Position numbers and translations under genes: made by a program
Shown: positions 1 through 64,000 of the stretch, in pieces
Numbering within the stretch: position 1 is the stretch's first letter
Layout of the letters: each line of letters opens with the position of its first letter
The notes under the pieces: generated by a model
What the model was told of the DNA's origin: nothing
Database searches by the model: none
Seen by the model: only the letters and a program-made list of their open reading frames with translations
From: Citrus sinensis
Taxonomy: Eukaryota > Streptophyta > Magnoliopsida > Sapindales > Rutaceae
Assembly: GCF_022201045.2 (NCBI RefSeq)
Contig: NC_068564.1
Span: 33,385,001 to 33,449,000 of the forward strand
DNA length: 64,000 bases
Direction: 5' to 3'

Positions 1-657
1 ACCACAGTTGTATGCTTTTATGAACATTATCTTCACTATAAGATTTGATGATGAAGAACCGTGCAACTTTATACTTGGTGACAAAATCCAATTGGTTGTA
101 AGACTCTTTGTTTGTATTTTGTAAGGATTATGCAACTCAGTAAATTATTAATTATGAATGGTTCACATTACATATTCATTTATTATTTTTATTTTTCTCA
201 ACCACCAATCAGATCCTAAAAAGACAAACCCAAAACAAGATGAATATAAGGGAAAAAAGAAGTGCAGTTACTAAATCTTTCAGAAACACAGGAATGCACG
301 ATATATGTATTAATACTTTGGCAATTCATTTGTAATAATATGAATTATTGATGTACTACAAAATATTGAGTATGCCTGTAATACCGTCATACTTTCAAGC
401 GTAATAGCTATTTAATTACGTACTTGGTAAGACTTATTACGGCAGTTTCTGATTCATTAATGTCGACAAACGCAGCACTCGTGGGATGCAACGCATGACT
501 TTCAAGCTTTATAAGTAGCTAATATTTATTAACTATGCTGGAACACTGGATTGCTACAGTTCTCATCACAACATCCGTGGCTGATTTCACGCACATATAT
601 ATACGTTTAATAATACTTCTACACACATATTAAAAAAATCATGACTCGCAACTTCCT

Positions 658-2239
658 CTACATTTTTCCTCTTAATGCTAATTGAAATTCGTAGAACTTC
701 TTGAAGAGCTCCATTTGATGTGTCTCCAAGCATATAACCAATGACAAACTCCCGTCACCGGTTGAATTTGGTAATATGAAAGATATACCTCCGATAATGA
801 CATTAGCTAGTCCCATAGATACTGGACGTCCCCAGCCAAAATCAGCATCGTATGGAGGCAAATTTACCCAGCTGACTAACTTTAGATTAGGACTCCTGCA
901 ATTGTGAGGTCCATGCCTCAGTGTCATTACATCGTGATGTTGTCTGAGACAAGCAAGAGCTGAAGTCAAGTACTTATTATCCATTTGTTTTACAGCCTTT
1001 CGAATTCTTTCGACAGTGAAAATCAGCTGTTCTGATTGAATATCACCTGATAATGCAATTGGAGTAGTGAAAAAGATTACATTACCAAAGTACGTAGATG
1101 GGATTGGAGGATTCAATCTGGATCGTCCACTCATGGAAATGTAAAACTTGCTTGCTTGAGTACTCGGCAACTTACGTGCTCTGCACATGCAACGCCATAT
1201 ATGAGCTGCTAGGACCTCGTAAGTGCTGTAATTGATATCGGTTCCAAGATGATCTTTCTTTGCACTTGCTTTAAGGGTGTTGATTTGATCAAGGGATAGT
1301 TTAAGTGTAGCAACAGAAGTGGGCACGGGACTGCATTGGAATTCTTTAATTTGGGTAGGGTTATTCATGGAAAGAGGAGGATCATATTCGGTGTGATGAA
1401 ATGAAGGAGAGGGTGGGACCCTAGCATGAACTATTATTCGATCAATCAACGGTGTGCTGGTCATTGGAAAGCCACATGCCATGTCAGCCCATGTATTGAT
1501 GAAATGAAGAGTTGAAGTTCCATCTGCCAATGTGTGGTGGAACCCAACTCCTAGACAGGCTCCTCCACACTTGAAATAAGTTACCTAACAATAACGTGAA
1601 AACTGCATTAGGTGTGTTATAAATTGTATTTGATTGTCTTTTGATATTCTTCGACACATCAATGATCTAAGAATTCTCAGTTCAAGCACCTACATGTTTA
1701 AATATGAAAATTTGAAGCTACATCATGCTATCCAGTTCAAATTTAATGTTGTATTATTCCAAAATAGTAACCTCAAATTCTAACTTTTAACACATACGAA
1801 CAACTGCACTAACAGACTCATCTTATACCTGTAATACAAGGAGGGGATGAGAAGTGATATCTTTTGTATAATCGACAGCTGGAACGAGCTGCTGAAGTTG
1901 CGAGCTTGGCGTGAAGTCACCTAAATCATCAATAACAGAATCCGTTTCAGCCATCAAGAATAAAACTCCCTCTGCATTACAACTTATCTCAAGTCTTCCA
2001 CTTTCATTCCATCCCAGCCTTCCAGCAATTGGATAAAACGGCACAAGAGCATTGCTCAAAGCCTCCTTAAGAATTCCAGCATCAAAAAAATTAGAACAAT
2101 CACTTGGCTGCTGGTAAAAATACACAAGAGGGACATGATATGTTGCCATAAACAAGTCCAAGTCAGAAATCCAGAGACGATGCTTGGGTGTGTCTTTGGC
2201 AGGTCGTACAATTGTTGACTCCTATATGTGAATTTCCAT
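658..2239 (-). pseudogene. HCT-like: HCT-like BAHD acyltransferase with early stop codon
   Basis: Two exons (2239-1829 and 1584-658) join in phase to about 445 codons, the usual length for hydroxycinnamoyl-CoA shikimate/quinate hydroxycinnamoyltransferase. This family moves p-coumaroyl or caffeoyl groups from CoA to shikimate in the cytosol, on the lignin and chlorogenate route. Seen: the catalytic HxxxD motif (HTLAD) just after the intron, the structural DFGWG motif near the C-terminus, and HCT-like blocks such as NFFDA, LVPFYPIAGRL and FKCGGACLGVG. The only ATG at the expected place gives M-E-I-H-I followed by TAG at codon 6, where HCT proteins have Arg (VRES), and then the frame continues cleanly as ESTIVRPAKDTPKH. 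The next in-frame ATG (2149-2147) would drop about 30 N-terminal residues. The rest is open and both splice sites are good. It is therefore either a recently disabled gene, or one using the later start, or a site affected by a sequencing error. The family call is firm; functional status is uncertain. Confidence 0.8.
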
Positions 2240-3660
2240 TGTCTACCACCTGCAATAGGCTTACAAATCAAGTGAAAGATAAGAACAAGCAATACACCTG
2301 GTAGCCCAAAAGACTACAGTAAAATGAGCTTGCCACTGGCTAGATTATGCAAATCTTATATACGAGTGTGGGAGTTGAGCTCATTCTAGCAAGAGAAAGT
2401 GTTGAGTACTCCCAGTGTAAACTTCTTCGCCTGTTTGATCCTTAACATGTTTGTATTTCCTATCATTTATCTCCCTCAACCATTTGTGTGAGAGCAAGTG
2501 AATATACACGCGCCAATAACCCAAGGATGAACAAGTGTACACCAGCAGCACCCAAGATTTTACCCACTAGAAAAGTACACTTAGGGTCGGAGAATTTCAT
2601 TACAAGGGAACAAAAGAAGATTTGGCAATAAACTCAACATATCTTGTGATCAAAGAAATATCCAATTGCTACGATTTTGGATCTTGCAATAAATAAAGTT
2701 CAATCTAGATGAACTACGGAGCAAATGTAGGTATCACACCGTGAGTCAAAAAGTTAAAAAATATATCAGGTCTCATGCTTTTCTATTTTCTGTATATTCA
2801 GTAATCGAGGAAAAGATGCACCGTGATTATTTTTGGCAACATCCTTAAGGATCGAATCAGCAGCAAAAATAATCACTCGCTCATACTCGACAGCTAGTGA
2901 CTCAGCAACAGAAATCAAAAAACATGAAGCGGAGCAGCAGCAAGCAAAATAAAAAGTTTCAGCAGCAAAACTAAGTAAAAGCACAGCAGAACTTACTTTA
3001 CAGATTTTTCAGAGGAATTTTGATCAAGAGAGACCAGAGATTAGGTCCAGATCTGAGAGCTTAGGAGAGGAGGGAGGAGGGGGGGGGGGGGGGGGGAGGG
3101 AAGAAAAGAAAAGCAAGTGAATTCCACTTTCCGCCAGCCTTGTTCTGAATAAACAACTCTCTTCCGTGCTGGCAAAAAAAGAAAAAATCCCTCTTCCGTA
3201 CTTAACTATTTTAATTATTTCAATCATTGAAAAGCGCAATAAATAATTGCACGTTTAAATAAACCATCGTTGTGCTACATATTTTGTAAGATTTGTGAAG
3301 ATCAGTTTTGTTATTTTGTAGTTTATTTCAATGGGGTTAGGTTATCCAGGATTACCTTAATTTTTTTTTTTAAACATAAACTTGTGTTACTATTTTTCCA
3401 ACGACGTGAACCTGCAATGTAGTTTGATTAGACGAGAAACCATCCATCCCATGCAATGCTGGCTTTCTAATTGATGCCGTGATAGATTGCCGGCCGTTGG
3501 ATGATCAGAAAAGATTTCAAAATTCACAGAAATTTTTCTTGAGCCAAAACAATAAAACTCCATTATCCTATTCTCCAATACCCAAACGCACCACACCCAC
3601 AAAAATAAAGGGTGCTTCTCAAATCTTAGATGAAGATGAAGAGAAATAACACGACCGGGG
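2240..3660. other. Intergenic or upstream leader region, no gene recognised
   Basis: No coding signal that I recognise. On the minus strand, 3100-3000 is a CT-rich leader-like stretch followed by a plausible donor (GTAAGT near 2997), so it could be a non-coding first exon of the HCT-like gene. A pure G tract lies at about 3079-3096 and will be hard to sequence. The rest is AT-rich with no clear repeat. Confidence 0.3.
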
Positions 3661-3924
3661 CAAAAATTTAAATGAAGAGATTTATTCATAAGACAGTCAA
3701 TAAGTACATTTCTAGCAAACAGAAAACAGAGCTAGAAAACCACATAAAATACTGCTTAAAACAACATTACAGCATCTCATAGCAAGCGGCATTGGACATG
3801 ATCTTGTTTCATGACAAAGAAGTAAAAGCTATTAATTCAATATGGGAAAGCCCTTGTCATGAACGCCGCAGACTTGGACATCGTGTGTAAGATGTACTTC
3901 CCCCAAGATACTCACATAGCCAAT

Positions 3925-5188
3925 TCAAATTCGGAAAACATCAGTTTGGAATCGTTCATCATACAATCTCCAATGGCTGTACCTATCCATGTGAAAGACT
4001 GACCTGGGAATGTAGAAATTAGGCTTTACAATCTTCTTCAAATGTTTCAAATTGGATGTAGTATTGGCAATATCCCTACTGGTAACATTTGAACACCCAG
4101 ATAAATCCAGGCATTCAAGTTCTGTACAACCTTCACAAATTGAAGCAAGGCCTTTAGCTGACAACTTAGAGAACCGATTTTCAAGGTGCTTGAGTTTAGG
4201 CATAAATTTGGCAATAGCATCAGCCTCCGAGTCCCCATCCTGTGGGCATGCGTTTAGATACTCATTAGGGACAATTCCCACGTGTTGGGAAGGATCCAAC
4301 CAATTCATAAGATTCCGCTTTAGAACCTTAAGATTCGGGCAATTCCTCCCAATAATAGCTAGAGATTCATGAGATATCTCATAGCAATAGCTGATATCAA
4401 GTTCCCTAAGCTTGGTACACCGAAAAGCTAATCTACACATCGAATCATCAGTAACATTTGGGCAGCTCTTAATTGAAAGAACCTCAAGATTGGGGCACCT
4501 GAAAATTTAACATAAGACAATTTCCAATTTCACAACCCAAACCATGACTATCAAATTCCACAGAGAAAAGTTCAAAAGTAATAACACAATCCTAATATAC
4601 AACACAAATGCTTATATATATGGTTAGCAGCTGATGATTTCATTCCCCAGCACAGAATTGAAAAACCCAACAATTCAATCTAACAATTACAATCGCAAAA
4701 TTAACATAAGCTCCAGTTCAGTCAGTATATATTCATAAAATCAATCAAAATCAAATGAAAAATAACAATTTTTCAGGGGCCAATCGGAAAAAGTACGCTG
4801 AGCCAATCGGAAAAAGTACGGACCTCTCAGCGGCGAAGTTGAGAGAGCGATCGGAGCAGTGTCGGGTTTTGATTTCGGTGAGAGAACCACCACTCCATTC
4901 TATTACAGAACGAAGCATGGAATCAATTTTTCTCTCAAACTCGGGGATCCACCAGCGAGGCGACTCAGTGAGTGAATCGAAGTGGGTCTCGAGATCGAAC
5001 ACCGAGTTGAGAAACGGGTCCTTTCCGGCTAAAAACCAGGACTTGCATACGAACATGGGGCCCATCCATCGTTGCTCCAGAGTGAGTCGCGAGAGGATGT
5101 TGATCAGGCACTCGTGAGTCAACTCGGCCCAGGTTGAACTTGGTCCTGACTCGGTCGTCTCTTCTCCTCCTTTATCGTTCATTTTCAT
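3925..5188 (-). CDS. SKIP1: F-box/LRR protein, SKIP1-like (SCF ubiquitin ligase substrate receptor)
   Basis: Two exons (5188-4824, 4498-3925) join in phase to give 312 residues. The start was taken at the ATG at 5188, the first in the frame after the putative TATA box; a second ATG two codons on (5182) is possible. Residues about 20-60 form the F-box (WAELTHECLINILSRL), which binds SKP1/ASK in an SCF E3 ubiquitin ligase. The rest is leucine-rich repeats with phrases such as ELDISYCYEISHESL and ECLDLSGCSNVTSRD, ending in the characteristic SHWRLYDERFQTDVFRI tail. From memory the whole protein matches Arabidopsis SKIP1 closely, including FDLE, RWWIPEFERKIDSMLRS and QHVGIVPNEYLN. Its substrate is not known from sequence. 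The intron is 325 bp with GT-AG ends. The gene looks intact and its product should act in the nucleus and cytosol. Confidence 0.93.
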
Positions 5189-5264
5189 TTTTTCGTTTTT
5201 TTTTTTTCCTATTTTTCTGTTTCTCTTTTTTGTGATAATGAAATTGATAACCCTGTAGAAATGG

Positions 5265-5272
5265 CTTTTATA
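5265..5272 (-). promoter_or_regulatory. Putative TATA box of the F-box gene
   Basis: On the minus strand the sequence reads CATATAAAAG about 80 bp ahead of the chosen start codon, a normal plant spacing allowing a leader of around 50 bp. Called from consensus and position only. Confidence 0.5.
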
Positions 5273-5299
5273 TGGGAGCCGGTCGGCGAACAAACCACT

Positions 5300-7890
5300 C
5301 AGATTGATTATACAGTCACATTAATATTTTATTCATTTTTATTAATAGGAGATTACTCGGCATCTGTCTTATAAAATATTATTACAACTTACATGGCACG
5401 CATAAACTCAACACTTGGGAATGGTGACATGCTTATGTGTATAAATTGTGTGACCTTGACATGAATTACTGTGGTCAATTGAACATGTCCAACTTGGGAA
5501 TCCACATAAACCAATTCTGAACTTATTTATAAGCCAAAATTGGATTGAATTTGAACAAATCAGTTTAAGACAATTCGGGAGCTTTTGCCCGCAAATAAGT
5601 TTTCCAGAACCGCTTTTACGATTGGTAAAAATGAAACTCTTGAGGAGTCGAGAAGCGCTTATGAACTTGTTTACTACGCAAATGGCTCTGTGTGAAAGCC
5701 AAGGCAAGGCATTACGATTATCTATGAAATTGATGGGGTCACGCGGAGCTGTTGATCATATCCATTGCCCATTGGAATTATATTGTACCTTGTTAAGGTT
5801 TCATGATTTCATCTGTACACTTCCCATAACACAATATAGCTCTGAAACACACATATCAAGTAAACGCTCATCATTTCCACATACAAGGCAATGTGGAAAC
5901 ATGATTCTAAAAACAGCATTGGCAACACAACATAATCTAATTCTAAACATCAATTATGGATAGTATTTGGCCTCAGCCGAAGCAATGATAACAATGAACA
6001 AATTGTTCCCACAACACCCAGGGTAGCCTGAGAAACTAAAATAGACAACGCATATTTAACAATTCTATAAGTTGCAATACTAAGAGAAGATTCAATTAAT
6101 ATACAACGTAAACTCCTCATGCAACATGTACTTAAGCATATCGGCGGAACGATTCGTGATATAGAGCACAACACAAATAATACCTACAGAAACCAAGCAT
6201 CCACGTATCTAACCAGTTCAGCTACAAACCACATACATGCAGCAGGACAGAAAGAAGGAAAAACCATATAGTTACAATAGGAGCCCCTGAAAGTGGGGAT
6301 TCTCTTTGATGCAGGTTGCCAGCCATTTTCAGTTTTTGTTTCTACCTTTTGCTTTCACTTTCACATATAATTGTGCGGTTGGTTATGGACACAGTCAAGT
6401 CTCGTCATCATCACATTCACATGTTGATTTGCAAAGAAATATTATTACCCAAGTTTGTCAATACCTCAATTTGGCACGTTTGTAACTATCCTTTTACCTG
6501 ATTCTGGAAGCCCTAATCTTAAGTGCTAAACAAATATATTCTTTATTATTTTTTTTTTTTAACAAATGTTTTTCAACCAACAAGTCTATTCCTAGCATAG
6601 GCGGCATCCCAGCTATTCAAATAAATATGGACAAAAAGTAAGTTTTGTTTATGAAAATAACAAAGAGTAAGTTTAAGACTATTGTTAAGTTTAAGACCAT
6701 TGTTATTCTCTTTTACCTTAAAAGTTACTAGATATTAATAATTATTGATACCACAGGCTAAAAGTTACACCATCCCAGTGCAAGGTGGGCTTAGCTCCCA
6801 ACGCTAAGCTCTCAAAGCGATTAGGCATTTACAACTTAGATTTCACAACCCATCATATTAGTTCTCACACACTTTTGGATTCAAGGAATCTATTTTAAAA
6901 ATCCAAAGCATATCTTATTATCAATAATATAAGATTCTCAGACTATCAATTGACGAATTGTAGTTAGCAATTAGAGATATAAGGCAACTCAATGAACATT
7001 GACAGTAAATAGCAAAGCTACAAGAAGCACTAGAGAATACTGAAATGTTATATCTCACGTCAAAAGGTGGACAGGTGGCAACCAAGGACTTCACTTTGCA
7101 GCAGTCAATAAGGCTAGAAATGAGGTTATCTACTCAACAAAGTCCCAATACATCTTAACAGCAGACAAAAACTAAACACCATGAAATTAGTCGTACCAGC
7201 TTCTAAAGATCCACCTTAGGAGTCCTAAGGAAGATACAAGTATGAGATTAGAAGTTGTGGCGGCATTGATGGATTGAATGCGAATTCTGGTTTTCCCTTC
7301 ATAATACATAGCCACCATCCTGACATCAGATTTAGCTCTAGTGCAGTTGGTCAGAGAAGTGAGAAGATGGACAACAAAAGGCAGAGAAAGTGAAGGTGTA
7401 TGGCACTTTTCTGCATTGGAGTGAAAAAGTGAGAGGGGATGCATTTTCCAAACCTCAACCTCATTTTCCGAAAAGATCATACAAGTCTAATATTATAATA
7501 AGAAATCACAATACAAACAACTATAATCATGAATCATGATCCTCGTGCAAGAGATTTACCAATATGCAATATCACTAAATAATTAAATTGTCTAGCCAAA
7601 ATGAAACCTAGTTAGTAGCGACAACTGATTTATGTATTTACTGCATAACAAAAATCTCCGAGTTTTGAGATTCATAATTTTCATTCATACGATCAAACAT
7701 TTGTCAACACCACAACGATATCCTCCAGACCACGCATTTTTTCTTCACAATAACCAGTTTCAGCATAAACTAAGCCAATACTTAGTTTTCATCAAACTCA
7801 GAAGTCAAACAACTTAGATAACAATTTTATAAAGGAAAGAGTTCAACATCATGACAGTATAGCGTTATTGAGAAAATCAAGAGAACATAA
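5300..7890. other. Intergenic DNA, no gene recognised
   Basis: About 2.6 kb between the F-box gene promoter and the 3' end of the RCI2 gene. It has only short open stretches without splice-consistent extension or a family motif. The stretch 5560-5960 is less AT-rich than its surroundings and could be an exon remnant, but neither strand gives a protein I recognise. Poly-T/A runs occur near 6546-6562. Confidence 0.3.
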
Positions 7891-7897
7891 AGAGATA

Positions 7898-8568
7898 TCA
7901 TGGTCCTGGAGCATACAGGGGACGTCTGTATTCATCAAAGTACTCGTCACGATCCACAAATACAATGGCATATAGTGCATAGATTATTCCAGGCACGTAT
8001 CCTAGAATAGTGAGTAGCAAACAGATGCAAAACTCCACCTGCAAAAACAGAACCAATTAGTCTAATTATAACAATCAAATAACTCATTATTTTTCAAACC
8101 ATAAATTATCCATTTATGCAAGAAGCCTACAAGAGAAAAGACCAACAGTTTCATGGCAATCAGAACTAACGCTGCTGATCAAATTGTCACAGTTTGGTTG
8201 CCAAGAAAATTAAAGAAAAAAATTAGCTGAATTTGATCAGAAAGGTTTCTTCTTTTTCTCCGCAGCCAAATAGAGAATAACAAAAAAAAAAAAAAAAAGA
8301 ATTTCTGAAAAAGAAAATGTGACAAGCGATTAGTTCAAATCTGTCAGGTCACTAAAAAAAATGTGAAAAGATCGAGCTTCGTTCCTTGAAGAAAAAAAAA
8401 ACTTTTATTTTTTTTTTCTAAGTAACCAAACAGAAAGCAAGAGAAAACGAGAGCGACAGAGAGAGAGAGAGTTCATACAGTGCAGCAACCATGTTTAAGG
8501 CAAACCCCCAAAGGAGGAAGCAAAATCGCGATCAAAATCTCGCAGCAGATTTCACAGCAACTTGGCAT
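7898..8568 (-). CDS. RCI2: RCI2/PMP3 small hydrophobic membrane protein (UPF0057)
   Basis: Two exons (8568-8479, 8038-7898) encode 76 residues. This is the plasma-membrane proteolipid 3 / rare-cold-inducible 2 family: tiny proteins with two transmembrane helices that affect membrane potential and ion balance and are often induced by cold and salt. Seen: MPSCCEICCEILIAILLPP with the family signature LPPLGVCLKHGCC closing helix 1, then after the intron a second helix (CICLLLTILGYVPGIIYA) and a charged tail (DRDEYFDEYRRPLYAPGP). The tail marks the longer-tailed plant subgroup. The intron falls after the HGCCT codons and is phase 0. A second version of the first exon lies about 630 bp upstream. 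The gene looks intact. Confidence 0.95.
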
Positions 8569-9194
8569 TGTTGTTTGTGTTTTTTTTTCTATTTTCCTTT
8601 TCCCTCAAAGCTGCGGTTAAATTCCCACTCTCTCAGATTATAAAAGATGAGCCTTAATGAAGGAAGAGGACAGAGGTGGAGCCCTAATTTATAAAAAAAC
8701 AGAAAAGATCTCATCTTTAACTAATACGTGTATGCAGTGCGTCGGTTGAAGAGTCAACACCAATGTAAACACGAGACTGATATTTTTGATTCGTTCCTGT
8801 AAAGCGAAAAGCAAGAATACTACGTCGTTTCAGAGTGGAAGTAAAAAAATTTAGAATTAGAGAGCCTGATCGGCAAACTCTAAAAAATCTACGCAGTGAA
8901 AGGCTATAGAGAAAGATGCCATATTTTCTCGGGAAACCAAACGGGAAAGCTAGTAATAAAACGGCACGGTTTTAGTGGCTATTTCATTTATTTATTTATT
9001 TATTGGTTTCATGGTAACCGAACAGAATACAACACAACAAAAGAGTTTGTAAAGGGATGAAAAATTGAGATTGTTTTCCTGGGAAACTAAGAGAGAGAAT
9101 AACAAAAAGAAAAAAAATAGAAGATAAAATGTCAATAAAAAATCAAACAGAAAACAACAATATGTTTCAGAAAGTTAGAAGAGGAGAAACGTAC

Positions 9195-9284
9195 ACTGCA
9201 GCAGCCGTGCCTGAGGCAAACTCCCACAGGAGGGAGCAAAACCGCGAGCAGAATTTCGCAGAAGATTTCGCAGCGAGTAGGCAT
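9195..9284 (-). CDS. Second RCI2 first exon (alternative or orphan)
   Basis: A 90-bp open stretch encodes 30 residues starting MPTRCEIFCEILLAVLLPPV and ending GVCLRHGCCS, followed directly by a GT donor (GTACGT). It is the same length and phase as the first exon of the RCI2 gene just downstream (8568-8479), which reads MPSCCEICCEILIAILLPPL, and differs at about nine of 30 positions, mostly conservatively. I find no second exon of its own between it and 8568. Because both first exons end in phase 0, it could splice onto the shared exon at 8038-7898 and yield a 76-residue isoform. Otherwise it is the surviving piece of a tandem duplicate. The homology is clear; expression is unknown. Confidence 0.75.
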
Positions 9285-9842
9285 GTTCGTTACTTTCGGT
9301 TGAAGCTGAAGAAACACAGGTACAGATTTACTCGGTCGTTCCTCGAAATTGCCTTGATATTCTCAGGGTCAAAAGTCAAAACTTACAATATAAAGCAAGG
9401 CTGAAGACTACGTCGTTTAATTAAATGGATGGGCCAGGCCGGACGGGCTTAGTCGCTAGGCCCGTTGATAAGTTGTGGTTGTCTGATTGTCTGAAGGCGT
9501 TTCATTGAGACCAGGTTTACTAACCCATCAAATGAATGATGCGGTCAACTGAACAATTCACAAGCGTAACAGTTCTCCGTGTCAGGCACAGAGACATGGC
9601 CAGAAAAAAAAGATGATTTACGCTGGGAAAATCCATGCAACTGGCAAGTGCCGCCAGTCGGCCTACTGAAAAGCAACAAGTACTCTTCATTGCATTTGCA
9701 TCACAAAATCTTGAACGCGAGAGAGCACGTGGGTGTCAGTTTTCTAAAATCTTATAAACACTAGAGCACGTATTAGTTATTATTATTCTGATCTAATTAA
9801 TGATAGAACTATTTCCTAGAAATGCACACACATTTATATTTA

Positions 9843-9963
9843 GCCCACTGCTATGTTACGTTGAGTGTAACATACACACACTCACAGCAACAGTAAAATA
9901 ATAAGATTTGTTACTATTGCTGTGAGTGTGTGTATGTTACACTCAACGTAACATAGGGTGACC
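9843..9963. mobile_element. Mutator-type MITE, copy 1 (121 bp palindrome)
   Basis: The element is almost entirely an inverted repeat: the left arm TATGTTACGTTGAGTGTAAC is mirrored on the right, with a spacer of only a few tens of bases. It is flanked on both sides by the 10-bp direct repeat TTTATATTTA (9833-9842 and 9964-9973), a target-site duplication of the length Mutator-like elements make. It has no coding capacity. A second copy of the same family lies at 19165-19287. Confidence 0.88.
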
Positions 9964-9996
9964 TTTATATTTAAGCAATTGTTGTGCCTGTCTTAA

Positions 9997-10923
9997 TGTA
10001 AGATTAATTATGGCCAATGGCCCGTGCCGGCAACTATCGGTTCACAAGAGCTCGTGGGCCGACACGGCACGGCCTATTAATTTAGTGGGCCGTGCCGTGC
10101 CTACTTTTTTTTTAGTTGAGCCCAGCACGGTCCACGACACAAGCGGGCTCGTGCTGTGTCCAAAAAAAGTCCACCAACTTTTTTTTTAGCGTACTTAAAA
10201 AAATCAACTTGCCTGACGTGCTTTTTTAAGTCCTCCAACATAATAATATAATATTTATAATTTTATTTATTAAAATCATGATATTTAGTTATTTACATAT
10301 TTATTTAATAAATTATAAACATAAATAAATATCATAAATAAAATTATGATATTTATAATTTTATTTATTAAAATCATGATATTTACTTATTCATTTCATA
10401 AATTATAAACATAAAAAATTAGAATATTTATTTAAACTAAGATTTAATGATTTAAATTAATTTTTAAAAGTTTATGCTAAAAAATATATTAAAACATTTA
10501 ATTTCAAGATATTTTACTTTAATTTCATAATATTTTATATTTACTTTTTGTTAAAAAAATTTACTTATATATATTTTGGCCCACGTGCTATTAATGGCTC
10601 ACGGGTCACATGCTAGCCCACTAATGAACCGTGCTTGTTACGTGCTTTTTCGCGTGATGTGCTTTAGCCCATCTCTAATCGTGCCGTGCTTTATGGCTCG
10701 CGTGCCTAAAATTCTAGGCCCGGCACGGCCCACGTGTGTGCTGTGCCGTGCCTCGTGCCTCACCGAAACGTGCTAGTGTCGTGCCATGCCGTACGGAAAT
10801 GTGTCATGCCTCGTGCCGCCCGGCCCATTGGCCATCTTTATGTAAGATACACCCTCATACATAAACAATACATGTGTCATGCAAGGCCCACATACTGTTT
10901 TATGTGTGAGGATGTATCTTACA
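9997..10923. mobile_element. Palindromic MITE with TTAA flanks, split by a hAT-type insertion
   Basis: Ignoring the inserted element (10005-10840 plus one target copy), the sequence runs TGTAAGATACACCCTCATAC to GTGAGGATGTATCTTACA, a roughly 90-bp palindrome with terminal inverted repeats of about 27 bp. TTAA flanks it on both sides (9993-9996 and 10924-10927). TTAA or TTA target sites are used by piggyBac and PIF/Harbinger elements; the family is not settled here. Confidence 0.65.
10005..10840. mobile_element. Non-autonomous hAT-type element, 836 bp, GC-rich ends
   Basis: The ends are inverted repeats: TAATTATGGCCAATGGCCCG on the left and TAAAGATGGCCAATGGGCCG read from the right. An exact 8-bp target-site duplication TGTAAGAT (9997-10004, 10841-10848) is the hAT length. 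The subterminal zones are dense in short GC-rich repeats (variants of GGCACGGCCC), and the core is very AT-rich with an internal tandem duplication of about 95 bp (near 10250-10420). There is no transposase. It sits within the first bases of another MITE, so it is the younger of the two. Confidence 0.85.
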
Positions 10924-11147
10924 TTAAATGTAAGATAAGAGATCCTTATATTTATCGTTACCAATTTGTCAATAATTAAACAAGTTACAAATTGATTTCC
11001 TCTGTAAAGGATAGTTCGACAATTAAGAGTGATTGATTTGTTCCCATCACGTTCAGGGCTGCAATGCGTATGGGCCTCTTCAAAAGTATAATGAATTTTT
11101 AGTCATGGGTTGGACGGACATCCTCCGATTGGACTTGAGGGTTTGAT

Positions 11148-11593
11148 TAGGGATGGCAAAATCTGGGTCTGGGTCCGGGTCCGGGTTTAGCCTTTCCGGA
11201 TCTGGACCCGGATACCATTTTCTTTTTCCGGACCCAGATTTTAACCCCGATTTTTTCACCCGAGTCCAGGTCCTGGTTCAACCCGGAAAAATTCGGGTTT
11301 CCGAATTTCGGGTTTTGAACCCGGATCAATGAATCAATATCAATTTCTAAAATTCTAAAAATAAAAAATTAATACATTTACAAGCAATAACACATCTAGA
11401 TTAATCAATAAAATTAATTAAAAAATAATATTAAAATTAGATATCCATGTCTGGGTTAACCTAAACCCGGACCCGGATATATCTGGGTTATTAAAATTTA
11501 TTTCGGACCTGGATTTTTTTATATTCCGGTACGGGTTCAACCCGGCCCGGATTATCCGAGTTCGTCCGGGTCTGGGTTATTTTGCCATCTCTA
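11148..11593. mobile_element. Non-autonomous hAT-type element, 446 bp
   Basis: It starts TAGGGATGGCAAAATCTGGG and ends TTATTTTGCCATCTCTA, imperfect inverted repeats typical of small hAT derivatives in plants. The 8-bp duplication GGTTTGAT flanks it exactly (11140-11147, 11594-11601). Subterminal zones carry repeated GGGTCCGGGT-like units on both sides and the centre is AT-rich. No coding capacity. Confidence 0.9.
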
Positions 11594-11601
11594 GGTTTGA
11601 T

Positions 11602-13128
11602 TACTTGAGGAAGTTTTTTATATGAGTTAGACTATTGGCACCCATTCATTGATCTTATAAAACCCCTATTATATTACAATTACATTTAAGAATAAATATA
11701 AATAGAATTAAATCATTTATATTTTTTTCTCTCTTCAATTTTACTTTGCTTGCACAATATAAATATCTTTTATTAGTAGTAAAATAATCTAAATTTAAGA
11801 AGTAATCCTCTAACCCAAAACAAAATTCTTGTAATAAACATAACAAATTAATTAAGATACAATACAATGGAAAAATAAGTTAAATAAAATTGTATTCCAC
11901 TGCAAATAATTTTTTAAGGATTCTCAAACTAATTGCTAAACAAAAAATTTATAGGTGGAATAAAATTGTATTAGACCCATAAAATATTCATTATTTTATA
12001 AGTATAATGTTTGTCTTACTTTTTTTAGATTTTTTCTTTAAAAATTAAATAATAAATAAAGTTTGAAAAGAGGAATATAAATATTAAAATTGAAAGAGTG
12101 AGGAAAATATTAGAAACTGAAAAATCCATAAATGAAAAGAGAGTTCATTTAGCAAAAAAAAGGTACTTTTAGTATTAAATAAAATATAATTAAAAGAGTG
12201 GTTTCAATAGGATTTTGAAGGGGTGCTAATAGTCCGACTCTTTTTATATTTGTCATTTTTAGGGTCATAATTGTATTTTTTTTTATCGATTTTCGCTATT
12301 TGAGTTAATTTGCAAAAAATATGTTTAATTTTTTTTAAATCAATAAATTTTTCATTTATTTTTTACAATGATTTTGTTATCTTAAATTTTGTGTTTCTGA
12401 GTCATTTCAATTAGGATTACATCTTAAATATTATCTAATAATTCACGCATTGCATCGAGAGTTTTTGAGAGCACATGTTTCCTCAAATATATGTTAAAAT
12501 TCTATTTTTCCCCTTAATTATTTACTTGTATAAGGGTAAATACCTCCCTTATTAATAAGTATTTTCCTTTAATACTCATAAAAATAAATTCTGGATAGTG
12601 TCATATAATATTTATGTCGGTAATCACCAATGGTAATAGAGTAATTCTAAAATGATGTAAAATGTTGACTTGTAATTAATTATACTAATGGTACCGTAAT
12701 ATCTCTATCCAATGGGATGAATTTTTTATCTTCCATTTCTGGTGTACAAATTTTTTTTAACAAAATAAAAAGAGGTGATTTAATTGTAAACGTGGCTCAA
12801 TTTTATTTGCTTTGTAAATTATGTACCGGTGTTACTGGGCACAGACAAACTAGAACCACTGAACACACACGACGTACCAGCCTACCAGGCACCAAACTCT
12901 CAGGCCCTCACCCTGCAAGCCGTGTGCTGTAAAGCGTGTAACGTTAATCTAAAATCGTATCTAAGGGAACCTTTTAAAATTGACACAACAGCACAAAAGC
13001 ACCACGTGCCATACTTGCGCGTGCAACACACGGCCATCCACCATATAACTCAATCCGTTCCGCCACCAAATTCTCCCACTGAGTCAAGCAGCTCACACAA
13101 ACACACACACGCTCTCTATTTACAGTCA
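11602..13128. other. AT-rich intergenic DNA and promoter of the zinc-finger gene
   Basis: I see no gene or bounded repeat. The last 300 bp are more GC-balanced, contain ACACACAC stretches, and lead into the zinc-finger gene start at 13129, so they are its likely promoter and leader. Confidence 0.4.
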
Positions 13129-14030
13129 ATGGAGTTCAAGTTCCGAGCAATTGACGAAAGAACGACGCCGTGTCGATCTTCTCCTTCTCCGTCTTCTCAT
13201 AGCTTGAGCTACTTCTCTGAGCAAGCATTGCGAGGTCCGGTTAGATCTACCGCTCAATGGCCATTATCCTCTGTTTGGTTACTGAAATATAAGACTAGAA
13301 AGGAAATAGAAGTAAAATAGTTGTTGCTTTTTTTTTTGTCCTACAATGTTTCTCTAAGTTCATCACATAGTTTTTTTTTTTTAAAAAAAAAAATTGGTTA
13401 GCAAGTAGTTTAAACACGATTTTGTTTATAGTGTTTGGCTGAACCGATGAAATATACAAAGGTTGAAAGTAATGTACGTTTGTTAATATTTATATTTTTT
13501 TAATGGATCATACGTTTGCTTTAAAATAGATAAATCAGGTGTGAAAAGCTTTCGATTTTGAAGTTATTTTGTGGAAGCTGTTAGGAAACTGAATTTGGAA
13601 CCCTTGTTACAGAAGCAGTTAAGATGAGAAATAAAAAAGGTAGAAAAGTTAGAAGTGGCTTTGGCAAAGCTTTAATCTTACTTCATAATTACAATCAGAG
13701 AAACCGCTTTCTGAAAGGCACTCCCGGCGCATCCTATTTGCCAAAGGGATTTTCTGTATGGCTGAGAAAAAGAGAAAGTATATATGTGTTTGTGTGTAGA
13801 ATCAGCTTCCCTGATTGCAGTAATATTAGACTTTATAAAGTCTGAGACCCTGTTTACAATGTTGTATATAGAATTTTTCATGAATTTAGAACATTGTAAA
13901 AAAGTTGTAAACGTATTTTACTTACAACATTGTAAATGGTTGGTAACGTTGTAAGTAAAATACGTTTAGAATGTTGTAAACCAGGATCCTGGGTTGATAT
14001 AACACACACACATAAAATTATTTATTATAC

Positions 14031-14080
<50 letters not shown>

Positions 14081-17000
14081 TGAAGAAAAGAGAAGCTGGG
14101 TAAATATTGTTGCAGGATTGTAAATCTTGCTGGCTTTGTTTATGTTGTTTGGTCAATATTTTGGAAGATAATCTACTCAGATTTAGTACAATGAGTTTTT
14201 AATGGGTTTCAGAGAGGAAAGAGAAAGCAAAATGTAGAGACTTGGGGCCTGTTTGATTTGTAGTTTATGATTCTTTCATGCAAACAAAGGATTCTGCAGG
14301 TAGAAAAAGAGGAGCTCTGTTCGGGTTGGCAATAACGGTTTCCAAAAATAATTCTTGAAACTGGATTGAAATCTAAAAACAATAGGGAGTCCCTTTTTGT
14401 TGTTCCTTATTAGATTGTATTTGTTTCATATGCAAAACTCTAAATGGTGTGGTAATTTTGAGAATTTCTATAAATTTTGAACCAACACTGCGTTAACTTT
14501 TGTGCTCCAAAAAAAAAAAAAATCAATTCTTTTTTAATCTTTTCGTCAAATTTTTATGATTAAAATCAAGTCATTTTTATTTTAAAGTTCTTTTGCACTT
14601 GAAATGAAATGACATACCTTACCATCTTGACCTAATATAAATATTCTCTTTCAGTTAACTACTCTATGGATCCCAATTTCATGCACAATCCAAGGGACTT
14701 TTACACAATCCAGCGTGAGATTGAGAAGGAGAGAATCAGGCATGAAATAATCACCGCGGAAAATTTGCGTCGGCGATTGCTAGAAGAAGAGGTAAGAAGA
14801 GAGCTGATGATGGAAAGAGAGATGGCAAGAGCAAGTGAAATGGGCCTATCAATGGATGAAAGACTCTCAATGCAGCTCCATTCAAGATACCCATTAATGC
14901 ACCAGTTAAACAATCGCTGGCTTGAGGACCGGTTCCCATTTCCTGGGAGTCGTGGCATGGGCTTTGGACATGATGTACTGCCTCCTACTCTGCCGCAGTT
15001 TTCAGATGCCATGAAAGATGAGATTAGGAATGCCTTGGAGGTTAACAAGAAGGATAAACTGATTATGCTGGTCAGTATTCAATTTTAACATAGTTCTTTT
15101 TTTGTTTCTGGCACCGATGAGTTTATTTGTCTTCAATATTGGTTGATGACTGTATTATTGGAGTTTGATTTGCTAAAAATTGCTAAAAGTTTTATAGAAT
15201 TCATTTCAATCTGGTGCTAAAGTCAGAGGTATGTGAATGATGTCAGATTTAGTGTACGCTCAATCTTTACATTATTTGTCTTCTACACTATTTCTGGTGT
15301 TACTGCAAATTCAATAGAATTTTCTCAAAGACCTATAAGCTCTAATAGTTTCTTGGTTGGAAATGTTTTTTGACTGCAAGCTTGTAGAGGTAGGTATAAT
15401 CATGAGCTAAATAAACTGTTTTGCTACCCATGTATGTGGTAACCCTTCTACTTGTGGGATGTGCATCAAAAACTCTATCCTAAGGGAGCACCATTGTGAT
15501 TGATCAAGGATATTTTTCTCCTTTGATTACGGTAGCTACAATTGTTCTTTACAACAATTTGTTGTAGTAGCATTACTGGAATGTGGGCAGAAAATAACCT
15601 GAGATTGATGGCTTTGCTGATTCCTTTGATGTTGATTTTTGGTGTACGAGTTACTTGGGAAGTCTGCCCTATGTATAAACGCCAGACTCTTATACATGCC
15701 TCTGTCAATATACAATGAAAGCATGATCTAAACACACCATGTAGAATAAAAACAAATATATTGTCTCTAGGACCGGGACCTTGATTGGATTATGCTTTCA
15801 TTGTATATTGTCCTGCTGCTCTAGTTTTATTGAAATTTAATGGACTAAAATTTTTCAATATTTACCGTGTTACTGAGGTTATAGCTTAGGTACTGAAACA
15901 GTAGATGGATTATGGTAGATAGTAGGTTTAAATAATACCAATATAATGAAAGAGATTGTATTCCTTGTTATCTTTCTGATGCATTCTAGGACATCCTCTG
16001 TGGACTTCTGCTCATTTTCATTTTGATACTTATGAAACTTGGTAAGTCTTGTTTTCCTGTGTTTGACATTTTCTGCTGATGGAAAATTTCAGAAGAAAGT
16101 AGTGACAATGCTCAATAATGCAGTGTATTTCAAAATGATAATTGAAGATTTTGGATTTCTCAAAACTGAAAAATAAATAGAGATTGGTGAGCTCGCTTCA
16201 TGTTAATTTCTTCATCCTATCCAATTGAACTACTCTGTGATGACATTGTTTTTCTTGAACCCTTATCCATCAATGTTTCTTTCCATGTCCATTTGAATGG
16301 CTTTATCCCGCACTTAACTGTTCTGCAAAATGAACAAAGTCAAATTAGCTGTATAATAGTGTACCTGGATTTGTATGCTGTTAGGAGGTCACTACTTAGA
16401 GATTCCCACGTCCATTCATAGTACTATATGACTTGATCTTGATGAACAGGTGACAAGTTTGTTTGGGAGTGCATTTGGACTCACTATCTTGATTTAGTTC
16501 CAAACATGTTAGCATTTGGTTATGAACATTGGTCAAAGTTCACATTTTCAGTTTGGTTCGTCAACTCAAGTATATGAGAGAACTGTGTAACTCTTGACCA
16601 TGTGTTCAAATGCCAATGTATTTGGTTTTAAAATTTGGGCAGTGAGGACATGTGATCCTCCACAACCTGGAATCATTGTGTGTATCAAAACTTTTGTTTG
16701 GACAAGTATCAAAACTTTTTTCTAGCAAAAGTGAGCTTGCTGCAAGCTAGGGTGATTACATTTGGTAACCATCAACAGTTGCTTGAACTTTTAGAGATTG
16801 ATTTCTGATGATTCTTTTTTCCAGTAATTTCTTATTTTAAATCCTATTGTTTACATTTGTGTATATGTGTTGGCTGGAGGCTCCACTTAAATGGTGTTTT
16901 CTCTAATTATGAATTAATGCTGGTAAGTGTTAATATCATCTCTTCTCGTCCATGTTATTAGGATAGTTTTTCACAAACCTATTCAAACATATTTGTAGTT

Positions 17001-18308
17001 TTTGATATTATTATTATTATTTTGAAAAGGAAACATATTCCTAGTTCAGAGTTGGTAATGTTGTTAATTGCCAAGGATTCTGTTTGTATTGAATGTTTTA
17101 AAATACTGCTACATTCCACCTTATTTGGAGAATTAATTGTTTAAAATAAAACTAGTGCGCATTATTATTAACTTGTAAACAAATTCTTTAATCTGTACTC
17201 ACATTGGCAGAAGATGGGGCTCACAGGGAATATTTTGCCACTTTCACCATTGATGAGGTAACTAATACATGGCATCATAGTTACAGTTTTTGAGTCTCTT
17301 TTGCAGGCTAAGCCCGATCCCAATCTTTGTGGATCAAAGCGGAAAGCTTCCACACCTCCTGCAGCTTCTGTAGAGCTCCCTTTAATGAGTTCAAAAAAAA
17401 CCAAGGAGTGGAGTTGCGCCCTCTGTCAGGTCAGTGCTACTAGTGAGAGAGGTCTAGATGAGCATCTTCAAGGTAAGAAGCACAAGGCTAAGGAAGCCGG
17501 ACTTCTTAGAGCTCAGAAGATGTGCAACAACTCCATTTCATCCATGTCAAAAAAATCTGGAAAGAAAATTAAGCTTAGAGAAAGTAAAGACAGTTCTGGC
17601 CAAGAAATGAAGACTGACGTAGAAGAGGAATCAACTGAAGTTAATAAAGCTGTTGTTGGTTCAGACCAGAAAGCAGAGGGTGTAGAAGATTCAGAGATAA
17701 AAAATGAGGGGCTGCCAAAGAAGAAAGACCTGACTGCTAAAACTAGGAAGAAGAAAAATGGGATACCAACTGCAGAGAAGACAAAGAGAAAACCACCCCT
17801 TAGGAAGAAGTTCAAATTCTGGTGTGAAGATTGTCAAGTTGGTACTCACTCTGCTGTTGTGATGGAAGGTCATAAAAGGGGGAAGAAACACATAGCTCGG
17901 TCTAATGAATCTAAGAAAAATGATGAAGCTGTCCCAGCTACCAGCAGCATGACTATTGTGGCACCGCCAGATCCTACCGAGAAAGCTGAAGATGAAGATG
18001 TAGTGGCTGAAGAACCAAATGAAAAGACAACGGGCCGTGTTACTGAGAAGGATGAAGATGAAGAGGTGGTGGCCAAAGAAGCCAGTGAACAAAGAGCAGA
18101 GAATGTTACTAAGGAGGTTGAAGATGAAGGTTTTGTGGCCAAAGAAGCCAGCGGAGGAATGACAGAAAATGTTACTGATGTTGAAGGTGAAGGTTTAGTG
18201 GCCAAAAAAGCAAAGAAAGAAATGGCAGAAAATGTTACTGGAGATTCAAATGGCGCACATCCGTCTATAGTGGCAGATGTAGTGGACCTGATGCAGAAGA
18301 CTCATTGA
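13129..18308 (+). CDS. Protein with two U1-type C2H2 zinc fingers and acidic repeats
   Basis: Three exons (13129-13234, 14655-15070, 17307-18308) join in phase to 507 residues. Residues 1-35 begin MEFKFRAIDE. Residues about 50-80 are a charged helix rich in Glu and Arg (EKERIRHEIITAENLRRRLL), a likely coiled coil. Two zinc fingers follow with the C-x2-C-x12-H-x5-H spacing of U1/matrin-type fingers, which commonly bind double-stranded or structured RNA: C211, C214, H227, H233 and C347, C350, H363, H369, each ending GKKH. Basic stretches (KKSGKKIK, KTRKKK) suggest nuclear import. The C-terminus holds four acidic repeats of about 22 residues. From memory it corresponds in position to At2g24030, an uncharacterised zinc-binding protein. 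The long introns hold a palindrome, an ATT microsatellite and a possible 46-bp cassette exon. RNA binding is inferred from the finger type only. Confidence 0.87.
13848..13985. repeat. Small palindromic element in the first intron
   Basis: A 20-bp stretch, TAAACGTATTTTACTTACAA at 13908, is repeated in inverted form around 13950-13970. Weaker matches (TTTACAATGTTG and its mirror) extend outwards on both sides. It looks like a short MITE-like foldback. I could not find a convincing target-site duplication, so the ends are approximate. Confidence 0.5.
14031..14080. repeat. (ATT)n microsatellite
   Basis: About 50 bp of pure ATT repeat within the first intron of the zinc-finger gene. Confidence 0.95.
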
Positions 18309-18608
18309 TATGCTGACGGTACAGCTCTAACTTTTATTTTCTCTTGCACTTGATTCTGAATGTCTCAAATTTCAATCTTCAGCTGCATCTCACTCTATCA
18401 TTTAAATTTTGAAAATTTTGATAGTAAATGATTAAGTTGATTCTTCCATCTCATGCTATATGGATTTGAAGATACTGATTGATGAAGCCTTTAGATTCAA
18501 GCAGTAATACTGTAATAGTTATCATGTGTTGTTATCTACCAAGACTGGAGCCAAAGTCATTGGTAAAAAGTTAGATAAAAGAATGGCAGCCACTCTACTA
18601 GATCTACT

Positions 18609-18766
18609 TTCTTTGAAAGTGCTTCCTATAAGCAGGCTTTGTCTCTACAGCATCGTCATAGAGCTGATTCTTCCCATTTCATGAATTTTCTTTGAAAGTG
18701 CTTACTATAAGCAGGCTTTTTCTCAACAATGTCGTCATAGAGCTGATTCTTTGCATTTCATGAATT
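18609..18766. repeat. Two-copy 79-bp tandem repeat downstream of the zinc-finger gene
   Basis: TTTGAAAGTGCTTMCTATAA begins both copies, 79 bp apart, and both continue with AAGCAGGCTTT, a CGTCATAGAGCTGATTCTT block and CATTTCATGAATT. They differ at only a few bases. The repeat starts about 300 bp past the stop codon and may lie in the 3' untranslated region. Confidence 0.85.
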
Positions 18767-19164
18767 CTTTCAATTTTGGAGCTTTTCTTCCTTGCTATCG
18801 CATTAGAAAACCAGTCATGAGATAAGACCCTTCAACTGGAAGCAAATTTTTCTTGATCATGACCTAATGTCATTTATATTGTGTTATATTTGGCAGGCAG
18901 TTGGCGGCATATCATTAGTCAATGTGCTCCTGTCAACTGGTTATTTAACCTGTCAATCGTACAAGCTTCCTGACCTTTGGATGTCATCCCGCAAGTTTCC
19001 TGACTACCTAGTTTATAACAAGTTTGTAAGATGTGATAATAATCTTCGTGTTTAGAAACGTTGTGAACTTCAAATCGTGTGGGATTAAAAATCTTGTCAA
19101 TAATCATTTATCAGGTGTCCCGAAACAGATTAGTCAACTAATATACCTTGATGGTTAATGGTTA

Positions 19165-19287
19165 GGGTCACCCTATGTTATGATGAGTGTAACATACACA
19201 CACTCACAGCAACAGTAATAAATCCCACCATTAGTACTGTTGCTGTGAGTGTGTGTATGTTATACTCAACGTAACTTAACAGTGGCC
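19165..19287. mobile_element. Mutator-type MITE, copy 2 (123 bp palindrome)
   Basis: Same family as the element at 9843-9963: both contain GTGTAACATACACACACTCA then CAGCAACAGTA and the mirror image. The ends read GGGTCACCC and CAGTGGCC. An exact 9-bp target-site duplication, TAATGGTTA, lies at 19156-19164 and 19288-19296. No coding capacity. Confidence 0.92.
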
Positions 19288-19296
19288 TAATGGTTA

Positions 19297-20417
19297 TGAG
19301 ATGGTTTTTTTTTACGCAACATCTTTCATAAAAGAACCGCGTTTCCACGTGATGCTTGGATACATTCTGAACTGTTTAAGGCTGTAGCTCTGTGCCGTTC
19401 AAAAATCTCAATGGAGACTTTTCTTTCCAAGGATTATAAAAATCTTGGAATGACGCATAGAAGCAGAACCAGTAAAGTTTGCACGGGCTCGATTCAGCAT
19501 TCCACTACAATCCCTTCATTATTTCCCCCACTACTAAAGCAACTTTTACCCCAATAGCCAACTAGCCATTGCCTAACAAAAAGCCATGCTTACATATACA
19601 CAATAATTTTGTAGTAAACGTAAAGAGATGGGAGTATGATTACATATAGCCAAGGAATTTGTGGCTTCCAGTCATTGGAGGATTAACTTTAAACTTGTAC
19701 AAATACCATAGTGGCTTTGACGACCCCATCTATGCAATAGAACTGCTACCAAACAAGATTTAAGGTTAAGTATAACCACCCAATTGCAAGGAAACAAATG
19801 TGGAAACTTCTGGGAGTTCTAACGAGGGGCCTCTCAATGCACAACTCTGACCTTCTACAAGATTCCAAGTTCTAAATTCTTCCGCAAGGGTGTCCAGGCG
19901 GGCGGAGAAAGCATAAAATTTAAAGCAGTTTTTTTTTTTTTTTTTAGTCATGAAGCACTCAGAAGAAGCTTACCAAAAACTATAGAGCCAAAGAAACAAA
20001 ATATGGAAATCTCACAACCGTTGTCTAAATTTGCTTCCACTTTACTCCAGCCGTCCGAAACCAAATGCATGACGCATTTAGTAGCGCCTACCGCGCAAGC
20101 ATTTGCTTGCATATATCCTTTCTGCACAATATCACTACTTTTATTTATTTCAATTTTTTAAAAAAAAAAGACAAAAAAAAATGATTTTGCAACTCTAAAA
20201 GCATTCTAAAATGCACCTTTAATTAAAAAAACAGGAGAATGTGTTCTAACCACCAATTCATCCATTCCATTTATGTATTTAATATATAAACTACTGTCTT
20301 GTACTTTACAATGAGAAGGTAAATAAAATAGTATGAAGAACTATAAGTAGACACAACAAAGCAGACAAGGTAAGCTTACCAAAATATAATCTCTTAAATT
20401 GCAATACAACTAAGAAC
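19297..20417. other. Intergenic DNA between convergent genes
   Basis: The zinc-finger gene and the FDLN-repeat gene converge here. I see no further gene; the region probably contains both 3' untranslated regions and ordinary AT-rich sequence. Confidence 0.35.
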
Positions 20418-22201
20418 TTAAACTCTCAAGGCAACCTGATCTTGCCATGAAATCTTCCTCTTCCCTGACCGATTTGCCCCGTTTCCGATATTCCTACAAA
20501 CTGATAACTTCATGTCATTAAGCTGCTCCTCACTTCCACCTCTGACTGAACTTTTATTTGATTCCTCTACCCTCCATGGCTCGCTATTGAATTCTTCCTC
20601 CTCTCTCTGCAGTAAAGTAGAACTAAGAAACATTAGCTGAATTGAAAATGTATCAAATGGATATAATGTTCATAATCAATATTATGACCAATAGATTACC
20701 GATATCTGGTTTAAGTCAAAAACTGGAGTCACGTTTTGTATGGCAGCATCCTTTCGACTGTAAACCCTTTCCTTCTGGTTTAGATCAAGAACTGGCAAGG
20801 AATGTAGCGAAGTTGATTCCTTTCCATTGTAAGCCTTCAGCTTCTGGTTCAAATCAAAAACAGCAATTGGGTTTCGCAAAGTTGCTTCCTTTTCATTATA
20901 AGCCTTTCCCTTTTTATTTAGATCAAAACCTAAAGGTGGGCGACACAAAGCAGCTGCCTTTCTGCCGTAATTCCTTTCTTTTGCCATTTTCCTACTTGGG
21001 ATTGGTTTCTGCTGAGCCTTTACAGAATTTTGGCCCATTGTCGAAGTCAAGGGCTGGTTGGCTGTCAAGTATTGGTGCCGTCTTCTCAAGAACCTTTGAT
21101 TTTAAAGAATATTAGACTATGATTTTCAAATATTTGATGAAAAATTCTATAGGAACTAGGGATTATGAGATTATACCGGACTTCACTCTGTAAGGTCAAT
21201 TTTTTCTGTTTCATCATCTGCAATTTCTTTTTCTTAGCCTCCATTTCCTGCAAAAAATTAATAGTTTAAATCATCGATCACTACCTAAAAAATAACAAAG
21301 TTCCGAATACAAATTGCAAATCATGCAAGTATAATTTCTACAAACATGTTATAAAAGCTGATTGAAAAACCAAACTAAAAAAAAAAAAGGAAAGGAAAAA
21401 TAAAACTCCAAGGATTCAATAGAGTTTTTTTTTTTTTGACAAATATGATATCAAAAGTTAAGAGATTAAACCAAACAAACTATGTGAATTTTCAGGTGAA
21501 CTGCAAAGAAGGAGAAGACTCAACAAATAGATAGAACATCAAATCCATGAGGTCTCAAAACCTTTCTTTCTTTCCTTTTTTTTAATATTAAAAAAAATGA
21601 TGCTCACTCAAAGAATCACATAGATTTAATACATCTTTATTTTTTGGATGCTTAATCAACCTAATTTAACTGATTAATTAAGCTTGTTTATTCCCTCGGT
21701 TCTTCCCAACAAATAAACCAAATGACATGTAACTTAACAAAAACAAAGAACACCACAAACAAAATAATAACATGGGAACTTCACAAAAACATAGAACACC
21801 GCCAACAAAATACACATACAAGCACAAAAGGAAATAAAAAGTCCATTTTTAAGGTTAGCTTTGACCTGATCTCACCACTTTACAAACCAGAACAAAAGAA
21901 CCAAAGCAACAATTCTTTTTTTTTTTAAATTGACATCCAACAATCATACATAAAAACCACCAAATCAAGAGAACCGTGAAAAAAAAAAAATCAAGCAAAG
22001 CAAATCAACATAAAAATTTTGAGAAAAAGAAAACAGATCTGATCATATCAAACAAGAAGGCAATACCTTTAACAACTCTTCATAGTCCTGCTTGAGACTC
22101 TGGTGCCTGAGCCTAACCCTTGTATCGTCATAAACAGAACAAGCTGGAGCTGGAGCTATCTCAACAGATGCAGCAACACCTTTCATCTTTTTTTTCATCA
22201 T
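20418..22201 (-). CDS. Coiled-coil protein with four 23-residue FDLN repeats
   Basis: Four exons (22201-22067, 21247-21177, 21093-20700, 20606-20418) join in phase to 262 residues. Order: residues 25-80 form a basic coiled coil (RVRLRHQSLKQDYEELLK, then MEAKKKKLQMMKQKKL and EVRFLRRRHQYL). Residues 120-200 hold four tandem repeats in which (F/L)DLN falls at 125, 148, 171 and 194, exactly 23 apart, each followed after a few residues by Y and K(E/D)-rich text. A charged tail starts REEEEFNSEPW and ends SWQDQVALRV. (L/F)DLN resembles the core of the EAR co-repressor motif, but the usual following Pro is absent, so repression is speculative. I recognise the coiled-coil block from uncharacterised plant proteins and know no function. 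The start is one of two adjacent ATGs at 22201 and 22198. The leader upstream is CT-rich. Confidence 0.82.
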
Positions 22202-25200
22202 CACGATCAGATCACAGAGATACAAAACAAGAACAGCCCACGAGCCCAAAAACAAAAACTAGAGCACAAACAGAGAGATAGGGGTGAAAGAGAGGAAAAA
22301 GCTGAAAGCTTGATGATAAAAATGAAAGCTTGATGATGAAATAAGAAAGAGAGAAAGAGGTAATAGACAAAGAAAGAAAATAAAGGAAGAGAGAGGAAGG
22401 TTCTTTGGGTTCCTGTTTTCTCTGTGAAAACTCTGACCAAGACAAAGAATGAAAACACCAAAGAGCCCACATAATTTTCGGTGAAAAATAATGTTTTCCT
22501 TGCTTTCTTTCTTTCTTTTTGAGAGAGAGAGACAGTGATGAAGATGGGATTTTTTTTTTTTTTTGGGATGTTGCAGAAGGGCATTTCTGTAAACGTGTTT
22601 TTTTTTGTTATGTGAGGTGAGGTGGGTTTGGTTGGAGGACATTTGATTTGAAGACTTTGTTACAATAACAATAACAGCAACAATAACATTTGCATATATG
22701 CTCATGGGGGATTAGCTTCTCTTTCCATGTTTTGAATTTTTCGTGGGTTTCTTTTTTGTTTTTCTTCTATTTGTATAAAAACTTTGGCTTGGTCCAGCTG
22801 GGCCATTGAAGAAAGAGAGAGAAAGAGTTTCCATGTTGTTTCTTCTTTCTTTGTATTTGTTTTTGTTTGCCTGTGTGTGTAGACAGGGAAAGATGGATAG
22901 ACAAGACTACAACAAAGACTTAGGCTTGGCCTTTTAGAGAGAGAATGATGACAGGGTTGAAGAAAAAGAAATTTAAAAATGGAATAATACTTATGGTCCC
23001 TCACTCTTTAAATTTTATCAAATAAATGCATAGTTCGTCTACTTATATCAGATAGGTCCCTTATTCTTAATACAAAGTTACAAACCTTTCTCTTTATAGT
23101 ATATTGATAATCTATGTCAAATGATAGCAAAAGGAAAATGAGCCTGCCTCCATATGATAACCAACTCCTCCTAATTAGGAAAAAGATGCTTTAACCACTA
23201 GGCCCCCAGTTAAGTTTTTGAATTGTTTAATATATCTTTTTCTTTATCTTAACATTATATTTTTATGTATGTATGTATGTATTTTCTTGTGTCTATGTAT
23301 GTCCCTCAAAAATAGTTTTAATTAATACAAATGTGTAACCATAGTAAGTATAATTCAAAAATAGGCTTCAAAGAAATGAAGAAAAAAGTTACCAATATAA
23401 TAATAAAATGATCACAAAAATAATTAATTCCTACTCAGAAAGTTGAAACCAAAAAAAAAAAAAGTAAAGTCATGTAACTAAGAGATGGTTCCCATTTGAC
23501 ATATCATTTAGTGTTAGGCTAATAGGCTTATAGTTTAATGGTTAAATCTGAATATTTTGAGGCAATTTTGTTGTTTCAGTTAGTGCTAGGTATCAATTTG
23601 ATACAAGTACAAAAATGATGATCTTATTTGAGAAATAAGAAAAATTAGGGAACCAAGAGTTATTATCAGCAATCTATCTTAATAAAATAAAAAGAAAGTT
23701 GAGAAGATAAATGGGATGATGATGATGATGTTATATCTCGATGATGTGTTGTACTCGTTGCTGTATTTCTTGTTGGCGTTGGATGAGTGCTCGCTTCGCT
23801 TGTGCCCGCCTTGTGCGAGTGATTGTGATGGCCACACATAAGAAGAGATGTTTTTGCTAATTAATTCTATTCCACATTGCTATTGCACACACCACACCAA
23901 AAATGAAGCATTTACCATCATACCCTCTCCCTTTTGCTTCCTTTTCTAACGAAGATTGCTGTTTCTCTCTCTATCTTTCATTTCTGTTTTTACCTCCCAC
24001 GTACTTTTCCCACATCTAGCTGTTAAACCACAAACAATGCCCCCCATTTTAGGCTTCAAGCCAGAAACCAACAGGACGAACTATTTTCCAGCCAACAACA
24101 CTTTTTATGAATCAATAGAATCACCAACCATGATCAGCAGTATTGCATGTTTTGCATTTTAACCCCTTAAATAGAAGCAACAAAAAGCAGTAACTATGCA
24201 TATTATCTCCTCTCCCTCAGCCTCCAAAATTGTTGTCAATACCTAACCACTACCTAACTTCTCAAAAATCGACTTTTTTAGTTTGCGTATGTGACACCAC
24301 TCTAGCTACTTTGCCTTGGCCTACTTTAATTGAATTGAATGCTCCAAAGTTTCACTCATAGCCTTATCTTTCCAATCCTTCTCTTAAGCTACCATCACAT
24401 GCAATTAAAGTTCTGGAAAATTGAGGCGCGACTAACATAGAGCAACTTTATCAAAAAGCCGTGCATTTTCAACCTTACAAATTCTCCTTCTTCGTTACAA
24501 CTTACAAGTCTCAATTTATATATTGTGTGAACTGTAGATTTTGAGGGCTTAAAAACAAAGGATGATGGGTAAAGAAAAAAACTGTTGGGTTTTTCTTGGA
24601 GTTTGCTGACCAGCGACCAGGATCTCAAGAGTAGACAATTAATATACGTCTAATGGAGTCATAAAGATGGCGATTGTTTGGCTGCATTATATCAGATTAG
24701 AGACCAGAGAAAGATGGGTTGTGCCTTTTTATTTCTTCTATTTATTTAATTTTTTTATTGATTGCATAGCACGATACGAAGATGGGGTGCTATGTGGATT
24801 TGATGTGGACATGTAAATGGGAAAAAAAGAAATGTTGCCTCATCTTCTTCATTGAGTAGTGATTGGTTTGATTGTTTCGATTTTTTTACTGTTTAGGCTA
24901 TAATGGATCATGTGATTCACAGACAACTTGTTATAAGCATTAGAAAATGATATATAATGTAGCTGATAGAAATGGAAAGAAAAATTACAATTGTTTTAAC
25001 CGAATTTTCGCTAGGAACCAATTTGAACCATTTAGTGATTGTACTTACCAAACTTAAGTCAAATCCAATTTAAATAAATAAATTTATTTAGTCGTGTTTT
25101 TATGACATTTGAGATATGAGATATACCTGAAGTAACCTATAAGATAAATTGAAATGTTTTGAGTTTGGAATAACATGAAGAGTCCAATGGAGCTCATTAG

Positions 25201-26881
25201 AGTTGATTTAGAAAGTTAGTATAGGAAGCTCAAGGGAGTTGAAGGGTACCTTAGGTGCAATCAGTATATAATTTTTGAGAACTTATCTAAAAAGCTCACT
25301 AGAGCTCGTGGTATATCTCAGGTGAGCTCATATATAAAACATGATCTAAGAATTAAAACCATTATAATAAACAAAAAAAATAAGCATAGACAATAAATAA
25401 AACACATGATTTTACATGGTTCAACCATTTGGCCTATATCCATGGGAGTAACTCACCTCTAATTAATTATATCAACAAAACCTTATTAAATGTTGGTAAT
25501 AATGAATAATAACGTGAGATAGAATATGGTTTTTGTGGAAATAAGAGAGTTCTCTATATAAAGAATAAGAAAAGGCTCCTTTGGAAGATAAGGTAGTCAA
25601 GATCTTCCATGAAAATGTAAAAAAAAATTAAGAAATCCTATAAATAGAGGGCGAAGAAGATGAAATAGCCTATTAAGAAATCGGATTTGAAAAACAGTCC
25701 TTTGTCTTGTGTCTTGAGTTGAATGTATAAGATTGGCTTCGTAAGGGTATTTTCATATTTTCTGCTACGTGGAGATTTTCTATTTGCGCTGCTCGCCCTA
25801 GGTAGTGTTATTTTGCTTTTATTCACTTGATGGTGACCAAATATGATTGGTGAACAAGTAAATTCTGTAGTTCCTATGTGGTCCTTACTCTCACCGCATG
25901 GCAGAAGCTAGTGCAGTAGTTTCGTTGCTTTTCCATCGACAGTTGAGGAGTGCTGACGTATCATTTCTTTATTGCTATACTCAGGTGATTATTCTTCTAT
26001 TAATCCCTTACTTTTAGCCTAATGGATAAAAATATTTATTCATTTTTTGATGACATGTAATCCACACCATGATTTTTGAATTTCAATTTTATCCCTTGAA
26101 CTATTACAAATTTATTAGGGTTGTCCTCTCTCTCAAAAATTATCCTTAACTTTGTCTTGAACCATCCTCCCTTCTATTAAAAGTATTGAATTTTATTCTC
26201 TTTCATTCTCTATTGTCATATGCCACTTGTCTATTAATCCAAAATAATGTCCCAAATTTATTCCCAAACAACAACTAATAGGCCTGCCTGTGTTTCCACA
26301 TGATTTATATATAATTACAATTAAGCATGATGTGTACTCGCGCGCAAAGAGAGATTTGTCGTAGAGTCCGCAGCCCTCAATAAAAGCTGGCCATGCTCAT
26401 GCGCGACTTTTTGTTGGCCTTAAAATTGCGATGCTCCCATTCTTTTTCTTTTTGTTTTTTTTGTTTTTTTTTTTTTTAAAAAAAAGTATTGTGATGCTTT
26501 TACACGTGTCATCTAATCAGGCAAAAGGCCCAATCTACAAAAATACGGGCCATGAGAACAAGCCCAAGTTGTTTTTTTGGGCCAGCAGTGACTGTTCAAC
26601 ACAATCATTTTGTAATACTATTACTGTTTTGCATTAACAATAAGAAAATGCACAATCAAGCAAAAATGCATAGGACTGACGTTTCATCTCTCTAATTGTC
26701 TGTCGTATACAATATGTGGAACCACAGGTGACTGAAACACAGAAAGAAACACAAATTATTTAAAATTAAAAAAGAAAAAGAAAAAGAAAAAGAAAAGAAC
26801 CCCCCCAACCCCAATATATATTTATAAATCGAACCAATACTTGAAAGTCTGAAAATATCTAAAGCTTGCTTCGTGTTCTCA
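22202..26881. other. Intergenic region between divergent genes
   Basis: About 4.7 kb separates the FDLN-repeat gene (-) from the YbaB/STIC2-like gene (+). The first 800 bp are CT-rich on the minus strand, consistent with promoter and leader. Short GTAT repeats lie at about 23265-23285. The 25.0-25.9 kb part has a repetitive look (several AGCTCAC/GAGCTC blocks and a TATAAATAGAGG box) but no bounded element that I can define. No gene recognised. Confidence 0.35.
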
Positions 26882-29035
26882 ATGGCTTCGACAAGTGCCT
26901 TTACAGCTCAGATTTCAAGTATTCACTGGAAGAAGCCCATTTCTTCTTCAAATTTTTCCAGTAATTTTCTACCCCCTCCTTCTCTCTGTATAATAATTTG
27001 TTTTGTTAAATTGTTGTTTCAAAGTGGCAAAATATGAATTTTCATGTTCAATTTTGACATTGACGGAAATGGAAATATATGTTGCTTTAAGAGTAAAAAA
27101 GAGAAAAAAAAAATGTAACTTGTTATGGGGTTTAGATTTGCATTTTTAGTGAATTATTTTGGTTGTGAAGTGTTGTTCACTTGTAGATATTCTAGGTTTA
27201 AGTTTGTATTGTATGCTTCTATGTTTTACAATATGAAAGTTGTGTTTTTTGTGATGATAGATGTCATTTTTGTATGGATTTGTTCATTTTGTTTGATTTG
27301 TTTAGACAATTTGTTTTGGAGTTGTATGTGGATAAGGGCAATATGGCTTCGTTGAAATTTTATTTTATTTATCATCATCATCATCATCATCATCGTCTTA
27401 CTCATGCTAGGTTATTCACTTCTCTTTGAACTATCTTTTCTGTTTTCTTCAATTTGTGATGCGGTAAGAATTGCTTATTTATATATTTTTGGTTACTCTG
27501 CTCATTTCCAGATAACCTAAATTTAAATTCAAACCTTGCTGGTAAGGAGATGTTATCATTTTCCAGTCAACAAAAATCAGGGCATCAATTTAGATCTCTC
27601 CGCGTGTGTGGTCTCTTTGGAGGGAAGAAAGATAATAATGAGAAAGGTGATGATGCTCCTTCAAAGGTCAGTCTCTTTAGCCATTTCTCATAGTCAAGTT
27701 GCTTTTTCCAAGGTTGATACCGCAGAGGGTGTAAAAGTTAATCTTGAACAACTTCTTCTTGCAATCCTGCCTTTAATAATAATAAATTTTTTTCCTCCCT
27801 CTTTTAGCTACCATGTATGGTGTTATCCATTTATTTGTGGTGAGGATGTGTTTATTGTTATTTATTCCTCGACTCTTAACATTTCGTTGCTGCCATTTGA
27901 TTTTAGGCAGGAATTCTTGGAAATATGCAGAATCTATATGAGACTGTGAAAAAGGCACAAATGGTGGTTCAAGTTGAGGCAGTGCGGGTGCAAAAAGAAC
28001 TGGCTGCGTATGTCTAATGTATTAAATATGTTGTTCTCTGAACTTATAGTTTTGCTCAACTCTATAATGTTATCATTTTGTATTGCAGAGCTGAGTTTGA
28101 TGGTTATTGTGAGGGTGAGCTGATTAAGGTATGTTAATTTCTCCCCTTATCAAAAAGTTCCTCCCACGTTGGTTTTAGGAACGTCATTTGCTCATTTTAC
28201 CTTGCGTGAAATAATTAAATGTGTGTTGAACTTTTATTTTTTTAATCTTTTAGATCATGTTGACATTATCTTGAACCAGTGTACAGAACATTGAAACCAT
28301 TGTTCAGTTGAATGGCCCTTTACGCTGTCAATTTCAATGTCAAGGAGAATGTTGCTATAAACATGCCTTAATTCATGTATAAAAGTCGGGAAAATGACAT
28401 GTAACTTTCAGTGTTGATGACTTTTATCTCTTTTGAATTCCCTAAAGTTGTAAACTGATTTTATCTTTTAGGTAACATTATCTGGAAACCAGCAACCAGT
28501 ACGCACTGAGATCACAGAGGCGGCAATGGAATTAGGTGCAGAAGTGAGTTCATAAAACTTATCCATCTTCACTCTGTTTCATTCTACCAGATATTCTCTT
28601 TTCACTGTTTTATTAGTCCTTGCATGTGAGACTATACACTTATATTTTTTTACTAGCAATTACGTACATGGATGTATATTAGATGCACTTTACTGAACTT
28701 TAGAATAGGCTGCTATTTTATCTGAAGTGTAGGAATTACTTAAGGTTGCTGTAACTGCAGTTTTATGTTTTGAAGAAACTATGACACATGCCGGTTCTTT
28801 ATTTGCAGAAACTTTCACTCTTAGTTACTGAGGCATACAAGGATGCACACCAGAAGAGTGTACTGGTGAGAATTTCCAGACCTCTTTCCCATCGAACTAG
28901 TCTATATTGCTTACTCATCTTTGTTGCAATCTAATACTTTAGATCTTCTGCTTTTATCAGGCCATGAAGGAGAGAATGAGTGATCTTGCTCAGAGCTTAG
29001 GAATGCCTCAAGGTCTAAGTGAGGGATTAAAGTAA
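26882..29035 (+). CDS. STIC2-like: Plastid YbaB/EbfC-family nucleoid-associated protein (STIC2-like)
   Basis: Seven exons (26882-26960, 27512-27666, 27907-28007, 28089-28128, 28472-28543, 28809-28865, 28961-29035) join in phase to 192 residues. The first 60-70 residues are Ser-rich and poor in acidic residues, a plastid transit peptide, ending near RVCGLFGGKKDN. The mature part is a YbaB domain: a long helix (NMQNLYETVKKAQMVVQVEA), a small sheet (EFDGYCEGELIKVTLSGNQ) and a C-terminal helical part (VTEAYKDAHQKS) ending GMPQGLSEGLK. Bacterial YbaB dimers bind DNA; Arabidopsis STIC2 acts in the stroma with the chloroplast SRP54 and Alb3 thylakoid insertion route. From memory its Arabidopsis counterparts are At2g24020 and At4g30620, inside the syntenic blocks. 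The gene looks intact. Confidence 0.92.
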
Positions 29036-29624
29036 GAACGTCCACTCACCAGTATCTAAGATAGAGCTTCAATTTTGTCTACAGACCAGGCTGAATGGCA
29101 ATCCATATTGTGATCTTAAGATTTACTCAGCTGTTCAATATCATTCTGGCTTAAATTGAGTAGAGTAACTCTAGTTGGAACTTGTGATCTTTGTTCACCT
29201 CCCCCATTGTAACAATTACAGGAAATTTGACCTTTTTTTGTTGATGCATTTATAATTATAGTTTTTTTTTTTTAAATTTCCTTTGCTTGAATGGGCTTAT
29301 ATTATGGCATCTAACAGCCTTCAGTGTCGAATGGACAACACAGGGGCTTCATTTTCTATCATCTCAGCAAATTGCAAGTGAGATAAAAAGGCTGTTCTCT
29401 GTATATCATTGTGTACAGGAAAAAAATCATAGTTCATTTTTGTGTTTGCATTAGGGAGTGCTCAGCACATTTTGAATTCAGTTTCATCTGAAATCTCTTT
29501 CTGCTTTCGGCTAGAACATAAAATCAAACAATTCTAGTAATACAAATTCTAAATTGAATGAATCATTCCTACTCTAATTGCCTCGCTGATCATTTTGATG
29601 TGTAAGTTGGTACTAAAAATGTCG

Positions 29625-33852
<4,228 letters not shown>

Positions 33853-33906
33853 TTATGAAGAGGGTATTGTTGAGAGTGAGGGTGAGAGTGAGAGGCTTGT
33901 CTTGTA

Positions 33907-33916
33907 CGTATATATT
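33907..33916 (-). promoter_or_regulatory. Putative TATA box of the carboxypeptidase gene
   Basis: The minus strand reads CCAATATATACG about 70 bp ahead of the start codon. Called from consensus and spacing only. Confidence 0.4.
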
Positions 33917-36900
33917 GGTGCCAAATAATTATTCGTTCATTTGTTCTGCGGCTTTGAAAAGTCTAAAATGTTGTTGCTGCAATTTTACGACATGCACAAG
34001 TTGAGCTGCACCACCTAGCAGCTAGTTTTGTGGACCTTATTCTCTCTCTTTGTACGCTTGATCCTACAAGGCAAATTGAAATCTTGATCCGAAACTTATT
34101 GGTCAAAAACCCAGAAGCTACCTCACAAATTTAATGCATCCATCCACAAGGCCAGCTTCTCTCTCTCTCTCTCTCTCTCTCTCGTGTCTTTGTCAAGCTG
34201 TGCAATTACTAAGCTGGCCGGCTAACATAAATATATTTATTAATACTAGCTGAGAAAGTATTATGTAGTTTTATTATCGCCGTTCATCAATTAATTAGGT
34301 AAGAGTAAATACATTAGAGACGAGAAATTAGTTAACGGAGTGATTCGTGCTAATACCAAATTACAGGTATTTGATAGATTCTTGACCAATTGTATCAACT
34401 CTTGCAATATATATATATATATATATATATAGTCTAAATAATTTACTTACGTGTGTCTGATCAAGAGGGGTTTGTACTCAACTCCTAAGTGTCGATCGAT
34501 CATCACGAGGGGTTTATTTAAAATATTTGTGTTGAATTCGTTATCTGAGTATCGTATGGTAATGGTACCATAATATGCTGTTGATAAAAAAAAAAATCGA
34601 TCACACGAAAAAAACTTAAATTTGTAGGTTATCCCATATCAATTTTTCACTTAACGATGTCGTTAATTTTCGGATTCAGCAATATGGGTGTAGACGTGTA
34701 GTATAAAAGCGCTTTCAATAGAAGTGATCACATAAAAAACATTTAGGAAAAAGTACACGAACTTTTAATAAAGAAAGCATTTTGCTTTTTGAAAATGATT
34801 TTTAGTCGTATTCTACATATCTAAAGAATTCAATTAACTGTTATTCAAAGTTGGCTTTTGATTGACTTAAAATCATCCTAAGGAGAGTAGAATAAACAAC
34901 ATTCCAAAGTCAATTCTTATAAGCTTCTAATAATTAATTAGACTCTTTGGGCAATAAGCTTAAGTTGCTATAGCTAGCTAATGCTAGCTATCTAGGTGGC
35001 CTTTTTTTTTAAATTAAAAACATTAATATTTGCTTCAATTCTCTCGAGATAAGTTCATGGATGTGGTCCTCAGTTTATATGAAGGAAGCAAGAAAGCAAC
35101 TGGATTTTAAAAGATTTAATGGATGTGGGGCTGTGAGTCTTGTGACTCCTTTCGATCCGCAATTGTCCTCTAACTTAATTTGATTCTTTAAATATCGCAT
35201 GGGACGAAATAACAATAAAAGTGGAGGTGGCCTGGTAAAGCCTCACCATTAAGATGTTCATATACCAACAATATGTCCTCATCACTTCTTTTTCATTTTT
35301 CCCTCCTTGGCTCCCCCCAAAACCCAAAAAAAAAAAAAAATTACACGCAGAAAACTCGCGTCTAATAATAAAAACAACAACAACAGTAGCAGTAGTAGTA
35401 GTAATAATAATAATAATAATAATAAGATTTTCATTAAAAAATGCACAAATTTAAGATGAGTAATAACAATTGTGTTAATGGCTGAAATTTTAACTAATTA
35501 ACCTTTTAAAAAGTTTTTGGCACAAGTTTATTATTAATTTTCTCCTGATCTCAGCTATACTAATCTTTTAAAAATCTTCTGTCATGTATCTTTTAGTGAT
35601 AGTGTATGGATAAGATTTAACTTCTTTTATTTTATTTATTTATTAACAACCAATCAACAATTAATTAGTTTGCTCAGAACATGATCAAATCAGGAGAGAA
35701 TCATGATCCTCCTTTATTGATGTCTACTCTCCTATTTTGAAGAATTTATAACATTGGCGGACTTGATCTTGACTTATGATATATTTAAGGAAAAAAAATT
35801 GATCATTTATATTTTACATCTATAACGAGGAAGATGATCTACTTGTCTATTTATCTACCAAAAGCTTGATTAATTTATCATATATCAAAATTAGGAGGAG
35901 CTAAGGAGTTGATCGACCTTCAGAACATTGTTACGTCTTATATATCACAATAAAATTGTCTAGTGAAGTGGTTAAAACTACTTTATACCGAATCCCCTTC
36001 TAGACTTGCCTATTAGCAACTAGTTTTATAATAGTTTATGAGGAATTATAACATCGTTATAATAAGCATAATCGCTAAGTCGTTATCATAATCTTTTAAC
36101 TAATAATTAATAAATTAATCTTGATTAAACATTGTCACCTCTTAACTAATCAGTCGTTAGGTTATCGTCTTCCAACGTTGGGCTCTCAAATATTAACTAC
36201 CATCTTTTATTTATGGTACGTTTACTTCTCAGATTGAAAAATCGAAATCCAAAATCAGAATTATTGATAACGCTTACTTCACAAAATGGAGGTAGGAATC
36301 GGAATCAAAATTGTGAGGTCCACCTAAATTTCAGAATGGAGAATGGGAGATTGACCATTTTGCTCCTTTTGTGACCATTTTGCCCCCCCCCCCCCCCCCC
36401 CAAATAAAAAAATGAAAATGTCCATTTTGTTATTAGTTAAAAATTTATTATAATTAATTAATATATTATTATAGTTAATTAATATAATTATTTTAATTAT
36501 TAATATATTTTGACTTTTTTATGATGGTGGTGGTGATGATGATGATGATGATGATTATTAACGATAAAATTTTTTACAATTAATTTATTATTAACATTTA
36601 TTATTAACAATAATTATTAATAATAATAATTTTTGAACAAATAATTAAAATACAAAATAATAATTATGACAATAGTTCATTAAGTACTTTTTTGTAATTT
36701 GATACAATGTAATTTCAATTATGTTTCTAAGACGAAGTAAACCATTAAGACAATCCCTCTCATTACAACTCTGATTTTTAGAGTTTAAATAAAACAACTT
36801 ATTCTAATTTATATTATCGATTCATATTTTAGCTCATTCTCATTCTTACTCATTCTGATTCCATCCCATTTTGATTCCAATTTAGTAAATGCACCATTAA

Positions 36901-39900
36901 TATTTTGTTAGTGAATTGGAATAATGAGAAAATTACGTTCTTGATTAAAGACAATTAATGCCCAAAAATCTCGTGCTTAATTAAATCCTTAATTACGATC
37001 TGCCTTGAGAAAATGGGAGGAAAAAAGTTGTTCAAAAAAGTGAATTGCCAATTTTGTGGGGAATGCATGCGGGCATGATTCCTAATTTCCTATCATTTCA
37101 TTAATCACACAGTTAGGCGTATGTAATCATATCTTTGTAAGAATCGTTTTCTTAAAATGGTGTGCTGGCCACTATCAGTTCAAAAGTTGTAATTTTCCAT
37201 TATCCCTTCAAATGTTTTTTTTTTTTTTTTTTGTTCTTAAAAACTAATGTAAATAAATCTAAAAGGTTAGAAAATTAATATTTTATATCCTAAATATAAT
37301 CATAAAAACTTGCCTTCCACTCTTATAAAAAGAGATCCCATTAATGAGCGAATACATGACCACAAGCTTCATTGAATTACACTCAAAACACTACTTGATG
37401 TCCAATTTTCTGGAACCCCACATGCACTGACAAGAAGATGGGAGTTAATAATTTCTTCAAAATTCAACAGCAACTCTACCAGTCAAAACCTAATTATGCT
37501 ATTGTTGCTTGCATTTGTAAACTATTTCGGTCTTCATTATTTATTGTAATTAGATTAGATCTCATCTCCCCATGATTTCCGAGATTTTCTTCGCCAGATT
37601 TTTCCGCTAATTCTTTCCATGCATAAACGAAACCCCGTGTGCATCCCCATGCAAGCGTGCAATTTAGATTAGATCAACTCCTATCCGCTAACTATATAAA
37701 GAATAAATAAAATATCAAATCTAAATTAAGTTTTTCTTCAGTTCTATAGAAGATTTGATCAGCTGCAAGTATCTTCTATCATTTTTAAAGGATTTTATTA
37801 AAATAGTAGTACGTGACAATTATATATATAAAAGATAACAAGTACTTTTTGTCTTTAAAAGAAAAAAATTAAATTAATTAAATCAGATAGTAACAGTAGT
37901 AATGTTAATGCTAATGCAGCTCATGATGGAAGCTTCTCCTCCTTGTGTGAACTCTGAAGCCTAATTCCAACCGCCGTAAGGAGCATTAAATATTTCACAT
38001 TTTCATGCGTGCCGCCATCCTTATTTATAGCTACTACCATATATGGGTTGGTCAAAGATCAGTATCCATATCCTATATATATATATTATCATCCAATTTC
38101 ATAAGATCGATTATTGGTATTCATGCTAGCTAGAATAATATTGTTGAAGATTTCCGGTTTATCAATCAATTTGCTTCCTTCTCATAAACGTGATGATGAT
38201 AGAAGAAATATTCTAAGTTATAACAAGTTTGAGGTTCAAGTTACCCCCATTTACTTGAAGATCGCAAAGGGATCACTTTTCAGAATTTATATAACATTTA
38301 CTTAAAAAGAAAATTGCACTGCATATTTTGAAACAGAATTAATTAAAGATATCCTCCGTTAATCAATAATTTCATTAATTTAAAAGCTTGAGCCCGACTG
38401 ATGTTATATTATTTGTCTCGTGTGATTTGACTGCTAAATCCAGTACGTATCATCGCAGTTGTTAGAACAAAACAAACTAAGTATTGTGAGTAGAAAATTT
38501 AGTATATTACTATTAATTAATTTAATGTACGCACGTATGATTGGTTTGGTTATGAGATATTAATATGAAAATTACAGAAAAGCATGCATATAAATTATCC
38601 TAACGGCTACGGCACCGCCGCAGCTGACTTTGAGCGTACATTTTTTTATTTTGCCTAACTTATATTCATAAGATTCTTCAGGGCTAAGGTTGTCTATTAA
38701 TTTTTATTTTAAGATTCGATTATATTAGAGTTTATTTACGGTAAAACACAAATCTCCATCACATACATAAAATAATAAATAATAATTTTTTTATTATTTA
38801 TTACTTTATATATATGATTAAAATTTATGTTCCACCGTTTATGAATTTCAAGATAATCATAGCCTTTATTTTATTTGTTTATTTTGTATTTCTCTCTCTT
38901 TCTGGTCATTCATGAAGCTACCAGAAAAAACAAAAAAAGTTAGGATCGAAGAATGAAGAAAATGCTTGCATTTCTTGTCAATATAAGCAGGTGGGCAGTT
39001 AGCTTGTCATTATTAATTCTCTTCAATGATAGGAATTATAATATGTGCTCGTGTCTCAAGAAAAATTATATAATTTTTTTCTCTGTCTCTCTTTTTTGCC
39101 TCTCTCTTTTCGGCTAGTGTGGGTATATTTGAAATATTTTTATTACTATGTCATATTTTCAATGCAAACGTCCATAAAATTTGGATTAAATGTATATATG
39201 GCGTATGTGTGTTTAATGTAAATTATAGCTAAAGAACATTGTATATCATCAAAATTCTTATTTAATTTTTAATTTCACAGTTGAGGGAGATGTAAAATAT
39301 GGGATCAGCACGAAAAAATTATGAAAATTACAAATTTTTTAAATATAAATTGAGGTGGGAGCACTGATACCGAAAACACATGTATGCATGGCAATGTTTG
39401 TTTGTACATTTAGTAAATGTAATTTATTTTAATACTTTAATTAAGAGTTTGATTATATTGAAACATAAAGCACGAATTCATAATTATAATTATAATTATA
39501 ATATATTTTTTATTATTTATTATTTTACGTGCGTAACTGTTGCCTTTATTTAATCATGCTCTCTTGGAGGTTCGGTCAACAGAGATCTTTGAACGGGCAA
39601 CAATTAATCGAAGAAAACCTAACAATTAAATAGGATTTGACAGCTTTTTAAAACAAACAAAAGTGGTACTGTAATACTGTATTTGGTTGAATAGACCTCT
39701 CAGGAAAATTCCAATGCTATGGCTGTGCCGGATGTGTTTGAACAATGACTTTTGGCCGCTGCAGTTAGGGTTTTGAGACAGACTTGATTGACGTTTCTTT
39801 CACTGGCTAGAATTTGTTGCTATCACTTTGTAAACAGATCCCACCCACGGAGGTGTTTTTTTCGGCATTGTGGCAAGCAATTAATTAAAACATTGAATCT

Positions 39901-40794
39901 GGCTTACATGGGTCTTTTTAATTTTTCTGTTCGGTGCCATGCCTTCTGTTTTCTACATTTTGCTTTTGTTAAAAACAAAAAAAATTGGTGTACTTGGCAG
40001 TACATATGACAATGTAAAAAGTGTTTGATAACAAAAATATTTACATTTGGTGGGGGTCGAAGTTCTCTACTCCCATTGTAATGCTCATTGGCCATTGCCG
40101 AGACATATTCTCTCACCAAATTTTGTAGAAAATACCGAAATCCAAATTGCACGCTTATGTTGAAACAACGATAGATCTGTTGGGCTAATATGGTCCTGCC
40201 CTATAAGCAAATTTCATGGACTGACCATGTGAAAGCGAACCCAGGCCCATCTTTCACATTTAAACGATTTTGATTTTGGATCAAGTGTATCAACATTTCC
40301 AAAGTAAAAAGAATTCAGCATTCATATTCTAGTGTTAAACCTTTAACTTTGATTATACATAAACCTTTCATATTTGAAGCTCTGCTTCACATATTATGTA
40401 TACGTTTCTTCGCAAAAATTCAATATATCTGTTGTTGGGAAATGGGAATTCGTGATGGGGATCATCAATTCTGCAATGCCGGCGACAGATTATGACCCAA
40501 CAATAAATCTCAAATCGCCTCAAAGAGTGTGATGACATTAACTGGATGGACCATGGGGCCTCGCAACTCTACGATTACTTGTTTGCATAAAATTAGACAA
40601 TCATGCAAATGTTCGCTCAAATGAATCTGTGAATGACCAATTGGATATAGCGACATTGATAATACACAGCACGAATAATTGTTTCTTGCTTTTGAAAACC
40701 AGTTTTGAGAAATGAAAATGAGGACTCTTGGTCTTTTTATTCTGTATAAAGGACTCTTGCGCCGACCTTTGTGATGATAATTTACTTTCAGCAA
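33917..40794. other. Gene-poor AT-rich region with microsatellites
   Basis: Nearly 7 kb without a recognisable gene. Simple repeats include (CT)n at 34159-34183, (AT)n at 34407-34431, an AGT/AAT run at about 35385-35425, a run of 19 C at about 36383-36401, and a (GAT)n run near 36527-36553. One bounded repeat is listed separately at 36215-36895. I looked for tRNA- and miRNA-like signals by eye and found none. Confidence 0.5.
36215..36895. mobile_element. MITE-like element with GGTACGTTTACT ends
   Basis: The left end GGTACGTTTACTTC is mirrored by AGTAAATGCACC at the right. Subterminal stretches also mirror each other (GGAATCGGAATCAAAAT versus ATTTTGATTCCAA, CTCATTCTGATTCC). The interior holds a poly-C tract and a GAT repeat. 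I could not identify a clean target-site duplication, so the superfamily is open. Confidence 0.6.
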
Positions 40795-42139
40795 TGTATC
40801 AGAGTGGAGGAACCCATGCACAAATTTTCCAGCAAACATCAACCGAACAATATAAAAAACAATTCGGTGAAGCACTTTACGGAGCTGGATCGGATCTTAT
40901 CAAAAGTGAATTAAGTGCTTATGGCGACAAGCTCCTGGGATCAGGCTCAGCTTTTGTGCATAGATAGCAACGTATGTCACAATTGCACATAAAGTTTCAG
41001 CTTCTAATGAATTAAGTGCTTTTCCAACTTCCAAGAATGTTCTAATGGTTTTGAAAAGGTTCTACAGATTGGCAGATATTTCTCCAACCCACGATATTAT
41101 TTTCAAGTGAACGATCAGTATGTGCAAAATAAGCTGAAAGTGATTCTGTTTCCATTTTGACACAGGGTAGGTGATTACCAATTTCTAATTGATCATTCTA
41201 CTATTTCTATGGGCTTAGCTATCATCTGCACTGATTGATTCTTTGAAACTTTTGCAGGGGCATTGGATGAGAGCAACTGAGACAGTTAAAGGGAAGTTTT
41301 GTTACAAACCGCCAATTGATGATATAAATGCTCCCAATCTGTACATTCCATTGATGGCATTTGGTACTTTTGTTGTTCTCGCTGGTTTCTTCCTCGGTAT
41401 AAATGGAAAGTAAGTTCTTATATATATTCATATATTTTATTTTTCGACATTCTATGTATTGCTAGACTAAACAGAATTTCACAGACTTTTTACACGTTCT
41501 AAAATACAATATTGAGGCCAATGAATACCATATAACTGTAGTTTAATATTTAATTGCTATTAGACACTAATGTAAATTTTAATTAACCTTAAATCCGTAT
41601 TATAAAATATGGAACCCTGCCCTAGAGGACTCATATATGCATTACTTGGTGTAAAAATTTTGTCAAACGGTTCAAAGCAGCTAACTAAACATTACAGAAT
41701 ATATAGTTTCACCTAAATTTGAATATTCTTGAACGTCTATGTTACCTCTTTCAGATTTAGCCCTGAGGCTTTGGGTGTACAATTTACAAACGGATTACTT
41801 TGCTGGTTATTCCAAGTCCTACTCATGGAGGCGACGTTGCACATGTTAGGCGATGGAGAGATACTGTTACTCGACGTCGTTGCCTACAGCGGATACACCT
41901 TTGTCGCGGTTTCAATTGCCCTAGTGGCTAAAGTTATTACTTGCGGCTATTGTTATTATGTCGTTAGTGTGTGGAAAAGCTTTTGCATGGGAACGTTGTT
42001 TGTGAAAATCCTGAAGAGGATTTTAGTTGCTGAGGTGAGAATCTGTGAGAAGCATTCAAGCAAGAGGCATCATCTCTTGCTTTTGGTTGCCATTGCTCAG
42101 CTTCCATTGCTGTTTTGGCTTGGAAATGTTGGTGTTTGA
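40795..42139 (+). pseudogene. YIF1-like: YIF1-family ER-Golgi membrane protein gene, apparently decaying
   Basis: Four exons are visible: 40795-40971, 41068-41166, 41258-41409, 41755-42139. YIF1 proteins pair with YIP1 in ER-to-Golgi vesicles and have about five membrane spans. The N-terminal exon starts MYQSGG and has FGEALYGAGSDLIKSELSAYG. Exon 2 has RYFSNPRYYFQVNDQYVQNK. Exons 3-4 have [27 protein letters not shown] and a hydrophobic C-terminus ending LLFWLGNVGV, all typical. Two defects are seen: a net shift of about 4 bases at the end of exon 1 (TAGATAG where family members have the codons before the SN of the splice) creates TAG, and exon 2 has TGA where the family has Leu in FPFLHRGHW. 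All splice sites survive and exons 3-4 are open, so the loss looks recent. It could be a duplicate of a working YIF1 elsewhere. Confidence 0.75.
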
Positions 42140-42691
42140 TTATTGTAATTAATTTGAATTCGTGAGTGCTTGGTGTGGCTTTTGGAAATGCCATTAGTGA
42201 TTTTTTTTTTTTTTAATTCTAAAAGCCCTTATCAAAGTTTTTTCGTCGTGTTTCATTAATTTTGGAAAAGAGATTTTGGGCTCTTTAGAAGCTATTTTGT
42301 CTTTACTCCTAAAAGGCTATCTAATATCATAAATGCACTAATATAATTTTATTAATTTGAAAATACCCATATATAGATATATAGTTATTGACCAACCATA
42401 ACCGTTTTTACTCTTTTAGATAGAGAAACATTAGTTTTTGAAAAGTTTAAAATTTTATTAATGAAAGTTTAGATAATAAAACGTTTCAAAAAAAAAAAAA
42501 GATAATAAAACTAGTGTTTTGATCTTGTATACTAAAATAGGTAAACTCAAAATATTATTACATAATAAAATTCCCTTAACTAAAAAAAAAAGAAAAAAAA
42601 AAGGACAAATGGCACTGGAGAAAAATAATAAAACCTCCATGTTATCCAGTTAATCTTACTCCCTTGATGTTTTGAAACACATTCATATCTC

Positions 42692-43229
42692 CATGGGTGT
42701 CAAATTTTTTGCTGATCTTATTAGTTTGTCTTCCATGGTTGTTAGATATTAACCATATAAATACACTTAATTATTTAATTAATTGAAGATTTTTAATCAT
42801 ATTTAATTGAAAACTAAATTTAGAGTTATCCAAGAAGGCAATGGAATTGTCATAATTTTTTAATTAATTCTGAATTTTTTTAGAATTTGATAAAAATTAA
42901 ATGCGCGAACATGCACACACATACATTATTTTTATTGTTTCAAATACCCTCGTCTTATTATTTTCCAAAAAAATAGTATATGTATGTTTATTTTGTATTC
43001 AATTTTTTAATTAATTCTAGAAAAATTTTCAGAACTAATTAGAAAATTATGACAATTCCCTTACTTTTTCAAATAATTTTGCGTTTAATTTTTCAATTAA
43101 TTATAACTAAACAATTATTAAATTAATTAAATAATTAAAGGTATTTATATTTCCAACATCAAAACAACCACAGGATTTGGCTGTATTTTAAAATATTAAG
43201 AGATTTGAAAAATTATGACAACATGGCAG
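42692..43229. repeat. Foldback element with arms of about 150-190 bp
   Basis: The left arm (GGTTGTTAGATATTAACC, then TTAATTATTTAATTAATT, then GGAATTGTCATAATTTT) reappears in the same order when the right arm is read from the other strand. The arms are separated by a loop of about 120-150 bp (near 42890-43015). Similarity tapers outward. Likely a MITE or foldback transposon; ends are approximate and I found no target duplication. Confidence 0.65.
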
Positions 43230-43774
43230 CCTTGCTCTTTTGTGTGAACCATTTCTTACCAAAGCAAAATCGAATCTTCTTGACAAATCTTTACAGAAGA
43301 ACTAGTTTTATATGCCGTCTTTACGAAAGAACTAGTTTTACATTGAAACACTCTGTTCGTAAACCAAGTGTTATTGAATATTGAATTCAAAAACAAAGGA
43401 AAAATTTTTAGTTTCCTCCAATATTTTCATTTTATAACCATGTAATATATATTGATTGAACAAAGAACTGAGAATTATTAAGTCAAGATGGTGGATTGAA
43501 ATTGTAAATTTAGTGGATGAAGAGGAAAATTGCAGCCTAAAACTAATAGTTACAAAAATTGTGAATGATAAAATACAAGCATGAAAAAGAATTTTATTAT
43601 TTGGGACAATGACAATTATGTGAAGGATCGGAAGTCTTCAAATTGTTGTGAATATAAAAAGTTGCAATATATGATTCCAGTCTTGTGAATAAACGAAGAT
43701 TAATTAATTAAACAGGTTTAATTAATTAAATAAGTTGACCTTGACCTTAAGATTGCCTAGTTTAGGATTGTGGT

Positions 43775-44252
43775 TAGGGATGGCAAATTGTGGGCTTGGG
43801 CCGGGCTTTTCGAAGCCCAGGCCCAAGCACACATCATCCAAATAAAGTTCAGATCCTTCAAAAGTTTGTCCAAAATCGGAGGGTCGGGCTTGGGCCGTTG
43901 AAATTAATTATAAAATATTTTTTAAATTAAGAAAAAAAATTTAAATTAAAGATAATCATCTAATATATAATAGAATAATAGTCCAATACATAAAATATTA
44001 GTAATACAACCTAATAAAATAACAATTATTAATATAAAAATTAAACTAATTTAATATTTTGAGTTTTTTTCTTTTTTATTTAAATTGAATTTATTTTTTA
44101 TTCATAAATTTAAAAAGCCTAGGCCAAGTCCAGCCTTTTTTGCTAAGCCCTTGTCCATGCCCAACATATGTGGGTTTTACAATTTTTGGGCCCATATACA
44201 GGCCCACCCAGAGTGAGCCGGGCTTTAGGCCCGGACTTTTTTGCCACTCCTA
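43775..44252. mobile_element. Non-autonomous hAT-type element, 478 bp
   Basis: It begins TAGGGATGGCAAATTGTGGG and ends TTTTTTGCCACTCCTA. An exact 8-bp duplication ATTGTGGT flanks it (43767-43774, 44253-44260). Subterminal zones carry GGGCTTGGGCCGGGC-like GC-rich units on both ends and the core is AT-rich. Same architecture as the element at 11148-11593 but a different subterminal repeat. Confidence 0.92.
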
Positions 44253-44421
44253 ATTGTGGTTTCTAATTAAATAAGCTATTTTTACTGTGTGAATACAACA
44301 AGCAATTGATTGAAAAAGCGGATTGGTGTTTAATAATCTATGGTGTTGTGATTGCTGTGAGTTTGAAAAACAGTTTATATGCGTTTGGTAAATTTTATTA
44401 CAAATGTATTATTCATTATAT

Positions 44422-45435
44422 GGCCAAAACTACTTTACATCATGGGTTTGGTACCCCACTCGTTTGTCATTTACCAATGTCAGCGTTGGATTTTATCTAA
44501 CAGCTACAAAAGATACACATAGAGAATTTGAGCAACCTGAGAAACCGGTTAGGAGCCGGTCACCTGGTGGAAAACAACTGATTGGAAAAGAGCACATGTA
44601 ATCGATTAGAAGTTTTTAAGTTTTTTGACAGCTTACCCATTTAAACAAATAACAAACCGAGATATGCAGCTAATGGTTGCAAACAACTTTTTGCAAGGGT
44701 GCTAGTATTGGTTGGACTAAGATTGATACAAATTTCTCATAATTATGTCTTAAATATTTGCAAATGATCAGGTTATGTATTGCCAAACATAATATATTCT
44801 CATTTTCTACGTCTTCATGCCATTCTCTATTTTACAACCAAGCCTAACATCTTATGCCCATTTATGCTTCTTCATGCCTACCCAGCTCCCACCAACTCTG
44901 CAACCTTCTAGAGCTGGTCGAGTAAAGCACGTTGTTGCCGAGAAATCTCTTCACTTCCGGACCTAAAACCTTTTGTTTTGCTGCTTCCATCAAATTTTTT
45001 TGTTGAAGATACTGAGGAAGAAAATGCACATTTTGAAGAAAAACCCATTTGTTGTTGATGGTTTCTGAATAAGAACTCATGGCGTGGATCAGAGAATGGT
45101 AGTTTAGGGATGTAAGGAGAGGAAAAGTCTAAACTTCCTGATGAGTTGTGGCGCTTTGGTTGTGGCTGAAGCAAGTGGCTGTGGTGGTGATGGTGTTCCT
45201 GGTGCAGAGGATAAGCACTCAAAGGCAAAAGAAAGTTTGGATTTTGACGATGCTAAGACTGCACTTGTTGGTGATTCATAAATATCTGAGGATCAAAAAA
45301 GCATCTTCAGCCTGTTATCCATTTTCTAAATATTAAATCTCAGCCGTTAAATATCTTTCTTCACAATCTAAAGGGTCATTGGCTATAAGACAAATGATAG
45401 GGGTACCAAACCCATGATGCAAGGTAGCTGGACCC
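44422..45435. mobile_element. Pack-MULE-like element carrying a host gene fragment
   Basis: Terminal inverted repeats run for about 60 bp: the left end reads GGCCAAAACTACTTTACATC and the right end, from the other strand, GGGTCCAGCTACCTTGCATC; both continue ATGGGTTTGGTACCCC and then a TTTGTC block. An exact 9-bp direct repeat, TCATTATAT, lies at 44413-44421 and 45436-45444, the target length of Mutator-like elements. There is no transposase. The interior (about 44860-45330) holds a coding-like stretch on the minus strand resembling part of a plant GRAS gene. Mutator elements that mobilise gene pieces are called Pack-MULEs. Confidence 0.85.
44908..45300 (-). pseudogene. Captured gene fragment, possibly GRAS (HAM/SCL6-22-27 type)
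   Basis: The minus strand encodes a Gln/His/Ser-rich stretch: QIFMNHQQVQS, a stop, then NFLLPLSAYPLHQEHHHHH, PQPKRHNSSGSLDFSS, KLPFSDPRHEFLFRNHQ and EEISRQQRALLDQL, then a stop. This low-complexity text followed by QQxALLDQL resembles the region just before the GRAS domain of HAIRY MERISTEM-type regulators, where QQQQAIIDQL leads into the domain. The GRAS domain itself is absent. It lies fully inside the Mutator-type inverted repeats. The source family is a tentative call from memory; that it is a gene piece is better supported. Confidence 0.5.
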
Positions 45436-45444
45436 TCATTATAT

Positions 45445-46431
45445 AAGACAAAATAGACATAAGTTTAAATTACCTTTTATTTTGTTTAGTATATTTAATG
45501 ATATTTAAACATGCATTTTTCTTTTTAAAATACGTAAAAATATATAAAGTGAAAAAAAGAACTCAATAAATTTATTATATATAATATGATAAAAATTCAT
45601 ACTTGTACATACTTAAGATAAAATAAAAAAGTAATTTGCATTATATTCATATTAAATTTGATGCAATAAACACCATAACTATAGAAAAAAATATAAATAT
45701 ATTGGATATTAAAAACCATGGTTATGACATTAATTTCATAAGTTATGATTAATTTTCATGTGAAATTGTTAAAAGTTCAAAAAAATTTACATAATTATAT
45801 ACAAACCTATTTTTATCTTATAATAGAAAATAAAAGTAAGATATAAAAAAAATATGAACTTACTAGATCAAAACTTTGATACTAGAGAGAATATATAGTA
45901 GTTGTCGCAGTAATTTAATTGTGGTGGTAATATAATATCTAATGGTCTAATATTATGGTGTATAGGAAAATAAGACATAAGTATATTATAGTGTATGGGA
46001 AAACAAGACATAATTATTTTTTTAAAATATTAAGATTATAATATGAACTTTAAAAAAGTATAACAACTTAATTTATAAGCTACTTATGAAAAAATGACTA
46101 TCTACTTGTTTTTAAAAGTTACTGTAAAAAAAAAAAAGTTACGGTCAAGATAGAAAAAATACTATGCATGCGTTTAAAGTTATGGGTTAGACACTATTTC
46201 ATATGTATAACTGTATTATTAATAAAAAATAAATTTAACATAATTAATATAAATAAATGTACAATCAATAAATAAGTTTTAAAATTATCATAAATCATTA
46301 AATATAAAATTAATTTCTTTAAAAACTTAGGAAATTTACAAAGTAAATAGATGATATTTTTCTTAAAATTTGACTAAATTTTAATTTAAAAATGTATTAA
46401 AATTAGGTACATATAATTTTATAATGTAATT

Positions 46432-46476
<45 letters not shown>

Positions 46477-48157
46477 AAATAAGTATCAAATAAACTTTTA
46501 TTATTTTTATTTTTCTAGATAAGCTACTAAACGTATTTTTACAATTCTCATTTTTAGACATCAATCTAAAAGTAAACTGTGAAATATATTTTTATTTTTA
46601 TCAAAAACTAATCATTCTTGTTCTATAAACAAAATCAAAAACACGATATGAAAAAATTACCAAATGCATCCTAAGCTTTCAATAAAGGAACCCAAGACTT
46701 TTATTGACTATAATGTCCCCTGACTCTATAAACCTAAAAGTTGGCCTCAAAATTTTATATTAAATAGAAAATGATATTAACATAAATGTAATAATATATA
46801 TATTTAAAATAATTTTAATATTTAAAAAATATTTTAATATTTTACAATCTATTAGACCTATTTTATTATATTAAAGTAATATTTAATAATAAATAGAAAC
46901 ATAATTTTAAAATAAATAAAAATAAAAATTATTTTGAATATTATGCAAAAAATAATTTTAATATTGTTAATAAGGAGATATTTTATTAATTTTAGAATTT
47001 ATTTAACCTAAAGATTTATTTAAAATCTGTATAATAAATACGAGTATATTATTTAAATAAATGTAATAGCTTTAAATTTTAATATTATTTTAAATGTTAA
47101 AAATAATTTAATATTATTAGTCCACTATATAGATTATATTTTATATTAAGTTTTTATTGGTTAAAAAATTTAAAGTTAATTTTTAACTATTATATTTAAA
47201 TATTATTATGATTAAAAAAATTCTATTAACTATTTTTTAAAAATTTAATAACATATATAATTATTTTTTCGTATTTTGAGAATATAGATGTCCTTTTTCT
47301 CCAAAATATATAAATATCAATTTGCAAAGGAATGTTGTCGGAAGCATAGCTGCCCGATGGCGGCGTGGGCTTTACTAGTTACTATTCACCGTCCAAACAA
47401 AAAAAAAATAAAAATGAAAATCCTAATATTATAAATAGCACATTATTTTCAACTTTCCCTTTTAATTTCTCTCACTGACTCTCCAATTTCTCCTTTGATT
47501 TTTTTTTTAATTTTTCATTTTTTTGGTAGAATAAAGCAGACAGGTAATTAACTGACTCCTCGAGTCTGACGAATCCAAACTCCTTATTCCTTTTAATGTC
47601 CTTTTGTCTTTTAATTCCTCGAAAAGGTATGTAAATCTAATGATCTTTAATTTCAAGATTTTGTTTTGATTGCTTTTGGTTAGAGACATGTAATTAAATG
47701 TTTAATCGGGGGAACGATCGTTAGAATCGAATCAAAAAATTGTCAAATCTGATTTGTTGATCGACTGTGCTGGGATTTTATTATTTTTTTGGTTTTTTTA
47801 TAGGCGAACTTTTAAAATTTCAGTTTGTAGATATATATATATATTTTTCAATTCAATATTGAAATCGTAGGAATTTGTAAGTTTCTTCTAACCTAGACCT
47901 GTCAAATGGTAGTTTTGGTGTTAGAGCCTGATTTTTGCTGCATCTGATTGGTTATTTGTTGTTTAGGTTTCATATTTTTGCTGTATCTGATTAGGTATTG
48001 AAGCTTTGGTTGTTGCGGCATCTGGTTGTGCTTTTGGTGTGAAATTTTATATTTTTGCTGCAATTGATTATGGCTTTGGTGTTAAATTTGATGTCCTTTT
48101 CTTTTCTTTTTGTTTTTTCCCCACCTTCTCTTTGCAGGTATTTTGTGAAACTCCATA
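45445..48157. other. AT-rich intergenic DNA, then leader of the SRP receptor gene
   Basis: 45.4-47.3 kb is very AT-rich with no gene seen and includes a long (AT)n run at about 46434-46472. The last 700 bp contain the CT-rich leader of the SRP receptor gene; a GT-AG intron (about 47544-48137) appears to split its 5' untranslated region, ending TTTGCAG 20 bp before the start codon. Confidence 0.5.
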
Positions 48158-51100
48158 ATGTTAGAGCAGTTACTGATCTTTACTAGAGGAGGGTTAATCC
48201 TCTGGACATGTAAGGAGCTAGGCAATGCTCTGAAAGGATCGCCGATTGACACGTTGATTCGGTCATGTCTTTTGGAGGAACGATCTGGTTTAGCATCGTT
48301 CAATTACGATTCTGCAGGTGCAGCATACACTCTCAAATGGACCTTTCATAATGAGCTCGGCCTGGTGTTTGTTGCCGTGTATCAGCGTATACTCCATCTG
48401 CTCTATGTGGATGATCTGCTGGCCATGATGAAGCAATCCTTTTCAGAGATTTATGATCCAAAACGAACTGACTATTCAGATTTTGATGAAATGTTTAGAC
48501 AACTTAGGAAGGAGGCAGAAGCTAGGGCGGAGGAGTTAAAGAAATCAAAGCAAGTTACTAAGCCTATGAATAACCTTAAGAAGCAGGGAGGACAGCTGCA
48601 AAAGGGTGGATTTGAAAGGGGAAGTAACAGGAGTGGAGGTGGCTCGGCAAATGATGACGGGGATAGTGATAATATGAGAGGCCGTAAATTGGAGAATGGA
48701 CACTCCAATGTCGGCAATGTTGAGATTGAAGAATCTAGGGTAACAGGTGTTGCTAACGGTAAAGAAAATACTAGTTCTAATATTGGGGCTTTTGATGTAA
48801 GTAAGTTACAGAAGTTAAGAAATAAAGGTGGTAAGAAAACTGATACTGTTGTTAGCAAGGGTTCAAATCCAGACCCAAAGAAAAAGATAACAAAGAAGAA
48901 CAGAGTTTGGGACGATTCGCCTCCAGAGTCCAAATTGGACTTCACGGATCCTGCAGGTGGAAATGGCAGTAATATCGAGGTTGAGGCAGCAGATCATGGT
49001 GAAAGTATGATGGACAAGGAAGAGGTTTTCAGCAGTGATAGTGAATCCGAAGAAGATGAAGAAGTGGGTAAGCACAACAAGCCTGATGCTAAGAAGACGG
49101 GCTGGTTTTCATCTATGTTCCAGAGGTATTTTTCCTTGATGACTCAATTTGGTTGATTAATCTCTTAATAAATCTGTTTGTTAAAAATATGTTCTATTTA
49201 TTAAATTGTCTTTATTTTTAACCCAGTATTGCTGGAAAGGCAAACTTGGATAAGGCAGACCTTGAACCCGCTCTGAAAGCTCTCAAGGATAGGCTCATGA
49301 CCAAGAATGTTGTATGTATCTGAATCTTTTACCTTTTTCCTCTGATGTTTATTAGTTTTTCTTTCATTTGCTATTCTGATCATTCTTAAGAAGTTGTTAA
49401 TGGACTTGAGCACTGACATTTTAGGCTGAGGAGATAGCTGAGAAACTTTGTGAATCAGTTGCAGCAAGTCTTGAAGGCAAAAAGCTGGCCTCATTTACAA
49501 GGATTTCTTCAATTGTGCAGGTATTTGATTTTTAGTTTCCTCTAATATTTGAATTCTCCGATTTGTCTTCTTGCTTTTTGTTTTTGTTTTTGTTTTGTTT
49601 TTTTTGTTTTTTATATTTTATTTTATAAGAGCAAATGAGCAATATCATACTAAAATTACCACTGCAGGCTGCAATGGAAGAGGCTCTTGTTCGCATTTTA
49701 ACTCCTAGGCGTTCCATTGATATATTAAGAGATGTTCACGCTGCCAAGGAACAACGGAAGCCATATGTAGTTGTTTTCGTTGGTGTTAATGGAGTTGGGA
49801 AATCTACCAACCTAGCTAAGGTTAAGCTGATCATCTTGATAGATTTTGGGTAATTTAGGGCATATTTTCTGATCAAGCTTGCTAATTTCAAACTTGTCTA
49901 TGCAGGTAGCTTACTGGCTTCTTCAGCACAAGGTCAGTGTTATGATGGCTGCATGTGATACATTCCGCTCTGGCGCTGTCGAACAGTTGCGAACTCACGC
50001 ACGCAGGCTCCAGGTATGACTATGACATTAGTTATTCTTTCATGGTTATTAGCGTCTTCATTGGTTTGAAAATAGGGTAAACTTCAATATACCACATTCT
50101 TAGAATGACAATCTTCAATTTACCCCCCCAAAAGTGCGACAACGTCAATTTATACCTATTTACTATTAAGAAGAAATTAAAAAAAAAAAGGTCATCAATG
50201 CACCCCCCATTTGTCATCATCTTCTAAATGAAAATGGGGGTAAATTGAAGTTTTCAAACTTCTGGATAAATTGAAGATTGTCATTGGAATTGAAGTTTAC
50301 CCTTGAAAACATACATAATCACTTGTTTCTAATGGTGCTTGCCAGGTCCCTATATTTGAAAAGGGCTATGAAAAAGATCCTGCAATTGTTGCAAAGGAAG
50401 CTATCCAGGAGGCCACACGCAATGGCTCTGATGTTGTTCTTGTTGATACAGCTGGTCGGATGCAAGTAATCATCGAATATTATCTGTTTTTATTGCATAT
50501 ATATTTGCATACTGTCTGTGAGCATTTTGTGAATATTATCACTTTTCGAGGTATGTGGAGCTTTGATTGTTTGAAACGAAAAGAAGCAAAGTGAGCAAGC
50601 AATAAAAAGACCCACTTATACTGGTGTTATTGGGATTTGCTTTAGTGATATCTAAGTTGGATATTGATTTGAAACCTATGGTTTGCGTGCACATTTCTTA
50701 CTCCTCTTCTGTTAATATATCTATATTAATATTATTAGGATAATGAGCCGCTGATGAGGGCACTGTCAAAGCTTATCTACCTCAACAATCCAGACCTTGT
50801 CCTGTTTGTCGGAGAGGCTCTAGTGGGGAATGATGCTGTTGATCAACTGTCTAAGTTCAATCAGGTTGGTTTCGTATTCAGGATTTTATATGTTGCTTTT
50901 ACTGTGCCTATCTGTTAACGTTATTGTTCTAAAATCTCCAAATATTTTATGATCACGATCATCCATTTTTCTTCTTGCAGAAATTAGCTGACCTGTCGTC
51001 TTCTCCTAATCCACAATTGATTGATGGGATATTGCTCACTAAATTCGATACAATTGATGATAAGGTAGGCAATTAACTCTGCCTATTCACATCCATGCAT

Positions 51101-51339
51101 GTGTACACAAGAACACACAAACCAACACTTAGGCCAAACTGTTGGCTTGTTCGATTGGTTTTGAGTATCTGTGAGTTGTTTTCGCTTGCATATAATTGTA
51201 GTTCATGCTGCAGGTTGGAGCAGCATTATCAATGGTCTATGTGTCGGGAGCTCCTGTGATGTTCGTTGGATGCGGACAATCGTATACAGATTTGAAGAAA
51301 CTGAATGTCAAGTCAATTGTTAAAACCCTTCTGAAATAA
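48158..51339 (+). CDS. SRPRA: Signal recognition particle receptor alpha subunit
   Basis: Nine exons (48158-49125, 49227-49311, 49425-49520, 49668-49820, 49906-50013, 50346-50465, 50739-50864, 50981-51064, 51214-51339) join in phase to 621 residues. SR-alpha docks SRP-ribosome complexes at the ER membrane, where GTP hydrolysis with SRP54 releases the nascent chain. Residues 1-130 are the SRX longin-like domain ([16 protein letters not shown]) that binds SR-beta. Residues about 130-315 are a charged linker with an acidic cluster (DSESEEDEE). The NG GTPase domain starts near 323. G1 is GVNGVGKST (422-430), G3 DTAGR (504-508), G4 TKFD (572-575), and the closing motif is in [12 protein letters not shown]. 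From memory the orthologue is At4g30600, next to BRS1, as here. All key residues are present. Confidence 0.97.
50074..50303. mobile_element. MITE-like palindromic element in an SRP receptor intron
   Basis: The left end AGGGTAAACTTCAAT is an exact mirror of the right end ATTGAAGTTTACCCT. TTGAAAA occurs at both edges and may be part of the target duplication, though the exact boundary is ambiguous. The element lies wholly between exons 5 and 6 and leaves both splice sites intact, but its right end is only about 40 bp from the exon 6 acceptor. Confidence 0.7.
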
Positions 51340-51542
51340 GTGATGTCTCAACCCAGTTATGTGCTATGTTGTTCTTGAACTATGTGTTGCCATGACCCTG
51401 TTACTTTTGTTGGAGGGGAAATCAGTCCCTTGCGGTTGTAATTTTATGTTAAATGTTTTGTACTGTATTTGTGCCTTCTCTTGATGCCTTGCGTGCATGT
51501 GTCATTAATCAAAATTTAGTGTCTTGAAAGCATTTCTATATG

Positions 51543-52777
51543 TCAATCATCAAGAAGCTCGGAGTCAATTATGTGGAAATACAATTGTTTGTTTACTAGG
51601 TCATGGGCTACATTATTTGGTTCTGCTGAGCTATAATGCCTATGATAGACAAATCATTATGACTTTTACCAGTAAAAATCACTTGGACCAACAGCCAAGC
51701 AGAACCGAGGAAGAAACCTGTATAAGCAAATGTCCCCGGAGAAGCAAAAGGAAATGCCAAATCAGCCCCACCAGCTAAAGGAAATGCCGTCGCTGGAAAA
51801 CCTTGAAGATCTCGATTGATGTCCCCGGAGAAGAAGAGATGCCACGCCGGCCCCATTGGGTATCTCGACAACAGTCCTCCCTTCAGGGAGTTGTTCTATC
51901 TCTTTACGAAGTGTTTGATACTCGCTTGGGACTAGCCAAGTTAGTGTAGCGCCAGAATTGACAAAAACTCCGTCGTCAGACCTGGTATCGTTTTTCTTGA
52001 AAAAATTTGGATCAATATCAAGCATTTTCTCCCCAAGGCCAATTCCTTCAAGGGTAACATAATAAGATCCATCCATGACATTGATTGGAGTTGAATCATC
52101 TTCAGGTATTGCTCCTTCACCTAATACTAACATGTTATATTCATACTCAAAATAATTTAATCTACCAATGCAATATGAAAATTTTGAGCCATCTACAAGT
52201 GATGGTGTGCTGGAAGTTGGTAGGCCAAGTCCAAATCACAGCCAATGGTTCCTTGTGAGTCACGACCCCGTGTGTATCGAATTTTGTACGAGCATTCATC
52301 AGAAAATGCACTGCAATCATTTGTGCAGTAACTGGAGTCGCAAGGCAAAGTGGCGTATGTGAGTGATTTAGAAGGACCAAAAGTTGTTGCACGACATTGT
52401 TCACAAGGCTGACATTTAACCATATGAGGCTACTTCCGGTGTCCAACACGGCGAGCTGTGAACAGGTGGCTGACCGATGGGGAAGTTTACTTAAAATATA
52501 GGAATAGTAGAGATTCCGGGATGAAGATGGGCTCGAGTGTCATGAGTGCTTTGAGATGATTTTTGGGACAAATGAATGGAACAAGCCACTGACGTTTTTA
52601 TAACGCATTCAATATTTGTGCTTCAATGGCGAGATTAGGGTTGTATAAGAGAGATTCTCGGTGAAGAAGCTTGGTGACTAAGCGTTTTGGTTTCGGCGCA
52701 GCGCTTGAAGTGAAATTGGTGTTTGCGAAGGGTAAGAGTACGAGGGAAAGAAGTAACACAGCATGTGAACCTGGCAC
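51543..52777 (-). pseudogene. Broken nepenthesin-type aspartic protease copy
   Basis: A diverged tandem copy of the intact protease at 53985-55337, on the same strand. Shared text includes HAVLLLSLVLLPF, KRLVTKLLHRESLLYNPN, LDTGSSLIW, SLTYATLPCDSSYCTNDC and MDGSYYVTLEGIGLGEKMLDI. Damage seen: the start ATG is GTG (52777); a stop follows the propeptide; one base is lost just after the first catalytic motif (LDTGSSLIW runs into LNVSLVNN); the segment after DSQGTIG is missing much of the middle of the protein; and the second catalytic motif reads VNSGATLTW, with Asp replaced by Asn. It also lacks a block near the C-terminal third. It cannot encode an active protease. It lies tail-to-tail with the SRP receptor gene, about 200 bp from its stop. 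Confidence 0.92.
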
Positions 52778-53984
52778 GGCAGCTAAAAAGAGGATTTCTT
52801 TCTTTTTAATCTTTTTCTTCCCCCTTTTTGTTGAATTCTGCAAAAGGAAATTTTTATGAACTTCGTGGCATGAAATTTTAGCCTGTTGATAGGGCATGTT
52901 TGTGTTTAAATACATAGATAGAAGGCAATAAAAGATATAAGAGAGAGGGTGAAGCATAAAGATTATGAAGATAGATGGATATTTTTTAAACTGACCCTGT
53001 GGGAGTGAAGAGAAAGATTGTGAATAAGGGAGAAGATTAGGTTCCTCTTGTGGTTATTATATCACAGATAATGGAAGTTAATATATATTCTTCTCAACAA
53101 AGGAATCCTGTGCTTGATGATTATTAGACCAAATATATATATCAAGTAAAATTTTAATGTTACGATATCATAGATGCGCATGTTATAAGATGGTCAGAAA
53201 TAATTTGGCAAATTAATTGGTTGATTTACGGTAAATTATAAGTAATTTACTGGATGCCTTCAACTTCAAATAACATTTTATTGAAATATATAAAAGAAAT
53301 CGTTTCTCGCTTATTTAGTTAAAATTCCTATTTTAGTAAATCTTAATAAATCAATAAGAAAATATATCAATCAGATTTTGTATGGTTGGAATTAATAGGC
53401 ACCTCGTCATGAAGCCAGTACAGAATTGTATCAACTCTAAAATAAAATTTAGGATAAAAGTAATAATTTTAGGTGGATTCAATAAATAAATAAGAGACTC
53501 AAAAATCAAGCAATTAAGAAATTTGTCAAAGAGTACTATATTTGTGAATTCAAAAAATCTCACCCAATAATTCTATCATGTAGCGCTCTTCCTCTATCTT
53601 GATTCCCCCAGTAACACATATTAAAAACAATTATTACCCAAAAAGAAAAATATAATAAATCAAAGCATATTTTAGTCATTCAGTCAAGAATTGTAAAATG
53701 ATTTCCTTCAACGAAACAAAAAGATTACGCGCATTTGATGATGAGGTATTCAATCAACTATGCTTATGCGAAGACACAATATTTTGAATATTGCAAAATT
53801 TTCGTGCGTCTTGATCACACAAACACACACACACACACAAATAATGACACAATAACACACACAATGTTAATTTTAGGTAAAGGAGCAATACTTGCTTTAG
53901 AGGGTCGACTTTAATTAATCAAAATATTTCCTTGAAAGACATTTTTAAAGGGCTATGGCGTGTTTGTGGGTGCGTGTGTGTGTA
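52778..53984. other. Intergenic DNA between the two protease copies
   Basis: AT-rich, with a short (AC)n run at about 53822-53839. The part just upstream of the broken copy resembles the leader of the intact copy, so the duplication included promoter sequence. No other gene seen. Confidence 0.4.
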
Positions 53985-55337
53985 TCAATCATCAGCAAGA
54001 AGCTCGCAGTCAATTCTTTGGAAATACAATTGTTTGCTTACAAGGTCATAAGCTACATTATAATTCTGTTGAGCTATCATCCCTATAATAGACAAATCTT
54101 TAAACCTTTCACCATTAATATCACTTGGACCAACAGCCAAGCAAAACACAGAGGAAGACTCCTGGTAAAATACACTTTCAGCATCAAGAACCAAATCAGC
54201 CCCGCCAGCAAAATGAAATGCCATCGCCGGAAAACCTTGAAGATCTCGATTAATGTTCCCGGAATAGCACAAATGCCACGCCGGATCCATTGGGTAACTT
54301 GGCAATAGCCCTTGAAACAGATCTTCGACCTCTTTGCGTAGTGTTTGATACGCGCTTGGGACTAGCCAAGTTAGTGTAGTACCAGAATCGATGAAAACTC
54401 CAGCATCAGACCAAGTATCATTTTTCTTGAATAAATTTGGATCAATATCAAGCATTTTCTCCCCAAGACTTATTCCTTCAAGTGTAACATAATAAGATCC
54501 ATCAATGACAGACATTGGGGTTGAATCACCTTCAAGTATTGCTCCTTCGCCTAATATTAACATGTTATATGCATACTCAAAATAATTTAAGTTACCAATG
54601 CAATATGAAAATTTAGAGCCAACTTTTTCTACAAGTGAGTGTGTGCTGGAAGTTGCTGGGCCAAGTCCAAATACTCCTGTAAATTGTTCATCGCTAAAAT
54701 GTGCATTGTTATGGCTACACCCAAATCCTACATCATATAAAAATGTCTTGCCTTCGTCTGATGTCTCAAAGTTGAATTGCTCACTGCCAATGGTTCCTTG
54801 TGAATCAGGACCGTTTGTGTATCGAATATTGTACCAGCATTCATCAGGATATCCGCCGCAATCATTTGTGCAGTAACTGGAGTCGCAAGGCAAAGTGGCG
54901 TACGTGAGTGATTTAGAAGGATCAAAAGTTGTTGCACCACATTGTTCACAGGGCTGGCATTTAACCCATATGAGGCTACTGCCGGTGTCCAAGACGGCGA
55001 GCTGCGGAACGGGTGGCTGACCGATGGAGAAGTTCACGTAAAATACAGGAACAGTAGAGATTCCAGGATGAAGATGAGCTCGAGTGTCATGAGCTTTCTG
55101 AGATGATTTTTGGGACAAATAAATGAAACGAGCCATTGACATGTTTAGAGTGCGTTGAGCTTGTGCGTCAACGGTGTCATTAGGGTTGTATAAGAGAGAG
55201 TCCCGGTGAAGAAGCTTGGTGACTAAGCGTTTAGGTTTCCCGGCGGCGGGTGCGGCGGTTGTTGAAGTGAAAATACGGGTGCTTGTGAAAGGTAAGGTAA
55301 TGAGTGAAAGAAGTAATATTGCGTGTGAAGATGGCAT
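53985..55337 (-). CDS. Nepenthesin-type (A1B) aspartic protease, CDR1-like
   Basis: An intronless gene of 450 codons. Signal peptide at about residues 1-28, then a propeptide with KRLVTKLLHRDSLLYNPN, typical of plant atypical aspartic proteases near CDR1. Catalytic motifs LDTGSSLIW (D117) and IDSGTTLTW (D317) are both present. The Cys-rich nepenthesin insert lies between about 127 and 170 (CQPCEQC, CDSSYCTNDC, DECWYNIRY). Other family blocks are FGCSHNN, GVFGLG, FSYCIGNL and FCLAVGPS, with SIIGMIAQQNYNVAYDL at the end. Arabidopsis CDR1 is apoplastic and works in pathogen defence; a similar secreted role is an inference. Lack of introns is normal for this subgroup. A broken duplicate lies about 1.2 kb downstream. 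Confidence 0.95.
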   Translation of the reverse strand: MPSSHAILLLSLITLPFTSTRIFTSTTAAPAAGKPKRLVTKLLHRDSLLYNPNDTVDAQAQRTLNMSMARFIYLSQKSSQKAHDTRAHLHPGISTVPVFYVNFSIGQPPVPQLAVLDTGSSLIWVKCQPCEQCGATTFDPSKSLTYATLPCDSSYCTNDCGGYPDECWYNIRYTNGPDSQGTIGSEQFNFETSDEGKTFLYDVGFGCSHNNAHFSDEQFTGVFGLGPATSSTHSLVEKVGSKFSYCIGNLNYFEYAYNMLILGEGAILEGDSTPMSVIDGSYYVTLEGISLGEKMLDIDPNLFKKNDTWSDAGVFIDSGTTLTWLVPSAYQTLRKEVEDLFQGLLPSYPMDPAWHLCYSGNINRDLQGFPAMAFHFAGGADLVLDAESVFYQESSSVFCLAVGPSDINGERFKDLSIIGMIAQQNYNVAYDLVSKQLYFQRIDCELLADD

Positions 55338-56754
55338 GATAAATGGAAATTAATTTGAATTTCTTGGTATGAAAGTTTAGTTGTTGATAGGAGGGAGATA
55401 GATACATGGTTGTGTGCATATATACAAATATAGAAGGTAAAAGAGAAAAAGGAAAGAACGAAGCATAAAGATGATGAAGATATAGAAAGAGAGATCTATA
55501 AATAGATGATGAAAGAAAAAAGTGTAACAAAGAGAAAGAATGTGAATATGGGACAAGGTCGGGTTCCTCTTGCGTGCATAATTAATCTAAGAGAAAGGAG
55601 GTTTATGAATTAAAATTCGCTCATAATATCTGTTTCTCCTAAATAAAACAAAATCTTGTAATTTGATGATAATTATTAGACAAAAATACAAAAGTAATTA
55701 AATTTCAAAGATTACATTATCATAAATGCATACGTAGCGCAATTAAGTTCTTTAAAAACATATGGCAAATCGAAAGGATTATAGAAGTAAGCTAATTAGT
55801 GGCGGGCTGGCTAATGGTTTTTATTTTATTTTTAGGATAAATAATATTCTCGATTAATTATTGATGATTTGTTGGAAATTCTTAAGATGATTGAACTCAA
55901 ATACTTGATCTATCAAAATTGAAATATTATTTTACTGAAATATACGAAAGAGAGATCATGCATCAACACTTAATTACGTGCTTAATTATGGTTAAAACGC
56001 CTATTTAATAATTCTCAGTTATAAGCGAAAAGAAATTTGGCCAATCACAAAGCACATAACCGCGAAGCTAATGGTGCCAACTTTAAAATAGAACTTCAAA
56101 TAAAAGAAATTAAAAAAAAATTAATGTGAATTTGATAAACATGACATGTGATGTAAATTCGACACTTGTCCAATATTTATTCCTTTGTCCAATATAACGC
56201 CATATTGATTTAAATCAATGATCAATTGGCCATACCAAACAAGATTAAGAACAATTATTAAGACCCATTCCTAAGAGACACACTAATGGACAAAATATTG
56301 AAGTATCAAATTAATCATCAAAAACGTCCATTGACATTTAGATTAACTTCATTCACTCTCTTTCTTTTATTTTTGCCAAGCCAGCTCTAATTTTGCTGTC
56401 ACGTTCCATCTTTAGGCATGAAAAACCATATCCTTATCTTTGCAACGCTCATAATCTACCTCGATTATTCCCAAACTAGCCCTAAATTAAAACAATTCTT
56501 ACCCTGAGAACCTAATAAGACAGACGACAATTAAGTCATTCAATCAAGAATTGTAAATAGTTCTTCACATGAAACAAGAAGATTTACGTTGTTTAATTAT
56601 ATTTCACACTTCAAACCCAATCAGAAAGTAAATGGGTTCGGCCAAGTGTCATACATGAACTGCTTCGAGCAATCCGAACCTCATCACAAAATCATCTTTA
56701 CAAATGATTGTTTGCCAAGTGTCCCAAACCTTAGTCTAAACCTAAACCCAGCAA

Positions 56755-56762
56755 CTATAAAG
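56755..56762 (+). promoter_or_regulatory. Putative TATA box of the phytocyanin gene
   Basis: CTATAAAG lies about 76-83 bp ahead of the start codon in otherwise non-coding sequence, a normal plant spacing. Called from consensus and position. Confidence 0.55.
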
Positions 56763-56837
56763 GGCACAACCCTAGGCCACTCTCGTTACTTGCATTGTTC
56801 TTCTTCTCCTTTCTCCATCATCATTACTGTCTAAGCA

Positions 56838-57706
56838 ATGGCTTCTTCCAGGTTTTTTATCAGCATTTTAGCCCTCACGTGTTTCTTATTTACCTCTGAA
56901 GCCAAGGAAATTCTTGTGGGAGGCAAAGAAAATTCATGGTCAATTCCTCCATCTCCTGACTTTCTCAATCTTTGGGCAGAGAAAACCCGGTTCAGAATTG
57001 GCGATTCTCTCAGTAATTTCTCTTCAAATTCTTATACTTTGTTAATCTTATATTTATCTCACTTAGTTTGCTATATATAAACTCTAATTTTCCATCACTT
57101 TACTAATATCATATTTCTAATAATATCTCTTCTTCTTTTTTTAAATCTTGTTTCAGTTCATTAACATGGCACCAGAGTCATGGTCTCAAAGTATCGTATT
57201 AGAACCCTCATGTCTTGGTTAATTTTTTGGATGTACAGATGATAAATCAGTTGTACTCACAATCCCAATTTGAGATTTTCCATTTCATGCATTTGTTTGC
57301 ATAAAGATTCATAAATTTTCCCTCACCTTTTATCATCGTACACTAATTTTTTTTTTTTTTAATGTTAGTGTTTAAGTTTGATGGCAAGACTGATTCAGTG
57401 CTACAAGTGACAAGAGATGATTATAACAGCTGCAACAAATCAAAACCAATCAAAGAATACAAAGATGGGAACACAAAGATCGAACTGAGCCGATCAGGGC
57501 CACATTACTTCATCAGCGGCGCCGACGGTAATTGTGAGAAGGGAGAGAAACTTTTTGTGGTGGTCATGTCTAACAAATTCAAGTCTTTCAATGCTCCGGC
57601 ATCTGCTCCGGCGCCGGCTCCTAATCAGAACAGTGCTGCTGGCGATGAATTCAAGTTAGGGTTTAAGGGTGTAATAACTCTCCTAGCTGGGTTTGCTTTG
57701 TTTTAA
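56838..57706 (+). CDS. ENODL: Early nodulin-like phytocyanin (ENODL), GPI-anchored
   Basis: Two exons (56838-57012, 57369-57706) join in phase to 170 residues. Signal peptide 1-22, ending SEAKE. The plastocyanin-like domain follows (ILVGGKENSWSIPPSPDFLN, FRIGDSL, LQVTRDDYNSCNKS, GPHYFISGADGNCEKGEKL), with the two Cys that form the family disulfide. The usual copper ligands are missing: the expected His, Cys, His and Met/Gln positions read Asp, Ser, Asn and Glu, as in ENODL proteins, so it should not bind copper. An Ala-Pro stretch (APASAPAPAP) is a likely arabinogalactan glycosylation site, and a hydrophobic tail fits a GPI anchor, placing it on the outer plasma membrane. From memory ENODL11 and ENODL12 (At2g23990, At4g30590) sit at the same place in Arabidopsis. 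Confidence 0.93.
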
Positions 57707-59440
57707 GATAAAAATAAGATCTCTTGAGATTTGTGAGATCAAAACTGTGTTTTGAAGATAATTTTTGCTTTGAGATACTTTTAGATTACGTTACGACGTT
57801 TTGAGGATCTTTACTTAAATTCTTAAGCTCATATATATTAGGTATTGTGATGATAAATCTTCTTCTGATTACTTGCCTTTTCATGATTTATTTTTGCTTG
57901 AAGAGGAAGTTTGGTGATTAAAGTACTTACATGTTAAGCAATTTAAATAGCGGGTTGAAAATTAATTCAAATTGTTGTACCAAAATTGGAATAATTCATA
58001 AGAGATCTGCTTCTTTAAGTTCATAAATTAGTTTGATGCAATAAATTTTTTTTTTAAAAAAATTGATTTGACCAAAAAATACCTTTTTTTTTTTTTTAAG
58101 GATAAAAATGCCTTGTTAATAAGCCTTAGGTTTTTTTTTTAATATTTTTCTGTTCAAAAAATTAAAAATAAGTTAGTAGGGCAGAAACATCATTTTGTAA
58201 TTAATTTGTAGGAACATAGATGCTACTTTATATAAATTGTAGGGATAGAAAGGTCTTTTTGTAAAATTATAGGGGTAGAAATGTTATTTTATAACTAATT
58301 TACTATTTCTATTAAACTTAACAGTAAAAGTTAATTGAATATCACCCATTTAATTATTTTCAAAAATAAATCTTTTTTTTTTTTAATTTGTCAAAACATA
58401 TGCCATTCAGGGATAATTAACCCAATATATAATTCTATGAAAAGTAATAATTGTAGTTGTTGAAATGGTAGGTATGCTTAGGTGGGGTTGGTTTTGGAAA
58501 GTGTTCACGGCGATTAAAAGGGGATTTTATAGGGGATAGAGAGGGGTTAAGGATTTATAGATGATGTTTAGAGTATTTTCGCAGGTAAGGAGAAATTATT
58601 AGATGAGATTCTTGCACGTGAGATATAGAAGAAGAAAAGAAATTAAAAGAGAAGTCTTATTTCCTTTGGAATCAATATGCATCAGTAAGACAGTAACTAG
58701 TGTGTGTTTTTTTTTTTAAAAAAAAAAAATTGTCAAATACAAAAATTAATAAGTCTTGATCATATTCGTGATAGGGTATCGTAGAAATTAAAGAGAATAA
58801 ATGCCTTAAAAAGAGGACAAAAATTTGTAGAAATCCAATTGAAGTTATTTATCAGTTTCTCTTGCTTAATTATGGAAGTTATCCCGCATTTTAAAGTGCG
58901 CACTTGTCCAATATAGTTGCTGCCTATTTCTTAATAACTCGACATTAAATTTAATTAATCACATATTCTGCTTTTTCCCTCTTTTTTGGATACACAACTA
59001 CATATTGTGTTATTAACTTATTACAGTCTGTTCTAGTTATGGATGGTCGCACTTTAACTACACCGGGTGTTTCTGATTTGGGCCTCAGTTGGGCCCCTAA
59101 TTCGCCCCAATCTCAAATTTGATACTCTTTCAGGCCTTGTAGAAGCCCACTAATTTACATGGAAAATCATGAGCACAAAATACGAAATCTAAAATCTTCT
59201 TCCTTTCCCTGTTTTCCTCCTAATAATTCAATGGACATAAATGCTCAGATATCACCGCAATATTTCTCTTCATTTTGACACTTGTAAGCTCTTTCTTTCT
59301 GTTCACTTCTCTATGAGTATGTCTATTACCCAAAATTTCACATCGTTTATTATTATTAAAAGTGTAGCAACTTTTTAAAAACAAAATTTTTCAGGCAAAA
59401 TTTTGTTCTGGGTCTGCTAAAAGAAGTCCCATTTTGGTAA
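57707..59440. other. Intergenic DNA before APO1
   Basis: No gene seen. It contains poly-T/A runs and a four-copy short tandem repeat listed separately. The last 250 bp probably hold the APO1 promoter and leader. Confidence 0.4.
58179..58302. repeat. Four diverged copies of a 31-bp tandem repeat
   Basis: Units begin GGCAGAAACATCATTTTGTA (58179), GGAACATAGATGCTACTTTA (58211), GGGATAGAAAGGTCTTTTTG (58242) and GGGGTAGAAATGTTATTTTA (58272). Each ends in an AT-rich AATTTGTA-like block, with a spacing of 30-32 bp. They resemble the internal repeat of a degraded non-autonomous transposon, but no ends could be fixed. Confidence 0.7.
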
Positions 59441-61990
59441 ATGGATTTATTATCTTGTGGCAAAGTAACAGTTTTCCCTCAACCCAAAGCGGGAACCTCC
59501 ATTTTTACACGGAATTCACGACTTAACCTTCACTCAGGTCTTAGCTCTCTTCATTCTTTGAAGGTATGCACATTTTGAAGTTCATAGTGCTTCTTTTCCT
59601 GTTTGTCTTTTTTTCTCTATATGAAACTTAAATTTGACCTTTTTTAATGTTACTGAAATTTGTTTATCTGCGCTTTTTATTTGTACTTTTGTCTAAGAAT
59701 TGGTATGTTTTAACTCAGTGGCTATTATTTCAATTTGTCATATTTGAAGAATTAGCTAGAATTGATTGTGCATGTTATGATTAAATTGAGATGTTGTGGC
59801 TTTTAATTCGGAGCTGCTGTGGAATGGAATCAATAGTAGTCATGTGCAAGTTGTTAATTTGTTATGCCTTTAAAATTAAGCTAAAGCATGACAGTTTCAA
59901 ACTGGTCCTTAGTCTCAGTGAGATTGATGTCTGATTCTGAAATTCGTCGATAAAGTATTCAAATTTTGCTGGATAGTTTAGTTCCATTTGGCCTTGCCTA
60001 GTTTCTAATCAATTGGAGAGATGATCCATTCACATTGCAAAAGAAACTTTCATGTGGGTTGCCTTGTGTTGTAGAATAAGAGGTAATGGGTTCCCTTGTG
60101 TTGTGGAATAAGAGATAAGGTTATTGAGCTAGCATGTCATCTGTTGTATCATAGGCCAACTTTATTCTGTGGCCCTATAAAACCTGACATTAATGCTGCT
60201 ACAAATTTTGATAACTATCAATTTTTGATGGTTTACTGAATAATTGTAACCTCATGAAGTTTCTGTAAAGTTTCTGAGTTAATATTTCTGCAGCTTAGTA
60301 GCGGAAAATATAAACTTCAATTAAAGTCTAGAGTTCCATCGAAAAAGTTGCAGCATCCATATGCTTTGGCTGCTAGACAGGATTATCCGCAAAATGCAGA
60401 TTTACCTCGGCAGTACTCAAAGAGAGAAAAGAAGCCATTTCCAATTCCTATAGTGGAGCTGAGGCGAGCTGCTAGAGCAAGGGCCAAAAATCGGAGTGGC
60501 CAACCCAGAAGACCAGTCCCACCTCCAAAAAGAGGGTTGCTGGTTAAAAACCTTATACCAGTGGCCTATGATGTGTTAAATGCGAGAATTACATTGATTA
60601 ACAATCTCAAGAAGCTCTGGAAAGTGGTGCCTGTGCATGCTTGCGTGTAAGTTTCCACATCTTTGTCACTAATTTCATCTTTTATATTTCAATAAGTGTT
60701 AGTTCAGAAATAATAAATATTAGTTAAATTACTGTTGTGTGTAATCACATTTTATGCCCTTGTATAAGTGGATGGCATAGAATTTATGGCCGGTTTATGG
60801 CCATGCCAAAAAATGATCTTGTACAATTTTCACATTTGTTTTTCCTCATTGGCTGTGGTGTCATAAGAAGTAAATGGTGTATCAGAAGATCTAACTGATT
60901 CATATGTGGTGAACATTTGATACAGATGATTTAGATCATTTGTGATGTTAGAACTCTATCTTCTACTTCGGTGGAGATTCTTGAACATGTCTATGGTTAA
61001 TAGTTCCTCCTGTAAGCAATCTAGTAAAGAATGTTGGACATTACGAACTGTTGCAGGCCGCACTTTAATGTACTTTTGTAGAAGTATTTTGATCATTCAG
61101 ACTATTATAGTGAATATGATGTATGACCCTGCCTAATAATGCATTTGCTGTTCTGCAGATTTTGTAATGAAATTCACGTGGGACCTGTTGGACATCGTTT
61201 CAAGTCATGCAAAGGCCCTGATTCTGCCTTTCGCAAGGGTCTTCATGAGTGGACAAATGCAGCCCTTGAAGATATACTTTTGCAAGTTGAAGCATACCAT
61301 CTTTTTGACCGCCTAGGAAAGCGTATTCGTCATGATGAGAGATTTTCTATTCCTCGAATTCCGGCTGTGACTGAGCTTTGCATCCAAGCTGGTGTGGAAA
61401 TTCCTGAATTTCCCACGAAAAGGAGACGAAAGCCAATCATCCGCATAGGTAGAAAAGAATTTATTGATGCTGATGAAAGCGATCTGCCAGAACCTGATCC
61501 ACCTGTTCCATTAAAACCGATTTTAACTGAAATACCGGATTCTGAAATAGTAGCCCCATCCAATGAAGAAGAAACAGTTTTGCTTGCGGAAGAAACACTT
61601 CAAGTATGGGAAAAGATGCGGGGAGGAGCTAGGAGGCTAATGATGATGTACCCAGTGAGGGTTTGTGGATATTGCCCAGAGGTGCATGTGGGTCCATCTG
61701 GACACAAGGCGCAGAACTGCGGCGCCTTTAAGCACCAACAACGTAATGGCCAACATGGTTGGCAAGCAGCAGTTCTCGATGACTTGATACCGCCGAGATA
61801 TGTCTGGCATGTTCCTGATGTGAACGGGCCTCCGTTAAGACGGGAGTTCAAAAGCTTTTACGGACAAGCCCCTGCCGTGGTAGAAATATGTGTTCAGGCT
61901 GGGGCAGCAGTGCCAGAGCAATACAAGCCAACCATGAGATTAGATGTTGGGATCCCTACAAGTATTCGAGAAGCTGAAATGGTGGTTTGA
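59441..61990 (+). CDS. APO1: APO1, plastid protein needed for 4Fe-4S photosystem I assembly
   Basis: Three exons (59441-59563, 60294-60646, 61159-61990) join in phase to 435 residues. APO1 is a chloroplast protein required for photosystem I accumulation, linked to plastid [4Fe-4S] clusters and later to splicing of plastid introns. Residues 1 to about 50 are a Ser/Leu/Arg-rich transit peptide (MDLLSCGKVTVFPQPKAGTS). KREKKPFPIPIVELRRAARA and PPPKRGLLVKNLIPVA are family blocks. The two APO motifs are visible: C158, C161, H165, H171, C176 (CVFCNEIHVGPVGH) and C328, C331, H335, H341, C346 (CGYCPEVHVGPSGH), each followed by an HxW (HEW, HGW). The C-terminus IREAEMVV matches APO1 rather than its paralogues, from memory. 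The first exon was chosen from the transit peptide and an in-phase donor. Confidence 0.95.
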
Positions 61991-62554
61991 GTTGCTTTGT
62001 ACACATATTATTGTTTGTTTAAAACAAAATATAAAGTTGTAGTGGGGTTTATTGAAATGAAATGCAATGAACTTGTAACTATATCTTGCATCGATTTCTT
62101 GTTTTATTCAGAACCGAAGATATTAAAGACTTGTAAGTAGAAAAATTAAACTTGAAACCTGTATCATTATCTTGTATGCTACTTGTCTGCTAGACTGCTA
62201 GAGCTGACTGATAATTTCTATGCATGGCAGCCATTCCATAGTAGGTAGGACTAGGAGGTGTTGGACCAGCCAGGTCTACAGACTTTTCGAAACTAAATAT
62301 TATCTAATTATTTCATTTTAAAAATGATTTTTCTTATCAACGTGGCAACCGGGACTAAAGGCCCAGGTTTTCTTAGGCCCACCCCATCCCATAAAGTTTC
62401 ACGAAAGCAGAAAGACGAAAAAGATTAAGACGCACATTCTGTTCCCAATCAAAAGTCTGGATTTTTACAATCTCTTTAAAAAGAATATAATTGGGAAAAA
62501 AAAAAAAAAAGGCAGAAAGATAAGGGCACTAAACGCACTTTCGTTGCTTCTTCC

Positions 62555-64000
62555 ATGGAAGTCGCTGCTGCTTATCCTTCCTTGAGTTTACTTCATCTCC
62601 GTAAGCTCTCCCGCTCTCTTTATACGTGAAAGAACGCATCACTCATTTTACACATTTTTTTTAGTGATCTAATTTCTTATTTTCTCTGCTTATCAATTTT
62701 CTCCAGGTTCTAGAAAGTCTTCTACGCATTCTTCTTTGTCGCGGGTAAATTTAGATTCCTCTTATTTTCTCTGTTTCTGGTAGGTATGAGTGACAGTGTG
62801 AGAGAGAAAGAATTTATGCTTTTCTGGGTATCCAAACATAAATTCTTGACAAAAGAAGACTTTCGTGGATTAATAAAACAATAATACTGTGCTTCCAGAA
62901 GCTTGTATTCCAATTGACGTGGCATCGTTATTTTATTATCTCACTGTCATATGGTGAACTGTAAGAGCACCGCCTATGTGTCAAATCAGTTGGGATCAAC
63001 TTTTTAAGCATTACTCATAACTATATTTGTTTGACGAAACAGCTTGTAAGCTTTGTGGATGTTATTTAGAGAGATATGCTGCAAGTGTTTGGATGATCCG
63101 GTTAAATCTTTTGTGCTGTAAAATTCAGTAGTTGATTGGGTGTTTAGCTTGCAAGAGCATAGATTAAATTAAATTGCTATATGCCATTCAATTAAAACTA
63201 AATCATATGAATTGTTATATTCATTCATTGCGATAAGAAGAAAAGATGAAAAATGGAAAAAAGCACAATAATCAAAAGTAATTTATTTATTGTACACGAG
63301 TTATTTGTAAATGTTTCAAATGATTCCCTATTAGTTGTTTTGGCTTTCTGCCCCTCCTGTGTGGTTGATGCCAGTGTTGACTGGAGATTATAGGATTTGA
63401 GAATCTCCTAAGGTTACTTTTTTCACTTCTTGCAGTTGTGCCCTTATAAAGGGCTTGGGTGTTCCGCATATAATCAGGCAGTTTTGAGAAATCCATATAG
63501 TTGTAAGTAACATTTTTAGCTTGTATTTTTACTTCATTTACTCACTGACGCTAAAATCTGGCATTTCAATTTTCTTATATTTGCCCGATGTTATTTGTGG
63601 CACACCCAACTTATGAAAAATTTCAGAGTTCATTTAATACGTACTTTCATGACATTTTGGGTTAAGAATATTTTGAAGAATTTACCTTCTATTAATTGAA
63701 AGGTTAACTGTAACATCTTCTGCTTTTGTTCTCACGTTGGTAACTATGTCTGATAATGGTTGGTTGAAATTACTGTATTCTCAAAGTCTTTTAAATGTTA
63801 GCAGCTGTATTGTGGTAAGTTCAACATAAAAGGATTACCAATTTCATAACACACTTGCATTTGTTGTTGCTTTTGATGGTTTGGCAGTTTTCCTTTGTGA
63901 AATCTGATATGTAACTATGTAAGAGTGAATTACAGGTGTGGTTGGGATATTCTTGCTGTTACCAGACGTGCCTGATAAACTAGATCTTTCTAATCTTTAT
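62555..64000 (+). CDS. 5' part of an unrecognised, probably plastid-targeted protein gene
   Basis: Exons at 62555-62600, 62707-62744, 63436-63502 and from 63936 to the window end join in phase. They read MEVAAAYPSLSLLHL, then a Ser/Arg-rich stretch (RSRKSSTHSSLSR), then KGLGCSAYNQAVLRNPYS, then a short hydrophobic run (CVVGIFLLLPDVPDKLDLSN) still open at 64000. The basic, Ser-rich, acid-free N-terminus fits a chloroplast transit peptide. I do not recognise the protein. Introns 2 and 3 are 691 and 433 bp. The start is the first ATG after a GC-richer leader about 560 bp beyond APO1. Confidence 0.6.

Follow-up and report, generated by a model that had tools for sequence, protein, structure and literature searches.

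Pack-MULEs are said to have been reported from rice, tomato and Arabidopsis by Jiang et al. in 2004, and Kaonashi or KI-MULEs reportedly carry a ULP1-like peptidase, as Hoen et al. are said to have found in 2006. The inverted repeats of TIR-MULEs are usually 100–500 bp long, and the commonest Pack-MULE size in tomato is 1000–1200 bp, according to sections of one account (PMC3310237). KIU-carrying Vandal elements appear in sections of another (PMC13317346). In Clementine, excerpts of a further source describe a Mutator-like element, CitMule, of 6.9 kb (~7 kb), with its own transposase and with inverted ends matching at 100% over 17 bp, 88% over 34 bp and 78% over 65 bp (PMC4334395). Citrus is not mentioned in the main text of PMC8903248. 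A literature search covering citrus MULEs, Pack-MULEs, gene capture and miR171/SCL6, with subscription papers mostly outside its scope, gave, among the titles listed, none reporting the capture described here, and no paper pairing a Pack-MULE with SCARECROW-LIKE or HAIRY MERISTEM with transposon capture.

The window analysed in this study is a stretch of 64,000 nt from Citrus sinensis (C9:33385001-33449000). It contains an element that is, with a probability of about 0.93, a Pack-MULE that carries ~410 bp taken from a GRAS gene of SCL6/HAM type and now occupies five or more sites. The observations that support this reading are the transposon anatomy, the copies, the target site duplications (TSDs), the single donor, the broken frame of the captured piece, and relatives with mutually similar interiors at the same joints.

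Anatomy, setting and copies of the element

The features of the locus are listed in Table 1. An earlier note on this DNA had proposed a Mutator-type element with host gene sequence, an exact 9-bp target duplication, inverted repeats of about 60 bp and no transposase. The proposal stood in its main points, as the TSD, the inverted ends, an intact donor and other copies were all found. The 9-mer is identical on the two sides, a match with p ~9e–06 at fixed positions given the base composition of the window, and its size lies within the 9–11 bp by which Pack-MULEs are recognised. The inverted ends do pair, with a local score of 60 (highest score among 500 single-base shuffles, 26), but the length proposed was slightly generous and the pairing is imperfect (43 identities in 51 aligned columns), with a 44-nt ungapped core that is 84% complementary. 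As these columns pair and the right end is shared with loci encoding MULE/FAR1 transposases (see below), the ends can be called MULE-homologous. Their shortness and imperfection, against the usual 100–500 bp of TIR-MULEs, count against a Pack-MULE. No transposase was found inside the element: the longest listed ORF that overlaps it is 106 aa, no stop-to-stop frame of at least 120 aa does so, and the piece of the 106-aa ORF at 44911-45228 had no Pfam match up to an E value of 10. No structured RNA was detected in it either, the three Rfam matches over 40000-50000 being sub-threshold and all outside the element.

Table 1. Features of the element in the window, and its copies elsewhere in the genome
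Feature	Position	Strand	Remarks
Whole element	44422..45435	.	1,014 bp, GGCCAAAACTAC...GTAGCTGGACCC; non-autonomous Mutator-like; bounded by TSDs; four more near full-length copies, 89–97% identity
Left 9-bp TSD, TCATTATAT	44413..44421	.	Identical to 45436-45444
Right 9-bp TSD, TCATTATAT	45436..45444	.	Identical to 44413-44421
Left terminal inverted repeat	44422..44480	+	Pairs with right end, 43/51 columns
Right terminal region	45300..45435	-	Most widely shared part of family; matched at 40 or more places, the five copies among them (40/61 candidates scored)
Internal transposon segment adjoining capture	44787..44885	+	Common to 5/20 fetched relatives (L044-L048) and transposase-bearing L064, all without the gene piece
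Captured fragment of SCL6/HAM-type (by appearance) GRAS gene	44881..45293	-	Donor codons 308-443, frame broken; 91% to C3:5718706-5719115
CCCAG, possible short microhomology (4–5 bp) at left capture edge	44881..44885	+	Also read in donor (L006:1501-1505) and L048
Copy	C3:34089194		97% identity to window element
Copy	C5:35761768		96% identity to window element
Copy	C9:5451510		96% identity to window element
Copy	C3:30872830		89% identity to window element

A YIF1-like frame (41723-42136, +) precedes the element and an SRP-receptor-alpha-type frame (48149-49153, +) follows it, 9 of the 29 stop-to-stop frames of at least 120 aa in the window having been compared with Pfam; no stop-to-stop frame of that size lies at the insertion. 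Just upstream is a separate element of 478 bp (43775-44252), with inverted ends TAGGGATGGCAA/TAGGAGTGGCAA and an exact 8-bp duplication, ATTGTGGT, at 43767-43774 and 44253-44260. We take it to be a hAT-type MITE.

The window's own genome (299.7 Mb, 11 contigs) was searched, and copies and donors were counted among the best candidates, which were the ones scored. Five near full-length copies were found, including that of the window, 89–100% identical and each at a different site. Direct repeats of ~9 bp flank all five (TCATTATAT, ATTGATTCTA, TACTTATAA, TAACTTGAC/TGACTTGAT and CAATTTTTA); they are exact over at least 9 bp in four, and the TAACTTGAC/TGACTTGAT pair has two mismatches. In L005, where CAATTTTTA is exact, the right end is offset by a base or two, and L004 is without ~20 bp near the left end. 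Besides these five copies, the right end, used as a query by itself, matched at a minimum of 35 places, a lower bound because 40 of the 61 candidates were scored. The possibility that the ends were unrelated repeats without other copies, which the earlier note had raised against itself, is contradicted by the four additional near full-length copies with TSDs of their own and by the many end matches. Since the same fragment is present in five copies at different places, the element was mobile after the capture.

For comparison, sequence around 20 of the remaining 35 right-end places was retrieved, together with the transposase locus L064 (n=21). Of these 20, 17 also yielded a left end, which was not found in L048, L058 and L060. 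In a search for additional captures, the interiors of three of the 20 (L050, L049 and L052) gave 50, 44 and 28 matches in the genome, many of them at other repeats; part of the L049 interior has two 80% matches, at C3:41001268 and C5:38196749. Also in L049 (L049:630-2660, C8:19976629-19978659), three relatives can be aligned on either side of a 303-bp piece but do not contain it; the piece, which has a 98% match at C2:30789843-30790145, is either a younger nested insertion or another acquisition. Two family members situated ~43.5 kb apart, C5:23103972-23105149 and C5:23060458-23061635, have identical interiors and equal scores at both ends, and probably represent one duplicated segment rather than two insertions.

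The captured fragment and its donor

When 44881-45296 was used as the query in the genome search, all six candidates were accounted for by the five element copies and C3:5718706-5719115. The fragment thus derives from a host gene with a separate intact parent, and has a single donor. The donor is an intact GRAS frame of 793 codons on the minus strand (C3:5717656-5720034; L006:451-2829), unbroken across the whole captured part, with a complete GRAS domain (PF03514, residues 430-792, E 3.4e–94). The earlier note had likened the fragment to the region ahead of a GRAS domain, and rightly so: the captured codons lie mostly ahead of the domain and extend slightly into it. Its reservation that there might be no intact genomic parent is answered by this open frame on C3. 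The captured piece is longer than the note had claimed, at ~410 bp from 44881 to a right limit of about 45293. The donor piece matching 44911-45228 had no Pfam match; the absence of a match in both the window and the donor is expected, because the piece is mostly ahead of the domain.

At L006:1460-1480, 20 nt outside the capture edge, the donor locus reads TGATTGAGCCGCGCCAATATC, an exact 21-mer. This we take to be the miR171 sequence, and the donor mRNA therefore carries its exact complement. The identification fits the MIR171 precursor matches in the genome: there are three exact instances of the miR171 complement and seven further ones with a single mismatch, all seven of the latter being overlapped by precursor matches above the Rfam cut-off. 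The two other exact sites, C3:51266800 and C3:51283904, are 17 kb apart and possibly mark a pair of neighbouring SCL6/HAM-type genes. Given its GRAS domain and its exact miR171-type site, from which the subfamily name is drawn, the donor looks like an SCL6/HAM-type gene, and it would presumably be cleaved by miR171. The predicted targets of citrus miR171b are SCL6 homologues, according to PMC10053592. The five element loci were also searched for the miR171-complementary site at a tolerance of four substitutions, and it was found in none.

The captured piece might be a functional RNA regulator, with transcripts or siRNAs from the five copies silencing or tuning the donor. The window copy shares seven exact runs of 20–39 nt with the donor locus, six of them of at least 21 nt, so that matching at the RNA level is physically possible, and siRNA from captured fragments acts on donor genes in maize, as stated in sections of PMC13317346. 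Against this, the copies lie at 0.07–0.10 from the donor (K2P, captured part) and are drifting without visible coding constraint, and essential donors are expected to be shielded (PMC13317346, in the same sections). Such a regulator is accordingly considered unlikely; were there any regulatory effect, it would most likely be exerted through RNA complementary to the donor. Less likely again is a more specific version, in which the five copies would give antisense or small RNA against the SCL6/HAM-type regulator as a second layer beside miR171, the element RNA escaping miR171 because the capture ends 20 nt before the target site. In a Pack-MULE of the kind proposed here, the captured piece would be a neutral passenger.

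The fragment should not be taken as a coding gene, as its frame is broken and there is no sign of constraint. What the earlier note had described as a Q/H/S-rich fragment on the minus strand is a real ORF (44908-45228), but its TTG 'start' is meaningless and two opposite frameshifts set it off from the donor. A protein with a function of its own, encoded in an open stretch of ~106–133 aa, might be argued from the fact that in four of the five copies (window and L002-L004) the common +1 shift is offset by a –1 shift, as well as from stop-to-stop stretches through the piece of 132, 132 and 133 aa in L002, L003 and L004. These shifts nevertheless bracket ~26 residues in the wrong frame, the +1 insertion is common to all five copies, in the same four copies the donor frame is closed by a common stop within the piece, with one stop more in the window copy, and L005 has further frame-breaking indels. 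Nor is there a third-position excess: variable sites among the copies fall on codon positions 1/2/3 as 16/13/13, and shared changes relative to the donor as 7/3/7 (columns gapped in any copy excluded). Because the frame-breaking insertion is present in all five copies and the changes are not concentrated at third positions, a working protein is very improbable, and the coding hypothesis was rejected on these grounds. Over the captured part, the copies differ from each other by 0.02–0.07 (K2P), about equal to the 0.02–0.07 of the rest of the element.

The capture event and a probable helper transposase

The same capture edges and the same +1 insertion relative to the donor were observed in all five copies, and 17 substitutions relative to the donor are common to them, although some of these may be donor-side changes. 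There is one capture event, with five descendant copies. The shared sequence by itself, being without direction, would also fit a GRAS gene derived from the element (exaptation) and not the reverse, but this is very unlikely with the shared piece inside a continuous 793-codon GRAS frame and with a match to the captured part (query 474-889) in none of the 21 fetched relatives.

The two flanks of the capture (q346/364-473 and q892-1023) are separated by 488–526 bp of other DNA in L044-L048 and L064. At the left joint, where it was aligned, this intervening DNA shows mutual similarity in all six loci. It looks ancestral for this reason, L064 being one of the six, and since it occupies the same joints, the gene piece most likely replaced ~0.5 kb of transposon interior. 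The letters at the left capture edge are CCCAG in three of the copies and CCCAA in two (L003 and L005); among the six uncaptured relatives they are CCCAG in L048, CCCAA in L064 and CCTAG in L044-L047. This microhomology may be a chance match, as it comprises only 4–5 bp and is exact in one of the six. A short A-rich filler is present at the right edge.

From these edges we infer that the donor would have been copied while a break within the element was being repaired, with the aid of a short template-switch match. On this reading, a Mutator-like transposon without a transposase of its own, mobilised by one of FAR1/MULE type from another locus, once copied ~410 bp of an SCL6/HAM-type GRAS gene, a putative miR171 target, which took the place of ~0.5 kb of its interior; it then spread to at least five sites with the fragment aboard.

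For the transposase protein of L064, the genome gave 52 matches. The best pair (C7:7376074-7378695 and C7:18700203-18702821) are 72% identical, and of the 52 they alone have one of the 46 listed end matches at a distance of up to 20 kb. Right ends are located 5.5 and 5.6 kb downstream of the respective transposases, at C7:7384161 and C7:18708470, and the first of the transposases (C7:7376074) contains MULE, FAR1 and related domains. These shared right ends suggest that the C7 FAR1/MULE transposases are likely helpers of the element. The left end and TSD of the L064 element were not found in 11.4 kb (L065 plus L064) by TSD, terminal motif or self-comparison, and there was no inverted counterpart near L064 among the end matches listed. 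With no left end in 11.4 kb, an autonomous partner is probable rather than proven. This locus also has a Peptidase_C48 (Ulp1-type) frame (L064:5337-5825; C7, minus strand), with the MULE/FAR1 transposase on one side of it and the right end on the other.

Significance and comparison with known systems

The locus offers a clean capture, with one donor, one event, five copies, uncaptured relatives and a probable helper transposase. It therefore lends itself to testing how Mutator elements acquire pieces of genes, and whether a regulator under microRNA control ever receives feedback from captured parts of itself. Regulation of the donor is the sole reading that would raise the interest of the element, which by itself leaves existing knowledge of Pack-MULEs unchanged: it is a known phenomenon, unusually well resolved.

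The probable helper at L064 resembles the Kaonashi or KI-MULEs in the Peptidase_C48-like frame between its transposase and its right end, whereas the window element is without such a peptidase. CitMule, as described in excerpts of its report, has the A/T-rich 9-bp target duplications and short degenerate inverted ends seen here, and FAR1 and MULE domains are found both in its transposase and in the probable helper; it differs in being 6.9 kb long with a transposase of its own, and those excerpts mention no captured gene (PMC4334395). In comparison with Pack-MULEs, as characterised in sections of PMC3310237, the inverted ends of the window element are shorter and less similar than the 100–500 bp of TIR-MULEs, but it shares with them its non-autonomous nature, flanking TIRs, 9-bp TSD, host gene fragment, lack of a transposase and size of ~1 kb.
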